Below are positions 1-64,000 of a DNA stretch of 64,000 nucleotides, one piece after another (position 1 is the first letter of the stretch; each line of letters starts with the position of its first letter). Below the pieces are notes generated by a model, which saw only the letters and a program-made list of their open reading frames with translations, searched no databases and was not told the origin of the DNA. The translations under genes were made by a program, and so were the position numbers. The stretch comes from Sporolactobacillus sp. THM19-2. GTDB taxonomy: Bacteria; Bacillota; Bacilli; Bacillales; Sporolactobacillaceae. Location of the stretch: the NCBI RefSeq assembly GCF_004153195.1, contig NZ_SEMC01000009.1:1-64000 (forward strand). Reading direction: 5' to 3'.

Positions 1-2
1 AG

Positions 3-98
3 AAAGAGTTGGAACAAATAGCCAAAGAACAAAACAGATCATTTAACAATTTAGTGATTACAGTATTGAAAAGATACGCCGATTCATCTCATGACTGA
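3..98 (+). CDS. C-terminal end of a ribbon-helix-helix (Arc/CopG-like) protein, partial
   Basis: An open frame enters from the window edge and ends in TGA at 96-98, giving 31 residues that begin [18 protein letters not shown] and end RYADSSHD. The pattern (amphipathic helix, 'NRSFNNLV' turn, second helix) is that of the second half of a ribbon-helix-helix DNA-binding domain, such as small Arc-family proteins on mobile elements and in toxin-antitoxin operons. The start lies outside the window. The frame closes inside an inverted repeat (78-117) and tail-to-tail against the truncated transporter, so it probably belongs to a mobile segment. The fold call is from sequence pattern only. Confidence 0.55.
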
Positions 99-1101
99 AG
101 TCACGAGTGTTCTCGGCTAATAATAAAGTGGCCAGTACAGAAACGACACCGTTTGCAATATTGGCAATCAGGGCAGCTTCCGTATTAAATCCTGCATTCC
201 GGAGAATTTGCGTTCCATAATACATAATCGAGTTAACGCCGGTGATTTGCTGAATGACAGCAAGTCCGATGCCGATGAAGACAATTCGCCGGATCCACGG
301 CGTATTGAGGTCTTTGAATGTCGCTTTTTGGAGTTGACGGTCTTCACGGATGGATTTTTTGATCGACCTCAGTTCGGGTTTGACATGATGTTCCAAGCGT
401 ATTTCAGAAAGAACACGTAATGCCCTTCCAAATTTTCCTTTAGCTGCATACCACCGTGGACTCTCCGGGACAAACATCATGCCAATCCATAAAACGACAG
501 CCGGGAGAGTGGCCAGTACCAGCATATATCTCCATACATGTGAGGCATCACCGAACAGGTTGGCAAGAAGTGCGTTGAAAATGTAAGCCAGTAATTGTCC
601 GGTCACGATCATTAATTCGTTTTGAGTCACCATGCGGCCGCGTTTTCCAACAGGTGCCATTTCCGCTAAAAAGGTAGGAACGGTCACTGAAGCGCCACCA
701 ACCGCCAGACCCAGCAGGAATCGAAAGAAGACCATGACTCCGGCAGTGGGTGCTAAAGTACAGCCAAGCGTTGACACAAGGAAAAGGACAGCGAGAGAGA
801 TAATCATCCTTCGGCGTCCTTTTTTATCAGCAAGTCTGCCGCTAAAAACCGCCCCGAAAGCAGCACCAAGCAGTAAAGAGCTGGAGACAACCCCTTCAGT
901 GAAGGGATTCAAGTTCAGCTGATCCTCCCGGGACATAAACGGAAGGGCACCATTAATGACGCCTGTGTCATACCCGAATACAAGCCCCCCGAATGTAGAT
1001 ATGACCGTAATCATTTTCAGAAACTTACCAGGGTTGCGACGAAAGCTGATATGGGCATCGTTACTGTTTTCGTCTGATAACTTCTCTGATTTTTTTATCA
1101 A
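58..1101 (-). pseudogene. Sugar-porter MFS transporter, 3' truncated
   Basis: Reads as a sugar/H+ symporter of the sugar porter family (XylE/AraE/IolT group). Visible marks are the N-terminal [15 protein letters not shown] segment, the loop motif [11 protein letters not shown] after TM2, PESPRW at the end of TM6, and [13 protein letters not shown] in TM7. The start is TTG at 1101 with an upstream GGAGGAG. Family members run about 450-480 residues with 12 TMs. This frame has 347, and homology ends after 'VLATLLL' in TM8-9, where an unrelated 20-residue tail follows. The missing C-terminal half contains the second GRR motif and PETKG. A recombination or insertion at about 78-130 has probably broken the gene; the rest may lie beyond the window. 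Confidence 0.75.
78..117. repeat. Nested inverted repeat at a recombination junction
   Basis: GCCGA (78-82) pairs with TCGGC (113-117), and inside it CTCATGAC (88-95) pairs with GTCACGAG (100-107) with one mismatch around a TGAA loop. It lies exactly where transporter homology stops and the ribbon-helix-helix frame ends. Subterminal hairpins of this look are known from IS200/IS605-type elements, but no transposase is visible here, so the assignment to that family is a guess. Confidence 0.5.
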
Positions 1102-1398
1102 ACTAATAAGTTATCTCCTCCCTTTAAAAATCAATTCATGATTCAAACCAGAAATGAGATGAATAAATAAATTATTTTGAGAATCAGAAGGTATATCAAG
1201 GGTAGTGTATCTTCCGAATAACACGCGGAGTGCTAAAAAATCTGAAAATACCGGAGACAGAGGACAGAGTCAGTGACTCACGCTGCTGAATAACGGATCA
1301 TTTATGGGTCTACTTATCAGTCTAGCATGAAATAAATATGACGTCAAAGAAGGTTAAAGAATCTGAAAATAAAATCAACGATAGCCTCATCGCGGATA

Positions 1399-1466
1399 TA
1401 TTCAAATGCTCATTTGAATAATGGACGAAATAGATTATAATATAATCAAACAATCATTTGAATGAG
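1399..1466 (+). promoter_or_regulatory. cadCA promoter with CadC operator
   Basis: A perfect inverted repeat ATTCAAATGCTCATTTGAAT (1400-1419; 9-bp arms, 2-bp spacer) matches the operator type bound by CadC/ArsR-SmtB repressors. Its right arm supplies a -35 (TTGAAT, 1414-1419), followed after 16 bp by TATAAT (1436-1441). A second half-site CATTTGAATGA lies at 1455-1465, beside the Shine-Dalgarno. Repressor on the main site would block the -35. The 300 bases upstream (1102-1398) show no gene or clear structure beyond AT-rich sequence. Confidence 0.75.
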
Positions 1467-1479
1467 GAGATGAGAAGGG

Positions 1480-1851
1480 TTGGCTGACGATACATGTGAC
1501 ATTTATTGTTATGACGAAGAAAAGGTAACACGCATACAAGGGAAGCTGAAGACTGAGAGGGACGACCTGTCCCGCGTCGTTCAGTTATGCAAAGCGATGG
1601 CGGATGAAAACCGGACTAAGGTTTTATTTGCACTGTGTCAGGAAAGGGCACTGTGTGTCTGTGACGTTGCCAACATCATTGGGTCTTCTGTCGCAACGGC
1701 CTCACACCATCTTCGTACTTTAAAGAGGCAGGGTCTTGTCACTTGCCGGAAAGACGGGAAAATGGCGTTTTATTCACTTAAGGATGCGCACGTAAGACAA
1801 TTATTCACCCTGGCCCGTTCGCCCGGAAAAGAAGAAAAGGTTCATGTCTGA
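1480..1851 (+). CDS. cadC: CadC, ArsR/SmtB-family metal-responsive repressor
   Basis: Metal-sensing winged-helix repressor of the downstream efflux ATPase, 123 residues, the usual CadC length. The N-terminal CDIYCYDEEKV carries the Cys pair and the adjoining motif of the CadC metal site, and ALCVCDVANIIG holds the alpha3 ELCVCD-type metal box. SSVATASHHLRTLKRQGLV is the recognition helix region. Binding of Cd(II), Pb(II) or Zn(II) releases it from the operator at 1400-1419 in characterised relatives. The start is TTG at 1480, preceded by GAGGAG at 1464-1469. The gene overlaps cadA by 8 bases, so the two are translationally coupled and presumably autoregulated. Confidence 0.93.
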   Translation: MADDTCDIYCYDEEKVTRIQGKLKTERDDLSRVVQLCKAMADENRTKVLFALCQERALCVCDVANIIGSSVATASHHLRTLKRQGLVTCRKDGKMAFYSLKDAHVRQLFTLARSPGKEEKVHV

Positions 1852-3967
1852 TCAAGAGGTATCGTCCTATCGCGTACAGGGCTTTGATTGTATGGGCTGT
1901 GCATTAAAATTCGAAAGAAATGTGAGAAGGCTGGAGGGCGTTTCTGAAGCCAGGGTCAACTTCGGTGCTTCAAAGATTACGGTTATTGGCCATACAACAA
2001 TCAAAGCTCTGGAAAAAGCCGGGGCATTTGAAAACCTGAGGGTGTACAATGAGTCGGAACAAATTGAAGAACAGGAACCTTTCTGGAAACGAAAAGAAAA
2101 CAGGAAGGTCTTTCTTTCAGCCGTTCTGTCCGCTGTCAGCTGGATCATCGGGACTCAGATCGGAGAGCAGAGCCTGATTCCCACAATCGGCTATCTTGCT
2201 GCTATCCTCACAGGTGGTTATTCCCTGTTTATCGATGGTCTTAGAAGTCTGATCCGTCTGGATTTTGATATGAATACGCTGATGACGATTGCCATTATTG
2301 GGGCAGCAGCGATTGGTCAATTTGAGGAGGGCGCCGTTGTTGTTATTCTCTTTGCCATAAGCGAAGCTCTGGAGAGTTATTCGGCAGTTAAGGCCAGACA
2401 GTCGATTCAGTCTCTGCTGAAGATGGCGCCAAAAGAAACACTGATCCGTCGCGATGGTCAGGAATTGATGATGCCTGTTGAAAACGTTCGAATCGGTGAC
2501 ATCATGATCGTGAAGCCCGGACAGAAGCTGGCGATGGATGGCAGAGTCGTCAGAGGGACGTCAACGATCAATCAGTCGGCTATTACAGGTGAATCTGTTC
2601 CGAAAGCCAAAACCATGGGTGATGAAGTCTTCGCCGGCACGCTGAATGAAGAAGGATTACTGGAAATCGAGGTGACGAAGAAAGTCGAAGACACCACACT
2701 TTCCAGAATTATTCATTTAGTGGAAGAATCCCAGGCAGAAAAGGCGCCTTCGCAGGCTTTCGTTGACCGTTTTGCAAAATATTATACGCCGGCCGTCATT
2801 ATTTTCGCTTTGCTGATTGCCCTTGTTCCGCCACTTTTTACAGGCGCGTCGTGGGGGCACTGGATCTATCTTGGTTTAGCCATGCTCGTGGTCAGTTGTC
2901 CCTGTGCATTAGTGATTTCAACCCCTGTAGCCATTGTAACGGCAATTGGAAACGCCGCCAGGAATGGGGTGATTATCAAAGGCGGCATCCATCTGGAACA
3001 GGCCGGTTCGCTGAAAGTCATTGCATTTGATAAAACAGGGACGTTAACAAAGGGGGTTCCGGAAGTTACAAATGTTCTGGCGATAAAAGGGAATGAAGCG
3101 GATCTGTTAACGTTAATGGCGGCACTCGAGAAGCTTTCGCAGCACCCGCTTGCCACTGCCGTTTGCAGGGAGGCAGAAGCGCGCGGACTTCATTTCCATG
3201 ATCAGGTCGTGACTGACTTTCAATCATTAACAGGTAAAGGTGCAAAAGCAGTAATAAATCAGAAAACCTATTATGCGGGCAGTCCAAAGCTTTTTGAAGA
3301 AGTTCTCCCCGATGGCATACAGCCGCCTGTCCGTGCCCGGATCAATACCTTTCAGAAACAGGGGAAGACGGTACTGGCCTTTGGAACAGCCGGCAGCCTT
3401 CTGGCAGTCCTTGCTGTGGCGGATCAGTTAAGGAATTCAGCAAAACCGGTGATCAGCGCACTTCACCGGTCCGGGATTGAACACACGGTGATGCTGACAG
3501 GAGATAATAAAGAAACAGCCGGCTCGATAGGAAGAGCAGCCGGTGTTACGGACATACAGGCAGAACTATTACCGGAAGACAAGCTGAATGTCATTAAGTC
3601 GTTTCATAGAAAGCGGCAAAATATCGCAATGGTTGGTGATGGTGTAAATGATGCCCCGGCACTGGCAGAAGCCACCCTGGGCATTGCGATGGGAGGGGCC
3701 GGGACAGATGCTGCCCTGGAAACTGCCGACATTGCTCTGATGTCTGATGATTTAACAAAATTGCCTTATACGATCAGGTTAAGTCGCAAAGCACTGGCGG
3801 TGATCAAGCAGAATATTTCATTTTCACTGGTAATTAAATTTTCCACGATCATGCTCGTTTTCCCCGGATGGCTGACGCTGTGGATTGCCATTTTAGCGGA
3901 TGTGGGCGCAACGTTAATGGTGACTTTGAACAGTTTACGGCTGACCAGAGTCCGAGACAAGCGATGA
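1844..3967 (+). CDS. cadA: CadA, P1B-type cadmium/zinc/lead-exporting ATPase
   Basis: Inner-membrane metal-efflux pump of 707 residues. Motifs in order: an N-terminal heavy-metal-associated domain with FDCMGC (residues about 9-14), TGES actuator motif (about 248), the transmembrane CPC metal site in SCPCALVIS (about 350), DKTGT phosphorylation site (about 395), the HP motif SQHPLA (about 431) and GDGVNDAP (about 598). CPC plus the linked CadC repressor points to Cd/Zn/Pb rather than Cu. It starts inside the last codons of cadC (ATG 1844) and has no close downstream partner on the same strand. The stop is followed by a short T-rich stretch but no convincing terminator stem. Confidence 0.94.
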   Translation: MSDQEVSSYRVQGFDCMGCALKFERNVRRLEGVSEARVNFGASKITVIGHTTIKALEKAGAFENLRVYNESEQIEEQEPFWKRKENRKVFLSAVLSAVSWIIGTQIGEQSLIPTIGYLAAILTGGYSLFIDGLRSLIRLDFDMNTLMTIAIIGAAAIGQFEEGAVVVILFAISEALESYSAVKARQSIQSLLKMAPKETLIRRDGQELMMPVENVRIGDIMIVKPGQKLAMDGRVVRGTSTINQSAITGESVPKAKTMGDEVFAGTLNEEGLLEIEVTKKVEDTTLSRIIHLVEESQAEKAPSQAFVDRFAKYYTPAVIIFALLIALVPPLFTGASWGHWIYLGLAMLVVSCPCALVISTPVAIVTAIGNAARNGVIIKGGIHLEQAGSLKVIAFDKTGTLTKGVPEVTNVLAIKGNEADLLTLMAALEKLSQHPLATAVCREAEARGLHFHDQVVTDFQSLTGKGAKAVINQKTYYAGSPKLFEEVLPDGIQPPVRARINTFQKQGKTVLAFGTAGSLLAVLAVADQLRNSAKPVISALHRSGIEHTVMLTGDNKETAGSIGRAAGVTDIQAELLPEDKLNVIKSFHRKRQNIAMVGDGVNDAPALAEATLGIAMGGAGTDAALETADIALMSDDLTKLPYTIRLSRKALAVIKQNISFSLVIKFSTIMLVFPGWLTLWIAILADVGATLMVTLNSLRLTRVRDKR

Positions 3968-4031
3968 CTGACAGAATGTTGAAAAAAGTGGGAGGAAAAG
4001 TGACAGGCTTTTTCTCTTTTTTTCTGCCAAT

Positions 4032-5426
4032 CTATCGATAATAAGGCGACCATATCTTGTTCAGTTGCTTTATTCCCTGCTTTGCCTCTTCGGTGGACAG
4101 GCCGCCGAATCCAAGTAAAAGAGGCAGCTTCTGCATGCTATCGCGTTGAATCAGATAGCCGGATGTGCTCTGAACCCTGATTCCGGATGCCCTGGCCATC
4201 GCAGCGAGCTTATCGACGGGAACCGTACTATTGACATAGAGCACAATGTGCAGTCCGGCAGCCTGACCGCTGACCGTGACATGTCTTCCCATGATGCTTT
4301 TGATCGACTCCAGCAGTAACTCCTGTTTTTTCCGATAGTGTGTCCGCATACGGCGGATGTGTTTTTCCCATTGCCCGGATTCTAGAAATTGTGCTAAAGT
4401 TTGCTGATGCAGGCGTGAAGCAGTTTGCCGCCACTCCAGACGATGGTAGCGGTCGAGAAGCGGGAGGGGCAGGACCATATAAGCCACTCTGATCGCCGGG
4501 GTCAGTGCTTTTGAAAATGTACCCATATAAATCACACGCTGATAGCGGTCCATTCCCTGCATGGAAGGAATCGGTTTGCCGCGGTAGCGAAATTCACCAT
4601 CGTAATCATCCTCGATGATCCAGCTGTGTCTGTTATGGGCCCACGATAATATCTGAAGACGCCGGGAAACCGGCATGATCATACCCAGCGGGAACTGATG
4701 CGACGGTGTGATATAGACAGCGTCGGCAGCGGTTTTTTCTAATTCACGGATTGAAAGTCCTTCTTTCTCAAGAGGAATGGGGAGCAGGTGAATGTTTTGA
4801 TCTCTCAATGATCGCCGGACACCGCGATAGCCCGGATCTTCCATGCCCAGTACCCCATTTTTCCATTCAATTAACTGATAGATCAGACGCAGAATACCTT
4901 CTGTCCCGGCAGCAATCACAACTTGTTCGGGCCGGCAGTTCACACCGCGGGAACGGTGCAGATAAGAGGCTAACAGTTCTCGAAGATGCGGCTCACCCTG
5001 TGGATCGCCGTAGTTGAATATGGACGGGGTAAGCCACCTGTCGGCGCATTTCTTCCATTGAATGAGCGGAAAATGTGCGGTATCGATTGCCGAAATGAAA
5101 AAGTCGCAGGCAAATTGCGCTTTTTTATCAATCGGATGGTCCGGATGATGAGTGGATGGTGCAGCGGCAAACGCCCTGCTGTCCAGCTCGGCAATATAGT
5201 AACCGCTGCGTGGCCGGCTTGTCAGATACCCTTCGGCAAGTAGTTGCTGATAGGCGGTTTGGACGGTTGTACAGCTAATATGTAATCGGTCGGCCAGAAA
5301 TCGGATCGATGGCACTCGCGAACAGGCCGGCAAAGAGGCTGACTCGATCTCACGTTTAAAATAGTTATAGAGTTGAACATATAACGCCTCCGGCAAGTGT
5401 TCGTCGAGAATCGGATAAATTTCCAT
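4032..5426 (-). CDS. MocR-type regulator (GntR HTH fused to class I aminotransferase fold)
   Basis: A chimeric PLP-dependent regulator of 464 residues. The N-terminal GntR winged helix covers about residues 10-75 (PSIRFLADRLHISCTTVQTA). The aminotransferase-like domain follows, with the PLP contact DDYDGEFRY and the lysine motif FSKAL that forms the aldimine. I place the start at ATG 5426 because GGGAG (5436-5440) lies 9 bases upstream; the in-frame ATG at 5435 abuts that site. It is divergent from an FMN-binding pyridoxamine-oxidase-like gene, a frequent arrangement for PdxR/MocR regulators that activate or repress the neighbour in response to PLP or an amino compound. The ligand cannot be read from sequence. 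Confidence 0.88.
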   Translation of the reverse strand: MEIYPILDEHLPEALYVQLYNYFKREIESASLPACSRVPSIRFLADRLHISCTTVQTAYQQLLAEGYLTSRPRSGYYIAELDSRAFAAAPSTHHPDHPIDKKAQFACDFFISAIDTAHFPLIQWKKCADRWLTPSIFNYGDPQGEPHLRELLASYLHRSRGVNCRPEQVVIAAGTEGILRLIYQLIEWKNGVLGMEDPGYRGVRRSLRDQNIHLLPIPLEKEGLSIRELEKTAADAVYITPSHQFPLGMIMPVSRRLQILSWAHNRHSWIIEDDYDGEFRYRGKPIPSMQGMDRYQRVIYMGTFSKALTPAIRVAYMVLPLPLLDRYHRLEWRQTASRLHQQTLAQFLESGQWEKHIRRMRTHYRKKQELLLESIKSIMGRHVTVSGQAAGLHIVLYVNSTVPVDKLAAMARASGIRVQSTSGYLIQRDSMQKLPLLLGFGGLSTEEAKQGIKQLNKIWSPYYR

Positions 5427-5443
5427 TGCTTTCATCTCCCGTC

Positions 5444-5501
5444 TGTACTGGTAAAAATAATTGAATCTGTATCTTCTTATCAGTACACGGATTTTTATAA
5501 T
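5444..5501. promoter_or_regulatory. Divergent MocR/flavoprotein promoter region
   Basis: An inverted repeat TGTACTG (5444-5450) / CAGTACA (5481-5487) lies between the two divergent genes, with a partial direct repeat CTGTATCT at 5467-5474. A TATAAT (5496-5501) serves the plus-strand gene but no good -35 is seen, which would suit activator dependence. Repeated half-sites of this kind are typical MocR targets; the binding itself is inferred. Confidence 0.4.
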
Positions 5502-5533
5502 GAGTATATACGAAAAACAGTGAGGTGAATACA

Positions 5534-6085
5534 ATGCAGGAGATGCGGAAACACATGCTGGCATGCCACGATCAGAAAAAAATAGATTGCTTTCTGCAGC
5601 AGATGCATGTCGGTTTTCTAGGTTTGTCCGACAGCGACGGGCCTTATGTCGTTCCTGTGAATTTTATCTGGAACGGGGGAAAAATTTATTTTCATGGTGC
5701 AGAAGCAGGGAGAAAAGCGAAGATCATGAGTGGCGGTGCACCCGCCTGTTTTACAGTCTGCGAGGAACAGGCAATCATGACGGATCCTGTGCCTGCACAC
5801 ACGAGTACAGCTTACATGAGCGTGATGCTGTTCGGCCGGGTCCAGCCAATTGACGATTTGCATGAGCGGACTGAAGTCATGCAGCAGATGCTGAACAAAT
5901 ATGTACCCGGCTATTTTCGCCGTCCATTAGCTTCGTCCCATGTGGAAAAGTATCGGTCGAAACTCGGAAGCCGGACCGTTGTTTATTGTTTGAGTCCGGA
6001 TGTACTGACAGCTAAGGAAAATCCACTTGATCAGAAGCGCAGATTTATCTCTGGTCAACAGGCAGGGAAAGGTCGGAATGAATAA
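5534..6085 (+). CDS. Pyridoxamine 5'-phosphate oxidase-like FMN-binding protein
   Basis: A split-barrel flavoprotein of 183 residues, related to the NimA/pyridoxamine-oxidase-like superfamily. The strand pattern VGFLGLSDSDGPYVVPVNFIWNGGKIYFHGA is the conserved N-terminal barrel with the FMN phosphate contact, followed by AGRKAKIM and ACFTV. The start at ATG 5534 is chosen over GTG 5525 because GAGGTG (5522-5527) is then correctly spaced. It is divergent from a MocR regulator, so it is probably that regulator's target and may act in vitamin B6 turnover or in detoxifying a small molecule. The exact substrate is unknown. Confidence 0.8.
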   Translation: MQEMRKHMLACHDQKKIDCFLQQMHVGFLGLSDSDGPYVVPVNFIWNGGKIYFHGAEAGRKAKIMSGGAPACFTVCEEQAIMTDPVPAHTSTAYMSVMLFGRVQPIDDLHERTEVMQQMLNKYVPGYFRRPLASSHVEKYRSKLGSRTVVYCLSPDVLTAKENPLDQKRRFISGQQAGKGRNE

Positions 6086-6153
6086 GGTGACCTGAGATCC
6101 TGTCTGGTGGCAGGAGGGCGTCCTGTGCGTCCGACCCCTCACGGATTGAAGGT

Positions 6154-6816
6154 TCACTGGGGATTTCCGGGTTTCGTCCGCCATCCGTATGTGATCAGGT
6201 CCATCTGGCTTTTTTTCATGCCGGAGACGTACGGGTTTCCCTTAACGAAAAAGCGAAAGGGATCAAAGGTGCTGCCGCCCCTGCGGCTGACACCAATACG
6301 GGCAGAGGCGGCAATCTCTTTTGGCGCGCGGCCACCTTCCAGCTCGATATACAGTGGTGAGTCGGCCATCGGTTTTAAATTGAGCGACTTATCACATATG
6401 CCGTATGCCGTCGTCAGTTTTCCCGGGCCGCTGGTCAGGCCGAAGCCGCCTTTACCGCGATTCTTTTCCATGATATCCATGCCCTTTTCCGGTTCAACGG
6501 CGCGGATCAGAATCCCCTGTGGCACGCCCCGATCCTGAGTGATGACATTCAGCATTGGGTAGCCGCGCAACATAAAGATATAGATGATACCGGCGGGCCC
6601 GTACAGCGCCTCATTTGCTGCGGTCCGTCTGCCTTTATAGGCATGGGCTGTTGAATCGTTCTCGCCGAGATAAGCTTCTGTTTCGACAATAAAACCGCTG
6701 AGAAATCCCTGACTGCTGCAATAAATCAGGCGTTTCCCGAGGATTGACCGGGCGATCTCTTCAGTCGGACGGTGATTGAAAAAATCACTCCAGCTGTGCA
6801 TGTGATGTTCAACCAT
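6154..6816 (-). CDS. 3-methyladenine DNA glycosylase (AAG/Mpg family)
   Basis: Base-excision repair enzyme that removes alkylated purines. It has 220 residues, normal for the bacterial AAG family. ILGKRLIY and FIVETEAYLGENDSTAHAYKGRRT contain the catalytic Glu (VETEAY) and the conserved Asp/His/Lys cluster. Further family motifs are YGPAGIIYIFMLRGYPMLNV and SGPGKLTTAYGI. The start at ATG 6816 is supported by GGAGTG at 6825-6830, so the longer upstream frame is not needed. It has no operon partner; it follows the terminator of the ABC operon and converges on the FMN protein gene. Confidence 0.92.
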   Translation of the reverse strand: MVEHHMHSWSDFFNHRPTEEIARSILGKRLIYCSSQGFLSGFIVETEAYLGENDSTAHAYKGRRTAANEALYGPAGIIYIFMLRGYPMLNVITQDRGVPQGILIRAVEPEKGMDIMEKNRGKGGFGLTSGPGKLTTAYGICDKSLNLKPMADSPLYIELEGGRAPKEIAASARIGVSRRGGSTFDPFRFFVKGNPYVSGMKKSQMDLITYGWRTKPGNPQ

Positions 6817-6908
6817 TTTTTTCACTCCATTGACGGGAATCCATCTTATAGTAGCACAAAGCGGGGAGCGGGCGCACAGGCACGATGACCGGAACTTTTT
6901 GCCGGACG

Positions 6909-6941
6909 AAAAAAAGCCTGACACCCTGAAGGGAATCAGGC
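6909..6941 (-). terminator. Terminator of the ABC exporter operon
   Basis: On the minus strand GCCTGA (6941-6936) pairs with TCAGGC (6921-6916), with an inner CCCT/AGGG stem, followed by seven Ts (6915-6909). It lies just after the permease stop at 6965. Confidence 0.85.
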
Positions 6942-6964
6942 GGAAATCAGGTATGATCAGTTCC

Positions 6965-8593
6965 TTATCCCATATTCAGATCCCGATGCCGGTAACCGAT
7001 TAAACCGGCGATGACGAGAACGATGGATAGTGCAATCATCCACCAAAACGTCGCCCCATTGACGTCATGCACCGGAACTTCCGGTGGCCAGCCGAACGGG
7101 ACAAGCTGTTTGGCCCAGTCCGGCAGCTGGAGCAGGTTACCCAGGTACAGGGCAATGAATCCGTAGGCCAAATATAGCCATAGTACACCAGTGAGTCTCG
7201 GAAGCCAGCCAACCAGAAGAGCAGCACACGCCACCATGACCAGGATGGCAGGCAGCATGCCCCAGAAGGCCGTCCAGAATTCTGATCCCGTAATCCGTTC
7301 GGCTTCGGACTTAAGCACACTGTTACCCGTTACCACTGTTCCTCCGAGACCGGCCAGAAACACAAGTGCTCCGGATACCATGCCTGTGAGCAGGCAGGTA
7401 AAAAATTGTCTGGTACGGGACACCGGTTTGGCATAGATGACCTCGAGCAAGCCTTTAGACTCGTCTTTTTTCAGCCTGTTCATCATTTGAATGGCCGGAA
7501 TAGCTGCGAGTACGGCGAAAATGATCGTCAATAGGCCGAGAAAGTTAAGTAAAATCGTATGGTTGGCGCTGTTTACGGCTGCTTTACCGAAAACCTGCTG
7601 CATGGTGGGGTTGGTTTTTAAAATATCACCGATGGTGCCGAAGATGGAGCCGTACATCGCACCTACAGCAAATACGCCCAGAATCCATGCTATGACAGTC
7701 GTCCGCACCAGACGCAGAAACAGGGTAGCAGGTCCGGCAAGAATCGGAGAAGCGGTTCGGCGTCCGGGTCGTGTAGAAAGCGCACCGGCACCCATGTCAC
7801 GATGCAGATTAGCATACAGGGCAATCAGAAACAGAGCTGCTGCCGCGAGTGCCATATACCCCACCGGTATCCAGTTGTTATCCGTGTACGGCAGCGTTTT
7901 TTCAATCCATCCGAGCGGTGACCACCAGGTATAGTCCGGATTTTCCACATCCGTGATCATCCGGACGAGGAAAGTGATTCCAAACAGCATATAAGCTATT
8001 CCAGTGGCAGATCCGGCGTGATCTGCCACTTGTGCGACAGCCAGTGCCATCATGCCGAACATCAGACCGCACGCGGCCAGCGCCAGACCCATCAACCAGT
8101 TTCCACTGGGATCTGCTCCCGGCAGGTCTCCGGCTGAAAGACCCAGTCCATAGAGAACGCCGATCAGCGAATTGACCAGCAGTAACTCGAACCCGGCAGC
8201 CGCCAGTGGCGCCAGTTTTCCAACGGCATGGGCCCGGATCATTTCAGTGACACCGCTGTCTTCTTCAGCGCGGGTTGCCCGGACAGCCAGGGTAAAGTTC
8301 ATAATGATTTGTGCCAGAGCCATAAAAAGAAGCATTTCATTTGCGAAAACCTGAGCTGTTGAGACGCGCCCTTCTAAAGCAAACGCCCCAAAGAGTGATA
8401 CCATTCCCGGGCTTTTCAGTGTATTGACAATGGCCTGAATCTCATTCTGAGTCCCATAAACTGTATCAAGCTCGGCAGCTGCGGTTACCATCAGCCCGGC
8501 GAGAATAATGATCCAGACAACAAGGCGCATCCGGTCTCTTCGCAGGCCAAATCGTGTCAGCATCCCGGTACGTGCAAAGTTCGTGTGATTCAT
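6965..8593 (-). CDS. ABC-2 type exporter permease (polyketide/drug exporter class)
   Basis: A large integral membrane permease of 542 residues with about 12 hydrophobic segments in two similar halves. It resembles the TnrB3/COG3559 class annotated as exporters of polyketide-type antibiotics. It lies 6 bases after the ATPase gene (8600-9547) and shares its promoter; together they would form a drug or lipid efflux pump. The divergent TetR regulator at 9694 suggests induction by the exported compound. The substrate cannot be deduced. Confidence 0.82.
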   Translation of the reverse strand: MNHTNFARTGMLTRFGLRRDRMRLVVWIIILAGLMVTAAAELDTVYGTQNEIQAIVNTLKSPGMVSLFGAFALEGRVSTAQVFANEMLLFMALAQIIMNFTLAVRATRAEEDSGVTEMIRAHAVGKLAPLAAAGFELLLVNSLIGVLYGLGLSAGDLPGADPSGNWLMGLALAACGLMFGMMALAVAQVADHAGSATGIAYMLFGITFLVRMITDVENPDYTWWSPLGWIEKTLPYTDNNWIPVGYMALAAAALFLIALYANLHRDMGAGALSTRPGRRTASPILAGPATLFLRLVRTTVIAWILGVFAVGAMYGSIFGTIGDILKTNPTMQQVFGKAAVNSANHTILLNFLGLLTIIFAVLAAIPAIQMMNRLKKDESKGLLEVIYAKPVSRTRQFFTCLLTGMVSGALVFLAGLGGTVVTGNSVLKSEAERITGSEFWTAFWGMLPAILVMVACAALLVGWLPRLTGVLWLYLAYGFIALYLGNLLQLPDWAKQLVPFGWPPEVPVHDVNGATFWWMIALSIVLVIAGLIGYRHRDLNMG

Positions 8594-8599
8594 CTCCCG

Positions 8600-9547
8600 T
8601 CACTCCTTTGTATCCGCAGTATGATCGGATTGTTCATAATAACGCATGAACAGATCTTCAAGAGCCGGAGGATTACTCTGAATCGCCTGGATGCCACGTG
8701 AAGCGAGATAATTCATAATTGATTCCGTGTTTTCGGATGCCACTGAGAAGGAGACCTGGTTTGGCTGCCTGCCGGCTTTCACACTGTATACACCGGGCTG
8801 GTTTTCCAGGCCATCCGGCGCTTCCCGTGTGGTTACAGAGATGACGGTACGGGTCAGGTGACGCATCTCGGCCAGTGTTCCGGTTTCAATGATTTCTCCC
8901 TGACGAATAATCGCGATCCGGTCACACATCTTCTCTACTTCAGAGAGAATGTGACTGGACAGCAGAACGGATTTTCCCTCTTTTTTCAGTTCCATAACCA
9001 AATTTTGAAAGATCTGTTCATTTAGCGGGTCGAGGCCGGAAGTCGGTTCATCAAAGATATAAAAATCGGCATTTGACGAAAAGGCGGCAATGAGTGCCAC
9101 TTTCTGCCGGTTGCCCTTTGAATAGGTACGGGATTTTTTACCCGGATCCAGTCCAAACCGTTTGATCAACTGGTCTGTCCGGGCTGAATGCTTTTGTCCG
9201 CCCAGTTTAAGAAACAGGTCGATAATTTCGCCACCTGTCAGATTGGGCCACAGGTACACATCACCGGGAACGTAGGCCAGTCGCCTGTGAATGGATACGC
9301 TTCTGGTCCAGACATCCTGCCCAAAAAGCTGAGCTGAACCGCCACTTGCTTTAATGATCCCCAGCAGGGTCCGGATGGTGGTTGATTTACCGGCCCCGTT
9401 CGGTCCAATAAAACCGAACACTTCTCCGGGGTAGACATTGAATGTGATGTCTTTCAGTGCCTGGAACTTGCCAAATTTTTTCTGCAGATGGTTGATTTGC
9501 AAAACAGGAGCTGTCACAGCCATCTCTCCTTCCGTTACGGACTTCAT
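8600..9547 (-). CDS. ABC exporter ATP-binding protein
   Basis: Nucleotide-binding subunit of 315 residues. Walker A is GPNGAGKST, the signature loop is YSKGNRQKVALIAAF, and Walker B is FYIFDEPTSGLD followed by the H-loop SSHILSE. A C-terminal extension of about 90 residues is typical of CcmA/DrrA-type exporters. The start at 9547 has only a weak ribosome site. A second Met at 9523 has GGAAGGAG close upstream, so the N-terminus may be 8 residues shorter. It pairs with the permease at 6965-8593 and is divergent from a TetR gene. Confidence 0.92.
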   Translation of the reverse strand: MKSVTEGEMAVTAPVLQINHLQKKFGKFQALKDITFNVYPGEVFGFIGPNGAGKSTTIRTLLGIIKASGGSAQLFGQDVWTRSVSIHRRLAYVPGDVYLWPNLTGGEIIDLFLKLGGQKHSARTDQLIKRFGLDPGKKSRTYSKGNRQKVALIAAFSSNADFYIFDEPTSGLDPLNEQIFQNLVMELKKEGKSVLLSSHILSEVEKMCDRIAIIRQGEIIETGTLAEMRHLTRTVISVTTREAPDGLENQPGVYSVKAGRQPNQVSFSVASENTESIMNYLASRGIQAIQSNPPALEDLFMRYYEQSDHTADTKE

Positions 9548-9587
9548 CCTGAATCATAGAACGATACGAAAGAAAAATCAACAAAAG

Positions 9588-9677
9588 CTGAAATATAAAT
9601 ATTAAATATTTCAGTTTAAAAAACTTATTTAATCAAAAAATATATGATAAAATGAAATGAATGTGAATAATAATTCA
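9588..9677. promoter_or_regulatory. Divergent ABC/tetR control region with candidate TetR operators
   Basis: The 146-base gap is strongly AT-rich and holds two palindromes: CTGAAATAT (9588-9596) with ATATTTCAG (9606-9614), and TGAATAATAATTCA (9664-9677) just before the tetR Shine-Dalgarno. Placement between a TetR gene and a divergent efflux operon suggests autoregulatory operators; binding is inferred. Confidence 0.45.
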
Positions 9678-9693
9678 TTTATAAACAGGTGAT

Positions 9694-10329
9694 ATGATGG
9701 CAACGAATGAAGAGAGGCATGCTGAGACCCACAGGCGGATTCTGGCAGCTGCAACGGATCTGTTTACGCATAACGGTTTTACAAAAACAAGTATTACGGC
9801 CATTGCAAAACAGGCAGGGGTGTCTCCGGTCACTTTATACAAGTACTTCGACAGCAAGATGACTCTCGGTCATCAGGTTATGCGGCATATCGTCGTAGAG
9901 GGGTATGGTCGGTTTCAGAAGCTGGTTGACGATACATCGATCGATTTCACCACTCTGGTAAGAAAAATGATTCAGAGTAAGCATGATTTTGTGAAAGAGA
10001 TGAATAGCGATTTTTACAAATTTGCTTTAAAAGATTTGCAGGGGGAATTTGGCAGTACAGAAGTGATGCAGGCTAATCAGGACTGTAAAGCCAGATTCTG
10101 GGGAACTTTAATCCGGCGCGGGAGAGAAGCCGGACTGATTCGACCTCAGATTTCCGATCAGGCTCTGATGGTCTACATCGACATGTACATGCAGTATGCA
10201 CAGAATCCGAAAAACGGAACCCTTCCGGCAGAACATCCGGTGGCGATGAAAATACTCACCGACGAACTGGTCTATCTGTTTTTTTACGGATTTATCGGTT
10301 GTGAACCCGGGGATCAGTCAGGTCAGTAA
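9694..10329 (+). CDS. TetR-family regulator of the ABC exporter
   Basis: A 211-residue one-component repressor. The N-terminal HTH is clear: HRRILAAATDLFTHNGFTKTSITAIAKQAGVSPVTLYKYFDSK, residues about 10-50. The C-terminal ligand domain is family-specific and not recognisable by eye. The start is ATG 9694, after AGGTGAT. It is divergent from the ABC-2 exporter genes and most likely represses them until the exported compound binds. The following 180 bases (10330-10512) contain no evident gene or structure. Confidence 0.85.
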   Translation: MMATNEERHAETHRRILAAATDLFTHNGFTKTSITAIAKQAGVSPVTLYKYFDSKMTLGHQVMRHIVVEGYGRFQKLVDDTSIDFTTLVRKMIQSKHDFVKEMNSDFYKFALKDLQGEFGSTEVMQANQDCKARFWGTLIRRGREAGLIRPQISDQALMVYIDMYMQYAQNPKNGTLPAEHPVAMKILTDELVYLFFYGFIGCEPGDQSGQ

Positions 10330-10512
10330 CGCCCCGGAACGATTGAACCGGATCAAAACAGTAACAGAACGATCAATTGGGTCGCGAGCCCAATGCGGAC
10401 TGATCCGAAATTTCAAGATCTGCTCAGGCGTGTATCCCCATCATCATATAACAGGCGCGGACTTTACAGAAGCAGGAAGGGATCAGGACCGGCGGGTTTG
10501 ACGTTTGAACAG

Positions 10513-11037
10513 TTAAGTGGTCGCAGAGAGATAGGACAGGGAGGCACCCAGGGCCTGGACCCAGCCTCCTGCCAGGTTGATCTGATCGGCGTTTGTTTTG
10601 CCCGTTCTTTGAAGAGCAACCGAAGCCGCCTGCAGCGAATTGCCGGCGATTTGCAGAAGATTACCGATAATCGAAAGGATAGTCGCCCAATCCCGCTCTT
10701 CATCAACAAGAGGCGCCTGCAGCGTAAGCGTGCCGCCGAGGGCCTGCAGCCAGTTACCGATCATGATGGTGCGAAGGCCGTCCTTCTGAGTGATCAATCC
10801 ATGGATGACCAGACTGTTGCCCAATGCCTGCGTCCCGTCTCCGACTGCGTCCAGACCTGTACTGAACCCGACTTCCCCCGTGTTGCCTGCTGCCTGCAGG
10901 GCGTTTCCGATGATACTGAAATCATTTTTCCATTGATCGGGAATAATGGCGTGGCCCGGTGTTGCGCCAATTGCGGCAACAATAGTACCCAATGCATTAA
11001 TCCCCAGGTAGCCCGCTTCCGTCATCTGCTGGTCCAT
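10513..11037 (-). CDS. Repetitive hydrophobic protein (DUF6944-like)
   Basis: A 174-residue protein made of recurring units of the form 'IGNxLQAxGNxLQ' (for example SIIGNALQAAGNTG, IMIGNWLQALGG, SIIGNLLQIAGNSLQA). Function unknown. The repeat style matches small repetitive proteins of Bacillales grouped, from memory, as DUF6944. ATG 11037 is preferred over GTG 11040, since GGAGG (11046-11050) is then 8 bases away. It has no operon partner and is divergent from the MHS transporter. Alternating small and polar residues suggest a helical stack or surface protein, but there is no signal peptide. Confidence 0.65.
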   Translation of the reverse strand: MDQQMTEAGYLGINALGTIVAAIGATPGHAIIPDQWKNDFSIIGNALQAAGNTGEVGFSTGLDAVGDGTQALGNSLVIHGLITQKDGLRTIMIGNWLQALGGTLTLQAPLVDEERDWATILSIIGNLLQIAGNSLQAASVALQRTGKTNADQINLAGGWVQALGASLSYLSATT

Positions 11038-11040
11038 CAC

Positions 11041-11571
11041 AAATTCCTCCGTTATGATCCAGTCTATTCATTGAAAAAAAATATGACGGATCATATGCAC
11101 ACGGCTGTAAAATTAACGGCTCGTTCAGGATCTGTTCAGTCAATCAAACATTTATTTAACTGTTACGCGCTCGTTTAAATGTGAGGGCAGTTCCCGGTTA
11201 TTGCCAGAAGGAAATGGTTGTACAGAGAAAAGAAATTAGTTTACAGTTAAAACATAAAATAATAAAAAATATTTCATCAATTGATAAATAATACTGCTAT
11301 ATTATGATCTTTATGTTATTGTAATAATAACAAAAAGGAATTATTTCCGGATCAGAGCGTATCGATGAGCGGGCGATCATGACCACGGATGAAAATAAAT
11401 TTATTGGCTGAACAGACTGACTGAATGAATATTTCTCGAGAAACAAAGCGGCCGGATCCGGTCTGACTTATATTTTGGAAAGTGAAAATTTTACGAAAAA
11501 AGAAAAACAATTCGGCAGCGTCTGCAATGGGCCGGCCGGCAAGCTTTTTTCATGCAAAGGAGAGGTTCAAC
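11041..11571 (+). promoter_or_regulatory. Intergenic region with likely transporter promoter
   Basis: About 530 bases without a gene. TTGATA (11281-11286) and TATGAT (11303-11308), 16 bp apart, form a plausible promoter for the MHS transporter. It is followed by the imperfect inverted repeat GTTATT/AATAAC just downstream. The remaining 260-base leader has no clear terminator or riboswitch fold. The first 150 bases carry the ribosome site of the divergent repetitive protein. Confidence 0.35.
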
Positions 11572-12885
11572 ATGACTGAAAGAACATCTGAAGAGCGCGC
11601 AAAGTCGCGCCATATTGCCTCTAACATTCTTAAAGGTTCCCTTGGAAACATGATTGAATGGTATGACTGGTACGTTTATGCAGCCTTTGCCGTTTATTTT
11701 TCAACAGACTTTTTTCCGTCAGAAGACCCGACTTCTCGGTTGCTGAACACGGCTGCGATATTCGCTATCGGTTTCCTGATGCGGCCAATCGGCAGTCTGA
11801 TTATGGGACGCTACGCGGATCGGCATGGCCGGCGGGCGGCTCTGACACTCTCGATTTCGATCATGGCGAGCGGCTCTCTGATTATCGCTGCAACGCCGGG
11901 ATATCAGACGATTGGCATTTTTGCCCCGATCATTCTTGTTCTGGCCCGCCTTTTTCAGGGGCTGTCGCTTGGCGGAGAATACGGGACATCAGCAACGTAT
12001 CTTTCCGAAATGGCAAGCAAGGGACGCCGTGGATTCTATTCCAGTTTTCAATATGTGACGCTGGTCGGCGGTCAGCTGGTTGCCCTCGGCGTTCAGATTG
12101 TTCTTCAGCTGAACCTCAATGAGGAACAGCTGAATGTGTGGGGCTGGCGCATCCCGTTTGTGATCGGCGCACTTGGCGCACTCGCTGTACTCTGGCTGCG
12201 GCTGACTATGGATGAATCCGAACAGTTCAAAAACATGTCCGGAAAAACGAAGAAGCATGCCGGGACCCTGAAGGCGCTGTTGAAATATCCACGTGCCGTT
12301 CTGACCGTCGTTGGTCTGACACTCGGGGGTACCGTAGCATTCTATACTTATACCACGTATATTCAGAAATTCATGATTAACTCGGTCGGACTGGATAAAG
12401 AAGTCGTCAGTGTGATTAATTTCGTCGCCCTGCTGATTTTTCTGATCCTGCAGCCACTCGCCGGATTATTATCCGATCACATTGGCCGCAGACCGCTTCT
12501 GTTTTTCTTTGGCATTTGCGGTACGCTTGCGACGGTTCCGCTGATGTTTGTCATGCGTGCGTCCCACAGTGCAGTTGCCGCGTTTTTCTTGATGTTAGCT
12601 GGCCTGGTGATTGTCACAGGCTATACGTCAATAAATGCGATCGTTAAAGCAGAGCTGTTTCCCACCGAGATCCGTGCGCTGGGTGTTGGCCTTCCTTACG
12701 GCCTGACCGTAGCTCTGTTCGGTGGAACCGCTGAATTCGTCGCACTGTGGTTTAAAAGTATCGGGATCGAACCCCTTTTCTTCTTTTACGTGTCTTTCTG
12801 CATCTTTATCAGTCTCATCGTCTACTGGCGGATGCAGGAATCATCAAAAACGTCATATATCGATGCAGAACCAGAGAAAGAATAA
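11572..12885 (+). CDS. MHS-family MFS transporter, alpha-ketoglutarate permease-like
   Basis: A metabolite:H+ symporter of 437 residues with 12 TMs. The N-terminal GNMIEWYDWYVYA is the family hallmark shared with KgtP, ShiA and ProP. GRYADRHGRRAAL is the loop 2-3 motif, and LGGEYGTSATYLSE follows in TM5. Dicarboxylate, shikimate or betaine substrates are all possible. KgtP-like alpha-ketoglutarate is my best guess from the EWYDWYVY wording. The start at ATG 11572 is chosen because AAAGGAGAG lies just upstream, which discards a 30-residue upstream extension. It is monocistronic, closed by a strong terminator. Confidence 0.82.
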   Translation: MTERTSEERAKSRHIASNILKGSLGNMIEWYDWYVYAAFAVYFSTDFFPSEDPTSRLLNTAAIFAIGFLMRPIGSLIMGRYADRHGRRAALTLSISIMASGSLIIAATPGYQTIGIFAPIILVLARLFQGLSLGGEYGTSATYLSEMASKGRRGFYSSFQYVTLVGGQLVALGVQIVLQLNLNEEQLNVWGWRIPFVIGALGALAVLWLRLTMDESEQFKNMSGKTKKHAGTLKALLKYPRAVLTVVGLTLGGTVAFYTYTTYIQKFMINSVGLDKEVVSVINFVALLIFLILQPLAGLLSDHIGRRPLLFFFGICGTLATVPLMFVMRASHSAVAAFFLMLAGLVIVTGYTSINAIVKAELFPTEIRALGVGLPYGLTVALFGGTAEFVALWFKSIGIEPLFFFYVSFCIFISLIVYWRMQESSKTSYIDAEPEKE

Positions 12886-12897
12886 TATTTTTGTAGC

Positions 12898-12936
12898 AAA
12901 AGGCACCTGCTCCGAGCCATTGGGAGAGGTGCCTTT
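12898..12936 (+). terminator. Terminator after the MHS transporter
   Basis: AAAGGCACCT (12898-12907) pairs perfectly with AGGTGCCTTT (12927-12936), with an inner CTCC/GGGAG extension. A-runs and T-runs on both sides suggest it also serves the opposite strand. Confidence 0.8.
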
Positions 12937-13113
12937 CTGACAGGCTTAAGAGGAAAACGGTTCGGAATGACTGAACCTCTGGCTGAGCCTGTGCTTGCCG
13001 GCCGGCAGGTGTTCTTCAGCTGATCAGTGGATACACCTCTTCCATGTGTTATGTTCGTGGGGGGATCTGCCAATTCCATACGTGGGACCATAATTGATGA
13101 AATATATATCTGT

Positions 13114-13977
13114 TTACTTCTCCGATATATAATTTAACGTCAATGGCTGATTTTTCATCATGCTCGCCTTGAAAAGACGGATGTTTCCAACCGTCGGTGC
13201 AGCCGCATTCGACCGCACCTTAAAATTTTCATTCAGGGAGAGGGTCCAGACCGCTTCATTGTTTCGCTTTAAAACCACGGCCAGTGTGCCGAACTGCTCC
13301 ACATCATCCCAGCTAAAGGTTTCCGTCGCTCGGTTTTCGCTGACAGAAATCCCCTTCGTACTGCTGACTACTTCGGTATGGCCGGCCCGCCAGCGTCCAT
13401 GAATTTCAGCTCCCACATAATAATAGGAAGTTCCGCCTCCACGGTCCCCATATGTCCCAATGAACTGCTGCAACTGATGATTCTCCGTTCTGTAAGTCAC
13501 CGCTGCGATATCATTTGCCAGCCACTGCACTTTTAAAGGCCCACTGACCTGATCAGGCATTTTTTCTCTTGGGCGAGCCAGTATGCCATAATAGGAGCGA
13601 TAGTAAATGGCCTCGCCCGTTTTCACACGTTCTTTTATGACCAGCATATGTTCCCAGTCAGGTGACAGACTGATGAGGTTTTTGATTTCCCGGTTGCTTT
13701 GAACAAACAGAACGCTGTTAACGATGATAAAAAGAACGGAAATACCGGAGATGATCCATTTGATCATCACCATCCGTTTCAGCAAAAATATGATAGACAG
13801 GGCGAAAAAGAAGACACAGAGTATATTCACGATGAAGAAAAGTCGATTGTCTATATATTCCATTCCAAACCGTCTGTATAGAAGTAAAAAGCCCATTTGC
13901 AGGAAGAAAAGGCCGGCGGCGAAAAGGAAGCAAAGCCAGCCAGTGATCGCTGCCCATCTATTCATGCTCTGTTTCAT
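13114..13977 (-). CDS. Hypothetical membrane protein, second gene of a two-gene operon
   Basis: Not recognised. A 287-residue protein with three N-terminal hydrophobic segments (about residues 8-35, 45-65 and 70-92) and a soluble C-terminal part of about 190 residues rich in beta-prone sequence. It overlaps the upstream Asp-box gene by 20 bases, with its ATG inside that gene's last codons, so the two are translated together. A membrane-anchored partner of the exported Asp-box protein is a reasonable inference. The 175 bases downstream, to the terminator at 12936, show no further gene. Confidence 0.6.
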   Translation of the reverse strand: MKQSMNRWAAITGWLCFLFAAGLFFLQMGFLLLYRRFGMEYIDNRLFFIVNILCVFFFALSIIFLLKRMVMIKWIISGISVLFIIVNSVLFVQSNREIKNLISLSPDWEHMLVIKERVKTGEAIYYRSYYGILARPREKMPDQVSGPLKVQWLANDIAAVTYRTENHQLQQFIGTYGDRGGGTSYYYVGAEIHGRWRAGHTEVVSSTKGISVSENRATETFSWDDVEQFGTLAVVLKRNNEAVWTLSLNENFKVRSNAAAPTVGNIRLFKASMMKNQPLTLNYISEK

Positions 13978-14893
13978 CCTGCTGTACCTCCATTGAGAAT
14001 GTCCATGTTCGGCCGTTATCTTTTGAAATAAACTTCCCTTTTAATTTGCCGCCCTGATAGTCACCGTTTGGCCCCTGGCTGACGAGAACAGATAAGTGGT
14101 CTCCCTCAATCTTTGGGACCTCCGCTGTAACAAAGATCTTCTGATATTTTTCCGGTATATGGATACTCGCCTTCTCCCAGGACTTTCCTCCGTCACGGGT
14201 GACATAGAGATCCGGTTTCTCAGGGTTAATCGTTCCGTAAGACAGAAACCCGGTGGACGCATTAACAAATCCACCATCCGAAATTAATCGTGTGACCCCC
14301 GGATCTGATACGTTTTTCCAGCTTTGACCGCCATTGTGAGTCAGATAGACACGTGAGACTTCCTGAGACATGGTTCGATCTCCGGATAAAATGACATAGC
14401 CGGACTGAGCATTGATAAAAGCGACCTTTCTGAAACGTAAAGAGGGAAAATATCCTGTGACAACGGACTTTCTCCATGTTTTTCCCTGATCGGGGGTCCA
14501 GGTAAAGACCACTTTTGTGTTTTCCCCGTCAGCTTCATCAAAAGTTAAAAATCCTGCCCGGTTTTGTGTAAGAATGTAGCTGCCTTCAATCAGTTCCTCT
14601 CTGTTTCCATTGTATTCTCCGCCAAATAATGCATCTGTTTCTACTGGGACCTTTATCCAATTATGGCCTTTATTGAACGTGATGTGAATCGCGTGATTTT
14701 GCAAGGTATAGCTGACCGTATCATGATTCACCGGCCATAAAGCATCAGCCTTTGTTTCAGGTGCTGTCTGCATCTTTCCTGGATGATTCAGCTGCAGCCG
14801 GGCGGCGGGTCCCTGATTCTGGTAATAAAAGACAGTAAGGATCAGAGCGATGAAAATGAGTCCAAAAAGGGCAGGGAGGATGATCTTTTTCAC
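13958..14893 (-). CDS. Exported protein with Asp-box (BNR) beta-propeller repeats
   Basis: A 311-residue protein with an N-terminal signal anchor (MKKIILPALFGLIFIALILT). At least four Asp-box motifs of the S/T-x-D/N-x-G-x-S/T-W type are visible: TPDQGKTW, THNGGQSW, TRDGGKSW and SKDNGRTW. Such repeats form blades of sialidase/Ycf48-like propellers. No catalytic sialidase Arg triad can be identified, so a binding role is as likely as an enzymatic one. The start codon follows a good AGGAG at the 14900 region. It is co-transcribed with the membrane protein at 13114-13977. Confidence 0.7.
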   Translation of the reverse strand: MKKIILPALFGLIFIALILTVFYYQNQGPAARLQLNHPGKMQTAPETKADALWPVNHDTVSYTLQNHAIHITFNKGHNWIKVPVETDALFGGEYNGNREELIEGSYILTQNRAGFLTFDEADGENTKVVFTWTPDQGKTWRKSVVTGYFPSLRFRKVAFINAQSGYVILSGDRTMSQEVSRVYLTHNGGQSWKNVSDPGVTRLISDGGFVNASTGFLSYGTINPEKPDLYVTRDGGKSWEKASIHIPEKYQKIFVTAEVPKIEGDHLSVLVSQGPNGDYQGGKLKGKFISKDNGRTWTFSMEVQQDETEHE

Positions 14894-15100
14894 AGGGAAA
14901 GCTCCTTATTAAAGAATGACGGCAGGACCAGCAAATGATTCCCGTCATCTTCCAGTCATTTTAGCATAATCCCATCTTCCTGCCTATCTGTCCGAAAAGA
15001 TGTCAGTCTCTCTGCTATAAGCATGATCCGAGCGTTCACCTGTGAAAATAGTTATGATAAAAGGGGAAACAGGATAATTTCCAAGATGGAGGGATTTAAT

Positions 15101-15667
15101 ATGTATGATGTTGCGATCATTGGTGGCGGACCTGCCGGACAGAGTGCAGCCATCTTTACAGGCAGGGCGGATCTGAAAACACTGCTTCTTGATAATGAAA
15201 AGGGATTAACGCGGCGTGCGCTTCTGAAAAACCATTACGGTATTGAGGAGACCAGCGGAGCGAATCTGGTCGAAACCGGAAGGAAGCAGGCAGCGCTGGC
15301 CGGTACCGAGTTTGTAAAAGCTCAGGCAACAAATATTGAGAAAAAAGACGGGACTTTTGAGATTCAAACGGAAGACGGCACGACTTATTCGGCCGGACAG
15401 GTGATTCTGGCAACCGGATCGAATACGAAACTGGCACAGGCCATTGGGCTGAAGACAAAAGACGGCCGCGAAAAATACGTGAAAACCGTGATCAATGTGG
15501 ATGAATATGGCCACACAAGCATAGACGGCATCTGGGCGGCCGGTGTGGCGGCCGGTGTCAGTGTCCACACGATTGTGACGAGCGGCGATGGAGCAAAAAC
15601 GGCGATTAACCTGATCAGCGAGCTGAAGGGCGAGCGTTACGTGGATCACGACAAACTGCCACGCTGA
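15101..15667 (+). CDS. Single-domain thioredoxin reductase-like FAD protein
   Basis: A 188-residue flavoprotein. It begins with the dinucleotide-binding motif MYDVAIIGGGPAGQSAAIF, has the ILATGSNT motif mid-way, and ends with the FAD-closing DEYGHTSIDGIWAAGVAAGV and a helix (GDGAKTAINLISEL). Thioredoxin reductases are about 310 residues, with an inserted NADPH domain carrying CxxC. Here the two halves of the FAD domain are joined directly, and there is no CxxC and no second GxGxxA motif. It therefore cannot be a classical NADPH-thioredoxin reductase. The start at ATG 15101 follows GGAGGG at 15088-15093. Confidence 0.78.
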   Translation: MYDVAIIGGGPAGQSAAIFTGRADLKTLLLDNEKGLTRRALLKNHYGIEETSGANLVETGRKQAALAGTEFVKAQATNIEKKDGTFEIQTEDGTTYSAGQVILATGSNTKLAQAIGLKTKDGREKYVKTVINVDEYGHTSIDGIWAAGVAAGVSVHTIVTSGDGAKTAINLISELKGERYVDHDKLPR

Positions 15668-15729
15668 TCTCGCCACTAAAGTGATGCCAGAGCCAGTTTT
15701 ATAAAGTCAAACAAATGTACGGATGATCC

Positions 15730-15770
15730 AACCGGATTGAAAAATAATCACCTTTCAATCCGGTTTTATT
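15730..15770 (+). terminator. Strong intrinsic terminator
   Basis: AACCGGATTGAAA (15730-15742) pairs perfectly with TTTCAATCCGGTT (15753-15765), followed by a T-rich tail. It ends the flavoprotein transcript. Confidence 0.92.
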
Positions 15771-15846
15771 TCAGGGAAATGTAATATATATATTGCATAA
15801 TATGTAATGTATATGTTACAATCGGGACATGAGGTGATCCAGTGTA

Positions 15847-16068
15847 TTGAAAAATCATGTAAAAACCGCCCGGGTCCGATCCGGGATGACTCAGCTGCAG
15901 CTGGCTGAGAAGACCGGAGTGACGCGGCAGACGATCAGTTTGATTGAAAAAGGGAAATATAACCCGACGTTAAAATTATGCCTTGAGATTTGTTATGCTC
16001 TTGGAAAATCACTTAATGAGCTTTTCTGGATTGCGAAGGAGGAAAACGATGAAAAGAATCAAAGATGA
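15847..16068 (+). CDS. XRE-family transcriptional regulator, short
   Basis: A 73-residue Cro/CI-type HTH protein: MTQLQLAEKTGVTRQTISLIEKGKYNPTLKLCLEICYALG spans the five-helix domain. The start is TTG 15847, with GAGGTGA at 15831-15837. It overlaps the following membrane-protein gene by 20 bases, the usual layout of small regulators that control a linked membrane protein. The upstream sequence holds repeated TATATATTGCATAATATG-like AT-rich blocks consistent with a promoter. Confidence 0.85.
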   Translation: MKNHVKTARVRSGMTQLQLAEKTGVTRQTISLIEKGKYNPTLKLCLEICYALGKSLNELFWIAKEENDEKNQR

Positions 16069-16483
16069 ACGACTGATACTTGTCACTTTAAAAAATATTC
16101 GGATCGCCTTCGCCACGCAGACGCTGGGCATTCTTGCCATTATCATCTATACAGCTGTTTCCAGCGGACCTGATGCGGCTTTTGCATCGCCGTTAAATTT
16201 TGTCATGCTGCTGTCAAATATTCTTCTGCTTGTTTTACAATTGAACGTATCTGCTGATGTTGAAGAAACAGATAAAAAGCAGAGAAAAGGTCTTCCTTTT
16301 TATGCAATCCTGCTTATCCCGGCAGGTATCGGGATCCTTATGGGACTGATTACTTTTCTTTCAGATCGGCAGCATCCGGTCAGCAGCCTGATTACCGGAA
16401 CCGTCTTTTTCATTTGCTTCCTGGCCAGTTTCTCACTCATGTACTATCTCAGAAAAAAACGGAAAAACGATGACGGGGATTAA
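16049..16483 (+). CDS. Small membrane protein, partner of XRE regulator
   Basis: A 144-residue protein with four hydrophobic segments and a charged C-terminus (RKKRKNDDGD). Not recognised beyond its resemblance to the membrane proteins that commonly follow short XRE regulators in Firmicutes. AAGGAGG at 16036-16042 fixes the start at ATG 16049. It is translationally coupled to the regulator; function unknown. Confidence 0.7.
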   Translation: MKRIKDERLILVTLKNIRIAFATQTLGILAIIIYTAVSSGPDAAFASPLNFVMLLSNILLLVLQLNVSADVEETDKKQRKGLPFYAILLIPAGIGILMGLITFLSDRQHPVSSLITGTVFFICFLASFSLMYYLRKKRKNDDGD

Positions 16484-16507
16484 CAAAGCGGCAGAAAACG
16501 CAGGCCC

Positions 16508-18040
16508 TCACCTGAGAATCAGATACGGGCGCATCATTTCATAGTCTTCATGTTCCAGCATATGACAGTGCCAGACATAGAGTCCGGTAAAGGTAGAAAA
16601 ATGCACAATGATCCGCGTGACCTGCCGGGGATCGGCACGGATCGTATCTTTCCACCCGCATTCCTGCGGATCCGGAGGGAGGACCGGACCTGTATAATAG
16701 ATTTTTTTCTCCTTCTTAAATGCCTCCACATCAAAGTCTCTTCGGTCGAGAATCTGAAAATGAACCAGATGCAGATGAATCGGATGGGAATCAGCTGTTG
16801 TATTAATCAGAGACCAGATTTCTGTCGTACCGAATTTCGGTGTTTCCGTGACAGGAGCCTCCCACCCCCTTTGATTTAACAGCAGACGTTCGCGTCCGTA
16901 CCGGTCCGTCGCGTCGTCCAGCGTCAGAAGGCGGACCTGTGAAGCGGCCCGTTCACTGATTTTGTGGAAGGGCGCCAGACGCGCAGGGATGACACTCGTA
17001 TCAATATGGGAGAGAGGCAGCGTAATCTGGAACTGCATCACCCTGCCCGTCGATTCATCGACCGGTTCCCCGTCCGGAAAGGGTACGGGCGCATCATTAG
17101 TCATCAGGATCTTTTGTCCCTGAAGGTTAGAAAAATCGATAATGACGTCAGCCCGTTCCGCAGGTGACAGCAGGATTTCCGTGACGCCGACAGGCTGCTT
17201 CATCAGACCGTCGTCTGTTGCGATCTGATACATCAGCTGTCCCGAATCAAGCTTCAGCCTGAAAAAACGGCTGTTGGCGGCATTCAGCAGCCGAAAGCGA
17301 TACTTGCGCGGTTCAACGCGGAGACAGGGGTGTACTTTTCCGTTGACCAGAAGGGTATCGCCAAAAAATTCAGGGACAATGGATACATCCAGACCGGCTA
17401 CCGGTTGTTCGGGCTGTCTGGGATAATAAAGGGAACCGTCCGCATTCAGCTTTTTATCCTGAATCATCAGAGGGACGTCATATTTCCCGGAAGGCAGGTT
17501 CATGGCGCGTTCCCGTGAATTGCGAATCAGGTAAAATCCGACAAGTCCTGCATACATGTTGAGCCGGGTGATCCCCAGAGCGTGATCATGATACCAGTGC
17601 GTACTGGCGGGATTACAGTTGGCATACTGATGAATTTCTTTTCTGAAAAAACGGCCGGTTTCCGCAAATCCCCGTGTAAACCAGGCTTCCGGATAGCCGT
17701 CGCTTTCCCATTCCACACAGGCACCGTGGACATGGACGACTGTTCGGACGTCAGGGACGTCACGATGGGCGCCATGGACCGTGTGATCAATGGGCAGGAG
17801 ATGCTTTGATGGCAGGGAGTTGATCCATTTGATCCATACCGTCTCGCCGCTTTCGACCTCGATGGTTGGACCCGGATAATTCCCCTGATAACCCCAGACG
17901 GTCGTGTCGGGCAATTCGCTGTGAAGGGATTGTCTGAATTCTGTCATGGAAACCTCGTAATAGGTCCCATGTGTGTTTTTCCATTGCGGTTTGAGTACTG
18001 AGGGAACCGGCAGTTCATCAATAAAAGGAGTAAGTCTCAT
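16508..18040 (-). CDS. cotA: CotA-type multicopper oxidase (spore-coat laccase)
   Basis: A 510-residue laccase/bilirubin oxidase with the same length and overall sequence as Bacillus CotA (LPIDHTVHG, DGYPEAWF, LVNGKVHPCLRVEPRKYRFR). All four copper motifs are present: HVHG, HWYHDH, HPIHLHL and HCHMLEHEDYEMM; the last holds the type 1 Cys ligand and axial Met. It has no signal peptide, as expected for a coat protein made in the mother cell. It is monocistronic and convergent with the XRE operon. The product oxidises phenolics and forms brown pigment on spores in B. subtilis. Its presence argues that the organism sporulates. Confidence 0.92.
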   Translation of the reverse strand: MRLTPFIDELPVPSVLKPQWKNTHGTYYEVSMTEFRQSLHSELPDTTVWGYQGNYPGPTIEVESGETVWIKWINSLPSKHLLPIDHTVHGAHRDVPDVRTVVHVHGACVEWESDGYPEAWFTRGFAETGRFFRKEIHQYANCNPASTHWYHDHALGITRLNMYAGLVGFYLIRNSRERAMNLPSGKYDVPLMIQDKKLNADGSLYYPRQPEQPVAGLDVSIVPEFFGDTLLVNGKVHPCLRVEPRKYRFRLLNAANSRFFRLKLDSGQLMYQIATDDGLMKQPVGVTEILLSPAERADVIIDFSNLQGQKILMTNDAPVPFPDGEPVDESTGRVMQFQITLPLSHIDTSVIPARLAPFHKISERAASQVRLLTLDDATDRYGRERLLLNQRGWEAPVTETPKFGTTEIWSLINTTADSHPIHLHLVHFQILDRRDFDVEAFKKEKKIYYTGPVLPPDPQECGWKDTIRADPRQVTRIIVHFSTFTGLYVWHCHMLEHEDYEMMRPYLILR

Positions 18041-18314
18041 CTTATTTTTTCCCTTCCCCGGACGGTTATTTTCTTATTTTTATTCCAGGGACCGGCAGTC
18101 TATGCCGGAAAAGAGCTGATGTTGCCGCTCGAGCCCCGGAACCGCGTGGCCGCTCGTATAAAAAAACTGAAAAGTCTCTGATTTTCTCGAATAAAAGCCG
18201 GGCTTGTGCTACACTAGAGAAACCAATCCTTATTGATCTGTCTGACAGATGGAACGGATGGTTGTCTGAAAATATAAATAATGCAAGCGACAGAACAGGT
18301 GGGAATAACGAAGC

Positions 18315-19676
18315 ATGAAGGTAGTCAAGTTTGGCGGCAGTTCACTCGCGACTGGCGCCCAGGTTGAAAAAGTTTATCATATTGTTGTCTCCGATCCTGA
18401 ACGGAGAATCGTTGTGGTTTCGGCTCCCGGGAAACGCTTTGCGGATGATATGAAGGTCACAGATTTATTAATCAGGTGTGCAAAGTCGGCGCTGGAAGGG
18501 GGAGAGACGGAGACTCTTTTGCAGACGATTGTCGCACGCTATCAAAGTATAGCGGATGAACTTCATCTTCCGGATGATATTATCCGGAAGATTGAAGATG
18601 ACCTCTTGACGCGGCTTCATCATGATAAAAGCCGCCCGGAGGCCTTTATGGAAGCCATGAAGGCAAGCGGCGAAGATAATAACGCCAAACTGGTTGCCGC
18701 CTTTTTCCGTTACAAAGGTCTGGATGCACAGTATATGTCACCGAAAGAAGCAGGACTTCTCGTCAGTGATGATCCGGGGAATGCACGTGTTCTGCCTGAA
18801 TCCTATAAACGGCTGCGTGCGCTTAAGGAAAAACCGGGGATAATCGTCTTTCCGGGCTTTTTCGGTTACAGCGAATCGGGCGACGTCGTCACCTTCTCCC
18901 GCAGTGGTTCAGATATTACAGGGTCCATTCTGGCAAATGGTGTGCAAGCGGAGATCTATGAAAATTTCACCGATGTGGATGCGGTTTGTGCCGTCAATCC
19001 GCATTTTGTCCGCCATCCAAAAGAAATACGTGAAATTACATATCGTGAAATGAGAGAACTGTCTTATGGCGGTTTCTCTGTCTTTCACGATGAAGCGCTG
19101 ATTCCGGCGTTTCGTGCCGGGATACCTGTGAACGTGAAGAATACGAATAATCCCGATGCACCGGGCACCCGGATTGTAAATAAGAGGGAACACAAACATG
19201 GCCCGGTAGCCGGAATTGCGAGTGACGAAGGATTTTGCAGCATTTATGTCAGCAAATATCTGATGAATAAGGAAATCGGTTTTGTTCGCAAAATCCTGAT
19301 CATCCTCGAACATTTCGGCATCTCTTTCGAACACATTCCATCAGGCATTGATGATATCACCATTATTCTGAGACAGAATCAGATGAACGGCGAAATTGAA
19401 CGAAAGATTGTTGAAAGGATTATGGACGATCTGCATGTCGACCAGATCAAGGTGGAGCATGATCTGGCTCTGATCATGATTGTAGGAGAAGGGATGCGCC
19501 GGGCAATCGGTACGGCAGCCAGAGCCTCGCGGGCCCTCGCTGAGGCACACGTCAATATCGAAATGATCAACCAGGGTTCGTCGGAAGTCAGCATGATGTT
19601 TGGCGTCAAACAGGCGGTTGAAAAAAAAGCCGTCCAGGCGCTGTATGATGAATTTTTTCAGAAGGTGATGGCCTGA
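18315..19676 (+). CDS. thrD: Aspartokinase, YclM/ThrD type
   Basis: Catalyses the first step of the aspartate pathway. It has 453 residues, starts MKVVKFGGSSLATGAQ, and follows B. subtilis YclM closely through SAPGKR, TFSRSGSDITGSILANG (substrate loop) and the FTDVDAV segment. The C-terminal ACT pair is at about residues 300-450 (IEMINQGSSEVSMMFGV). B. subtilis YclM is the threonine-plus-lysine-inhibited isozyme; the same is likely here. The 270 bases upstream hold a weak promoter (TTGTGC/TACACT at about 18206-18220) and an AACCAATCC/GGATGGTT stem at about 18220-18266 without a T-run, so leader regulation is unproven. Confidence 0.92.
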   Translation: MKVVKFGGSSLATGAQVEKVYHIVVSDPERRIVVVSAPGKRFADDMKVTDLLIRCAKSALEGGETETLLQTIVARYQSIADELHLPDDIIRKIEDDLLTRLHHDKSRPEAFMEAMKASGEDNNAKLVAAFFRYKGLDAQYMSPKEAGLLVSDDPGNARVLPESYKRLRALKEKPGIIVFPGFFGYSESGDVVTFSRSGSDITGSILANGVQAEIYENFTDVDAVCAVNPHFVRHPKEIREITYREMRELSYGGFSVFHDEALIPAFRAGIPVNVKNTNNPDAPGTRIVNKREHKHGPVAGIASDEGFCSIYVSKYLMNKEIGFVRKILIILEHFGISFEHIPSGIDDITIILRQNQMNGEIERKIVERIMDDLHVDQIKVEHDLALIMIVGEGMRRAIGTAARASRALAEAHVNIEMINQGSSEVSMMFGVKQAVEKKAVQALYDEFFQKVMA

Positions 19677-19714
19677 AGCTGAAGCCTCCGGAAAAAAGGA
19701 CAAAGTATGAGAAA

Positions 19715-19750
19715 GCCGGTTCCCTGTGCCTGAGTAGCGAGGAACCGGCA
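19715..19750. terminator. Bidirectional stem-loop between thrD and aroK
   Basis: GCCGGTTCC (19715-19723) pairs perfectly with GGAACCGGC (19741-19749). It lies between converging genes; a short T-run (ATTTCT) follows on the plus strand and CTTTCTC on the minus strand. It ends thrD and the aromatic operon. Confidence 0.7.
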
Positions 19751-19767
19751 TTTCTGTGATCCTGTTT

Positions 19768-20274
19768 TCATCGAGACGCCGCCGTCTCGATGATCTCCCT
19801 GACGATCTTCTCTGGCGTTTTGTCATCTGTGACGATTTCGATGTCTGCGGTCTCGTGATAGTAGCCCTCCCGCTCCTGAAAAAGAGTGATGAACCGGGTC
19901 CTGTTCATGTTTTTGAGCAGCGGGCGGTCAGTGTCCCCCTGAAGACGCTTCAGGATGCCCTCCGGCGAAGTTTTTAAAAAGATGACCAGCGCGTCAGATC
20001 GGATCAGGCGCTGCCGGTTGATTAAGCTCACCGGGGTGCCGCCACCGGTCGACAGAATACCTTCCTGAGTCAGAGCGGCTGCCAGCCTGTCCGACTCCAG
20101 TCGGCGAAAACAGGCTTCCCCCTGTTCGGCAAAAATCTGGCTGATTGACTTGCCGGTTGACGCAACAATCGACTGGTCCAGATCAATATGCGGACAGTTC
20201 AGGGCTGCGGCAAGCAATTGCCCGACCGTGGTCTTGCCGCTTCCCATAAATCCAATAAGCACCATACGGGTCAA
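19768..20274 (-). CDS. aroK: Shikimate kinase
   Basis: Phosphorylates shikimate to shikimate 3-phosphate. It has 168 residues, the normal size. It has the P-loop GFMGSGKTTVG (residues 8-18), the DLDQSI shikimate-binding Asp, the FRRLES Arg and the STGGGTPVS loop, with DTDRPLL carrying the lid Arg. It overlaps tyrA by 4 bases and is the last gene of the minus-strand aromatic operon. Confidence 0.94.
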   Translation of the reverse strand: MTRMVLIGFMGSGKTTVGQLLAAALNCPHIDLDQSIVASTGKSISQIFAEQGEACFRRLESDRLAAALTQEGILSTGGGTPVSLINRQRLIRSDALVIFLKTSPEGILKRLQGDTDRPLLKNMNRTRFITLFQEREGYYHETADIEIVTDDKTPEKIVREIIETAASR

Positions 20275-21386
20275 CTGACATCACCTTCTACTCGTTTCAG
20301 TCCGTGCCGGGACAGTTCGCTTGCGGCCTGTTCCAGATCTTTCCGGCTGGCAAAGGTTAATTGCAGAATTCCGTCAATTTCTTCTCTGATTTCCAGAATA
20401 TGCAGATTAACCAGATTAATCTGGGCCTCTGCCAGAATCCGAGTGACTTTAGCGATGGCACCCACCTGATCAGGGATATTGATCAACAGATCGTAAAAGT
20501 TCGGGGCTGCTTTTCCAGTGTGGGCTTGGAGATTGTCCCGGGTCAGCTTGGCCTGATTAAAATAATTGCGAATCACATCATGATCAGCATCAGTAACAGC
20601 CCGCTTAACCCACTTCATCCGGCTGATGAACTGATCAAGGAGTCCGGACAGTACTTCACGGTTGCTCAAAAGAATGTCTGTCCACATATCGGGATCGGAT
20701 GAAGCGATGCGGGTCATGCTGCGGAATCCGCCGGCCGCGACACGCAGTGAAAGTGGTGAGTGGCTGAACTGATCCTGAGACATATTAACCAGTCCGGAGG
20801 CAATGATATGCGGCAGGTGACTGATCTGCCCCATCATCTGATCATGCAGTTCGCCGGTGACCGTCTGCCATTTGACGTCAAGTCCGGAAAGTAAATCCTT
20901 CAGATCCTTCACGGCCAGGTGGTAACGCTCATCCACAAAGGTATCCGAAATCAGAAAGTAATAGGCGCTTTGAAACAGATCTGCCCGCGCGGCGTGCAGG
21001 GTTGTCTTATGGGATCCGGCCATCGGGTGTCCGCCGATGAACAGGATCCCTTTTTTCATCAGATGCCTTGCCTGTTCTATGATCTTTTTCTTGGTACTGC
21101 CGACATCGGTGACGAGCACGCCAGGCTTCAGTTCCAGACTGGAAAGCCGGATCAGATGGCGGATAATGGTTGCGACAGGTGTTGCAAGAATGATCACATC
21201 GGCCAGCGGTGCGGCATCTTCGAGACGATCAAAACCCTCATGAATAATGCCCCTTTCTTCTGCCAGAGCCAGTGAACCGGCATTCACGTCCACTGCAAGA
21301 ATCCGTTTTTCCGGCCACTTTTTCCGGATGGCAAGTGCGATGGATCCGCCAATCAGCCCCAGGCCGTCGATAACAATGGTATTCAC
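20271..21386 (-). CDS. tyrA: Prephenate dehydrogenase
   Basis: NAD-dependent oxidative decarboxylation of prephenate to 4-hydroxyphenylpyruvate, the committed step to tyrosine. It has 371 residues. The N-terminal Rossmann motif is GLGLIGGSIALAI, then ILATPV, DVGSTKK and GGHPMAGSHKTTLHAA (catalytic His region). A C-terminal ACT domain (LLINIPDQVGAIAKVTRIL, about residues 295-370) allows feedback by tyrosine. It overlaps aroA and aroK by 4 bases each, so the three are translationally coupled. Confidence 0.95.
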   Translation of the reverse strand: MNTIVIDGLGLIGGSIALAIRKKWPEKRILAVDVNAGSLALAEERGIIHEGFDRLEDAAPLADVIILATPVATIIRHLIRLSSLELKPGVLVTDVGSTKKKIIEQARHLMKKGILFIGGHPMAGSHKTTLHAARADLFQSAYYFLISDTFVDERYHLAVKDLKDLLSGLDVKWQTVTGELHDQMMGQISHLPHIIASGLVNMSQDQFSHSPLSLRVAAGGFRSMTRIASSDPDMWTDILLSNREVLSGLLDQFISRMKWVKRAVTDADHDVIRNYFNQAKLTRDNLQAHTGKAAPNFYDLLINIPDQVGAIAKVTRILAEAQINLVNLHILEIREEIDGILQLTFASRKDLEQAASELSRHGLKRVEGDVS

Positions 21387-22693
21387 AGGCGGACAGAACC
21401 TTTCGCTATGAGCTGATCCAGATCGGAGAAAAAGCCGGGATAAGAAATAGAAATGGCCGAATCATTCAGCAGTTTCAGTTCCCCTTTAAGGGTTAAAGCG
21501 GCCACGGCAAGCATCATCCCGATCCGGTGATCACCATGCGAATCGACCTTCTGATCTTCCGGAAGATGCAGCGGAGTCGGTCCGTGGATCAGCATGCCGT
21601 CAGGTAATTCAGTGATTCGTGCACCGAGTTGATTCAGCTCTTCGGTAACCACGGTGATCCGGTCGGTTTCCTTCACCCGGAGTTCCTCAGCTCCCGTTAT
21701 TTCGGTCACCCCCTGAGCCTGAGTGGCGAGGAGGGCAATCAGCGGTAATTCGTCGATGACGCCGGGGATATCCGGGCGTGACAGCCGGATCGCCCTCAGT
21801 TCTGAGCAGCGCGCCGTAAGGTCAGCAAATGCCTCGGTCTGATGTACGGGACGCTTCACCTGAATGTCGGCGCCCATGCGTTTCAGAACATCGAGAAAAC
21901 CGCTGCGTGTCGGGTTGATGCCGACCTGTTTTAATGTGATCAGGCTGCCGGGAACCAGAAGGGCGGCAGCGATGAAAAAGGCTGCCGATGAGATATCGCC
22001 GGGGACGGTCAGTTTCCGCCCGGTGAGATGGGGTTTTCCGGTTACGGTAATCGTCAGGCCGCTCTGCTCTATGTCACCCCCGAAGGCTTTCAGCATCCGT
22101 TCGGTATGATCCCGGGTCTGCTGCTTTTCTATGATCGTCGATTTTCCATCGGCCTGGAGTGCGGCCAGGATCAGTGCACTTTTCACCTGAGCACTGGCAA
22201 CCGGGAGAGGGTAGCGGACCGGGCGGAGATTCGGGTTTCCATGTACTGTAATGGGTAATGTCCCGCCCTCTGTCAGATCAAACCGGGCGCCCGCCTCCGA
22301 CAGGGGATCGGTGACCCGCCGCATGGGCCGCCTGCTGAGTGACTGATCGCCGGTTAACTGTGCAGAAAAAGGCTGTCCGCTTAACAATCCAAGCAGCAGC
22401 CGGGTGGTCGTTCCGGAATTACCCATATTAAGTGGACGCCGGGGCGCCTGGAGCCCGTTCAGGGTGACGCCGTGGATGAGCACCCGGTCCCGGGTGTGTT
22501 CAACAGGGACGCCCATCGCCTGAAAAGCACGAATCGTGGACAGGCAGTCATCAGAAGGCAGAAAGTGGGTGACTTCCGTTTCCCCGCTGCTGATGGCGCC
22601 GAATATGATGCTGCGGTGAGAGATACTTTTATCACCGGGTACACGGAGCTTGCCATGCAGACCACTTCGGATGTTTGTTCGTAATATTTTCAA
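21383..22693 (-). CDS. aroA: 3-phosphoshikimate 1-carboxyvinyltransferase (EPSP synthase)
   Basis: Joins PEP to shikimate 3-phosphate. It has 436 residues. The signatures are GDKSISHRSIIFGA, LNMGNSGTTTRLLLGLLSGQ and the C-terminal RVKETDRI and DHRIGMMLAVAAL. The start is TTG at 22693, with GGAGGTGA upstream. It is the first gene after a 289-base gap in the operon that carries a GC-rich repeat and a small stem AGGCC/GGCCT at about 22722-22741. Whether transcription from the attenuated promoter at 26281 reaches it is inferred from the lack of an intervening terminator. Confidence 0.95.
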   Translation of the reverse strand: MKILRTNIRSGLHGKLRVPGDKSISHRSIIFGAISSGETEVTHFLPSDDCLSTIRAFQAMGVPVEHTRDRVLIHGVTLNGLQAPRRPLNMGNSGTTTRLLLGLLSGQPFSAQLTGDQSLSRRPMRRVTDPLSEAGARFDLTEGGTLPITVHGNPNLRPVRYPLPVASAQVKSALILAALQADGKSTIIEKQQTRDHTERMLKAFGGDIEQSGLTITVTGKPHLTGRKLTVPGDISSAAFFIAAALLVPGSLITLKQVGINPTRSGFLDVLKRMGADIQVKRPVHQTEAFADLTARCSELRAIRLSRPDIPGVIDELPLIALLATQAQGVTEITGAEELRVKETDRITVVTEELNQLGARITELPDGMLIHGPTPLHLPEDQKVDSHGDHRIGMMLAVAALTLKGELKLLNDSAISISYPGFFSDLDQLIAKGSVRL

Positions 22694-22767
22694 AACTGGT
22701 CACCTCCGATTTCTATAATTCAGGCCAGGTGAACATGGCCTGTTGATATTACCCTTTTACTGGTTAA

Positions 22768-22865
22768 GTGAGGGACACGAGACTCCTGCGGAATCAGCGC
22801 GCCCGGTGGGGAACCCGCTGCGAAACGCACGGGGCGAACGCGGAAAGCGGCACCCGGCGCGAAAA
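22768..22865 (-). repeat. GC-rich intergenic element, Bacillaceae dispersed-repeat type
   Basis: Sequence beginning GAGACTCCTGCGGAATCAGC and ending CGCGGAAAGCGG resembles, in a degenerate form, the dispersed intergenic repeats with 'GACTCCTGCGG...CGCGGAAAGCG' ends that I recall from several Bacillaceae genomes. It lies within the 289-base gap between aroA and the BacA-like gene, an unusual spacing inside an otherwise tight operon. Orientation and family are from memory. Confidence 0.45.
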
Positions 22866-22982
22866 ACAACAGATCCGTTTCACAGGGCCTGCACGTAAAG
22901 AAAGTATAAAATTTTGCGAAATAAAGGTTCAGAAAAACCCGGGCTCCGGCGGCACCCGCACACCCGGTCCGCGCGTCTGTCC

Positions 22983-23519
22983 TTAAAGGATTTCATAGAC
23001 ACACCAGACCATATCCGGCGTCCAGGTCTGTTCAATGCTTTCATCCGGATCCAGCCGGACAATCCGGAGGCTGGTGATCACATAGCGGGCTTTTTCTCTG
23101 CGGTACATCTGATAAGCCAGGTACTTGCTGTCTGCATACCGGATCTCACAGTCTGACGCAGTGTCGCCGAGATAGTGCCTGAGCAGAGTTGTCGTTGCCG
23201 GATGCGTGCAGGCGATCCCGTTTGAAGCCCCATTCCGACGGACCAGGACAAGCGGATTCAGCGGATGACGGAAACAGGCCACAAGCCTCAGCCCCCTCAG
23301 ATGGCTGTAATGAAAGTCCGCCCAGTCGATATGATCACGAAAGGATTTGTAGGCGGCGGGCATGATCAGAAAATCGCTGCGGTAATCGGTCAGATGATGC
23401 GTAATGTCTTCGAAACAGTCATGCAGGACAATCTTTCCGGCTGTCTGCCTTTTTTTCAGATAATGATAGGCGGCGCTGCTGCTGTCTGTTTCCTCAGGCC
23501 CCAGAGTATGAATAATCAA
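22983..23519 (-). CDS. BacA/prephenate dehydratase-fold protein in the aromatic operon
   Basis: A 178-residue protein starting MIIHTLGPEETDSSSAAYHYL, which matches the 'LGPEGTxSxxAA' start of prephenate dehydratases. The spacing of later blocks (VLHDCFEDITHHL, DFLIMPAAYK, GIACTHPATTTLLRHYL) follows BacA, the prephenate decarboxylase of bacilysin synthesis, better than PheA. The dehydratase NxTRF catalytic motif and the ACT domain are absent. It lies between aroC and aroA, 16 bases from aroC. It may act on prephenate, giving a non-aromatised product, or may be a regulatory remnant. No bacB-like partners are present nearby. Confidence 0.6.
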   Translation of the reverse strand: MIIHTLGPEETDSSSAAYHYLKKRQTAGKIVLHDCFEDITHHLTDYRSDFLIMPAAYKSFRDHIDWADFHYSHLRGLRLVACFRHPLNPLVLVRRNGASNGIACTHPATTTLLRHYLGDTASDCEIRYADSKYLAYQMYRREKARYVITSLRIVRLDPDESIEQTWTPDMVWCVYEIL

Positions 23520-23534
23520 GAGAGAAGGTCCCCC

Positions 23535-24701
23535 TTAATAGTTTTTCAGTTCATCACAGTAATCATGATACTGGCGCTTCAGTCGCGCCAGGCTGCTTGA
23601 ATCAAAGGTATCCAGAATGGCTCTGCACAGTTCGATGGCGACAACAGATTCGATGACAAGGGAGGCCGGGACAATCGCCGTGACGTCAGAGCGTTCGATG
23701 CTCGCTTTATGTTCTTCTTTCGTATCGATCGACACACTGTGCAGCGGTTTATACAGTGTCGGGATCGGCTTCATCACGGCGTTAACGATCAGCGGCATAC
23801 CGTTTGTCATGCCCCCTTCAAATCCGCCGAGGTGATTGCTCTTTCTGTACCAGCCCCGGTCTTCATTCCAGTAGATCGGGTCCATGACCTGACTGCCCGG
23901 CCTGGATCCTGCATCAAAACCGGCTCCGAATGAGACCCCTTTCATGGCGTTGATCCCCACCACTGCCGCTGCAATTTTCGCATCCAGTTTCTCATTCCAG
24001 CTGGTATAGCTGCCGAGTCCGGCAGGGACATGTTGTGCGACGACCCGGATGATGCCGCCAAGTGTATCTCCTTCTTTTTTTGTCTTGTCGATCAGGTTGT
24101 GGATGGGAGCGACTTTTTCCTGATCAACAATCCTCAGATCGTTCTTGCTGATTTCTTCTTCAATCTGTTCAGGGGACAAAAGGTGATCGGTATCCGCTTC
24201 AATCGGTCCCACCTGCCGCACGTAGCCGGCAATTTCAATACCCAGCTGATGCAGCAGCTGGATACAGAGCGCACCGATGGCCACCCGCATCGCCGTTTCT
24301 CTGGCTGAGGATCGTTCGAGTACATTTCGCAGATCGCGGTGTCCGTATTTCATCCCGCCGACCAGATCGGCATGACCGGGCCTGGGGTTCTTCACTTCCC
24401 GCATCGCAACCGCCGGATCAGGCTGTCCGACTGGTTTCATGACTTCACCCCAGTGTTTGTGGTCGATATTGGCAATTTTCAGCGTAATCGGGGAACCGAG
24501 GGTCACGCCATGCCGCATGCCTGATGTGATCCTGACTTCGTCTTTTTCAATTTTCTGCCGGTAGCCGCGGCCATAACCGGTCTGCCTGTCCCGTAATTTA
24601 CGATTGATCTGCCCGACAGACACATGAAGGCCGGCAGGGAAACCTTCAATCACGCCGGTCAGTTCCGGCCCGTGTGATTCTCCTGCAGTGAAATAGATCA
24701 T
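23535..24701 (-). CDS. aroC: Chorismate synthase
   Basis: Converts EPSP to chorismate using reduced FMN. It has 388 residues. Signatures are GESHGPELTGVIEGFPAG (residues 7-24), RQTGYGRGYRQKIE, RPGHADLVGGMKYGHRDLRNVLERSSARETA and GFEGGMTNG. The start is ATG 24701 with GGGAAGG upstream. It follows the MFS gene by 35 bases and precedes the BacA-like gene by 16. Confidence 0.96.
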   Translation of the reverse strand: MIYFTAGESHGPELTGVIEGFPAGLHVSVGQINRKLRDRQTGYGRGYRQKIEKDEVRITSGMRHGVTLGSPITLKIANIDHKHWGEVMKPVGQPDPAVAMREVKNPRPGHADLVGGMKYGHRDLRNVLERSSARETAMRVAIGALCIQLLHQLGIEIAGYVRQVGPIEADTDHLLSPEQIEEEISKNDLRIVDQEKVAPIHNLIDKTKKEGDTLGGIIRVVAQHVPAGLGSYTSWNEKLDAKIAAAVVGINAMKGVSFGAGFDAGSRPGSQVMDPIYWNEDRGWYRKSNHLGGFEGGMTNGMPLIVNAVMKPIPTLYKPLHSVSIDTKEEHKASIERSDVTAIVPASLVIESVVAIELCRAILDTFDSSSLARLKRQYHDYCDELKNY

Positions 24702-24736
24702 GGTAACCTTCCCTTTCTGAATTTAATAAGTAAAAA

Positions 24737-25948
24737 TCAAGCATGACTCGATTGTGTTTTTGCCTTTTCGCCGGCAGCTGAAAGTAATCTTTGTCCGATA
24801 ATCCAAATCGTAAAGGATACAAGGGCAATAAGGAGGTCCGCCCGCAGAGCCGCGGCCGTACTGATATTTGACAGCATACCGGTGAAAATCGGAACGGTGA
24901 ACGAGGCGAGGCTGCCAAAGGAAAAATAAATCCCGGTAACGCGCCCTTTAGCCTGCGGAAACAGGGAAATAAAGATATTCAGTCCGATCTGCATGACACC
25001 GCCGGCAGCGGTCACACCGAAAATAAACGAACCGATGCTGACCAGCAGCGGCTGTGTTGAAAAACAGACAATGAACAGGGTCAGAAGGGACAGACCGTTC
25101 AATCCGACGATCAGGTTCATATCCTGAATCAGCCTCTTCTTCATTATAGTGAAGATCAAAAGAACCCCGGTGATTGAACCCACGCTGTACAGAGAGAGCA
25201 TAAAATGGGCGCTCATGTTGCTCATATGCAGGATGTCTGTTCCATAAATCGTAATCCACTGAGTGAACAGGATCATGGTGGCCATAGAGGTGTATCCATA
25301 AATGGAAAGGATAATCATTAATCCGATTTTCCGTCCGGACAGATTCTGCCCGGCAATCAGGTGATGATTGGCTGATTTATCCGGCTTTGACTGTCTGGGA
25401 AAGGGCGTCCGCATGATCAGAAGAAAATTGATCACCAGAATGGTGCCTGCAAAGATAAAACTCAGTCCGTACCAGCCGCCCAGGTTTTCATTCAGTCCGA
25501 TAAATATAGGAAGAACAAATTCTCCGACAGACATGGCTGCCTTAATCAGAATATTTGCTGCGCCATTCCGGCTGTCCATTTCCAGAAATGTCGGGTAAGT
25601 ACCTGAATCAAGAGCGGAATTGGCGACACCGGCTAGAATAGCAAGCAGGTAGGCTACCCTGAAATCCGTCGTGACGATCATACCGATGAAGAAGATAAAG
25701 TAGCTCAGCATGCCAAGGTATACAAAATTTTTTCTTCCATAACGGTCTGACAGACTGCCGAGAAGATAATAGGCCAGAAGCCGGCCGATACCGACCCCGG
25801 AAATGACATACGACACGGTGGCGAGCGGTGTGCCCCATTCGCCGCTCAGGGCTTTCATATTCTGTGTGAGAATGAGCAGCCCGATTCCATGAACAAAGTA
25901 ATTAAGGTAGAGCGTGAAACTGAGTCTGATTTTATTAGATCGTGACAC
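24737..25948 (-). CDS. MFS transporter heading the aromatic operon
   Basis: A 12-TM major facilitator of about 403 residues (GSLSDRYGRKNFVYLG is the TM2-3 loop motif). The GTG at 25960 directly abuts AAGGAG (25961-25966) and cannot be the start, so I take GTG 25948, 12 bases downstream. Substrate unknown. As the first structural gene of an aromatic operon under a Tyr/Phe attenuator, it may import aromatic amino acids or shikimate-pathway intermediates, or export a product of the BacA-like enzyme. It is the gene directly gated by the terminator at 25969-26008. Confidence 0.75.
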   Translation of the reverse strand: MSRSNKIRLSFTLYLNYFVHGIGLLILTQNMKALSGEWGTPLATVSYVISGVGIGRLLAYYLLGSLSDRYGRKNFVYLGMLSYFIFFIGMIVTTDFRVAYLLAILAGVANSALDSGTYPTFLEMDSRNGAANILIKAAMSVGEFVLPIFIGLNENLGGWYGLSFIFAGTILVINFLLIMRTPFPRQSKPDKSANHHLIAGQNLSGRKIGLMIILSIYGYTSMATMILFTQWITIYGTDILHMSNMSAHFMLSLYSVGSITGVLLIFTIMKKRLIQDMNLIVGLNGLSLLTLFIVCFSTQPLLVSIGSFIFGVTAAGGVMQIGLNIFISLFPQAKGRVTGIYFSFGSLASFTVPIFTGMLSNISTAAALRADLLIALVSFTIWIIGQRLLSAAGEKAKTQSSHA

Positions 25949-25968
25949 GTGCGGCTGCACTCCTTCTG

Positions 25969-26008
25969 AAAAATAAAATAGCCAGTCAGATCAATAGATC
26001 CGACTGGC
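25969..26008 (-). terminator. Attenuator terminator of the aromatic operon
   Basis: On the minus strand GCCAGTCGGATC (26008-25997), loop TATT, GATCTGACTGGC (25992-25981), then TATTTTATTTTT (25980-25969). The stem is 12 bp including one G-U. It ends about 20 bases before the transporter start, inside the leader, so it must be read through for operon expression. Confidence 0.93.
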
Positions 26009-26199
26009 CGGTGATTGCGATTCACGAAAGAAAGAGAGATTACAGATGATGGTGGCGGCCAGTCAGATCGGATTTTACGTATCCTGCTGGTTCACCATTA
26101 TAGCTTCCAGCTTCAGATACAAACGTTTTTACCCGTCCGTATCCGAAGTGGACACGAACGCTATCTAAAGTAATAGAAGCTATAATAGCCGATCTGGCC
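25997..26199 (-). promoter_or_regulatory. Competing helices of the aromatic-operon attenuator
   Basis: Four interacting RNA segments are visible. Segment 1 (26199-26176, inside the leader peptide) contains GGCCAGATCGG and ATTATAGCTTC. Segment 2 (26107-26057) contains GAAGCTATAAT and CCGATCTGACTGGCC. Segment 3 is GGCCAGTCGGATC (26009-25997). Segment 4 is the 3' terminator arm. Segments 1:2 pair through a perfect 11-bp inner helix (26176-26186 with 26097-26107) and an outer bulged helix. Segments 2:3 pair over 13 bp as antiterminator. Segments 3:4 form the terminator. This is the logic of a trp-type attenuator. Confidence 0.85.
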
Positions 26200-26226
26200 C
26201 TTAAACCACCGTTTCGTCATCATCAT
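26161..26226 (-). CDS. Tyr/Phe-rich leader peptide of the aromatic operon
   Basis: A 21-residue reading frame, too short for normal gene calling. It starts MMMTKRWFKGQIG and ends YYSFYYFR before TAG (26163-26161). Eight of 21 residues are aromatic (4 Tyr, 3 Phe, 1 Trp), with six in the last eight. AAGGG (26235-26231) gives a ribosome site 7 bases before the second of three ATGs. It begins about 20 bases after the predicted transcript start. The aromatic codons lie on segment 1 of the attenuator, where a stalled ribosome would free segment 2. Ribosome stalling at Tyr or Phe codons is inferred. Confidence 0.88.
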   Translation of the reverse strand: MMMTKRWFKGQIGYYSFYYFR

Positions 26227-26252
26227 GGATCCCTTCGATTGGATTAGATTTC

Positions 26253-26281
26253 ATTTAATCACTTCAGACGGCATTTGTCAA
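26253..26281 (-). promoter_or_regulatory. Promoter of the aromatic operon leader
   Basis: On the minus strand TTGACA (26281-26276), a 17-bp spacer, then TTAAAT (26258-26253). The predicted start near 26246 leaves a 20-base untranslated lead before the leader peptide. Confidence 0.75.
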
Positions 26282-26421
26282 TCTCTTATTTAAATTTTAT
26301 ACTCTTAAAGGTATACTAAAGTCTGTAACTATTGACCGGACCTGACCAGACAGATAGAAAAAAATGCATCATGAGCTCAAGATCTGGTGTCATGTTGCCT
26401 GAAACAGAGGGGTTAGAATTG

Positions 26422-28116
26422 TTGAATCACAGATTAATGAAGATCATTTTCGGTGTGTTCCTGGCACTGCTTCTTTTAGGCCTGTCCCTGTTTTTCCTGA
26501 TTAATGGAAACCCGTCGAAAGAGACGCATAATGCAGCGGCTTCACAAGGTAAAGCGTCCAGTAAGAAACAAGGTTCAGATCAACTGATTGACCGGATTTT
26601 TACTCTGGCGGATAAAGGACAGACGCTCCATATCCCTTTTACGGCAGGAAAAACAGACATCGAGGACGTCAGAGGGGCCTGGGGCAGTCCGGATTCATCA
26701 ACGAAAACAGATCATGGACAGTATGAGACCTATCCGGACAGAAACGGTGTGATCGTGCATCAGAATCAGAGTGTTTATGATATCCGGTCGTATGATCCAC
26801 AGGTTCGCTCGCTGCGAATCAGTCAGATAAAAAAAAGTAAGGGTCATCCGGATGAGGTGAAATTTTTTAAGCATGAGGGAGCCGATCAGGTCATTCTGAT
26901 CTACCATCTTCATGGGCGTGTTGATTTGAAGTGGGTGGCACCGCGCCCGACGGACAGGCAGTCTGACCCGCATATCGACTATCTTTCCGTATATACGGAT
27001 CCGAACCGTCTCATTGATCCGGAGCGTCCTGAAGCGATCCTTTCAAAAATGAGTCTGGATGAGAAAATCGGACAGATGATTATCGCCGGCGTTTCGGGAA
27101 CTTCACTCGACGCCAAGACCCGTGGCCTGATCAGGCAAAATAAAATTGGCGGATTCATTTTTTACGCGCCAAACCTGGTCAATCCGGACCAGAGCGTCAA
27201 ACTATTAAATCAGATCAAAAAGGAAAATGAGGGGAATCGTCTTCCTCTGCTGCTCAGTCTGGATCAGGAAGGCGGTCGGGTGGAGAGACTGCCCGGTCTG
27301 GAAAATACATTAGCGGCTCTGAGAATCGGGGCAACCGGACAGCCGCAGCTTGCCCGGCAGAATGCCTCCATCATCGGACTGGCGGATAAATCTTTTGGAT
27401 TCAATCTTGATTTTGCCCCGGTTGTCGATGTCAACAGCAATCCTGACAATCCAGTCATTGGAGATCGCTCGTTCAGTAGTGACCCGCAGACGGCCGCGGC
27501 ATTCGGTACTCAGGCGGTGAAAGGTCTGATGGATCAGAAAGTGATTCCGGTGATCAAGCATTTCCCGGGTCATGGGGATACCTCTGTTGATTCACACCTT
27601 GCCCTGCCTGTCGTAAATAAAAATATGTCCGAACTGAAACAGCTGGAACTGATTCCTTTTGAACAGGCGATAAAAGATGGGGCGGACGTTGTCATGGTGG
27701 CACACATCCTGCTTCCGAAACTGGATAAAACCTATCCTGCTTCTATGTCCGATCGGGTGATGACAGATCTTCTCAGAAATCAGCTTCACTTTAATGGCGT
27801 GATTGTGACTGATGATATGACAATGAAAGCCATAACGAATCAGTATTCACTCGGGCCGGCGGCGGTCCAGTCTGTGAAAGCAGGAGCCGATCTTGTTCTT
27901 GTCGGTCATGATTATACACAGGCGAGAGAAGCGATATCTGCGATAAAAGCAGCTGTGCAGAATGGAGAAATTTCTGAAGGCCAACTCAATGCCAGCGTCA
28001 CACGGATCATTAAATTAAAGAAAAAGTATCAGCTGACTGACGAAATGACAGGGAACGTTCCGCTTAATGAACTGAACCGGGAAATCCGCGATTTTAATCG
28101 AAAACTCGCGCATTAA
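26422..28116 (+). CDS. nagZ: Beta-N-acetylhexosaminidase (GH3, NagZ-like) with N-terminal DUF4309-like domain
   Basis: A membrane-anchored or exported glycosidase of 564 residues. One N-terminal hydrophobic segment (IIFGVFLALLLLGLSLFFLI) comes first. A region at about residues 60-190 follows that resembles the DUF4309/YjgB domain (AWGSPDSSTKTDHGQYETYP, YDIRSYDPQVRSL, DLKWV). The GH3 barrel is at about 215-560. NagZ signatures are SLDQEGGRVERLPG, IKHFPGHGDTSVDSH (about 378) and VIVTDDMTMKAI, with the catalytic Asp near 463. It probably trims muropeptide N-acetylglucosamine during wall recycling. I choose TTG 26422 since AGAGGGG is 9 bases upstream; the ATG at 26437 has no site. Confidence 0.85.
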   Translation: MNHRLMKIIFGVFLALLLLGLSLFFLINGNPSKETHNAAASQGKASSKKQGSDQLIDRIFTLADKGQTLHIPFTAGKTDIEDVRGAWGSPDSSTKTDHGQYETYPDRNGVIVHQNQSVYDIRSYDPQVRSLRISQIKKSKGHPDEVKFFKHEGADQVILIYHLHGRVDLKWVAPRPTDRQSDPHIDYLSVYTDPNRLIDPERPEAILSKMSLDEKIGQMIIAGVSGTSLDAKTRGLIRQNKIGGFIFYAPNLVNPDQSVKLLNQIKKENEGNRLPLLLSLDQEGGRVERLPGLENTLAALRIGATGQPQLARQNASIIGLADKSFGFNLDFAPVVDVNSNPDNPVIGDRSFSSDPQTAAAFGTQAVKGLMDQKVIPVIKHFPGHGDTSVDSHLALPVVNKNMSELKQLELIPFEQAIKDGADVVMVAHILLPKLDKTYPASMSDRVMTDLLRNQLHFNGVIVTDDMTMKAITNQYSLGPAAVQSVKAGADLVLVGHDYTQAREAISAIKAAVQNGEISEGQLNASVTRIIKLKKKYQLTDEMTGNVPLNELNREIRDFNRKLAH

Positions 28117-28325
28117 AGTGAAACGTCAATCAGTGGGGGTTCTCAGGCGCACAGGACGTGCTCGTGCAGGTGTTTCCGACAGGACCTCCTCTTTTTTAGT
28201 CTGCGTCATCATCACTGAACCCATCGGGCGGCTGCGGGCAGTGATCCCCCACCCGGGGTCAGTTCGTTTACCCTCATGACTTTGAGGTGGGAGTCTTACT
28301 GCCCGTTCAAGTGGGTAAAGGTATA
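28117..28325 (+). ncRNA. Structured 3' element with CATCGGGC core (copy 1)
   Basis: Begins at the stop codon with AAAGTGAAAC and contains a G-rich stem CAGTGGGGG (28131-28139), then CCCATCGGGCGGCTGCGGGC. A long hairpin closes it: CGGGCAGT...CCCCCACC (28235-28253) with GGTGGG...ACTGCCCG (28287-28305). A second element with the same start and core lies at 47698-47819. Such paired elements look like a dispersed non-coding RNA or processing signal of sporeformers; from memory they resemble CsfG, but I cannot confirm the family. Confidence 0.4.
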
Positions 28326-28369
28326 GAGTGAGCTGTTAATTTAACGAAAAACTGTTTAAAGAAGGTATT

Positions 28370-29071
28370 GTGTTGCAAACGCATCAGAGTCAAACTGGTC
28401 CACTGAAAATGAATCAAAGTCTGACCTACTTTTCTATTTCCATCTTTTTTAATGCCCTTGGAAATGCCCTGACGGTCGCCCTGAATCTTGGAAGTGCTTT
28501 ATGGACAGCCTCCTCGGTCAACATCACCCAGTGGACAGGAATTCACCTGGATATCATCCTGTTTTTAACCGGGGCCGCCGTAGTCGTTGTCAATACCCTG
28601 ATCGTTGGAAAAATAGACTGGCACCGGATCATTGGCAACATCATTTTCATGTTTCCGTTCAGTTTCCTGGTGGATGCGTTCAGCTATGTTCTAGTGAATC
28701 TGGGGATCATGCACCTGCCCCTGCTGCTTCGCATTGTCCTGGATCTGGCAGGAATCTGCCTTATCGCAGCAGGCATCTCCATTTACCAGCGGGTTAATCT
28801 GGTGCTTCATCCCTGTGATGATCTGATGCAGATTATTCGATTTAAGTACTTTAAAGGCAGCGCCGCCATAGCCCAGCTTGTGACGTTCATGCCGCCGGTA
28901 CTTATCATTCTCCTCAGCTGGGCCATAACCGGAAAGATTTACGCCATCAATATCGGTACCGTTTTCGCCCTGCTGTTTCAGGGCGCACTGGTTGGCCTTT
29001 TTGACAGGACAATTTTCCCTTCCCTGAAACACCAGCATCTGTCCACTGATCCGTCACATATACGGAACTGA
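28370..29071 (+). CDS. YczE/YyaS/YitT-family membrane protein
   Basis: An integral membrane protein of 233 residues with five or six hydrophobic segments and short loops. It contains WTASSVNITQWTGI and NPxD-like loops characteristic of the YitT/YczE group. Function in the family is unsettled. GAAGG at 28361-28365 supports GTG 28370 or TTG 28373 as start. It is monocistronic and faces the XRE gene tail to tail. Confidence 0.7.
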   Translation: MLQTHQSQTGPLKMNQSLTYFSISIFFNALGNALTVALNLGSALWTASSVNITQWTGIHLDIILFLTGAAVVVVNTLIVGKIDWHRIIGNIIFMFPFSFLVDAFSYVLVNLGIMHLPLLLRIVLDLAGICLIAAGISIYQRVNLVLHPCDDLMQIIRFKYFKGSAAIAQLVTFMPPVLIILLSWAITGKIYAINIGTVFALLFQGALVGLFDRTIFPSLKHQHLSTDPSHIRN

Positions 29072-29130
29072 GAAGGCATCATCCGGTTTCTAAAAAAGCG
29101 GTTATTCGCCTGACAGCGGGTAGATTGGTT

Positions 29131-29451
29131 TCATGGTAACCTGCGTTTTACTTTAATAAAGGCAATCACCTCTTTTTGCTCTTCTTCGGTTAACGTCCTG
29201 CCATCAATAAATAAGCGGCCGTGCGCCTTCTCAGGCTGATCAAGATAGAAGTCCGGGAAAAAATGTCGATCCACTAATTGATCCAGGGAAATGGAGAAAA
29301 AATCAGCTATTTTGATCAATGCGTCGACGGGCGGCTGTCGATAGCCGGTTTCGTAGCTGGCGTATGTACTTTTAGCGATTCCGAGAGCATCTGCCATGTT
29401 CTGAATCGTTAATTTTTTTTGCTTTCTCAAAGTAATTAATTGCTTAAGCAT
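29131..29451 (-). CDS. XRE-family transcriptional regulator
   Basis: A 106-residue protein with an N-terminal Cro/CI HTH (LITLRKQKKLTIQNMADALGIAKSTYASYETG, residues 5-40) and a C-terminal segment ending in a charged helix (LTEEEQKEVIAFIKVKRRLP). Phage-repressor-like regulators of this size are common in Bacillales. It has no operon partner and is divergent from ansA, which may be its target. Confidence 0.85.
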   Translation of the reverse strand: MLKQLITLRKQKKLTIQNMADALGIAKSTYASYETGYRQPPVDALIKIADFFSISLDQLVDRHFFPDFYLDQPEKAHGRLFIDGRTLTEEEQKEVIAFIKVKRRLP

Positions 29452-29566
29452 AAGTCTACCTCCCCCGCCAGTTTAACCGGCAGTACACACTAAGTAAACA
29501 AATCATTGAAAATAAGGGGTAAAAAGTTATAATAATTGTATCATTTCTACAAGACGGGGAATTTCC

Positions 29567-30556
29567 ATGAAAAGAATATTAGTTGCAGCAACTGGTGGAA
29601 CGATTTCGTCAACACCGCATCAGGATGGGCTGGCGCCTGGACTGAGTATCAATCAGATGGCGCACTATTTTGAACATAAGCAGGATGTAGCCGTTGATTT
29701 TCATGTGCTGATGAATAAGGACAGTACGAATATGCAGCCAGAAGACTGGCTGGCCATCGCCCGGTTTATTCATGAAAATCAGGACCGCTATGACAGTTTT
29801 ATCATCACGCATGGAACGGATACCATGGCTTACACGGCGTCAGCACTATCCTATTTATTATATAATCTGCAGAAAACCGTTGTTCTTACAGGATCTCAGG
29901 TCCCGGTCAGTTTCAGACGCACGGACGCCAAAAAGAATATTAAAGATGCCCTGACGTTTGCAAAGCGTGCGAATCTTCCCGGGGTCTACATTGTCTTTGA
30001 TGGGAAAGCGATACTCGGCACACGGGCGGTTAAAATGCGAACGAAAAGTTATGATGCGTTTGAAAGCATCAATTATCCATACATCGCAACTATTGACGGT
30101 GAGAGGCTTCGAATCGATTTCAGACCGAAATCGCAGGTTTCTGTATTCCCCCGGCATTTCGGGATTTGTCCGGATGTGTTCCTGCTGAAGGTATTTCCGG
30201 GCCTGTCACCTGTATTTTTTGATTTTCTCGAAACACATGTGAAGGGACTAATCATTGAAAGCTTCGGTAATGGAGGCTTATCTTTTGAAAACAGGAATCT
30301 GACAGCGGGCGTGAAGAGGCTGGTGCAGAAGGGCATTCCGGTCATCATCACAACGCAGTGCCTTGAAGAGGGTCAGAACATGGAACTCTATGAGGTCGGT
30401 AAACGTGTAGCGGATGCCGGCGGAATAACTGCCGGAGACATGAATACAGAAGCCGTTGTCACGAAGCTCATGTGGGTGCTCGCACAGACGTCCGACCCTG
30501 CAGTTGTTAAACAAATGATGCAAACGCCAATAGCGCATGATCTGGATGATATATGA
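29567..30556 (+). CDS. ansA: Type I L-asparaginase
   Basis: Hydrolyses L-asparagine to aspartate and ammonia in the cytoplasm. It has 329 residues. The first catalytic Thr is in the N-terminal ATGGTISST; the second is in IITHGTDTMAYTASAL. LTGSQVP and the C-terminal TTQCLEEG are further family blocks. The start is ATG 29567 after GACGGGG. It has no signal peptide. Its last 48 bases are duplicated at 40902, marking the island boundary. Confidence 0.93.
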   Translation: MKRILVAATGGTISSTPHQDGLAPGLSINQMAHYFEHKQDVAVDFHVLMNKDSTNMQPEDWLAIARFIHENQDRYDSFIITHGTDTMAYTASALSYLLYNLQKTVVLTGSQVPVSFRRTDAKKNIKDALTFAKRANLPGVYIVFDGKAILGTRAVKMRTKSYDAFESINYPYIATIDGERLRIDFRPKSQVSVFPRHFGICPDVFLLKVFPGLSPVFFDFLETHVKGLIIESFGNGGLSFENRNLTAGVKRLVQKGIPVIITTQCLEEGQNMELYEVGKRVADAGGITAGDMNTEAVVTKLMWVLAQTSDPAVVKQMMQTPIAHDLDDI

Positions 30557-30664
30557 TGTTTTACTGACAGCGATTAAGTTTTCAATGTACACTATTCGGC
30601 CTGTGCTGATCATCACATGATTCATTCTTTTCTTTCAGTCTGCGGAGGAAGGCAGACAGAATCC
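30509..30664. repeat. Direct repeat, left copy, of the ansA-tetR junction
   Basis: About 155 bases spanning the end of ansA, the intergenic gap and the start of a tetR 3' end. It matches 40902-41061 in the same orientation. The first 41 bases are identical; later blocks (TTTTCAATGT, CACTATTCGGCC, CACATGATTCATTC, GGCAGACAGAATCC) differ by scattered changes and one 4-base length difference. It marks one edge of the sugar island. Confidence 0.9.
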
Positions 30665-30750
30665 TATACACAAACCACTAGCCCATGTCCTGATCAATGA
30701 ATTAAAATTTCTTCTGGATAATTAAACATCTAAAATAAGTTACTCTTAAT

Positions 30751-30940
30751 CCAAATCTTTATTGGGCGATCATCGAGGTACCTGACCTATCTGACTCCGA
30801 CTTTAAAAAACAATCAAACCGTCTGCTGGCCTTTTTGCTTCAAATTCTGCGTGTTCATGCGGTTCGGAACCTGCGCGTAGCAGCATTCATGGATTCATCA
30901 GCCTACGGTACCACCATCGATTCAACATGCATTTACCACT
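30751..30940 (+). pseudogene. Inverted, decayed tetR fragment
   Basis: Reads AATCTTTATTGGGCGATCAT onward as NLYWAIIEVPDLSDSDF, matching NLYWAIIEAPDPSDADF of the intact tetR at 40985-41578 but on the opposite strand. Homology continues through NRLLAFLLQIL, then loses about 28 bases, resumes at RVHAVRNLR, and frameshifts with a 2-base insertion. It ends near CAACATGCATT. It is a broken leftover of the local tetR, inverted during or after arrival of the island. Confidence 0.85.
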
Positions 30941-30950
30941 TCAACCTAAT

Positions 30951-31007
30951 CTGTCTAAAATATAATAGACACATTTCCACATCTGTTTTAAGATACTCTT
31001 TAGACAG
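30951..31007 (+). promoter_or_regulatory. levR promoter with inverted repeats
   Basis: TGTCTA (30952-30957) and TAGACA (30966-30971) flank a TATAAT (30961-30966). CTGTCTAAA (30951-30959) recurs inverted as TTTAGACAG (30999-31007), just before the Shine-Dalgarno. These are plausible operator sites for autoregulation or a second regulator; no good -35 is visible. Confidence 0.4.
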
Positions 31008-31026
31008 ATTGGGAAGAGGAGATAAA

Positions 31027-33642
31027 ATGAAGAAAACTGCCAAAGATAAAGTCTTTGTGGCTGTCAAGCAGCTGACGCAGACTCAAGAAGCGGTCACAGC
31101 CCAGGAGATTGCAGATGAATTGGCTATTTCCCGCCAGAATGCCAGTCATTATCTTTCACGCCTGATGAAAGACGGTAAGCTGAAAAGGTTGAAGGGTAAA
31201 CCGGTATTGTGGAAAGTCAGTGAAAGTGCTGATCCGCCACGGGCTGAAGAAGCCATTGCGGATTTCTCCGAAATCGTGGGTTATGATGGCAGCTTAAAAG
31301 AAGTCATTCAGCAATGTATTTCGGCCGTTAAATATCCGCCTCATGGTTTGAGTATTCTGATCAATGGGGAAACCGGTGTGGGGAAAAGCTTCCTGGCCCA
31401 AAAAATCTATGAGTATGCCAAGGAAGAACAGGTGGTCACAGAAAATGCGCCGTTTATCATCCTGAACTGTGCTGACTATGCTGATAATCCTGAACTGCTT
31501 TCAGCTACTTTATTTGGGTATAAAAAAGGGGCTTTTACTGGTGCGGAGAAAGATACACCGGGACTTCTGGCCAATGCCGATAACGGCTATCTTTTTCTGG
31601 ACGAGATTCATCGACTCTCCAATGAGAACCAGGAAAAACTATTTTTATTTATGGATTCGGGACAATATCGCCCTTTAGGTGAAAATAGCAAGTGGTCACA
31701 TGCCAACGTACGTTTTATTTTTGCGACCACCGAAAAAAGTGAAGATTTCCTTTTAGACACATTTGCCCGCCGTATCCAGATCAATGTAGAACTGCCGGCA
31801 TTTTACGACCGGCCATTAGGAGAAAAAATTGAACTGATCCAGCTTTTTTTTCAAAACGAAGCCTTGGTGCTGAATCGAGATATTTTGGTGTCCAAAAAGG
31901 TTTTGTCTTTATTATTGAGTCATTCGTTCAGCGGTAATATCGGTCGCTTGAAAAATGTAATCAAGATCAGCTGTGCCAGTGTTTATAGTTGCCAGACTGG
32001 CAAACAGCTGTTAGTCAGCGAGCAAGAGATTGCTCAGCAGCTAGACACTTTGACAAATGTCGAAGAGAACTTGCCGATAGAAGACCTGTTGATCAAAGCT
32101 GATGATCATATCCATCTGCAGAGGTTGCAACTTGTTGACTATGATCAAACGCTCGCCCGTATTAGTGAATGGATCGTCAATGGTAATTTGACAGACAACA
32201 TCACCAAGGTGCAAAGGGAAGTCCAACAATTGATGCATACTATTGAACAAAATACGTTGTTGTCTAAAGCCCAGAGGTTGACCGCCAATATGTATCGAAG
32301 ACTTTGGAGTCAAATCCTGATTAAAAAGTATGGGTTAATCACCAGCGGACCGACTGCCCAGATCAGCAGCCAACTTTATGCCAGTCAGTTCAGCAGTAAA
32401 ATCGACTTGGGCCAGGCGATCCGTATTTTACGGAGAACTTATCCGCGAACCGCTTACGTCACCGATCAGTTTATCAGCCAACTGCCTCATCTATCAAAAA
32501 GCGAGCGGCAGATTCTGCAGATGCTGGTACTGGTGGTTTTATTGGATTATGTCGATGAGACCATCGAATTGAAAGGCTTGCTGTTAGCTCACGGTGACAG
32601 TACCGCGAGTTCCATCCAGGGGGTGGTTAACCAACTGTGTGGAAATTATATTTTTGAAGCCCTGGACATGCCTGTGGAAAGCAATATTTCTGAGATTGTG
32701 GAGCGCACCAAAGCTTTTGTCAATAAACAGGTCTATACTGACAGTCTGGTGTTGATCGTGGATATGGGTTCTTTGAACCAGATCTATACGCAGATCAAAA
32801 ATGATCTGAAAGGCGAGTTGTTGCTGATTAACAATTTGACGACTTCGATCGCACTGGATATCGGGTTGAAGATGTCCAATAATTCTCCCTTTAACCGGAT
32901 CGCCGAAGATGCATCGAAAAAATATTCCATTAATGTGCAGTACTTTGAAGGCTTCGCACCAACCAGTAACATTATCATTTCTTGTATGTCAGGTATTGGT
33001 ATCTCCGATAAGCTGCGAGAGATCTTCAGTAATCATCTGGACAGTAATCGTATCAAAGTCTTCACTAAAGAATATCGGGAATTGCGTTCCTTAATCGATC
33101 AAAATGACGAGGACTATTTTGACAAAACCAAACTAGTCATCACGACTTCTGATTTACCAAAATCCTTCACTATCCCGAATGTAAATATTTACAATATTCT
33201 GGATGGTGAGGGCAATCGTTATCTGGAAAATACCTTGAGTCAGGAGATGACTCATCAGGAATATCTGGAGTTAATCCAGGAACTGGTGAAATTCCTCTCT
33301 CTGGAAGGCGTGGCCGACCGGCTGACTTTTCTGAACCCGGCCGTCGTCATGGGCGAAGTCGAAACGATAATCTCCAAATATGAAACCTACTATCACATTA
33401 CCTTGAATGGTAAAGTGAAATTGAACTTGTATATGCACACAGCTTTGATGATGGAACGGCTCTTTTTAGCCCGCACCGGAAAAGCCGAAGAACCCGTTCA
33501 TGAGATGTCACCGGAAGAAGATGAATTTTATTACGTTTCCCGCAGCATCTTCCAGCCCATGGAAATGAAATACAACTTTAAAGTCAATGCCTATGAGCTG
33601 TCGCTGCTTTACGAATTAATAGGTCCTTTTATCAAACGCTGA
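31027..33642 (+). CDS. levR: LevR-type sigma-54 activator of the island PTS operon
   Basis: An 871-residue activator. An N-terminal DNA-binding winged helix is at about residues 1-70. A sigma-54 AAA+ domain follows, with Walker A NGETGVGKSF (about 112), GAFTGA (about 168) and Walker B YLFLDEIHR (about 187). Next comes a PTS-regulated half with PRD1 (about 400-500), an EIIA-Man-like domain with LLLAHGDSTASS (His about 522), and a C-terminal PRD2. PTS phosphorylation is expected to tune activity. It starts at ATG 31027, after AGAGGAG. The sequence upstream, in the same frame, is a tetR remnant and not part of this gene. Its target is the sigma-54 promoter at 33733. Confidence 0.92.
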   Translation: MKKTAKDKVFVAVKQLTQTQEAVTAQEIADELAISRQNASHYLSRLMKDGKLKRLKGKPVLWKVSESADPPRAEEAIADFSEIVGYDGSLKEVIQQCISAVKYPPHGLSILINGETGVGKSFLAQKIYEYAKEEQVVTENAPFIILNCADYADNPELLSATLFGYKKGAFTGAEKDTPGLLANADNGYLFLDEIHRLSNENQEKLFLFMDSGQYRPLGENSKWSHANVRFIFATTEKSEDFLLDTFARRIQINVELPAFYDRPLGEKIELIQLFFQNEALVLNRDILVSKKVLSLLLSHSFSGNIGRLKNVIKISCASVYSCQTGKQLLVSEQEIAQQLDTLTNVEENLPIEDLLIKADDHIHLQRLQLVDYDQTLARISEWIVNGNLTDNITKVQREVQQLMHTIEQNTLLSKAQRLTANMYRRLWSQILIKKYGLITSGPTAQISSQLYASQFSSKIDLGQAIRILRRTYPRTAYVTDQFISQLPHLSKSERQILQMLVLVVLLDYVDETIELKGLLLAHGDSTASSIQGVVNQLCGNYIFEALDMPVESNISEIVERTKAFVNKQVYTDSLVLIVDMGSLNQIYTQIKNDLKGELLLINNLTTSIALDIGLKMSNNSPFNRIAEDASKKYSINVQYFEGFAPTSNIIISCMSGIGISDKLREIFSNHLDSNRIKVFTKEYRELRSLIDQNDEDYFDKTKLVITTSDLPKSFTIPNVNIYNILDGEGNRYLENTLSQEMTHQEYLELIQELVKFLSLEGVADRLTFLNPAVVMGEVETIISKYETYYHITLNGKVKLNLYMHTALMMERLFLARTGKAEEPVHEMSPEEDEFYYVSRSIFQPMEMKYNFKVNAYELSLLYELIGPFIKR

Positions 33643-33650
33643 AGTGTTTA

Positions 33651-33694
33651 AAAAAGTGTCTGATTTCCAGTTTGGAAAATCAGACACTTTTTTT
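33651..33694 (+). terminator. levR terminator
   Basis: AAAAAGTGTCTGATTT (33651-33666) pairs with AAATCAGACACTTTTT (33677-33692) and a T-run follows. Strong and probably bidirectional. Confidence 0.93.
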
Positions 33695-33732
33695 ATGGGC
33701 TGGAAAGGCTGATGTGATAAGCACTTTGAAAG

Positions 33733-33750
33733 TTGGCACGGATCTTGCTT
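33733..33750 (+). promoter_or_regulatory. Sigma-54 promoter of the island PTS operon
   Basis: TTGGCACGGATCTTGCTT matches the -24/-12 consensus (TGGCAC-N5-TTGCW) at every key position. It lies about 50 bases before the IIA gene and downstream of a LevR activator gene. Confidence 0.93.
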
Positions 33751-33786
33751 GATAGAAAAGTGAAAACATAGAAAGGAAGAATGGTG

Positions 33787-34209
33787 ATGAAAAGAATACT
33801 CATTGCGACTCATGGCCGTTTAGCAGATGGCATGCTGAACAGTATCGAACTTTTAGCCGGTACCACCAAGGGCATTGCCACGATTAATGCTTATACGAAT
33901 GACACAAATTTGGATGCTGAACTGGAAAAATTTATTGACAGTCTCGCTGCCGATGATCAGTTGTTCGTTTTCACCGATCTTTATGGAGGCAGTGTCAATC
34001 AGAAAGTGACCAAAACGTTCCTGGAGCACAAGATTCCTGTGACAATTATCACCGGTTTCAACTTTCCAATCATTCTGGAGATCTTGCTGAGTGGAGATGA
34101 TCTGACTCAAGAAAAAGTTGCCGAGTTAGTCGACAAATGCCGTCTTGAATTGAAAGTCAGTTTTTTAGCAGAAGCCCATGTAAAAGATGATGGAGAAGAT
34201 TTTTTCTAA
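33787..34209 (+). CDS. PTS mannose-family EIIA component
   Basis: Soluble phosphocarrier of about 140 residues. The phosphorylated His is in ATHGRLADGM. FTDLYGGS is the second conserved block, and ITGFNFPIILEIL closes the fold. AAGGAAG at 33773-33779 favours ATG 33787 over ATG 33781. It is the first gene of a IIA-IIB-IIC-IID operon under the sigma-54 promoter. Confidence 0.92.
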   Translation: MKRILIATHGRLADGMLNSIELLAGTTKGIATINAYTNDTNLDAELEKFIDSLAADDQLFVFTDLYGGSVNQKVTKTFLEHKIPVTIITGFNFPIILEILLSGDDLTQEKVAELVDKCRLELKVSFLAEAHVKDDGEDFF

Positions 34210-34230
34210 TTTAATAAGGGGGAAAACAAA

Positions 34231-34725
34231 ATGATTAAAGCAGTACGTATTGATGAACGGCTGATCCATGGACAGGTAGCGATGACCTGGACCAAGGCTT
34301 TGAATTTGACCGGTCTTGTGGTGGCAAGTGACGAAGCTGCCGGGAACGATATTCAAAAAATGACCTTGAAAATGGCAGCACCATCTCATGTCAAAAGCAT
34401 TATTAAAACGGTAGACGGTGCGATCCAACTGTTAAAGGATCCCCGTGCCAGCAAGATGAAGCTGATGGTTCTGGTACCAACTGTAAAAGATGCGGTCAAA
34501 GTAGCCAAAGCTTTCCCTGATCAAATTGAAATGATGAATGTGGGCAATGCCGGAAAAATGACACCGCCTTCACCAGATAAGAAAATGTTAACTAAAGAAG
34601 TGATGTTGACACCAGATGAGATCGAGGCATTGAAAAAGTTGGTCGAACTGTATCCAGATACTTTTTTCCAGGGTACTCCAGCAATGGAAAAACGGTCGGC
34701 TAAATCTGTATTGAACGATTTATAA
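34231..34725 (+). CDS. PTS mannose-family EIIB component
   Basis: A 164-residue phosphotransfer protein with the active His in IDERLIHGQVAMTW (about residues 7-20), followed by VASDEAAGND and KMTLKMAAPS. It receives phosphate from EIIA and passes it to the sugar. It is 21 bases after IIA, with AAGGGGG before the ATG. Confidence 0.94.
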   Translation: MIKAVRIDERLIHGQVAMTWTKALNLTGLVVASDEAAGNDIQKMTLKMAAPSHVKSIIKTVDGAIQLLKDPRASKMKLMVLVPTVKDAVKVAKAFPDQIEMMNVGNAGKMTPPSPDKKMLTKEVMLTPDEIEALKKLVELYPDTFFQGTPAMEKRSAKSVLNDL

Positions 34726-34743
34726 AAAAGGAGATGGAAATAA

Positions 34744-35556
34744 ATGTATGATGCTCTTGTCGTTGCCTTTGCGGTCTTTGTCGGTGTTGCAGGGCATGAA
34801 CTGTTTGGGATGGCCATGCTCAGCCGTCCGATCGTTGTTGCACCGTTAGCCGGCTTGCTGCTAGGTGATATTCAGACCGGCTTGATTGTTGGTGCCTCCC
34901 TTGAAGCAATTTTTATGGGGGTCGTGAATATTGGGATCTCCAGTACTGCCGAACCTTCATTGGCGGCTGGTTTAGCTACTGTTTTTTCAATCAAAATGGG
35001 CGGGAATATCGATGCGGTGATTCCGCTCGTCTTTCCATTAGCGGTTTTAGGATTGCAGCTGATGAATATGATCTTTTCATTTGTTTGTGGACCAATGGCT
35101 GCGAAATTCTTTAGATTTGCGAAAGAAGATAATCAAAAAGGAATCATCAGCCTGCATTTTTTCATGTGGTTCATCCATTATGCATTATATGCCTTAATCC
35201 CATTTTTTGCCGTCCTGTTCGGTGCTGATGTAGTGGAATCGGTGTTAAACAATATTCCGAAAGTGATCATGAACGGGTTGACAGTTGCCGGAAACTTACT
35301 GCCGGCTGTCGGGATGGCGATGCTATTACAAATGCTTTGGAGTAAAAAAATTGCAGTCTGGTTCTTCGCAGGTGCAGTGCTCATGGCTTACTTTAAATTG
35401 CCGCTGATCTCGATTGCTGTTATTGGTGCGATTATTGCAATCGTAATGGCACAGCGTGATCTTCAGTTGAAGAAAATGCAAACAGCCCCTCAAGCAAACA
35501 CAATGACAGCAGGTACACGTGCAACCGATAACGAAGAGGAGGATTTCTTCAAATGA
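34744..35556 (+). CDS. PTS mannose-family EIIC permease
   Basis: An integral membrane permease of 270 residues, mostly hydrophobic. RPIVVAPLAGLLLGDIQTGLIVGASLEAIFMG is the family signature (residues about 22-58). A C-terminal hydrophilic tail ends ATDNEEEDFFK. It overlaps IID by 4 bases and forms the sugar channel with IID. Confidence 0.92.
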   Translation: MYDALVVAFAVFVGVAGHELFGMAMLSRPIVVAPLAGLLLGDIQTGLIVGASLEAIFMGVVNIGISSTAEPSLAAGLATVFSIKMGGNIDAVIPLVFPLAVLGLQLMNMIFSFVCGPMAAKFFRFAKEDNQKGIISLHFFMWFIHYALYALIPFFAVLFGADVVESVLNNIPKVIMNGLTVAGNLLPAVGMAMLLQMLWSKKIAVWFFAGAVLMAYFKLPLISIAVIGAIIAIVMAQRDLQLKKMQTAPQANTMTAGTRATDNEEEDFFK

Positions 35557-36374
35557 AACTAGGCCAACAAATTTCCAAAGAAGAAAAAAAGTTAGTACGT
35601 AAAATGTTCTGGCGTTCCATGACCATGTATGTGTCGGTGAATCCGGTAACGATGGGCGGCGGTGGTTTCGCCTACTCTATGATGCCGTTTATCAATCATT
35701 TTTATAAAGATAAAAAAGACCGGGCAGCTGCGTTAGAACGACACTGTCAATACTTCTCAACCACAATCCCATTTTCGTCATTCATCATGGGGACCGCAGC
35801 CTCAATGGAAAAAGAAAATTCCAAACAACCAGGCTTTGACGTGGGAAGTATCAACGCTATCAAGACCAGTTTGATGGGACCGTTGGCCGGGATTGGGGAT
35901 TCCTTGTTTTGGGGTGTCTGGCGTGTCGTATGTGCAGGCCTAGCCATTAACCTGGCGCATGCCGGCAATATCTTTGCCCCAATCATCTTTTTGATTATGT
36001 TCAATATCCCAAACTATTTGTGTCGTTATTATGGCGGGATCTTAGGCTATTCACTGGGTTCTAAATATATCCAAAAACTGTATGCTAACGGTTGGATCGA
36101 GATTTTGACTAAAGCGGCCAGTGTTCTAGGCTTGATCATGGTTGGTGCTATGACCATCAGCATGGTGAAATTTGATACGATCTTGTCTTTCTCTATGGAT
36201 GGTAAAGAGATTCTGAATGTCCAGAAAATCTTAGACAGTATCTTCAAAGGGATTGTGCCATTACTGGTTTCATTGGGTTGCTTCAAATTGTTACAGAAAA
36301 AAGTTGGCGTGATCAAACTTATCTTCGGCATAGTCATTTTAGGCATTGTTCTGTCTTTATTGAGAATCGCATGA
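35553..36374 (+). CDS. PTS mannose-family EIID component
   Basis: The second membrane subunit, 273 residues. KKLVRKMFWRSMTMYVSVNPVTMGGGGFAYSMMPFI is the family N-terminus, and GPLAGIGDSLFWGVWR the conserved loop. It completes the IIA-IIB-IIC-IID set. It is followed at 36380 by a terminator that lowers transcription into the glycosidase genes. Confidence 0.92.
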   Translation: MKLGQQISKEEKKLVRKMFWRSMTMYVSVNPVTMGGGGFAYSMMPFINHFYKDKKDRAAALERHCQYFSTTIPFSSFIMGTAASMEKENSKQPGFDVGSINAIKTSLMGPLAGIGDSLFWGVWRVVCAGLAINLAHAGNIFAPIIFLIMFNIPNYLCRYYGGILGYSLGSKYIQKLYANGWIEILTKAASVLGLIMVGAMTISMVKFDTILSFSMDGKEILNVQKILDSIFKGIVPLLVSLGCFKLLQKKVGVIKLIFGIVILGIVLSLLRIA

Positions 36375-36379
36375 AAAAG

Positions 36380-36417
36380 AACTGCAGCAATCCTCTGATG
36401 GTCTTGCTGCAGTTTTT
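36380..36417 (+). terminator. Stem-loop after the PTS genes
   Basis: AACTGCAGCAA (36380-36390) pairs perfectly with TTGCTGCAGTT (36404-36414), followed by TTTTT. It probably gives partial termination between the PTS genes and the glycosidase genes. Confidence 0.85.
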
Positions 36418-36452
36418 AGTCCTTTTAGGTGTAAGCGAAAGGAAGTGAACAT

Positions 36453-38606
36453 ATGACTATCAAAACGCTTTTGCAACAACCGTTACACCCTTTTTATAAT
36501 ATCCGCTATGCGAATGGCCAATTTACGACTGCGAATCTACGAAGTTTTTATCGCAACCTATTGCCTCCGGAAGGGCTGACCTTTGATGTCAGTAACCAAA
36601 AAGTGTTGGCAAATATTGATGTTTTCGGTACCATCAGTCGTTTAACGTTTTATCAAGATAATTTTTTGACGGAAGAAAAACCCGGCGTCTGGGTGAATAA
36701 ACAATATACCCAGACGCAGCAGCTCAAATTCAGGCTGATTGTTGACGGCAAAAAGTACGATCTGTCGGCACCAGATCATGATGTGACGATCGATCTTGTG
36801 GAAGACAGTTTACCGAGGATCATTCATCGCTACCATGGCTTTACCGTCTATTGTATTCCGTTTTGCCCAATTGTTGATAATCACCGTTATAGTATGCTAG
36901 TTTATCAAACCTATGTGGAAAACAACTGCAGACGTCCTTTGCAAGTGAGCTTGCCGCAAATCTCTTTATTTCAGCAGAAATATTCAGATCAGCAAAATGT
37001 GCTGATTTATCAAAAAGGAGTGCAACAAGAAGTTGCAACGCAGGGGTTGGCGTCGCTTAGTATTGGGTTATTAGATCCGAATGCTTATCAGGAAGCGACA
37101 GCTTTTCAAACAGCTGATCTGGAGCGGTGGCTGACAGAAACGTTGCATTATTATCAAGCGATGTATGGTGATCTGAAGATGGATGATCCGGTTGTTGGAC
37201 ATCTGTTCAATCGGGCATTGTATCAAAGCTTTGCCAGCTTCAGCATGAATAGCCATGAACAGATTGTTGGCAGCAACTGGGGCAGCTATCCGGCAACGAA
37301 TCGGATCTGGAATAAGGATATGTACTATGCATCGCTCCCGTTTTTGTTCTTCGATGCGGCATTATGTCAAAAAACCATTTTGTGGTTTGACCACTATGGG
37401 GTGAAATTCCCGGGAACGAAATTTCCGGGTGGGATTAATCATTCCTTGAGTAATTCATTATCCTGTCTTTTACTGTGTGCAATGTATTATGAATATACTA
37501 ATGATTTACAGTTTTTTCGCAAACATCCGCAAATCCTGGCTCATGGGCGAAAAATCGTCGACACGGTTTTGGCCCAAAGAACCACTGATGGGCCGATGTT
37601 GTTCACATCCGTATGGATCAGCGATGCCTTTGCGTTAGGCAAATACCATACGGGGAGCAACCTGTGTATGTGGAAAGCCTGTGAAGGTTTATCTCAGTTA
37701 TATCAGGGTCTTGCGGAAACAAAACTGGCGGAAAAATATCAAGCGGTTGCCGCAAAGATCAAAGATGCAATTTTAGAAAATATGACAATAGAAGGACCTT
37801 ATGGCGAGCAGTTCTTAGAAGGTATCGGTGACAAGGAGAAGGCCTTTTACGAGGTTAAACATTATCAAAAACCGATTGTGGAGCAAGGCTTGATCTTTTT
37901 GAGCAATGTCATTCAAAACGGCAAGATCCAGCTGCTGATGCATGATGGGGAAGAATCGGATACGACGCTGATCCCGTTTTATGGTTTTCTAGAAAAAGAC
38001 CACCCTCTTTATACGCAAACATTGCGCTTTGCTGCAAGTCGGGCAAATCCGACCTACAGTGAAGAGATTCGTGGCATCACCTGGGGTTTGGAATCCGGAG
38101 CGACATTCCCGGGTTTCATCACGGTTTTGATGAGTGCGTTAAATAACCCGGGGATGTTTGAACAGCGCATTCAAGAGTTGGTGCAGCTGACAGACCTGGA
38201 TGGTTCCTGGTGGTGGTGGCCGTATAAATTGGGGGCAAGTCATGGAGAAGTCGTCCGTAATTTCGGCTGCGGCAAGTGCGGCTGGGCTTCCGGGATCTTT
38301 GTCAGTCTTTTTGTGACGCAGTATCTGGGTTTGCGTTTGCAGCACGACGTATTAACGGTGACACCCGCCGATGATGTGACCTACACATGGAATGATTTGC
38401 ATTTAGGCAGTGTCTTTGTTGATGTCAGCTGCATGCATCACCAGATCACTGTCACCAACCGTAAAGGCGAACCACAATTCGTTCGTTTAAAAATCAATGA
38501 TCCTGCAGATACAGAGCTTTCGTCGATCCGGGACGGGGGTGCCTGGTATACCGAGGTCATCCTGGCAAGCAATCAAAGTTACACAATAGAAAGGAAATCA
38601 AAATGA
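36453..38606 (+). CDS. Six-hairpin (alpha/alpha)6 glycosidase-like protein
   Basis: A 717-residue cytoplasmic protein with an N-terminal beta-sandwich (about residues 1-215) and a helical barrel. Barrel landmarks are SNWGSYPATNRIWNKDMYYASLPFLFFD, KFPGGINHSLSNSLSCLLLC and WWWWPYKLG. The pattern fits six-hairpin glycosidases (GH15/GH63/GH125-like), but I cannot assign a family. The acidic candidates are the Asp in WNKDMYY and the Glu in SEEIRGITWGLESG. It overlaps the GH172 gene by 4 bases, so the two probably act on one substrate imported by the PTS. Confidence 0.72.
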   Translation: MTIKTLLQQPLHPFYNIRYANGQFTTANLRSFYRNLLPPEGLTFDVSNQKVLANIDVFGTISRLTFYQDNFLTEEKPGVWVNKQYTQTQQLKFRLIVDGKKYDLSAPDHDVTIDLVEDSLPRIIHRYHGFTVYCIPFCPIVDNHRYSMLVYQTYVENNCRRPLQVSLPQISLFQQKYSDQQNVLIYQKGVQQEVATQGLASLSIGLLDPNAYQEATAFQTADLERWLTETLHYYQAMYGDLKMDDPVVGHLFNRALYQSFASFSMNSHEQIVGSNWGSYPATNRIWNKDMYYASLPFLFFDAALCQKTILWFDHYGVKFPGTKFPGGINHSLSNSLSCLLLCAMYYEYTNDLQFFRKHPQILAHGRKIVDTVLAQRTTDGPMLFTSVWISDAFALGKYHTGSNLCMWKACEGLSQLYQGLAETKLAEKYQAVAAKIKDAILENMTIEGPYGEQFLEGIGDKEKAFYEVKHYQKPIVEQGLIFLSNVIQNGKIQLLMHDGEESDTTLIPFYGFLEKDHPLYTQTLRFAASRANPTYSEEIRGITWGLESGATFPGFITVLMSALNNPGMFEQRIQELVQLTDLDGSWWWWPYKLGASHGEVVRNFGCGKCGWASGIFVSLFVTQYLGLRLQHDVLTVTPADDVTYTWNDLHLGSVFVDVSCMHHQITVTNRKGEPQFVRLKINDPADTELSSIRDGGAWYTEVILASNQSYTIERKSK

Positions 38607-39721
38607 GCATTTTAAAAGATATTACACAATTTAAAAAGTTCCAAAGTCGTGCCATCACACCAGAGAATCCTTCCGGTGAGAAAGGTAAGGCGGCTATGCT
38701 GCCGAGTGCTCTAGGCCCAAGCCGTAAAGGCCGCGGTGCGGTCCCTCTAAAATCTGGCGAAGAAACGGTGATCGCAGAAATCAAAGGACCGGGGATCATT
38801 CGCCACATGTGGATGACGAGCCGTGACAGGACCGAGTTCGGCAGTTTCGTTTTACGGGATCTGGTTTTCCGTATTTATTGGGATGGCGAAGAATATCCGG
38901 CAGTGGAAAGTCCGCTGGGAGACTTTTTCTGTAACGGGTTTGGCGAACGCTGTGATGTCAATTCGTTGCCAATCGTTGTCAATCCAACTGGTGGTTTCAA
39001 TACCTTTTTTGAAATGCCGTTTCGAAAATCAGCCCGGATCACCATCGAGAACCAGCATCCGAAAGACATAACTTCTTTCTTCTACACCATCAACTATGCC
39101 TTAGTGGATGAGTTGGCAGACAATGCCATGTATTTCCATGCCAACTGGCGGCGGGAACGGATCACGACTAGGCAACAAGACTATAAATTGATCGATAACT
39201 TAAAAGGTCAAGGATACTATGTTGGCACTTATCTGGCACTAACTTGTCTGGAACGTTATTGGTGGGGCGAAGGCGAATTCAAATTCTATATTGACGGAGA
39301 TACTGATTATCCGACCGTTACTTCCACCGGTTCCGAAGACTATTTCGGTGGTGCATGGGCTTTCCACGAATATGATGAATCTGGTCGCCCGCATGCGAAG
39401 AACTATTGCACGCCGTTTTTAGGTTATCCGTTCCAATCCAATCGGGATGCGACTCGCGATCGCTTTGAGACTGGCAAATTGAATGCTGTTCACGCCTTTG
39501 GGGATGATGCGTTACCACGGCATGGGCTGTATCGCTGGCACCTGCAAGATCCGATCTGCTTTACCAAAGATCTGACCGTTACCCTGCAGCAAATAGGCAA
39601 TGACGATATTCAATTATTTGAACGCCAGGATGACGTTGCCAGTGTAGCTTATTGGTATTCAACGGATCCAAATGGGTTGTCCACGCCGATCTTAAGTCGT
39701 CAGGAACGGCTGCCGCGCTAG
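38603..39721 (+). CDS. GH172 family (DUF2961) glycoside hydrolase
   Basis: A 372-residue protein with the DUF2961 landmarks: GPGIIRHMW, ESPLGDFFCNGFGER, NPTGGFNTFFEMPFRKSA and STGSEDYFGGAWAFHEY. The last segment corresponds to the catalytic Glu region of GH172. Characterised members cleave alpha-D-fructofuranosides, difructose dianhydride I, or arabinofuranosides. It has no signal peptide, so it acts after uptake. It is coupled to the six-hairpin gene and followed 8 bases later by a fructokinase, which favours a fructose-containing substrate. Confidence 0.82.
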   Translation: MSILKDITQFKKFQSRAITPENPSGEKGKAAMLPSALGPSRKGRGAVPLKSGEETVIAEIKGPGIIRHMWMTSRDRTEFGSFVLRDLVFRIYWDGEEYPAVESPLGDFFCNGFGERCDVNSLPIVVNPTGGFNTFFEMPFRKSARITIENQHPKDITSFFYTINYALVDELADNAMYFHANWRRERITTRQQDYKLIDNLKGQGYYVGTYLALTCLERYWWGEGEFKFYIDGDTDYPTVTSTGSEDYFGGAWAFHEYDESGRPHAKNYCTPFLGYPFQSNRDATRDRFETGKLNAVHAFGDDALPRHGLYRWHLQDPICFTKDLTVTLQQIGNDDIQLFERQDDVASVAYWYSTDPNGLSTPILSRQERLPR

Positions 39722-39729
39722 GGGGGATC

Positions 39730-40620
39730 ATGGTATTAGGTTCAATCGAAGCTGGCGGGACGAAATTCGTCTGCGCCATTGGCAATAACGATCTTGAAAT
39801 CATTGAAAGAGCCAGCTTTCCGACCACAAAACCAGATGAAACGATGAAATGGGTGGTCGATTTCTTTAAGCAGTATGAAAACAAACTGGAAAGCATTGGT
39901 GTGGGATCATTTGGCCCGATTGATATTCATCATGAATCCGACACTTACGGCTACATCACTTCAACGCCGAAATTAGCATGGCTGAACTTTAATTTTGTTG
40001 GAACGTTGAAGAATGCTTTCAACGATATTCCAGTAGCATGGACGACTGATGTAAATGCTGCCTGTTATGGGGAATATGTGGCAGGGCGCGGTACGGGTCT
40101 TAACAGTGTCGTTTACTACACGATCGGTACTGGTGTCGGCGGTGGTGCCTTGCAAAGCGGCATCTTTGTGGAAGGCTTCAGTCATCCGGAGATGGGGCAT
40201 ATGCTGGTATGTCGTCATTCGAAAGACAAGTTTGAAGGCAACTGTCCGTTTCATCACGATTGTCTGGAAGGCATGGCAGCAGGCCCGGCCATAGAACAGC
40301 GTGTAGGCAGGAAAGGCCAGGAATTGAGTGAAGATGATCCGGTTTGGAATATCGAAGCTTTCTACATTGCGCAATGTGCTTACAATACTACTATAATGTT
40401 ATCACCGGACGTAATTATCTTCGGTGGCGGTGTAATGAAGCAGGAACACTTGATACGTAAAGTTCGCAAGTTGTTTAGTGACATGATTAATGGCTACGTA
40501 GAAACACCAGTATTGGATCAATATCTGGTGACACCAAAACTGGCAGATAATGCCGGTACAGTGGGTTGTCTGGCACTGGCAAGGGATGTTGTGCTGCACT
40601 ATAGGCGTCAATTTGTTTAA
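39730..40620 (+). CDS. ROK-family fructokinase
   Basis: Phosphorylates a free hexose, probably fructose, 296 residues. GSIEAGGTKFVCAIG is the ATP-binding N-terminus, YYTIGTGVGGGAL the second phosphate loop. HPEMGHMLVCRH with GNCPFHHDCLEG is the zinc site typical of ScrK/YdhR fructokinases. The start is ATG 39730 with GGGGGG upstream. It is the last gene of the island operon and turns the hydrolysis product into a glycolytic intermediate. Confidence 0.88.
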   Translation: MVLGSIEAGGTKFVCAIGNNDLEIIERASFPTTKPDETMKWVVDFFKQYENKLESIGVGSFGPIDIHHESDTYGYITSTPKLAWLNFNFVGTLKNAFNDIPVAWTTDVNAACYGEYVAGRGTGLNSVVYYTIGTGVGGGALQSGIFVEGFSHPEMGHMLVCRHSKDKFEGNCPFHHDCLEGMAAGPAIEQRVGRKGQELSEDDPVWNIEAFYIAQCAYNTTIMLSPDVIIFGGGVMKQEHLIRKVRKLFSDMINGYVETPVLDQYLVTPKLADNAGTVGCLALARDVVLHYRRQFV

Positions 40621-40629
40621 ATAAACGGA

Positions 40630-40674
40630 ATGTTCGAGAATACGATATACTGCTATCGTTTCTCGAACATCTTT
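40630..40674 (+). terminator. Terminator of the island operon
   Basis: ATGTTCGAGAA (40630-40640) pairs with TTCTCGAACAT (40660-40670), inner ACGATA/TATCGT arms extending the stem, followed by CTTTGT. Confidence 0.8.
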
Positions 40675-40769
40675 GTATATGATTAAGTGCGTTGGATGAT
40701 ACATAACTTAATATAGGATCTGCGAATCATGTTGATCAATGCAAGGAGAAACAACAGATTTCCAGATGA

Positions 40770-40880
40770 TCCCGAATAAATCATACTCTGGAACTAATTC
40801 AAGATCAGGAACATCAACGCATGATACCAGAAGAATGCCTTCTTCCTCTCGAAATTACATTGACTGGTGAAGAACGTTGA
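40770..40880 (+). pseudogene. Possible 3' remnant of a LacI-family regulator
   Basis: A frame of about 36 codons without a start ends LLPLEITLTGEER at TGA 40880. 'EECLLPLEI' resembles the C-terminal segment of LacI/GalR regulators ('ILPxEL'). The upstream sequence carries stops in all frames. It lies in the 360-base gap between the island terminator and the right direct repeat, which otherwise shows no gene. Confidence 0.3.
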
Positions 40881-40901
40881 ACAGCTATTTAGGAGGGTGT
40901 G

Positions 40902-41061
40902 AAACAAATGATGCAAACGCCAATAGCGCATGATCTGGATGATAGATGATGTTTTGCTGCCGGCGATTGAGTTTTCAATGTTCACTATTCGGCCGATTGA
41001 CCGGCTCCGTCACATGATTCATTCTTTTCTTTCAATCCGCGGAGAAAGGCAGACAGAATCC
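40902..41061. repeat. Direct repeat, right copy, of the ansA-tetR junction
   Basis: Holds the last 41 bases of ansA out of context, then the intergenic gap and the real 3' end of tetR. It pairs with 30509-30664; the right copy has a 4-base longer centre (GATTGACCGGCTCCGT region). Confidence 0.9.
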
Positions 41062-41578
41062 ACTTTAATGATTTTTCCTGATCATAATGCATATTGAATC
41101 CATGGTGAAGCTGCAGGCTGGTGAATCCATGAATGATGCTGCGCAGTCCCCGAACCGCGTGAACACGATCTTCCTCGCTCAAAACGTAACCTTCCAGAAT
41201 GTGAAACAAAAAGGCCAGCAGACGGTCTGAATGTTTTTTAAAATCGGCATCAGATGGGTCAGGGGCCTCAATGATTGCCCAATAAAGATTCGGATGGGTT
41301 TTAATAAAAGTGAGATAAGCATCTGAGATCGCAAAGAGTGCGTCGTCCCGTGCTTTGCCCATTGCAGACCGGATCAGAGCCTCGGAAAATTGAGCGAGAC
41401 TGAAGCTTGCCAGCCGGTTCTTCAGATCGCTCATGTTTTTTATATGATTGTAAAGAGACGGGGTCTTAATATGGAGCTGGTCAGCGAGAGCCGTGAGTGT
41501 CAGGTTGTGCAGCCCATCTTCCTCAACCTGCCTTGCTGCCTGCTCAATGATTTGCTGCAGGGTTAATCCTTTATGCAT
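40985..41578 (-). CDS. TetR-family regulator with WHG-type C-terminal domain
   Basis: A 197-residue repressor. The HTH is QQIIEQAARQVEEDGLHNLTLTALADQLHIKTPSLYNHIKN (residues 8-48). The C-terminal half (RGLRSIIHGFTSL) fits the WHG/TetR_C_33 group. It overlaps the preceding metallo-hydrolase gene by 8 bases and is the second gene of that operon, so it likely represses its own promoter at 42310-42343. Fragments of this gene occur at 30590-30664 and 30751-30940. Confidence 0.9.
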   Translation of the reverse strand: MHKGLTLQQIIEQAARQVEEDGLHNLTLTALADQLHIKTPSLYNHIKNMSDLKNRLASFSLAQFSEALIRSAMGKARDDALFAISDAYLTFIKTHPNLYWAIIEAPDPSDADFKKHSDRLLAFLFHILEGYVLSEEDRVHAVRGLRSIIHGFTSLQLHHGFNMHYDQEKSLKWILSAFLRGLKEKNESCDGAGQSAE

Positions 41579-42293
41579 GGTCCATCATCCCCAGCTTCTG
41601 TTCTGCCTGAGTCAGGGCACGGGCCATTGCCTGTTCAGGATATTCAAGGACATTCCCGTGGCCGACAGCTAAATACCGCGGCTTTAACTGACTCAGTTTT
41701 CTGGCACTGACGCAGGCGGCTTTTTTGTTCCAGGTAGCAAGTGCCGGAAAAGGAAAAAGCGGTCGGATCTGGCCGCTCACCGCGATACCTGCACGAGTTT
41801 GAAAAGCATCGCCGGCAAACAGAGCGCCGCTTCGTTTATCGAAAAGAGCCATGTGACCGGGAGTATGACCGGGACATGAAACGACCTGCAGGGATCCGAT
41901 CGTATCCCCGTCCTGTACGAGTTGATCCGGTATCGTCTTCACATTCTTTGGGATCCCGCCGCGAATCGGCATCTGCGGTTCATCCGGATCCAGATCCGTT
42001 TTGCCCGCCAGGAGCCGGGCATCGCGTCTGGATACAATCACGGCAGCATCCCTGAACTTCTGTTTTACGGCATCCAGTGCACCGACGTGATCACTGTGCG
42101 GATGGGTCAGGACAATGCGTGTAACGGGTTTACCAAGTTGCTCTGCAGCCTGAATGATACCCCGGGAACTAAAAGGAAGGGCGCAGTCAATCAAAGTCAG
42201 TGCTTCTTCATCTTCAACCAGATAACTGTTCACGGGAAACCAGGATGGGAAAAAGGTGAGCTGGTGAAAGCGATCAAATGTTAACAGGCGCAT
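41571..42293 (-). CDS. Metallo-beta-lactamase-fold hydrolase
   Basis: A 240-residue dinuclear zinc hydrolase. LTHPHSDHVGAL is the HxHxDH motif. SCPGHTPGHMALFD, FAGDAF and AVGHGNV provide the other metal ligands. The substrate is unknown; lactonases and thioesterases share the fold. GGGGG at 42301-42305 fixes the start at ATG 42293. It is first in an operon with the TetR regulator. Confidence 0.86.
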   Translation of the reverse strand: MRLLTFDRFHQLTFFPSWFPVNSYLVEDEEALTLIDCALPFSSRGIIQAAEQLGKPVTRIVLTHPHSDHVGALDAVKQKFRDAAVIVSRRDARLLAGKTDLDPDEPQMPIRGGIPKNVKTIPDQLVQDGDTIGSLQVVSCPGHTPGHMALFDKRSGALFAGDAFQTRAGIAVSGQIRPLFPFPALATWNKKAACVSARKLSQLKPRYLAVGHGNVLEYPEQAMARALTQAEQKLGMMDHA

Positions 42294-42309
42294 GTATGAA
42301 CCCCCTAAA

Positions 42310-42343
42310 CTAATACTATTAGTATTATAGCTAATGATATTAG
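42310..42343 (-). promoter_or_regulatory. Promoter with twin TetR operators
   Basis: CTAATACTATTAG (42310-42322) and CTAATGATATTAG (42331-42343) are near-identical palindromes with centres 21 bp apart. They flank a minus-strand TATAAT (42329-42324). GTGACA 17 bp upstream serves as -35. The spacing of two helical turns suits two TetR dimers on one face. Confidence 0.7.
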
Positions 42344-42490
42344 TTTTGTCACACGTTTTGAAAAAAAGATACAAAGTGAGGCCCCGCTGTTCCCGGTTTC
42401 GGAACCGTACGCCTTCCAGAAGGGAAAGAGAACCGTTATACTAAAGAAAAGTTCATCTTACAGAAAATTGAAACGAATTGAGGGAAGCGT

Positions 42491-43408
42491 ATGGAGATCA
42501 AGACAGTTGCCATCATCGGGCTGGGAGCACTCGGGATAATGTATGGGAAGCGTTTCGTGGACCACCTGGGAAGAGATGCTGTACGGATTATTGCCGATAC
42601 CCGCCGCATTGAACGCTACAAAAGGGAGGGTGTGTACTGCAACGGCGAGGCCTGTGATTTTCACTATGTGGATGCAGGCGAGCAGGTGGAACCGGCTGAT
42701 CTGCTGATTTTCACGGTCAAATATACCGGGTTAAAGCAGGCTATCGAGTCTGCAAGAAATCAGGTCGGGCCGCGTACAATCCTGATCTCATTTTTGAATG
42801 GGATCAGCAGTGAGCAGATGATCGGTGAAGCATTTGGTTTTGACCGGCTGCTCTACTGTATTGTTGCCGGCATGGATGCATCGAAAATCGGTAATAAACT
42901 GACCTGGACGAAAATCGGTTTTGTCAGTTTCGGTGAGAAGGACGATACGCGTACGGAAAAGACGGCTGCACTTCAGCGCCTGTTTGAGAAAGCGGAAATT
43001 CCCTATGAAATTCCGAAGCATATCCTGCACAAAATGTGGAGCAAGCTGATGGTGAATACGGGAGTGAACCAGTCAACCGCAGTTTTCAAAACCAATTATG
43101 GCGGCATTCAGGTTCCGGGCAGACCCCGCGAGACGGTGATTGCGGCCATGAAAGAAGTGATCCGCGTAGCTCAGGCAGAAGGTGTGCCATTGCGTGAGGA
43201 GGAAATTGACGGTTGGCTGAAAATTAATGATACGCTGAATCCGGAGGGGATGCCGTCTATGCGTCAGGATACGCTGCAGCATCGCCCGACCGAAGTCGAT
43301 CTGTTTGCGGGAACGATTCGCAGACTCGGCAGGCGGCATGGGATCCCGACACCGGTAAACGATTTTCTTTACACGCATCTGCGTGAGATTGAAGCAAGCT
43401 ATTCATAA
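42491..43408 (+). CDS. panE: 2-dehydropantoate 2-reductase (ketopantoate reductase)
   Basis: NADPH-dependent reductase of the pantothenate pathway or a related 2-ketoacid reductase. It has 305 residues. VAIIGLGALGIMYG is the dinucleotide motif. LLIFTVKYTGL and ISFLNGISSEQM bracket the active site. HKMWSKLMVNTGVNQSTAV carries the catalytic Lys and Asn, and PSMRQDTLQHRPTEVD is the C-terminal signature. It has no pan genes beside it; paralogues of this enzyme are frequent in Firmicutes. Confidence 0.88.
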   Translation: MEIKTVAIIGLGALGIMYGKRFVDHLGRDAVRIIADTRRIERYKREGVYCNGEACDFHYVDAGEQVEPADLLIFTVKYTGLKQAIESARNQVGPRTILISFLNGISSEQMIGEAFGFDRLLYCIVAGMDASKIGNKLTWTKIGFVSFGEKDDTRTEKTAALQRLFEKAEIPYEIPKHILHKMWSKLMVNTGVNQSTAVFKTNYGGIQVPGRPRETVIAAMKEVIRVAQAEGVPLREEEIDGWLKINDTLNPEGMPSMRQDTLQHRPTEVDLFAGTIRRLGRRHGIPTPVNDFLYTHLREIEASYS

Positions 43409-43462
43409 ATCAGCGGATCCTGGCCGCGTCATATTTTTTTACCAAAGGGAGGCAATTTTTTC

Positions 43463-44497
43463 GTGTATGAGAAACTGGCAGAAGCAATTAGCCGGCTGAA
43501 TGAACGTGAGAGCAAGTGGATGCTGCTGCACCTGTTCCAGGAAGCGGCAGTTGCCGAACAGGTTCCGGATGAGCAGCGGCTGGCCAGGCGGATGCGCCGA
43601 ATGTATGAAGATCTGATCTGTCTGCAGCCGGAACAGCCGCTGACGGAGGCTGCTTTGAATCACTGGCATATTGTCTTCGGCGATTCGGCGGCCGGGAGTC
43701 TGAAGTTCGGGCTGAGCAGTATGAAGGCCTGGCGCAGGCAAGTGGTTACCGTATCCACAGACCTCTCAGTCGGACCGTTAATCAGACTGAATGATGCGCA
43801 CGATTTGCACCGGCGGACGACATGGATGAAGGAAAATTTTAACGGCTATTTTTTTGATGAGGATAGTAACGCGGCACTGATCGATCAGCTGAATGCGATC
43901 AAAGCCATTCCTGAACAGGTGCCGATCACCATTTGGGCATCGGACAATGCCTGGGAGCAATGCGGACTCTGTCTCGTTGTCTGTCTGCTGCGCAGCCGGA
44001 CAAATCCGATTCAAGTCATCAATCCTTCTGACTTTGAAAAAAAGAGGCTTGAGATGTTCGGTGAAGGAACACTCACCGCGTACAGCGGCCAGCTGGCTCC
44101 GGAAACCCTGGCGATGCTGTATAAAAAAAAAGTACAAGATCCGCCACTGACCGTTAATGAGCGGAACCGGCTGGAAAACGAATGGCTGCGCCTGTCCCGC
44201 GCACCCTCTGAACTGAGGATCTGGGTGGACGGCCGGGTGCAGCCCGCCGCACCGGACTATTTCGATGCAGAGATCCTGCGACTGGCACGCCGGCTTTCCA
44301 GACAGCCGGAACACCGAAACGGCTTTCTCTGCCTGCGGCTGATTGGTGAAGCCATTGGCGAGTTGCAGGAGAAGCAGTGGGTCAGCGATGTATTTATATT
44401 CTGGCGCATTAGAAAACTGATTGAAGCAGGAAAATTGACGACAGGAGCGCCTCCCGGTCAGATCTTGCACGCCCGATTAACGGTGCACAAAAATTAA
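43463..44497 (+). CDS. DUF1835/DUF3658 domain protein
   Basis: A 344-residue cytoplasmic protein. The segment HIVFGDSAAGSLKFGL begins a DUF1835 domain (about residues 70-190: VGPLIRLND, IWASDNAWEQCGL), and the C-terminal DUF3658 region covers about 215-335. Function unknown; such proteins are common in Bacilli. The GTG at 43463 follows GGGAGG by about 10 bases. It is close behind panE but probably independent. Confidence 0.75.
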   Translation: MYEKLAEAISRLNERESKWMLLHLFQEAAVAEQVPDEQRLARRMRRMYEDLICLQPEQPLTEAALNHWHIVFGDSAAGSLKFGLSSMKAWRRQVVTVSTDLSVGPLIRLNDAHDLHRRTTWMKENFNGYFFDEDSNAALIDQLNAIKAIPEQVPITIWASDNAWEQCGLCLVVCLLRSRTNPIQVINPSDFEKKRLEMFGEGTLTAYSGQLAPETLAMLYKKKVQDPPLTVNERNRLENEWLRLSRAPSELRIWVDGRVQPAAPDYFDAEILRLARRLSRQPEHRNGFLCLRLIGEAIGELQEKQWVSDVFIFWRIRKLIEAGKLTTGAPPGQILHARLTVHKN

Positions 44498-44499
44498 GC

Positions 44500-44536
44500 G
44501 CCGGACCTCACGCCTCAACGTACGTGCAGGTCCGGC
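44500..44536. terminator. Stem-loop between convergent genes
   Basis: GCCGGACCT (44500-44508) pairs perfectly with AGGTCCGGC (44528-44536). There is no T-run, so termination efficiency is uncertain. Confidence 0.45.
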
Positions 44537-44578
44537 AAGGATCAGGCAGTTGGCGAACGTGGCGGGCGGGTTATCCCG

Positions 44579-45328
44579 TCAGTACTGGATCAACCCCTGT
44601 GCTTTCAGGGTTTCTAACATGTTCTTTTTGCTTTCTGACTGGGTCCCGGAGACCGCCTTTGCGATCTGATTGGTGAACGTATCCACGCGGCGGTTCGCAT
44701 CACGCAGGTCGTAGTACTGGTTGACTTCATGGTCGTAGTCCTTTAACGCGTCGAGAGGTTTCGTCATCGAATGGTATTCATTTTCAAAATAAACGGCTTC
44801 CTCAGGCAGGCGTGGTTTGAGCTGCGGTGATTGATTCGGATAGCCGGTCGCGACACCAAATGCGGGGAACGTCAGCTTTGGTAGTTTCAATAAATCAATG
44901 ACGGACCGAGGGTCATTCAAAATACTGCCCAGGTATACGGCGCCCAGTCCCAGACTTTCAGCCGCGGTGACGAGGTTCTGCGCGGCGATGACTGTATCGC
45001 TGAAGGCGCGGAAGAAAAAATCGGTTGAGCCGAGTACATCTGTTTTCTGTCCCTTTGCTTCAGCAATAACCGAGTTGCGGTGCATATCAATGATGAAAAC
45101 GAACAGTCCATCGGCTTCGGCTATGTAGTGCTGGTTGCCGATTCGGGCAAGGGCCCTTTTCTTAGCCGGATCAGTGACGCGTATGATCGAGTATTGCTGA
45201 TAAAAGTTACTAGTTGAGGCATGCTGTGCGGCGCGAACCATCAGATCGATATAGTCAGACGGGATCTTTTGACCGGTAAAACTGCGTATGCTGCGGTGGT
45301 TTAAAAGGGTATGGATTGTGTCATTCAT
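44579..45328 (-). CDS. NADPH-dependent nitroreductase (NfsA/FRP type)
   Basis: A flavin oxidoreductase of 249 residues. NHRSIRSFTGQKIP is the FMN phosphate site. AAQHASTSNFYQQYSII, ESLGLGAVYLGSI and ATGYPNQSPQLKPRLPEEA are family blocks of the NfsA/FRP group. It probably reduces quinones, nitro compounds or flavins. AAGGAGCC upstream supports ATG 45328. Confidence 0.88.
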   Translation of the reverse strand: MNDTIHTLLNHRSIRSFTGQKIPSDYIDLMVRAAQHASTSNFYQQYSIIRVTDPAKKRALARIGNQHYIAEADGLFVFIIDMHRNSVIAEAKGQKTDVLGSTDFFFRAFSDTVIAAQNLVTAAESLGLGAVYLGSILNDPRSVIDLLKLPKLTFPAFGVATGYPNQSPQLKPRLPEEAVYFENEYHSMTKPLDALKDYDHEVNQYYDLRDANRRVDTFTNQIAKAVSGTQSESKKNMLETLKAQGLIQY

Positions 45329-45514
45329 TTCAGGCCAGGCTCCTTATATAAAGTAAGTACTTGATTTAATTATAGCACGTGCAAGGGGGAGGAGAGTGCT
45401 TGAAAAGAATCCGAAGCTGTGCTATCTTGTATAACAAGGATGTCGGGCAAGCGTTTTTTTATTTACCCATCTATATTGCAATACAAGTCAGTTTTTCCTC
45501 ATGAGGTGAGCGTT

Positions 45515-45841
45515 GTGTCGTCGAGCCAGATGCTTAAAGGAATTTTAGAAGGATGCCTGCTGGCCATTATAGCGAAAGGCGAGATTTATGGCTATGAAAT
45601 GATGGAAAAGCTGAGTGATTACGGGTTCACCATGGTCCGTGAGGGAAGCATTTACCCTTTATTGATCCGCATGCGAAGAGAGGGTCTGGTCACAACCCAC
45701 TCGAAAAGACTGCCCTCGGGAGGACCACAGCGGAAATATTACACCTTAACCGATACAGGGAAGAAGGAACTGGATGTGTTCAAAAAAAGCTGGCGTCAGA
45801 TATCCAGTAGCGTGAATCATGTGCTGGAGGAGGAAAAATGA
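45515..45841 (+). CDS. PadR-family transcriptional regulator
   Basis: A 108-residue winged-helix regulator: LEGCLLAIIAKGEIYGYEMMEKLSDYGF, then EGSIYPLLIRMRREGLV and GPQRKYYTLTDTGKKEL. The start at GTG 45515 follows GAGGTGA (45503-45509); this removes 32 residues of upstream frame without family resemblance. It overlaps the HAAS-domain membrane protein by 4 bases, a very common Firmicute pair in which PadR represses its own operon. Confidence 0.9.
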   Translation: MSSSQMLKGILEGCLLAIIAKGEIYGYEMMEKLSDYGFTMVREGSIYPLLIRMRREGLVTTHSKRLPSGGPQRKYYTLTDTGKKELDVFKKSWRQISSSVNHVLEEEK

Positions 45842-46617
45842 AAATGGAGGAACTGTCTGAAGAAAGCCGTGAATTTCTGAAGAATCTGCGACTTTATTTA
45901 TTATCGAGCGGGAAAAAAGAGACGGAAATTGAAGATATTGTCGGTGAACTGGAAGATCATTTGTCTGAAGCCGAAAAAGATGGAAAAAGTGTGGAGATGA
46001 TTATCGGGAGGACCCCCAAAGCCTATATGGATCAATTAGCCGGAGAGATGTCCTTTGATCCCCGAAATCTGCTGGTCTATGGACCGATGATCCTGCTGGG
46101 GGTGATTTGCTTCGATATACTCAATAAGGCAGCGGACGGCATATTTTCCTGGTCGTTACTCGAAATAACAGGAAATCTCCTGATCACCCTTCTTGGACTT
46201 ATTTTGATCATTCTTCTGTTTAAGTATGTTGCCAGTCGTCAGATATCAAAGATCAGGGAACACCTGTTTTTTTACGGCTGCAGCCTGACCCCGATCGTTC
46301 TCTTTGTCGGGCTGACCTATCTTGATCGAGCTGTTGTTTCTCCTGTCATACATCTGGGTACGGCGGGGCAGATCACTTCTGTCACTCTGGCCTGCTTATT
46401 CCTGATCGGCGTCGCTATCTGGTCGAAAACATGGGTCTCTGTTCTCATGCCGGCCTTTCTCATCGTTCCGGAACTGCTTCTCAATCAAACGGGTATGGAT
46501 GCAGCAACAAAAAGCGTGCTGAGTCTGCTCATCACTTTTTCCGGCATTGGCATTTATCTCTATATCGTGATGCGCAGTGAGAGGAAGAAAGCACAGGCAA
46601 AACAGAGTCAGATCTGA
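45838..46617 (+). CDS. HAAS-domain (DUF1700-like) membrane protein
   Basis: A 259-residue protein with an N-terminal alpha-helical HAAS domain (residues 5-75: FLKNLRLYLLSSGKKETEIEDIVGELEDHL) followed by six hydrophobic segments. These proteins travel with PadR regulators and are thought to modulate envelope sensing. It is translationally coupled to padR. Confidence 0.8.
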   Translation: MKMEELSEESREFLKNLRLYLLSSGKKETEIEDIVGELEDHLSEAEKDGKSVEMIIGRTPKAYMDQLAGEMSFDPRNLLVYGPMILLGVICFDILNKAADGIFSWSLLEITGNLLITLLGLILIILLFKYVASRQISKIREHLFFYGCSLTPIVLFVGLTYLDRAVVSPVIHLGTAGQITSVTLACLFLIGVAIWSKTWVSVLMPAFLIVPELLLNQTGMDAATKSVLSLLITFSGIGIYLYIVMRSERKKAQAKQSQI

Positions 46618-46797
46618 AGACCATCTCTTCAGTCTCGTCACCCGTTTCAGTCAGGATGGATGACACTGTTACAGCAAGCAAGAATTTTTTTCGGATGTGA
46701 ATGATGTTATTATATCTCTAAATGCTGTTTGCTTATGACAGACATGATGGCACGAAAAAAGGTGTAAGCGTAAAATCTGGTTCAGAGGTGACAGGTA

Positions 46798-47469
46798 GTG
46801 AAAATTGATGTTCTGCAGCATATTTCCTTTGAGAAACCGGCGGCAATCGGTGAGTGGGCGAGTGACAGGGGACATGAATTACGTATTCATAAACTTTATG
46901 GGCGGGACCCCGTTCCCCGGCCGGAGGACATTCAGTTTCTGATGCTCCTTGGCGGGCCGATGAGCGCTAACGATAAAGAAAGCTGGCTTGAGGAGGAGCG
47001 CTGGCTGATCCGCAACGTGATTTCCCGGGGCACTCCGGTATTCGGCGTGTGCCTCGGTGCGCAGCAGATTGCGAAGGCATTAGGGGCAGCGGTGACTCCG
47101 GGACCGAAAGAAGTCGGATGGCATCCGGTACAGGCGACGTCCGGCACCGGGTCTTTTATTCCGGATCAGCTGACTGCCTTCCACTGGCACGGGGAGCAGT
47201 TCGCCATACCTGATCAGGCTGAACGGCTGTTCAGCAGCGCGGCCTGCAGGAATCAGGGTTTTGTCTTTCGGCAGCATGTGATCGGCCTGCAGTTTCATCT
47301 GGAAACCACACCGGAGAGTGTCCGTCTTCTGCTTACCCATGACGGGGATTATATCGATTCATCCCGCTATGTGCAAAGCGCTGAAGAGATTGAAAACTTT
47401 CCCGTTCCTGAAGAAAACCGGGCGGTCTTATTTCATCTTCTTGATGACCTGGTGAGTCACGTCAGCTGA
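46798..47469 (+). CDS. Class I glutamine amidotransferase
   Basis: A stand-alone GATase1 of 223 residues. LLGGPMSAND is the oxyanion region, FGVCLGAQQIAKALG contains the nucleophile Cys, and GLQFHLETTPE the His-Glu pair. It is similar to GMP-synthase-like amidotransferases (YfeJ type) that act on small molecules. The start is GTG 46798 after AGAGGTGA. Confidence 0.88.
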   Translation: MKIDVLQHISFEKPAAIGEWASDRGHELRIHKLYGRDPVPRPEDIQFLMLLGGPMSANDKESWLEEERWLIRNVISRGTPVFGVCLGAQQIAKALGAAVTPGPKEVGWHPVQATSGTGSFIPDQLTAFHWHGEQFAIPDQAERLFSSAACRNQGFVFRQHVIGLQFHLETTPESVRLLLTHDGDYIDSSRYVQSAEEIENFPVPEENRAVLFHLLDDLVSHVS

Positions 47470-47541
47470 CGCTACAGGAACACCGCTGAAGCATTGATTT
47501 CCCCGGACAGGCAGATACTACAGGCCGAGGGGGTGAAAGCT

Positions 47542-47697
47542 TTGGCTAAAGATGTACTCTGTGAAGTGAATAACTGCTCCTATTGGGAGACAGGGAATAA
47601 ATGTTCAGCAGACGCCATTTACGTGGTCAGTCATAAAGGCAGACAGGCGAAACGAACCGAAGAGACAGATTGCAAAACTTTTGAGCCTGAAAAATAA
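47542..47697 (+). CDS. DUF1540 small cysteine-rich protein
   Basis: A 51-residue protein with four Cys (C6, C11, C20, C38 approximately: DVLCEVNNCSYWETGNKCSADAI and TDCKTF). This is the DUF1540 layout, probably a metal-binding protein associated with sporulating bacteria. The start at TTG 47542 follows GAGGGGGTGA. The stop codon opens the structured element at 47698. Confidence 0.82.
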   Translation: MAKDVLCEVNNCSYWETGNKCSADAIYVVSHKGRQAKRTEETDCKTFEPEK

Positions 47698-47819
47698 AGT
47701 GAAACTTCACGCAGCGGGGGACTTATTCCCCACTGAGTGTTCATTGAATCCATCGGGCTGCCGCAGGTAATCAATCGAGTCAGGGGAGGGAATAGCCTCC
47801 TCTGACTCGATTGATTTTT
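47698..47819 (+). ncRNA. Structured 3' element with CATCGGGC core (copy 2)
   Basis: Begins AAAGTGAAAC at the stop codon of the DUF1540 gene. Hairpin A is CAGCGGGG (47712-47719) with CCCCACTG (47728-47735), extended by CAC/GTG. Then comes CCATCGGGCTGCCGCAGG. Hairpin B is a 21-bp stem (47769-47789 with 47796-47816, one mismatch) with a T-run, so it is an intrinsic terminator. The start and core match copy 1 at 28117; the closing stem differs in sequence but not in layout. Confidence 0.4.
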
Positions 47820-47889
47820 AACTGATCAATGCTTTGATCCTTCTATTTGCAATAATCTATGATCAGCCGCGGGTTGAGTACAGCTGTGT

Positions 47890-48522
47890 TCAGTCAGCTG
47901 CCTGCTTCAGCAGTTGAATCAGTTCTTCTCGATTTGCCCGGGCACAATAAGCCGGCGTGCCATTCTGAAAACGATAGCCTTCGTGCAATACTCCAGCATC
48001 ATAGACATCAAAGCCGATGGCATTCAGCAAGTCGGTCACGTCCTTTTTTGCTGCGGCGCTGTCACCGGCAATCGGCAGTGCCCGGCGTTGCGGATCCCCC
48101 TTCGGCTTTCCAGTTGTGACAATTTCACCGGCAATGATTGAATTAAAGGCTTTAACGACGTGAGCTTCGGGGAAGTGCTTGGCCGTCAGTTCGCTCGTTG
48201 TCGTCGAGTTACTGTCGAGTGACGCAATCCGGCCGTCGCGTCCCGGGTAGTAATTCATTGTATCGATCAGCGTTTTTCCGGCTGTTCCGTCAGTTGGAAG
48301 TTTCGGCAGAGCATAGAGGGGAACGGTGACAACAACCATGTCTCCTTCGCGTGCCGCCTGTTCAGCAGTCGCCGCTTCAGCTTTCGGGCCGAGTTTCCGA
48401 ATGAGTCCCTTCAGCGTTTCCGGACCACGGGAATTCGACATCACAACCGAATAGCCGGCGCGGATTGCACTTGTTGCGACGGCCTGTCCGATATTTCCAC
48501 TTCCGATAAATCCGATTTTCAT
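47890..48522 (-). CDS. NADP-binding oxidoreductase, F420-reductase-like
   Basis: A 210-residue protein of the F420_oxidored/NADPH-dependent reductase group. MKIGFIGSGNIGQAVA is the Rossmann motif, SNSRGPETL the NADP 2'-phosphate site, and VVVTVPLYALPKLP and KAFNSI follow. No F420 pathway is expected in this organism, so the partner cofactor or substrate is unknown. GGGGG precedes the ATG at 48522. Confidence 0.78.
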   Translation of the reverse strand: MKIGFIGSGNIGQAVATSAIRAGYSVVMSNSRGPETLKGLIRKLGPKAEAATAEQAAREGDMVVVTVPLYALPKLPTDGTAGKTLIDTMNYYPGRDGRIASLDSNSTTTSELTAKHFPEAHVVKAFNSIIAGEIVTTGKPKGDPQRRALPIAGDSAAAKKDVTDLLNAIGFDVYDAGVLHEGYRFQNGTPAYCARANREELIQLLKQAAD

Positions 48523-48820
48523 TGGACGTTACCCCCTTTTTGAATTCAGCTACAGTCTAGCATGCCCCTCCGGCTGTGTCTATTCATGGGCATCGTTCCC
48601 GGAGATCGCTTTTTCACGTCCTGTACCCATGCGTGTAACATCTGTTTTGGGTCTGGCAGCCATTTTTCAGCCGGAGAAAAAGAGGCAGGCGGCGGCATCT
48701 GTCCGATCAATGCCGCTCCGGATTCTGCTCTTCAGCACAGGGCTGATGCACATGCTTCGCTCTCTCTGTTATCCGGGTCTATAATAGATCGTAAAGTATG
48801 GTAAGGAGCGGGTGATTATA

Positions 48821-49804
48821 GTGAAGGCTGTCGTCGTTTCTGATTTTGGTGATCCGGGTGTTTTGAAGTATGTCGACAGGAAGCTGCCTGAAATTGGACC
48901 GGGGCAGGTGCTGATCCGTGTGACAGCAACAAGTGTCAATTTTGCGGATATCATGTCCCGGCAGGGGAGATACCACTCCGGCGCTAAACCGCCCTTTGTT
49001 CCAGGGCTCGACGCTGCCGGTATCATTGAAAAAACGGGTTCAGAGGTTCAGCATCTCAGACCCGGTCAGCGTGTCATTGCCCTCTTGAAACAGGGTTCTT
49101 ACTCTGAATATGTGACAGCGGATCAGGATCTGACATTTCCGATCCCGGACCACATGGACTTTGAACAAGCGGCGGCCTGTCCGACGGTTTCATTCACATC
49201 GTACAAGCTTCTTGCCGATGTCGCCCGCCTTTCCCCGGGTGAAACGGTGCTGATTCATGCGGCTGCAGGCGGGATTGGGACGACGGCTGTCCAGCTGGCG
49301 AAAATTCTCGGGGCCGGGCAGGTTATTGGGACGGTCGGCAGTGACGGGAAAAAACAGATTGTCCGTGATGCAGGTGCGGACGCCGTGATTAACTACCGGA
49401 AGGAAGATTTTGCTGAAGAAGTCAACTCGTTAACCGGAAGCAAAGGTGCCGACGTGATTCTCGATTCCGTTTCGGGCGAAGTGGCTGAGAAGAGTCTCAC
49501 ATGCCTTGCCATGTACGGCCGTCTGGTGAATTTTGGAAATGCAGGCGGCGCGGCCGGCCATTTCAAAACGACGGATCTTCATGCCAGTTGCCGCGCCGTA
49601 CTGGGTTTCAGCCTGGGCACGACAATCAGAAACCGGCCGGATGCGCTCCGTGATGCGGCGGATCATCTTTTTCACTATTTTGAGGGGGGCCGTCTGAACA
49701 TGAAAGTCGGCCGTCATTATCCACTGAAAGAAGCGGCCCAGGCGCAGGAATGGATGGAAAGCCGGCAGAGTACAGGCAAGATTTTGCTTGATGTACAGAA
49801 TTAA
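48821..49804 (+). CDS. Zinc-independent quinone oxidoreductase (MDR superfamily)
   Basis: An NADPH:quinone reductase-like protein of 327 residues starting MKAVVVSDFGDPGVLKYVD. VNFADIMSRQGRY, PGLDAAGII and the cofactor loop HAAAGGIGTTAVQLAK fit the family. The typical zinc-ligand Cys cluster of alcohol dehydrogenases is absent. GTG 48821 is favoured over GTG 48812 because the protein family begins at MKA; GGTGAT lies just upstream. Confidence 0.88.
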   Translation: MKAVVVSDFGDPGVLKYVDRKLPEIGPGQVLIRVTATSVNFADIMSRQGRYHSGAKPPFVPGLDAAGIIEKTGSEVQHLRPGQRVIALLKQGSYSEYVTADQDLTFPIPDHMDFEQAAACPTVSFTSYKLLADVARLSPGETVLIHAAAGGIGTTAVQLAKILGAGQVIGTVGSDGKKQIVRDAGADAVINYRKEDFAEEVNSLTGSKGADVILDSVSGEVAEKSLTCLAMYGRLVNFGNAGGAAGHFKTTDLHASCRAVLGFSLGTTIRNRPDALRDAADHLFHYFEGGRLNMKVGRHYPLKEAAQAQEWMESRQSTGKILLDVQN

Positions 49805-49862
49805 AGTGGCCTCTGGTATGGGTTTTTGATCGAAACGTGACATCATTCATGGACTGCCCGGA

Positions 49863-49891
49863 TTGACAACAGCACTTTTTTCTGATTTAAT
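49863..49891 (+). promoter_or_regulatory. Promoter of the aminotransferase leader
   Basis: TTGACA (49863-49868), a 17-bp spacer, then TTTAAT (49886-49891). It is nearly identical in design to the promoter of the other Tyr/Phe leader (26281-26253). Confidence 0.78.
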
Positions 49892-49921
49892 AAAACCACA
49901 AAGTCAAGGGAGTTTTCACTG

Positions 49922-49990
49922 ATGAAAAGTCAGAGCAGGCATGAACTCCAATTAAAAAACTATTATTACTGCTTTCGTCTCTTTCGTTAG
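49922..49990 (+). CDS. Tyr/Phe-rich leader peptide of the aminotransferase operon
   Basis: A 22-residue frame, MKSQSRHELQLKN then YYYCFRLFR before TAG. AAGGGAG (49906-49912) lies exactly 9 bases before ATG 49922. Five of the last nine residues are Tyr or Phe, including three consecutive Tyr codons (49961-49969). It starts about 25 bases after the predicted transcript start and ends at the first base of a regulatory hairpin. The design matches the leader at 26161-26226, but the sequence is unrelated. Confidence 0.88.
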   Translation: MKSQSRHELQLKNYYYCFRLFR

Positions 49991-50083
49991 TGTTTGCATT
50001 CGAATCAGCGGGTGCAAACACTTCATTACCGGTTTGCATCCATGCGGAAGACCGAAAGTGGTCTGGTAAAACACGTAAAAAAC

Positions 50084-50120
50084 AACCACATGGATGATTC
50101 AATAGTCCGTGTGGTTTTTT
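50084..50120 (+). terminator. First attenuator terminator
   Basis: AACCACATGGA (50084-50094) pairs with TCCGTGTGGTT (50106-50116), an 11-bp stem with one G-U, then TTTTTT through 50120. Confidence 0.9.
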
Positions 50121-50142
50121 AATGGATCTGATGAAGAGACTT

Positions 50143-50182
50143 AAATCATCCACCGGCTGTTGAAGCCGTGGGTGATTTTTTT
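50143..50182 (+). terminator. Second attenuator terminator
   Basis: AAATCATCCACCGGCT (50143-50158), loop GTTGA, AGCCGTGGGTGATTT (50164-50178): 15 bp with one bulge, followed by a T-run to 50182. It ends 15 bases before the aminotransferase Shine-Dalgarno. Confidence 0.92.
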
Positions 50183-50207
50183 AAGTGATCGAAAAAAGGG
50201 GAGAATC

Positions 50208-51404
50208 ATGATGACACATGTACTGGCAGACAAAATGAAGAAGGAGCTCAGCCTCCTTCAGCCTTCGGACATCTTAAAATTTGATCAGGAAACATCTTCG
50301 ATACCGGGGATTATCAAACTGACTCTGGGTGAGCCGGATTTCAATACGCCGGAACACATTAAAGAGGCCGGAAAGAAAAGTATTGATGCAAATCGGAGCC
50401 ATTATGCTCCATCGGCCGGAACGCCGGGGCTGCGCCGGGCAATCAGCCGGTTTCTTGAAACCAAATATAAACTCCGTTACAATCCGGACACTCAGCTCCT
50501 TGTAACCACCGGCGCGACGGAAGCGATTTTTGCTTCACTGACGTCGATCATTAATCCGGGGGATAAGATACTGATTCCAACGCCAATTTTTCCGCTTTAC
50601 ATACCGATCGCGCTGCTCAATGGGGCTGAACCGGTCTTCATGGATACCTCCGATAATGGTTTTGTCCTCTCTCCTGAAACCCTGGACCAGGCGCTGAATA
50701 AGCATGGAAAGGCGGTAAAAGCGATTATCTTTAATTTTCCCACCAACCCGACCGGCGTCACCTATCGCAGGAGCGAGATTGAAGCGCTGGCGGACGTGCT
50801 GAAAAAGCACGACATTTTTGTCATCTGCGATGAGATCTACAGTGAGCTGACTTACGGTGAGCCGCATGTCTCGATGGCAGAATATCTGCCGGATCAGACA
50901 ATTCTGATCAACGGCGCCTCAAAATCACATGCGATGACCGGCTGGCGGATCGGATTCCTTGCAGGTCCTGAGGAAGTCATGCGGAAAATGGGCACAGTAC
51001 ACCAGTTTATGATTACTTCGGCCACAACGATGGCACAGGACGCAGCGCAGGAGGCATTTGAAAACGGGATGAATGATGGCACGCAAATGCGGGCGGAGTA
51101 TGAGAAGCGGCGTGATTTTGTTTATCAGAAAATGACAGAAATGGGTTTTTCCTGTCCGAAGCCTGAGGGAGCTTTTTATCTGTTTGCGAAAATTCCCGAA
51201 GGTTTTCCGCAGAAGAGCATAGATTTCTGTGTCGACCTTGCCCGCAATGCGAAAGTTGCGGTCATCCCCGGCGATTCGTTCGGACCCGGCAGTGCCGGCC
51301 GTATCCGAATCAGCTATGCAGCCAGCATGGATGTACTGAAAGAAGCGATGCGGCGGATTGAACACTATGTCACTGAAAAAAAACAAAGGAGCGTCCAGGC
51401 ATGA
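50208..51404 (+). CDS. PLP-dependent aminotransferase, aromatic type
   Basis: A class I aminotransferase of 398 residues, resembling the AraT/PatA group that transaminates Phe, Tyr and related acids. LTLGEPDFNTPEHI is the substrate loop, TTGATEAIF the PLP phosphate site, FPTNPTG and CDEIY the ring contacts. NGASKSHAMTGWRIGF holds the PLP Lys (about 239). AGGGGAG (50197-50203) precedes two ATGs, 50208 and 50211. It overlaps the dehydrogenase by 4 bases. The aromatic assignment leans on the upstream Tyr/Phe leader; it would catalyse the last step to Phe and Tyr. Confidence 0.85.
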   Translation: MMTHVLADKMKKELSLLQPSDILKFDQETSSIPGIIKLTLGEPDFNTPEHIKEAGKKSIDANRSHYAPSAGTPGLRRAISRFLETKYKLRYNPDTQLLVTTGATEAIFASLTSIINPGDKILIPTPIFPLYIPIALLNGAEPVFMDTSDNGFVLSPETLDQALNKHGKAVKAIIFNFPTNPTGVTYRRSEIEALADVLKKHDIFVICDEIYSELTYGEPHVSMAEYLPDQTILINGASKSHAMTGWRIGFLAGPEEVMRKMGTVHQFMITSATTMAQDAAQEAFENGMNDGTQMRAEYEKRRDFVYQKMTEMGFSCPKPEGAFYLFAKIPEGFPQKSIDFCVDLARNAKVAVIPGDSFGPGSAGRIRISYAASMDVLKEAMRRIEHYVTEKKQRSVQA

Positions 51405-52411
51405 AGATTTTGATGTTGACAGTCAGAGATGATGAAATTCCGGCGATCAGGGAATGGGAGAAACAAAACGGTGTTCAGGTCGATGTCAGCGGTGAGGAGC
51501 TGACTGCCGATACGGTGAGTCTCGTGAAGGGCTATGATGGAGTGGTCATTCAGCAGCGGACACCGATCACGGACGATGCTGTTTTCGCAGCACTGAAGCA
51601 CTACGGCATCAGGCAGCTCTCGTCACGGACAGCGGGCTACGACATGATCGATACAAAAAAGGCGTCTGAATACGGCCTGATTGTAACCAATGTGCCTGCC
51701 TACTCGCCGAATTCGGTTGCCGAACTCGCTGTTACCCAGGCGATGAGACTGATCCGTAACCTGCCGCTGTTCGAGGAAAGAGCCAGGCAGCAGGACTTCC
51801 GCTGGAGCGGGCTGATGGCCCGTGAGATCCGTACGCTGACCGTCGGCATTATCGGTGCCGGAAGAATCGGCGGCACGGCCGCACGACTTTTCAAGGGACT
51901 TGGCGCAACGGTGATCGCAAGCGACATTGTCGAACGTGAGGACCTGAAAGATATTCTGGTGTACGTATCGAAAGAAGAATTACTGCGGCAGGCCGACATC
52001 GTCACACTGCATGTCCCACTGATGGATACAACCGTCGGACTGATCGGAGCGGATGATCTGGCATTAATGAAGCCCGATGCCTTTATTATTAACGCATCAC
52101 GCGGGCCGGTACTCGATACGGATGCACTGATCAGGGCGCTGCAGGAGAAGAAGATAGCCGGGGCCGCCCTGGATACGCTGCAGGGTGAAGAAAAATTCTT
52201 TAACCGGGATCTGCGCGGGAAAGACATTCCGAGCGACGCCTTAAAAACGCTGCGCACCATGCCGAATGTGCTGATTACACCGCATATTGGCTTCTACACG
52301 AACATGGCGGTGAAGAATATGGTGGAAATCGCATTAAATGATGCCCTGTCCATTTTGAAAACCGGGAAGGGTGAGCATCAGGTTAATGATGTGGCAGTAA
52401 ATGAAAAATGA
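51401..52411 (+). CDS. D-2-hydroxyacid dehydrogenase
   Basis: An NAD-dependent reductase of 336 residues of the D-lactate/D-hydroxyisocaproate dehydrogenase type. SSRTAGYDMID is the substrate loop, VGIIGAGRIGGTAARLF the NAD motif. NASRGPV, LQGEE and TPHIGFYT supply the Arg, Glu and His of the active site. Paired with an aromatic aminotransferase it would reduce phenylpyruvate or 4-hydroxyphenylpyruvate to the D-lactates. Relatives also make D-lactate from pyruvate. The substrate preference is inferred from the operon. Confidence 0.88.
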   Translation: MKILMLTVRDDEIPAIREWEKQNGVQVDVSGEELTADTVSLVKGYDGVVIQQRTPITDDAVFAALKHYGIRQLSSRTAGYDMIDTKKASEYGLIVTNVPAYSPNSVAELAVTQAMRLIRNLPLFEERARQQDFRWSGLMAREIRTLTVGIIGAGRIGGTAARLFKGLGATVIASDIVEREDLKDILVYVSKEELLRQADIVTLHVPLMDTTVGLIGADDLALMKPDAFIINASRGPVLDTDALIRALQEKKIAGAALDTLQGEEKFFNRDLRGKDIPSDALKTLRTMPNVLITPHIGFYTNMAVKNMVEIALNDALSILKTGKGEHQVNDVAVNEK

Positions 52412-52443
52412 TCTGCCGGCATGGCCGGGAAAAGTGATAAGTA

Positions 52444-52480
52444 CCCGCTGATTGATTTGTTCAAACAGCGGGATTTTTTT
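52444..52480 (+). terminator. Terminator of the aminotransferase operon
   Basis: CCCGCTG (52444-52450) pairs with CAGCGGG (52466-52472), followed by ATTTTTTT. Confidence 0.9.
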
Positions 52481-52592
52481 ATATCTTCCATATAGACTGT
52501 CTGTAATAATTCAAAATCATTCAAATGAGGACAGACGGTCTGAAAATTTAGTACAATAGAACTAATTATGGGAGCTGACGGGGTGGAAAGAA

Positions 52593-53627
52593 TTGAATGA
52601 CGTAAAACAGCAGCTCGCTGAATTTCAGAGGAAAACGATCGATCTGGATCAGCTTGGGCATCTTTTTGGATCACAATTCCAGACTTATGAAGCATTCTCC
52701 AGAGCTGTTCTCCGGCTTGAAGAAGAGCAGGTGCTGATTATGGTGCGTTCCACCGGCCGGACGATCCGCAGCCCGTCGCTTGCCCTCAAATATCGTATTA
52801 ACAGGAGCGCCATAACCGGCGACTATCACAAAGAGTTGCAGAAATATCGGTTGAAGCTGCACACAGCAATTAATCTCGACAGTTATTATCGCACTGATCC
52901 ATCCATCTGGAGGCGACATCTTCCCTACCTTTGGAAAATTGATCGTTATTTGAGAGAAAAGGGTTTTCCCGAAGATCAGGTACCGGCACCGGAGCGGAGT
53001 TTCGAGCTGGTAGGCGATGAGAAATGGATCGACGAAAAAGGCGGCCGGGAGATTCTGGAAAAAATCCATCTGTTTGACCGGTTAAAGATTATTCCGGTTT
53101 CAGATCCCCTGATGTTTGCTGTCAATCCCCTGAGCATTCATGATACGGATCAATTGCATCTGATCGTTGAAAATAAAACCACTTATCAGGGCCTGCTGCC
53201 GATCATTCGAGAGACGGAATTTGCAACTCTGATTTATGGCTCCGGAAAAGCGGTCATCAAAAGTATCGGACAATTTACGATGCAGTATCCGGTTCATGCT
53301 GAGCACCACTTTCTGTACTTCGGCGATCTGGACAAAGAAGGCCTGTCGATCTGGTATTCTCTAAATCAAAAACAGAAGGCGGAGCCGGCCCTGCCGTTTT
53401 ATCAGGCATGCCTGGGGAAACAGCCGGTACCCGGAAAAGCATACCAGCGTCTGAGAGACACGGCAGTGGACCGGTTCCTGTCCTGCTTCCCGAAACAGCA
53501 GGCAGAGCGGATACGCCAAACACTTCTTAAGGGACAATACTTCCCGCAGGAAATCCTCAAAATGAAGGAATTACAACAGATATGGAGGAATTCGGATTGG
53601 AAGGGCTTGAACTTCACGACATCCTGA
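52593..53627 (+). CDS. jetD: Wadjet JetD, Toprim nuclease subunit
   Basis: A 344-residue protein of the DUF2220/JetD group. A winged-helix N-terminal half (about residues 1-150) precedes a Toprim domain with HHFLYFGDLDKEGLSIWY (about 240-257) holding the acidic GDLD metal site. In characterised Wadjet systems JetD cuts circular DNA extruded by the JetABC complex. The TTG start at 52593 follows GGGGTGG. It heads the jetDABC operon and overlaps jetA. Confidence 0.86.
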   Translation: MNDVKQQLAEFQRKTIDLDQLGHLFGSQFQTYEAFSRAVLRLEEEQVLIMVRSTGRTIRSPSLALKYRINRSAITGDYHKELQKYRLKLHTAINLDSYYRTDPSIWRRHLPYLWKIDRYLREKGFPEDQVPAPERSFELVGDEKWIDEKGGREILEKIHLFDRLKIIPVSDPLMFAVNPLSIHDTDQLHLIVENKTTYQGLLPIIRETEFATLIYGSGKAVIKSIGQFTMQYPVHAEHHFLYFGDLDKEGLSIWYSLNQKQKAEPALPFYQACLGKQPVPGKAYQRLRDTAVDRFLSCFPKQQAERIRQTLLKGQYFPQEILKMKELQQIWRNSDWKGLNFTTS

Positions 53628-55111
53628 ATGGTTATAAAGAACGTATGCGTCGCCTTGCTCTATTTGATCCGCTTTATGAGCTTGATCGCAAAAGAGAGCA
53701 GGATCAGAATCATAAAGAAATCGATATGAAAGGGCTGGGTCTCCTCACTTTACTGTTCTTTTTTGAAGAGAAACTGATGCGAGAGTACAAAGCGGGCGCA
53801 AGACAGCTGGCTGCTTTTCTTGAAAAAGCCTCTGCATCGCAGTATCAGCTTGACAGATCCGAGTATGAACGTCTATCGAGATCGATCATTCAGACGTTCC
53901 GGCCGACCACCGGGAAAAAACGACGCTATGCTTTTTTTAACTGGGAGACAGGTGAAGCAGACGGTATCGACTATTCAATATTGAAAGCCAACAGCTTTGA
54001 AGTGAAAACGAACACACAGTTCTACACACTCGATGAGGACGGGCTGGAACTGGTCTTTGCAACAAAGGAATTTTACAGTGAGTTCCAGCTGTCGATTAAT
54101 CAGCTGATGCTGCGTAAACAGCTGGAGAAAGGTGAATTCAAAGGTGCTCTGAGGCAGATTAATGAAATGCGTATCAATGTAGAGAGCCTGGAGGAACGGA
54201 TAACGCGTCTGAAACACGAGATTCAGCGCAGTATTGTTTCGGAGGAGACGTTTGAACGATACAAGCAGCTTCTGGAAGATATCAATGAACGGCTCAAGCG
54301 TGAGGATGATGAATTTAAAGCATTAAGGCAGTTTGTTGAGGAGACGCGGGAACGCCTGTACTCCGGAGATGTACAGAAAAAAGAAGCAAGGACGTATGAT
54401 CTGATTCTGACAATCGCCCGTGAACTGGAGTCCGTTCATTATGACCATTCACGGCTTCTGAAGCAGACCTTTAATTTAAAGAATACGACACTGGTTACAG
54501 CCCGGGAATCGCTGTACTATACAGGTATTCAGGCATTCAATTTCGATCAGGATCTGGCTGCCAGAATTATAGCAACACCACTTCCGCCTGAAGCCATGAC
54601 CGGTGTGCTTCAGCCCTTTTTCAGGGTAGAGGAGAACAGGAGCTGGTCACCGCTTGCTGTTTTTGCAGATCAGAAGATGATGGAAGAACGGGAGGAACGG
54701 GAAGATCAGGGATTCCCTGAAGTGATTGATGAAGAAGGAGATCCATCGTACCGGAGGGCTCTGGCGGGAAAATATAAAGAGTTGATGCACCTGTATCTAA
54801 TTGCCGATGAAGCCGGAGAGGGACGAAAGCTATCCCAATTTCTCGATTTTCTTGAAGCACGTGGTGAGTCTGAATGGTTTGAGAAACGTTATTTTTATCA
54901 ATTCTGGCTGATACTTCATCAGCGTTTTCCGGTAAGAAATGAGGATAAAGAGGATGAAGAAGGGAAAACAATTCTCGATCAGGCTCTGGCGCTCCTCGGC
55001 AACCGGGTGATGACTGTCCGTGAGGGAAAAGGCATTGTCCACAAGTCTGAAAGGTTTGCCATACAGGAACTGCTGATCGATCTGGAGGATGATACGGATG
55101 AACTATCCTGA
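53582..55111 (+). CDS. jetA: Wadjet JetA, kleisin-type subunit
   Basis: A 509-residue protein resembling the JetA group with DUF5716 (assigned from memory). It has long acidic helices and coiled-coil stretches (about residues 205-290), and a C-terminal winged-helix-like end. It acts as the kleisin bridging the SMC heads. ATG 53582 has only a weak site; TTG 53597 has GGAGG 8 bases upstream and may be the true start. It overlaps jetD and jetB. Confidence 0.78.
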   Translation: MEEFGLEGLELHDILNGYKERMRRLALFDPLYELDRKREQDQNHKEIDMKGLGLLTLLFFFEEKLMREYKAGARQLAAFLEKASASQYQLDRSEYERLSRSIIQTFRPTTGKKRRYAFFNWETGEADGIDYSILKANSFEVKTNTQFYTLDEDGLELVFATKEFYSEFQLSINQLMLRKQLEKGEFKGALRQINEMRINVESLEERITRLKHEIQRSIVSEETFERYKQLLEDINERLKREDDEFKALRQFVEETRERLYSGDVQKKEARTYDLILTIARELESVHYDHSRLLKQTFNLKNTTLVTARESLYYTGIQAFNFDQDLAARIIATPLPPEAMTGVLQPFFRVEENRSWSPLAVFADQKMMEEREEREDQGFPEVIDEEGDPSYRRALAGKYKELMHLYLIADEAGEGRKLSQFLDFLEARGESEWFEKRYFYQFWLILHQRFPVRNEDKEDEEGKTILDQALALLGNRVMTVREGKGIVHKSERFAIQELLIDLEDDTDELS

Positions 55112-55841
55112 ACAGAAAGTGATCCAGGCGTTTCAACTTTATACGGTACTCGCCAGAGATGCTCAGACAGGAATGGACGGAGTACAGCTTTACCGCGCGG
55201 ATGACGCGATACGCGGGCTTCTTGATCTATTTGCAAAACAGGTAGACTGCGTGATCATTGTAACGAGCGAACAGCTCTTTCTTGTACCGGAGACGACATT
55301 ATCTCCCTTTCATGTCAGTAACGATTGGATAAAGCGCCATTATCTACGGACCGGAGCAACCAACGGCGATATTTATTTACTCTATTTTGCCACACTCATC
55401 CTGTTCGGCAGCTTCTATGATACCTATCAGAGTCAGGAGCCGACACGTCTGTTTCTGCGGCTTGACGAGTGGGTGCATGTTATTCAGGAACGTATCGAGC
55501 AGCTGAAGACACATAGTGAAGAGGAACTGAAGCAACAGGAGAATGAATTTTCCTGTAACTGGCGCCTGATTATTGAAAAATGGGAAGACATGGACGACAT
55601 AAAGGAGACAGCGAAGAAACAGAGCGGGAATACGATCAGCCGGATGAGCTTTATCGATACGGTAAAACGGTTTCTGAGTGATCAGGGTCTTGTGCAGGAT
55701 ATCGGGAATGAAGAAATCAGACTGACAGAGAAAGCGAAGACGATTATTCAGCGTTATTTCATGGAAGTCGAATACAACAAGGGTATTCTGGAATTCGTAT
55801 ATGGTTTTGAAGGGGGTGAGCAGCATGCCGACCATCAGTAA
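55098..55841 (+). CDS. jetB: Wadjet JetB, KITE-type subunit
   Basis: A 247-residue protein at the JetB position, with winged-helix features (ISRMSFIDTVKRFLSDQGLVQDIGNEEIRLTEKAK) near the C-terminus. I associate it with the DUF6063 group. GGAGG (55084-55088) favours ATG 55098 over 55089. It overlaps both jetA and jetC, so the operon is tightly coupled. Confidence 0.72.
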   Translation: MNYPEQKVIQAFQLYTVLARDAQTGMDGVQLYRADDAIRGLLDLFAKQVDCVIIVTSEQLFLVPETTLSPFHVSNDWIKRHYLRTGATNGDIYLLYFATLILFGSFYDTYQSQEPTRLFLRLDEWVHVIQERIEQLKTHSEEELKQQENEFSCNWRLIIEKWEDMDDIKETAKKQSGNTISRMSFIDTVKRFLSDQGLVQDIGNEEIRLTEKAKTIIQRYFMEVEYNKGILEFVYGFEGGEQHADHQ

Positions 55842-58800
55842 GATCCGTTTAACCAACGTGATATATGAAGAGGGTAACAAGCGTTATAATGATGAACTCT
55901 TTCTTTTTGACGGACATAATGGTGCGATTCTGATTGAGAACGGCGGCGGGAAAACAGTATTTATCCAGACCGTTCTCCAGGCTATCCTGCCGCACACAGA
56001 TCTGGCGGATCGTAAAATTAAAAATACGCTGATGCTGAATGATGCACCGGCACATATTGCCATTGAATGGGTGATTCATGAACGGCCGCGTCGCTATGTC
56101 GTGACCGCGGTTTCCCTGTTTATGGTGAAAAACAGTCTTGATTCGCTGCGTTACGTCTACGAGTACAATGAGAATGATCCGAATGGTATTGAACATATTC
56201 CGTTTGTCCGGGAGATAAAGGGAGGTCAGCGCCCGGCAGAACGGGTAGAAATACAGGACTACTACAGCGGCATGAATGAGAGAACGCCGAGTGCGCAGAC
56301 ATTTAAGACGATCAAAGAGTACCGGGCATTTCTGGAAGATCAGTACAACATCATTTCCAGCGAATGGGAAAGTGTCGTTAAGATAAACAGCTCTGAAGGC
56401 GGCGTGGAAGCCTTTTTTGACGAATGTAAAACGACTAACCAGCTGTTCGACCGTCTGTTGATACCGACGGTGGAAGATTCCATTGTCGGACACGACCGGC
56501 ATCTTTTTTCCGGTCTCTTTGAGGAGCAGCTTGCGAGCTTAAGAAACTATAAAAGACTGAATGAAACACTTGAGGAAAATAAAGAAATCAGTGCAGAACT
56601 GGAGACCTACAGCAATACCTGTGAAAAGCTCCACGGCATGCAGGCAGACTATGACCGGACAAGATCCCGGGCAAAAGGCATCTGGAACGAACTGGTTCGG
56701 GAACAGCATCACTGGGAGAGGAATCAGGAAAAAACGAATAAAGATTTTCAGAACTGGCAGGCCGACAGTCATACGCATCAGGTCAAAGTTGATTCCTGTA
56801 CGATCTTCACCGAACGTCTGGCACTGGATGACTGCGTATCGCATTTAAATCAGGTGCGATCTGCTCTGGCCGGGACGCAGGATGCGCTCCGGAAAACCAG
56901 TCAAGAGTACTACACGCTGAAATGGGCCAGAGCAAAGAAAGAGAAACAGGAACAGGAGGAGGCTCTGAGTCTCTATCAGCATCAGCTGGATCAGTATGAC
57001 CGGAAAGAAGATGTTCACGTCCTTAATGAACAGCTGATTCATGCAAAGCGGGAATTGCTGGGCTGTTATGAAAAAGAGTTTGAGACCCTTGAAGCGCAGT
57101 TAAAGGACATCGATGCACGGCTTCATCCGGTTCAAAAGCGAATATTGGAGCTGCACGACAAGAAAAAATCCATATCCGAGAAGGAAAAAGGCGTCAGCCG
57201 GCGCCTGTCCGAGCTGCGGGGCAGTATAAAAGTACAAAAGACGCAGCTCGATAAGTTAAAAAGGGAGCTGCTTGCTGATCCGGCACAGGAAACGGTAGGC
57301 GGACAACTGGCGCTCTGGCAGGAACGTGTGCAATACCTGGACGAAGCGATCATCAGTCTGGTGAAAAAACAGAAAGATGACAAAGCACAGAGCGAAGAAG
57401 CACAGAAGGAGAAGGAACGCCGCCAGGAGGAGCAAAACGCGAATACCCGGGAAATCGATCGGTTGAAAGATGCACTATCCAATATGGAAAAAGCGAAAAA
57501 AGATGTGATCATTCAGCTTGCTGATCTGCGTCCGCAGTGGGCGGCACTTGAGGACGTCTACCTTAACCCGGAGTCGATTGAAAAAAGGCTGACCGAAAGC
57601 ATCAATCGTCTGGAACAGGATCATGAGGATCTGCTCTTTAAAGAGCGTGCAGCGCTGCGATTCGTAGATGATTATGGACATCAGGACCTGTTTTTCTGTG
57701 ACCCCTTTCTGGAAAAACAGCTGACATCCTGGAAAAACCAGTTTGATTACCTTGTTACAGGTGTGGAATATCTGCAGACAATGAGTGCGGAAGAGCGTGA
57801 GAAGCATCTGGATTACTCACTGTGGCCACTCACACTGGTAACCACTCAGACAGGCAAAGAGAAAATTATCGATAAACTGGGTCATATATCAGACCGTCTG
57901 CAGTATCCTGTCAAAGTGCTGACAACCGAAGAAGCACTCACTGTTCAGGACCAGGCTGCCATCCAATCCTGGGTAGCACCGGATCACTGGAAAGGCAATA
58001 TTGATGCGGCAGCTTTTGAGGAATGGAAGGCACATATCAGTGTCGATGCGGAAAAAATGACTTCCCGACGCAAAGATAAAGAGCGCGAAAGGGAGAAATG
58101 GAAGGGAGGGCTGCTTGCTTTCCGGAAGTTCCTGAACGATTATCCTTACGAAACCATCGAGACCCAAAAAGCGCAGCTGAATGAAGTCATGAATAAACGC
58201 GAAGCGGTGATTGTCGCCCTGCAGCAGCTCGAACATATTCTTGACGCATTGCAGAATGAGATGAAAAAAAGTAAAGAAAAGGAAACACAGTACCGGGATG
58301 AAAAGCACGGCCGGGAACGTTATATCGAGAAAGGCTATGACTACCTGCTGACTGAGAAAGAAATGGCAGGTAACCGGAAGATGGAGCAGGATGCTGAAGA
58401 AAAGCTTCAGACTGTTTCAGAAGAGATAGCAGCAGTTGAAGGAAAGCTCATCAGGCTCGGGGAAAAGAGTAAAGAGCTGACTGACCGGAGAAACCGGGTG
58501 TATGTTCAGCTGCGTATGAGCCGGGATAATGAAGATTATCAGATGCTCACCTCATTAACTCCTGCTGAGACAGATGAAAGTAAAAAAGTCATCCATGAGC
58601 GGATCACCATTCTGGAAATGAAGCTGAAAAAGATTGCAACAGATCGCAATGAGTGGGCCATAAAACATGATGAAGCACAGAAGGTCATTCGGAAACTTCA
58701 TGAGGAAATGGCTGAACTGAAAAAAGATTATGATGAGATTGACGAGTCCTGCGAATTCCCGCAGGACGGGAAGCAGCTGATTGAAGATCTTCGGGTGCGG

Positions 58801-60237
58801 AGAACGGCACTGGCCGGAAAGAAAGAACGCCGGGGGCATGATATGCAGCAGGCGAAAACCGTGAAAGACAGGCAGGAGAGTAAAACGGAAACGCTGATCA
58901 TCCAGTTCAAAAGCAAATACCCGGACGATCCGGTCATTCCATTTGATATAACCCCCGGGGAAGTACGTGCAGAACTGGAGAAAGAACAGGATGACCTGAT
59001 AAAGCAAAAAGCATCCCTCGTTCAGACGTCAGAAAGGATCGATAAAGAACTGCAGGCCATTAACCAGGCCATGCATCAGCTTGAGCTGTTTGAGGAAGCC
59101 CATCACTTTATAGCATCGGATCCCGAACCTGTCAGTCTGACGAATGAAGAGCTGATGGAATTCAGCTACAATCGCTTAAAATTTGTTCAGACCGTGACGC
59201 GTGACCTTAAGGAAAACAGGCACAAAGTAGATCAGGGACGATCCGTTGTGGAAGAAGCACAGAAGCAATTCCGGGATTTCTGTCGTAAAAGGATTACCGA
59301 TGTCAAGCTGCGCCAAATGGCAATCAGCGGAGTAGAAACCAAAGAGAGTTATGAAGAGATTATGGCATTCAGACATAATATGTCAGAGCGGATTGACAGC
59401 ATTTCACATTACGCGCGTGAACATATCCGTCAGAGCGATAAAGACCGCCAGATGTTCATTGATCAGATACACACGCATCTCAAGACTCTAACGGGAGAAC
59501 TGAAACAGATACCCAGGAAGACCAAAGTGAAAGTACAGAATGACTGGAAGACGATCTATTCCTTTACCATTCCTGACTGGTCTGAAGAAGAAGGAAAAGC
59601 AAGGATCCGTAATTACATAGATTGGATCCTGCAGCAGTTGGAAAACGAACGTTTTCTTGACGATGAGGGACATCCTGATATGGGGAAAATCCGTAAGGAA
59701 CTCGACATGTGGCTCCAGTCCAAGCAGCTGCTTCGCGCGGTCATGGACAATCAGGCAATGAAAGTGACCTGCCGGAAAGTGACAAATGACAGTATGGTGA
59801 CCACACGTTCTTATTCATGGGAACAGAGCAACATCTGGTCGGGGGGAGAAAAATGGAGTAAAAATATGACCCTGTTCCTGGGCATTCTTAATTATGTTGC
59901 TGAGAAAAAGAAGTATCTGCAGTCCGGTGCGAAACTGAACCGAGCGGTCATCCTCGACAATCCATTCGGCCAGGCGTCAAGTGATCATGTGCTGAATCCC
60001 GTCTTTTTCGTGGCTCAGCAGCTTGGTTTTCAGATCATCGCCCTCACAGCTCTTGCTGAAGGCAAATTTCTCCAGGATTATTTCCCGGTCATCTACAGCT
60101 GTCGCCTCAGAGGATCCGGTTCCGGAAAACAGGTAATGACCAAAGAAAAATGGATCCGGAAAGCGTTTTTTGAAGACCAGGCACCTCAGAGTCTTGAAAG
60201 ATTAGGGGAAACAGAGCAGCTTGGTTTATTTGACTGA
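55825..60237 (+). CDS. jetC: Wadjet JetC, SMC-like ATPase
   Basis: A 1470-residue SMC/Rad50-like motor. Walker A is ENGGGKTVF (about 37-45). A long coiled-coil middle region spans about 240-1290 with a central hinge-like gap. Signature motif WSGGEKWSKNMTLF is near 1336-1349, and Walker B AVILDNPFGQAS near 1373. With JetA and JetB it would extrude DNA loops and present circular plasmids to JetD. It is the last gene of the operon. The start at ATG 55825 follows GGGGGTGAG. Confidence 0.9.
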   Translation: MPTISKIRLTNVIYEEGNKRYNDELFLFDGHNGAILIENGGGKTVFIQTVLQAILPHTDLADRKIKNTLMLNDAPAHIAIEWVIHERPRRYVVTAVSLFMVKNSLDSLRYVYEYNENDPNGIEHIPFVREIKGGQRPAERVEIQDYYSGMNERTPSAQTFKTIKEYRAFLEDQYNIISSEWESVVKINSSEGGVEAFFDECKTTNQLFDRLLIPTVEDSIVGHDRHLFSGLFEEQLASLRNYKRLNETLEENKEISAELETYSNTCEKLHGMQADYDRTRSRAKGIWNELVREQHHWERNQEKTNKDFQNWQADSHTHQVKVDSCTIFTERLALDDCVSHLNQVRSALAGTQDALRKTSQEYYTLKWARAKKEKQEQEEALSLYQHQLDQYDRKEDVHVLNEQLIHAKRELLGCYEKEFETLEAQLKDIDARLHPVQKRILELHDKKKSISEKEKGVSRRLSELRGSIKVQKTQLDKLKRELLADPAQETVGGQLALWQERVQYLDEAIISLVKKQKDDKAQSEEAQKEKERRQEEQNANTREIDRLKDALSNMEKAKKDVIIQLADLRPQWAALEDVYLNPESIEKRLTESINRLEQDHEDLLFKERAALRFVDDYGHQDLFFCDPFLEKQLTSWKNQFDYLVTGVEYLQTMSAEEREKHLDYSLWPLTLVTTQTGKEKIIDKLGHISDRLQYPVKVLTTEEALTVQDQAAIQSWVAPDHWKGNIDAAAFEEWKAHISVDAEKMTSRRKDKEREREKWKGGLLAFRKFLNDYPYETIETQKAQLNEVMNKREAVIVALQQLEHILDALQNEMKKSKEKETQYRDEKHGRERYIEKGYDYLLTEKEMAGNRKMEQDAEEKLQTVSEEIAAVEGKLIRLGEKSKELTDRRNRVYVQLRMSRDNEDYQMLTSLTPAETDESKKVIHERITILEMKLKKIATDRNEWAIKHDEAQKVIRKLHEEMAELKKDYDEIDESCEFPQDGKQLIEDLRVRRTALAGKKERRGHDMQQAKTVKDRQESKTETLIIQFKSKYPDDPVIPFDITPGEVRAELEKEQDDLIKQKASLVQTSERIDKELQAINQAMHQLELFEEAHHFIASDPEPVSLTNEELMEFSYNRLKFVQTVTRDLKENRHKVDQGRSVVEEAQKQFRDFCRKRITDVKLRQMAISGVETKESYEEIMAFRHNMSERIDSISHYAREHIRQSDKDRQMFIDQIHTHLKTLTGELKQIPRKTKVKVQNDWKTIYSFTIPDWSEEEGKARIRNYIDWILQQLENERFLDDEGHPDMGKIRKELDMWLQSKQLLRAVMDNQAMKVTCRKVTNDSMVTTRSYSWEQSNIWSGGEKWSKNMTLFLGILNYVAEKKKYLQSGAKLNRAVILDNPFGQASSDHVLNPVFFVAQQLGFQIIALTALAEGKFLQDYFPVIYSCRLRGSGSGKQVMTKEKWIRKAFFEDQAPQSLERLGETEQLGLFD

Positions 60238-60257
60238 ATACATGGTATTTTCCTTTC

Positions 60258-60298
60258 AAAAAAGTTGCGTGATTCTGACCGTTTGCGCAATTTTTTTT
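60258..60298 (+). terminator. Terminator of the Wadjet operon
   Basis: AAAAAAGTTGCG (60258-60269) pairs, with one G-U, with CGCAATTTTTTTT (60286-60298). Confidence 0.8.
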
Positions 60299-60389
60299 AT
60301 TGGAAACCCGATAATGAAAGCGTTTTATTATATAATGGAACTAAAAGAAAAATGGTTTCCCGTGTCTAGGGTCCAAAGGAGGAATCATC

Positions 60390-63203
60390 ATGGGACGTCG
60401 TCGTGAGAAAATCTATGAAGAGTTGGTCAGACAGTGTAGCCAGTTTGATCAAAAAGCACTGCTTGAGCGGTCCGGAATCACCGCTTCCGATATCTCAAAG
60501 ACTCTGGATATGCTCCGGAGCAATGTCAGCTCCGAACTGAATGAGCTGGTCAGGGAAAAGCGGGTGATCAAATTCATTACGCGCCCTGTTCTCTATGTGC
60601 CTGCCGAACTGATTCGGAAACAATTCGGAGAAGTCACGCGTTTTGCTGTCCGCACACCTTCTCTTAAAGAATTGTTGAATCAGAAGGAAGCCCGGGATGG
60701 GGATGGGGGGAAAGATCCTTTCTCACACCTGATCGGAGCAGCGGAAAGCCTGCAAAATAGCGTCCGCCAGGCCAAATCGGCGATCATGTATCCGCCGCGC
60801 GGACTGCACACACTGATTCTTGGTGCAACCGGATCAGGCAAAACACTTTTTGCCCACATGATGTACAATTATGCGAAAACGATCGGGCGGATTAATCAGG
60901 ATGCTCCGTTTGTTGATTTTAACTGTGCAGATTACTATAACAATCCGCAGCTTCTGATCGGTCAGCTGTTCGGTTTTGTCAAAGGAGCATTTACGGGCGC
61001 GGACCATGATCAGGAAGGCCTGGTGGCGAAGGCGGACGGCGGCATTCTGTTTCTGGATGAAATCCACCGGCTGCCGCCTGAAGGTCAGGAAATGATTTTT
61101 TACTTCATGGATAACGGCCGATATTCAAAGCTCGGAGAAAGCGGCAATAAACGTTTATCCCATGTCCTGATTATCGGGGCAACAACGGCAGATCCGGAGT
61201 CCGCTCTGCTTCAGACCTTTTTACGCCGGGTGCCGGTGATGATCAACATCCCGTCATTCCAGTCCAGAAGTGTTCATGAACGGATTGAACTGACTAAATT
61301 TCTTCTCTCCCGTGAAGCACACCGCACGAGTCATAAATTTCATGTCAGTGCAGATGTTATGAAAGCGCTGATCGGGAGTGTCACCTTCGGGAATATCGGG
61401 CAACTTAAGTCAAATGTGCAGCTCGTCTGTGCCCAGGGGTTTCTCGACAGTATGAATAACGACTACATTCAGCTGGATGCGAAAATGCTTCCGACCGAAA
61501 TGCGGGAAGGACTGCACCGGATTGCGCATAACCCGAAAATGAACCAGGAACTGAACAAGCAACTGCCTCTGTTCCTGATGGTTACAGGGAAGAAGGATCC
61601 TCTGGTATCTGATGTCGATCAGTATGAACCCCCTTTCGATCTGTATAAAATGATCTCGGGAAAATTTGACACACTGACCCGGGAAGGCCTCTCTGTAACC
61701 GAAATCCGGAAGTTCATCGCAGAAGATATCAAAGGCCAGGTTCGCCGCTTCTATCAGAATAAGGCCAGGGACGCCATGAACTTTGGGACAAACAGCAGAG
61801 TTCTGAGTCTGTCCAAGGATCTCGAAACGATCTGCTCAGAAACACTGGGCAGCCATCTGAGTCATCAATTTGTCTCACTTCTGACGGTACATCTGTCATC
61901 GTTTCTTGAACACCCGATACGTAAACTGGACTGTTCCCCGAGCGTTCAGGACTCACTGCTTTCATACGAAAAAAAGGATTATGATGCCGCCTGTGCCATT
62001 GCCGATCTGCTGAAAAGGCGTCTGGGAGTGGAACTGCCTGAAGTCGAAATCATGTATGTTGCCTTTTTATTAAATTCTTTTGTCGATCTGTCCCGTCAGA
62101 AACCTGTCGGCATAGTTGTTGCCGCCCACGGAGAGCATACAGCGAGTTCCATGGTCGGTGTGGTTCAGGAGCTGATGGGCGATTATCCGATCCGGGCGGT
62201 GGATATGCCGCTGAACCTGAATTTTAACGATATATTTGATGATATACTGAAGGCGGTCGGATCGGTCAATCAGGGCGCCGGTGTCCTGATGATGGTCGAT
62301 ATGGGTTCTCTTTATTATTTTGAGGATAAAATAGCACAGGCTTCCGGTGTACGCGTTAAAGCTATAGATATGGTATCTACCCCGATGATTCTTGACGCAG
62401 TGAAAAATGCCAATTATCTGCACATGGATTTAAAGGATATTGTCGATTCCCTCAATAAGATCAGAGGGGTGCCTGCCCATAATCATCAGACCGAACCGCA
62501 TATGGAAAAGGCTATCCTGACGATCTGTACAACGGGAAGCGGCATTGCCAGACGGATCAAGAACATTGTCGCAACGTTTATCCGTAATGTAACGGATGAG
62601 GAGATCATGATCATTCCGATATCTATAGAAGGCTTGTATGAGCACGCCCGGAAAATCAGGGAGAAGTACAGGGTTGTTGCCAGTATTGGCGCGAAAAATC
62701 CGAAGCTGGAAGGGGTTCCCTATATTACGCTCAGTCAGTTTGTCAGCGGAGAAGGTCAGGAAATCCTGCAGTCTGTTCTGACTTCCCGGTCTCTGCCGAA
62801 CAAAAACAGCCCGGCACACATTATTGTCAAAGGTGTCTGTGAGGACAGCCTTCAGGATATGCTGATGTATCTGAATCCGAAAAAAGCCGTAGCCGCAATC
62901 CTGGCGTTCAATGATGCGGTTCAGAAGGCTCTGAACATCCATTTTAAAAATGCAACGCAGATCCGTCTGATTATGCATCTGGCTTTTGCGCTGGAACGTG
63001 ATGTGGCGAAATCTCCGCTGAAATATGAAGGCAGGATCACACCTGAAAAAAGGCGTATGCTTACCCGGCTCCGCCCAGCACTCGAAGTGATTAAATTTAA
63101 ACTGAACATTCAGATGAGTGAGGGTGAAACGTATTATTTTATCGATATGCTGGCAGACGAACTGGGCCCATCGATTCTCAGTGACCAGATGACGATCAGC
63201 TAG
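60390..63203 (+). CDS. levR: LevR-type sigma-54 activator of the second PTS operon
   Basis: A 937-residue activator with the same layout as the island LevR. HTH is at about 1-80, AAA+ at about 110-345 with ILGATGSGKTLF (about 144), GAFTGA (about 199) and ILFLDEIHR (about 219). PRD1 follows, then an EIIA-Man-like domain with VVAAHGEHTASS (His about 580), and a C-terminal PRD2. It is preceded by AAGGAGGAATC. Its target is the sigma-54 promoter at 63354 and the IIA-IIB genes after it. It is more distant from the first LevR than expected for a recent duplication, so it is an independent regulator. Confidence 0.92.
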   Translation: MGRRREKIYEELVRQCSQFDQKALLERSGITASDISKTLDMLRSNVSSELNELVREKRVIKFITRPVLYVPAELIRKQFGEVTRFAVRTPSLKELLNQKEARDGDGGKDPFSHLIGAAESLQNSVRQAKSAIMYPPRGLHTLILGATGSGKTLFAHMMYNYAKTIGRINQDAPFVDFNCADYYNNPQLLIGQLFGFVKGAFTGADHDQEGLVAKADGGILFLDEIHRLPPEGQEMIFYFMDNGRYSKLGESGNKRLSHVLIIGATTADPESALLQTFLRRVPVMINIPSFQSRSVHERIELTKFLLSREAHRTSHKFHVSADVMKALIGSVTFGNIGQLKSNVQLVCAQGFLDSMNNDYIQLDAKMLPTEMREGLHRIAHNPKMNQELNKQLPLFLMVTGKKDPLVSDVDQYEPPFDLYKMISGKFDTLTREGLSVTEIRKFIAEDIKGQVRRFYQNKARDAMNFGTNSRVLSLSKDLETICSETLGSHLSHQFVSLLTVHLSSFLEHPIRKLDCSPSVQDSLLSYEKKDYDAACAIADLLKRRLGVELPEVEIMYVAFLLNSFVDLSRQKPVGIVVAAHGEHTASSMVGVVQELMGDYPIRAVDMPLNLNFNDIFDDILKAVGSVNQGAGVLMMVDMGSLYYFEDKIAQASGVRVKAIDMVSTPMILDAVKNANYLHMDLKDIVDSLNKIRGVPAHNHQTEPHMEKAILTICTTGSGIARRIKNIVATFIRNVTDEEIMIIPISIEGLYEHARKIREKYRVVASIGAKNPKLEGVPYITLSQFVSGEGQEILQSVLTSRSLPNKNSPAHIIVKGVCEDSLQDMLMYLNPKKAVAAILAFNDAVQKALNIHFKNATQIRLIMHLAFALERDVAKSPLKYEGRITPEKRRMLTRLRPALEVIKFKLNIQMSEGETYYFIDMLADELGPSILSDQMTIS

Positions 63204-63300
63204 TGTGTTAAAACCCCCGTGACTGGTGGTCAGTGAATCAAACAGGCTGTCAGTGTTTCATTATTTTTGATCAGTGTGTTATTTTTCATTAAGTGAATCA
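63204..63300 (+). promoter_or_regulatory. Repeated motifs upstream of the second sigma-54 promoter
   Basis: CAGTGAATCAAACA, CAGTGTTTCATTA, CAGTGTGTTATTT and AAGTGAATCAG recur within 90 bases. They may be LevR upstream activating sites; binding is inferred. Confidence 0.35.
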
Positions 63301-63317
63301 GAAAATGCGTTTTCCAC

Positions 63318-63343
63318 AGAGCCTTTCGGGGCTCTTTTTTTTT
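63318..63343 (+). terminator. levR terminator
   Basis: AGAGCC (63318-63323), loop TTTCGG, GGCTCT (63330-63335), then TTTTTTTTT. Confidence 0.88.
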
Positions 63344-63353
63344 AACACACTAA

Positions 63354-63371
63354 TTGGCACGAAAATTGCTT
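63354..63371 (+). promoter_or_regulatory. Sigma-54 promoter of the second PTS operon
   Basis: TTGGCACGAAAATTGCTT matches the -24/-12 consensus exactly. It is 40 bases before the IIA gene and just after the LevR gene and terminator. Confidence 0.94.
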
Positions 63372-63410
63372 ATAGTAAAGTGTCAGGCGAGAGAAAGGAG
63401 GGATGGTAAA

Positions 63411-63860
63411 ATGGTTACTCTGGTGGTTGCGACACACGGTAATCTATCCGAAGCACTCATTCATACAGGAAAAATGATTTTCGGCAATATGGAACATGTC
63501 GAACAGGTCACTTTCAACCCGGGGGAGGGTCTTGAGAATCTGTTAGCCAAATACACAGCTCTCTCCAGCCGCTTTGATGACGATGGTGCACTGTTTCTCG
63601 TTGATCTGTTCGGCGGAAGTCCCTACAATGCAGCCAGTCGCTTTGTCGCGCGGCAGCCAAATATGGATGTGGTCACGGGTGTCAATCTGCCGATGTTCAT
63701 TGAGGTTCTGGGAAAAAGGCTCTCAGGTGGAACCGTGGAGGATCTTGTGAAGACGGCTAAGTCATCCGGAACGGAAGGAATCAAGTCCTTCCGCGATATC
63801 TTTTCAAAACAAAAAATAGCGAACAGCGCTAAAGAAGACGAGGGAGATGCATTAGGATGA
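63411..63860 (+). CDS. PTS mannose-family EIIA component
   Basis: A 149-residue phosphocarrier, MVTLVVATHGNLSEAL with the phosphorylated His, then LFLVDLFGGSPYNAASRF. The start at ATG 63411 follows GGAGGG; a longer frame would run back into the sigma-54 promoter and is rejected. It overlaps the next gene by 4 bases. Confidence 0.92.
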   Translation: MVTLVVATHGNLSEALIHTGKMIFGNMEHVEQVTFNPGEGLENLLAKYTALSSRFDDDGALFLVDLFGGSPYNAASRFVARQPNMDVVTGVNLPMFIEVLGKRLSGGTVEDLVKTAKSSGTEGIKSFRDIFSKQKIANSAKEDEGDALG

Positions 63861-64000
63861 GAATTAAATTGTTACGTATTGACTCAAGATTGATTCATGG
63901 GCAAGTGGCGAACAACTGGGTAAACCATGTCGGTGCCGGGACAATTATTGCCGCAAATGATAGCGCTGCAAAGGATGATTTAAGAAAAACGCTGCTGCTG
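63857..64000 (+). CDS. PTS mannose-family EIIB component, partial at window end
   Basis: The first 48 residues of an EIIB protein: MRIKLLRIDSRLIHGQVANNW contains the phosphotransfer His in RLIHGQV. The start ATG (63857) overlaps the IIA stop. The gene continues beyond the window, where IIC and IID are expected. Confidence 0.9.
   Translation, partial: MRIKLLRIDSRLIHGQVANNWVNHVGAGTIIAANDSAAKDDLRKTLLL

Follow-up and report, generated by a model that had tools for sequence, protein, structure and literature searches.

A probable Tyr/Phe leader-peptide attenuator with seven RNA segments in Sporolactobacillus and its resemblance to two Rfam RNA families of Bacilli

The leader region and its operon

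The stretch of DNA analysed here, which we call the window, comprises 64,000 nucleotides of Sporolactobacillus sp. THM19-2 (contig NZ_SEMC01000009.1, positions 1 to 64,000). The operon of interest begins with a gene for a class I/II aminotransferase, followed by one for a D-isomer 2-hydroxyacid dehydrogenase, and it is preceded by a promoter, a short reading frame and a series of hairpins (Table 1). We refer to this short frame as the second leader; a first leader lies elsewhere in the window and a third elsewhere in the same genome. Our own handles for genomes (G) and loci (L) are used where these need to be told apart; G000 is the window's genome. Peptide ends are given up to the stop codon.

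Table 1. Coordinates of the second leader region, its operon and the first leader in the window
Feature	Position	Strand	Basis or remark
Promoter, sigma-70-type: TTGACA 49863-49868, 17-bp spacer, TTTAAT 49886-49891	49863..49891	+	sequence
Shine-Dalgarno AAGGGAG of the leader frame, 9 nt 5' of ATG 49922	49906..49912	+	sequence
Leader peptide MKSQSRHELQLKNYYYCFRLFR, 22 codons, end YYYCFRLFR, TAG stop 49988-49990	49922..49990	+	12/12 regions keep the frame
AACTCC in the leader frame, complement of GGAGTT (49909-49914) at the Shine-Dalgarno	49944..49949	+	
Segment 1, starts within the stop codon	49989..49998	+	1:2 standard pairs in 129/132 cells
Segment 2, partner 1 or 3	50010..50022	+	2:3 standard pairs in 96/96 cells
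Segment 3, partner 2 or 4, antiterminator arm	50032..50047	+	3:4 paired in 106/120 cells
Segment 4, 5' arm of terminator 1	50084..50095	+	4:5 paired in 142/144 cells, compensatory changes
Terminator-1 loop, segment 5 and U-run; loop and segment 5 pair with segment 6	50098..50120	+	
Segment 6, 5' arm and loop of terminator 2	50143..50164	+	
Segment 7 and T-run of terminator 2	50165..50182	+	6:7 passes shuffles in 12/12
Class I/II aminotransferase, PRK07309 group	50211..51404	+	NF005588 582.9 bits (cut-off 576); Pfam Aminotran_1_2
D-isomer 2-hydroxyacid dehydrogenase, operon gene 2, overlaps the aminotransferase stop	51401..52411	+	Pfam 2-Hacid_dh, 2-Hacid_dh_C
First leader MTKRWFKGQIGYYSFYYFR, precedes MFS-aroC-(178 aa)-aroA-tyrA-aroK	26161..26220	-	gene names by eye from translations

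An earlier note on this DNA had described the 22-codon frame, its Shine-Dalgarno sequence, the promoter and a 10-bp hairpin between 49863 and 50182, and all of these are present in the sequence. It had also called the promoter near-identical to that of the first leader, which is a fair description (TTGACA and TTTAAT here, TTGACA and TTAAAT there). The -35 hexamer is unchanged in all 12 aligned upstream regions of the genus; the -10 hexamer is variable. The hairpin is perfect, with arms AGTGTTTGCA (49989-49998) and TGCAAACACT (50013-50022), and its 5' base is inside the stop codon of the leader. Further downstream there are two tandem terminator-like hairpins, each with a T-run (50084-50120 and 50143-50182). 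The second terminator and the chain of seven segments described below were absent from the earlier note. The 318-nt RNA from 49898 to 50215 has a folding energy of -101.7 kcal/mol, which was matched by none of 100 dinucleotide shuffles (z -6.0).

A program scan of the window for promoters and terminators reported neither the leader promoter nor either terminator hairpin. The promoter was missed because the scan requires A as the second base of the -10 hexamer, and the hairpins because its loops are limited to 3-8 nt: the loop of the first hairpin has 9 nt and the stem of the second is bulged. An Rfam search of the whole window gave no family at the gathering cut-off, the models for the T-box and for the enterobacterial Phe, Trp and His leaders included. 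For the dehydrogenase no NCBIfam cut-off was reached; it adjoins the aminotransferase in all eight fetched regions that hold it. A second in-frame ATG of the aminotransferase is found at 50208.

The AACTCC complement of the Shine-Dalgarno region is present in 10 of the 12 rows of the alignment introduced below, which for this purpose was read by eye. Pairing between the two could make translation of the leader self-limiting and perhaps reduce re-initiation. Since the complement is absent from G008 and G001, we keep this pairing only as a side feature.

Conservation within Sporolactobacillus

Orthologs of the aminotransferase with 73-77% identity were found in 11 congeneric genomes in a search of 58 genomes. 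A DNA pattern made of the last leader codons and the stop region, with up to two mismatches allowed, matched exactly once in each of 14 of the 15 genomes of the genus; the reversed control pattern had no match in the 15. In 13 of the 14 genomes the leader is located 5' of the aminotransferase. Twelve of these upstream regions were read, namely that of the window and those of the 11 close orthologs, and the thirteenth belongs to G058, a genome of the window's species. The leader frame is intact in all 12 regions, with 20, 22 or 23 codons and a Shine-Dalgarno sequence in every case. The common end in the genus is KLQLNNFYYYFGFFR; nine of the twelve end in YYYFGFFR, and the variants are YYYCFRLFR in the window, YYFYFRFFR in G008 and YYYYFGFFR in G009.

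The remaining genome, G001, has no close ortholog of the aminotransferase (42% identity at best). There, the leader and all hairpins precede a different operon, of ADH synthase and DHQ synthase II. Its first gene encodes a 2-amino-3,7-dideoxy-D-threo-hept-6-ulosonate synthase (319.3 bits, subfamily cut-off 241) and its second a 3-dehydroquinate synthase II-like protein (374.4 bits, cut-off 375). We take these enzymes to be the archaeal-type first steps toward aromatic amino acids. As the leader of G001 stands before an aromatic-pathway operon, the regulator follows the pathway rather than a single gene.

An attenuator is expected to have a conserved leader frame with its ribosome binding site and codons that are cognate to the operon. 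Both are found here, the latter as FYYYFGFFR or YYYCFRLFR before an aminotransferase or an aromatic-pathway operon. The conserved frame supports the Tyr/Phe leader attenuator that the earlier note had proposed for the aminotransferase operon. Close relatives that keep the operon and the hairpins and have lost the frame, which that note had named as counter-evidence, did not turn up among the 12 regions.

Could the frame be a chance neighbour of plain tandem terminators that belong to the quinone-oxidoreductase gene upstream? Short frames with a Shine-Dalgarno sequence are common (the regions flanking the 105 RF04312 loci discussed below contain 610), and in the window's genome the hairpins do lie 3' of a gene. 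However, the gene 5' of the leader is not constant across genomes, and therefore the hairpins are not terminators kept together with a single upstream gene. The frame persists despite this variation, and the element has its own promoter, paired antiterminator segments and compensatory changes. The conservation in 14 of 15 genomes leads us to reject a chance frame, and the probability that we would still grant it is next to nil.

A chain of seven segments

The leader RNA contains seven segments (Table 1) that can pair in two mutually exclusive sets, either 1:2, 3:4 and 5:6 or 2:3, 4:5 and 6:7. Pairing was evaluated in an alignment of 12 rows (A3), in which G001 was included and G011 (a near copy of G003) and G058 (the window's species) were left out. 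In each of the 12 sequences a pairing had to beat at least 99% of 200 shuffles. The neighbour pairs from 1:2 to 6:7 did this in 12, 12, 10, 12, 11 and 12 of the 12 sequences, respectively. Among all 15 non-neighbour pairs, 13 passed in no sequence, 4:6 passed in one and 4:7 in five. In raw energy the median of 3:4 (-12.6) is no lower than that of 3:5 (-12.8) and close to that of 3:7 (-11.7), so that 3:4 is distinguished solely by the shuffle test.

Two-sided changes occur in 1:2, 3:4 and 4:5. In G001, segments 3, 4 and 5 are altered jointly, from CCATGCGG, CCACATGG and CCGTGTGG to CCATACGG, CCGTATGG and CCGTGCGG. The pairing 4:5 is preserved by this joint change. A C.A mismatch that 3:4 has in 11 of the 12 rows becomes a pair, and a new mismatch appears at the opposite end of 3:4. 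In G008, terminator 1 no longer has its U-run and 3:4 lacks two of its pairs.

The pairing 5:6 joins the loop of terminator 1 with the loop of terminator 2. The duplex has -14.3 to -19.5 kcal/mol over the 12 rows, and of 500 shuffles none or one was as good in 11 rows and seven in G008. The loops are complementary in all 12 rows with both sides changing, as in TTCAATAG with CTATTGAA and ATCAATAA with TTATTGAT; TCGAACAG with CTGCTCGA has one mismatch. Such a match would otherwise be without reason, which suggests that 5:6 forms, or possibly a kissing-loop contact in place of the 5:6 duplex. Complementarity and covariation together thus point to mutually exclusive terminator and antiterminator structures. 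The idea of the earlier note that the hairpin arms compete with a downstream antiterminator arm agrees with the pairing and covariation in A3.

A proposed mechanism

The conserved frame, the complementarity in all six neighbour pairs and the association with aromatic-pathway genes make it very probable, as far as sequence comparison can tell, that the element is a ribosome-mediated transcription attenuator reading the charging of Tyr- and Phe-tRNA. Its translation, the stalling and masking by the ribosome, the sequence of folding steps and the sense of the response would then be as follows. While RNA polymerase transcribes the region, a ribosome would translate the leader, which ends in ..YYYCFRLFR in the window and mostly in ..FYYYFGFFR in the genus. 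If both Tyr and Phe are ample, the ribosome would get to the stop codon and cover segment 1. In that case 2:3, 4:5 (terminator 1) and 6:7 (terminator 2) would form and transcription would end. If Tyr is scarce, the ribosome would wait on the Tyr codons and leave segment 1 free. Then 1:2, next 3:4 and finally 5:6 would form, both terminators would be disarmed and the operon would be ON. The predicted sense is therefore ON in starvation.

The distances fit such a scheme. A ribosome with a stop codon in its A site covers about 12 nt from the first base of that codon. With this footprint all of segment 1 would be covered, and a ribosome waiting on Tyr would fall short of the stop. The Tyr codons are 21-27 nt and the Phe codons 6 and 15 nt 5' of the stop; a wait on the last Phe codon would cover segment 1 in part.

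In folding calculations with the RNA made out to segment 4, 2:3 was dominant in all 12 sequences when segment 1 was masked. With the ribosome on the last Tyr codon at the same stage, 1:2 and 3:4 were dominant in nine of the 12; G013 and G001 favoured 2:3 and G008 was intermediate. Once segment 5 is present, 4:5 wins at equilibrium in all 12 even with segment 1 free, and the expected number of 3:4 pairs is 0.0 in 11 sequences and 0.9 in G002. Since equilibrium prefers 4:5, the antiterminated (ON) state must be kinetically trapped, a genuine weak point of our argument.

The greater strength of 4:5 at equilibrium also speaks for the same parts working in the reverse sense, with an excess of Tyr and Phe inducing a catabolic operon that leads to aryl-lactates. 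An aminotransferase and a D-2-hydroxyacid dehydrogenase would make a plausible degradative pair. With the stop codon located at segment 1, however, the parity of the segments leads to ON upon stalling, and in G001 it is biosynthetic genes that stand behind the same leader. Moreover, leaders with this layout are found before aro genes, transketolase, aroE, trpB and hisZG. We find a reversed response distinctly unlikely and keep to a leader that turns the operon on when Tyr is scarce.

As to the dehydrogenase itself, its role as a partner in biosynthesis is not obvious, a point that counts against the proposed mechanism.

Related leaders in the same genome

The first leader is present in 10 further genomes, ending for example in YYYGFYYFR. 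It has the same chain of seven segments. Its neighbour pairs from 1:2 to 6:7 pass the shuffles in 10, 6, 8, 6, 9 and 10 of 10 sequences (G058 left out), 2:3 and 4:5 being the weaker ones; the non-neighbour control applies to second leaders only. Whether the two leaders co-occur was a check suggested in the earlier note. Both are found in 11 of the 15 genomes. G007, G012 and G013 have the second leader, with no first leader seen beside their divergent aroC, and G010 is without the second leader, the scan for the first having covered the other genomes.

A covariance model built from second-leader sequences only was searched in 249 genomes of the order. Of the three searched genomes with a known first leader, it detected that leader in G004 (44.3 bits, genome-wide E 6.3e-7) and missed it in G000 and G001. 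Matches on the antisense strand reached 34.4 bits, so weaker scores of this model mean little. In the window's own genome it revealed a third leader, MVQQWCCFQMNRYYYFGWFI, before a transketolase gene (G000:C17:28204, 46.3 bits, E 1.9e-7); against the Thr_leader model this leader scores 29.9 bits (cut-off 55). Third leaders ending in RY(Y/D)YF(G/D)W.. occur in eight further genomes (G002, G003, G004, G005, G006, G008, G009 and G012). By eye, transketolase is the next gene in seven of these; in G005 a different frame is the longest listed. Four other matches, three outside the genus (L168-L170) and one in G001 (L185), were rejected as lone terminators without a leader.

The third leader carries a Trp codon, and its last residue varies (R, S, H or I). 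Erythrose 4-phosphate, a product of transketolase, feeds all three aromatic amino acids, and a Trp codon in the leader of this gene fits for that reason. All three types of leader have an aromatic C-terminus, and most likely they serve one regulon. With regard to the earlier note, its two leaders of one design are borne out by the aromatic C-termini and the shared segment chain. Its description of them as independent and unrelated in sequence is not borne out, as a model of the second leader finds both the first leader of G004 and the third leader, within the limit of one genome in three just given. The genome holds three or more related leaders, of which the window element is one, and this element also belongs to a wider group in Bacilli that includes the RNAs of RF04312 and RF02863.

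The trpB motif (RF04312)

The RNAs of RF04312, the trpB motif, were published as a strong riboswitch candidate, SRC-39-1, with more than 900 members and an unassigned ligand; in the accessible part of that source, its authors leave a classic attenuator possible (PMC11109978). In 398 genomes of the class, 19 matched RF04312 at E 0.001, 10 of them above the cut-off. The order of G149 contributed 395 genomes, a set that overlaps the former; 173 of them matched at E 1e-4 and 60 were above the cut-off. From these we examined 105 loci: 21 from the class search, 24 more that the order search gave as loci, and 60 picked across genera among the matches listed there.

A frame preceded by a Shine-Dalgarno sequence ends beside the motif in 100 of the 105 loci. 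Trp is found within the last ten leader residues in 97 of the 105, often as WQNWRR or RWQSR, compared with 132 of 610 such frames in the regions flanking these loci. At least two Trp are present in 66 of the 100 leaders, against 33 of the 610 flank frames. These leader counts are independent of the Rfam model, which starts after the leader stop. The left arm of P1 is complementary to the bases 3' of the stop, with a median of -14.0 kcal/mol versus -3.6 for a stretch 60 nt upstream, and this pairing beats 99% of shuffles in 64 of the 100 leaders. Hence P1 corresponds to 2:3, and the Rfam model begins after segment 1. As in the window element, P1 would be 2:3, the terminator 4:5, and the leader frame lies upstream, outside the Rfam model; unlike the window element, these RNAs have five segments, one terminator and mostly Trp codons.

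The exceptions are informative about codon choice. L153 has the layout of RF04312 and a leader FHHHHRF before hisZ-hisG, and L160 and L156 have Tyr/Phe runs in the leader, the one in L156 seen by eye after being missed by the script. Outside the genus, the codon run tracks the operon: Trp runs precede trpB or TrpX-type genes, Tyr/Phe runs aroE or TrpX-type genes, and a His run hisZ-hisG. The next genes were assigned by family search for L194 (trpB) and for L143, L156 and L160 (ABC_sub_bind), and by eye for the others. For L244 and L284 the script gave no Trp leader. L158, L159 and L161 have no leader and were rejected as likely false positives of the RF04312 search; all five loci were kept in the denominator of 105.

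In Sporolactobacillus, RF04312 matches at E<=1 occur in all 15 genomes and are all below the gathering threshold of 59 bits; the best four are on leaders and the fifth (L337) is not. Weak matches mean little here, given that five of 14 control genomes were also matched at E<=1. The best score of any second leader was that of G001, with 37.5 bits and E 0.024 over all families, below the gathering threshold. The window element gave no match to RF04312 up to E 10 and does not belong to this family by its gathering threshold.

Enterococcus sRNA 2410 (RF02863)

Among 295 genomes of the order of G149, 158 matched RF02863 at E 0.001, 72 of them above the cut-off. The 35 loci that we examined are the 16 best and 19 chosen across genera, with L321, an RF04312 region, left out. 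All 35 have a Tyr/Phe-rich leader C-terminus, for example NNYYFSYFR. The stop codon is at the same model position in 33 of them and nine bases later in two. As the RF02863 model starts within the last leader codons, these counts are not fully independent of it; codons further upstream are independent. The script detected a start preceded by a Shine-Dalgarno sequence in 32 of the 35, and start codons without such a sequence were seen by eye in L307, L319 and L320. For 1:2, 32 of the 35 loci pass the shuffle test. By eye, a TrpX-type gene comes next in 29 and a shikimate dehydrogenase gene in six; a family search confirmed this for L286 and L305.

The resemblance to the window element is close. 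Ends such as QLNNFYFSYFR resemble LQLNNFYYYFGFFR of the window's genus, the stop is at segment 1, and aromatic-pathway or TrpX-type genes follow; the window element shares with RF02863 the Tyr/Phe-rich leader end with its stop at the base of the first hairpin. A difference is seen in L294, where by eye the 4:5 hairpin has no U-run and only terminator 2 is left, whereas the window element has two. Within Sporolactobacillus, RF02863 gave 11 matches at E<=1 in eight of the 15 genomes, all below the gathering threshold of 61 bits and the best with 39.3 bits; one control genome (Sulfolobus) was also matched at this level. Ten of the 11 are on leaders: six third leaders, three first leaders and one second leader, that of the window (23.7 bits, E 0.126, and thus not a member by the gathering threshold). 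No leader was seen at the remaining match, L330.

A 195-nt sRNA_2410 of Enterococcus faecium with two transcripts on Northern blots has been reported, and the accessible part of the report treats it as an sRNA and not as an attenuator (PMC5593968). Judging by name and length, we take it to be the RF02863 RNA. Two such transcripts could then reflect a terminated leader.

It may be asked whether the leader RNA itself binds a metabolite or a tRNA, as riboswitches or T-boxes do, the short frame being incidental. The published candidacy of RF04312 as a riboswitch (PMC11109978) favours this, as does the T-box control of trpX in Streptococcus suis, to go by the accessible part of that work (PMC9382623). 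On the other hand, no Rfam family reached its cut-off in the window; the conserved frame, the Shine-Dalgarno sequence and the codon runs agree with the specificity of the operons; and the conserved stretches are short complementary arms. One T-box-like sequence, GGTGGTAC, is found in some relatives; it is not kept in the window element, G008, G009 or G002, and as the window has no Rfam match either, we rejected a T-box. Direct binding therefore seems to us very unlikely, and leader-peptide attenuation is the reading that we carry further.

One superfamily in Bacillota?

With somewhat better than even confidence, we read RF04312, RF02863, the hisZ-hisG leader and the three Sporolactobacillus leaders as one attenuator superfamily of Bacillota, whose members may share an origin. 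Taken as a whole, this reading includes several suggestions. An odd-numbered chain would be anchored at the leader stop and carry a swappable sensor run (Trp, Tyr/Phe, Tyr/Phe/Trp or His). The chain would grow by two segments with constant logic, from five to seven, gaining a second terminator. The frequent Arg before the stop may slow release and keep segment 1 masked. The trpB motif would have no ligand, and sRNA 2410 would be a terminated leader transcript. The window element is formally outside both Rfam families, would work like both and shares their leader end; it probably has a common descent with them.

In the well-known trp, phe and his attenuators of enterobacteria, a leader peptide with cognate codons and alternating hairpins causes read-through in starvation, and the his leader has a long chain of hairpins. 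Their number of segments is even and a stalled ribosome masks segment 1. The leaders described here differ in their odd number of segments (five or seven) and in a segment 1 that starts from the stop codon and would be masked by a finishing ribosome. The window element differs also in its two tandem terminators.

Ribosome-mediated attenuation is textbook knowledge, and in Bacillota it has been described for His. According to the accessible parts of two studies (Naville and Gautheret 2010, PMC2965389; Rodionov 2022, PMC9413887), leader peptides replace T-boxes in His-leader attenuators of Bacilli; these are His-specific, and no link to RF04312 or RF02863 was seen in those parts, so that leader-peptide control in Bacillota is what they share with our element. 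A Phe-codon uORF with a terminator, uORFC-13-1, was proposed before the shikimate gene aroF in Acholeplasma (PMC8632094). It is known from Acholeplasma and environmental sequences only, always before aroF, and no segment chain was seen in the accessible part of that source. Sources accessible in part also mention a leucine-rich attenuator peptide in Staphylococcus aureus and a leader peptide in a branched-chain amino acid context in Listeria. A literature search that covered few subscription journals returned no description of Tyr/Phe or Trp leader peptides for the present operons and no link of leader peptides to RF04312 or RF02863. What is new is the odd-numbered chain anchored at the stop codon, lengthening from five to seven segments with tandem terminators, together with an aromatic regulon of Sporolactobacillus and a new assignment for two Rfam families.

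If the superfamily is real, the trpB motif senses nothing directly, being the downstream half of a leader-peptide attenuator, and an RNA annotated as sRNA (RF02863) is recast as a terminated leader. Amino-acid control by leader peptides in Bacillota would extend to the aromatic pathway and to the supply of erythrose 4-phosphate. The odd-segment design would mirror that of the textbook trp attenuator, and it can lengthen without loss of sense.

The arginine before the stop codon

The last residue before the stop deserves separate consideration. It is Arg with a CGN codon in all 12 second leaders and Arg with an AGR codon in all 10 first leaders. Since Arg is kept under different sets of codons, it is the residue and not the bases that seems to be selected. 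Nascent peptides can respond to a free amino acid at a stop codon, as TnaC does to Trp. An aromatic run followed by Arg might likewise be an arrest or slow-termination peptide through which a free amino acid keeps the ribosome at the stop, and a ribosome so held would mask segment 1. Yet the last residue is not constant in the transketolase leaders, as listed above, and is R in only 63 of the 100 RF04312 leaders. Codon identity follows the operon, be it Trp, Tyr/Phe or His, as is predicted if charged tRNAs are counted. An arrest peptide is, in our estimation, an unlikely explanation, and counting of charged tRNAs by the translating ribosome the preferred one. The Arg codons may also have reasons at the level of the RNA.

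Conservation of the leaders

The arginine before the leader stop codon is kept in both types of leader, and its codon differs between them: all 12 of the second leaders spell it CGN, and all 10 of the first leaders AGR. At the loci matching RF02863 (the Rfam family 'Enterococcus sRNA 2410'), a simple pattern placed AGR before the stop in 31 of 35 cases and CGA in one, and found no such codon in three. That the arginine is retained although its codons differ suggests that selection acts on the residue.

A leader of the second type also heads an operon for an ADH synthase and a DHQ synthase II-like protein in the congeneric genome G001. Downstream of this operon lies a match to a group II intron domain (47.7 bits against the Rfam cut-off of 40). 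A third leader, before transketolase, has the same segment layout, judged by eye, and its sensor run includes a Trp codon. At another locus, L153, an element of the RF04312 (trpB motif) type, scoring 54.5 bits and thus below the cut-off of 59, carries the His run FHHHHRF, with hisZ-hisG next downstream. Through this element the trpB-motif scaffold is linked to the His leaders of Bacilli.

Coordinates of the features (L120, region of G001; L184, third-leader locus; G000:C17, contig of the window's own genome)
Feature	Position	Strand	Basis or context
Wadjet-type defence cluster, complete (JetD, JetA, JetB, JetC)	window 52593-60237	+	PADLOC type 3 models
178-aa protein, between aroC and aroA	window 22983-23519	-	position in operon
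Archaeal-type ADH synthase + DHQ synthase II-like operon	L120:2797-4766		Sporolactobacillus genome G001
Group II intron domain	L120:5239-5309		Rfam match above cut-off
Third leader MVQQWCCFQMNRYYYFGWFI (L184)	G000:C17:28204-28368		precedes transketolase

Neighbouring genes

The 178-aa protein of the shikimate operon has orthologs with 52-60% identity in nine other Sporolactobacillus genomes with the operon, and 99% in G058, of the window's own species. Searches of Pfam and NCBIfam gave no match to it; the residues HTLGPEETD at its N-terminal end bear a faint resemblance to prephenate dehydratase. In the window, the aminotransferase operon is directly adjoined on its downstream side by the Wadjet-type cluster, whose four proteins each match their models with E <= 2.2e-116.
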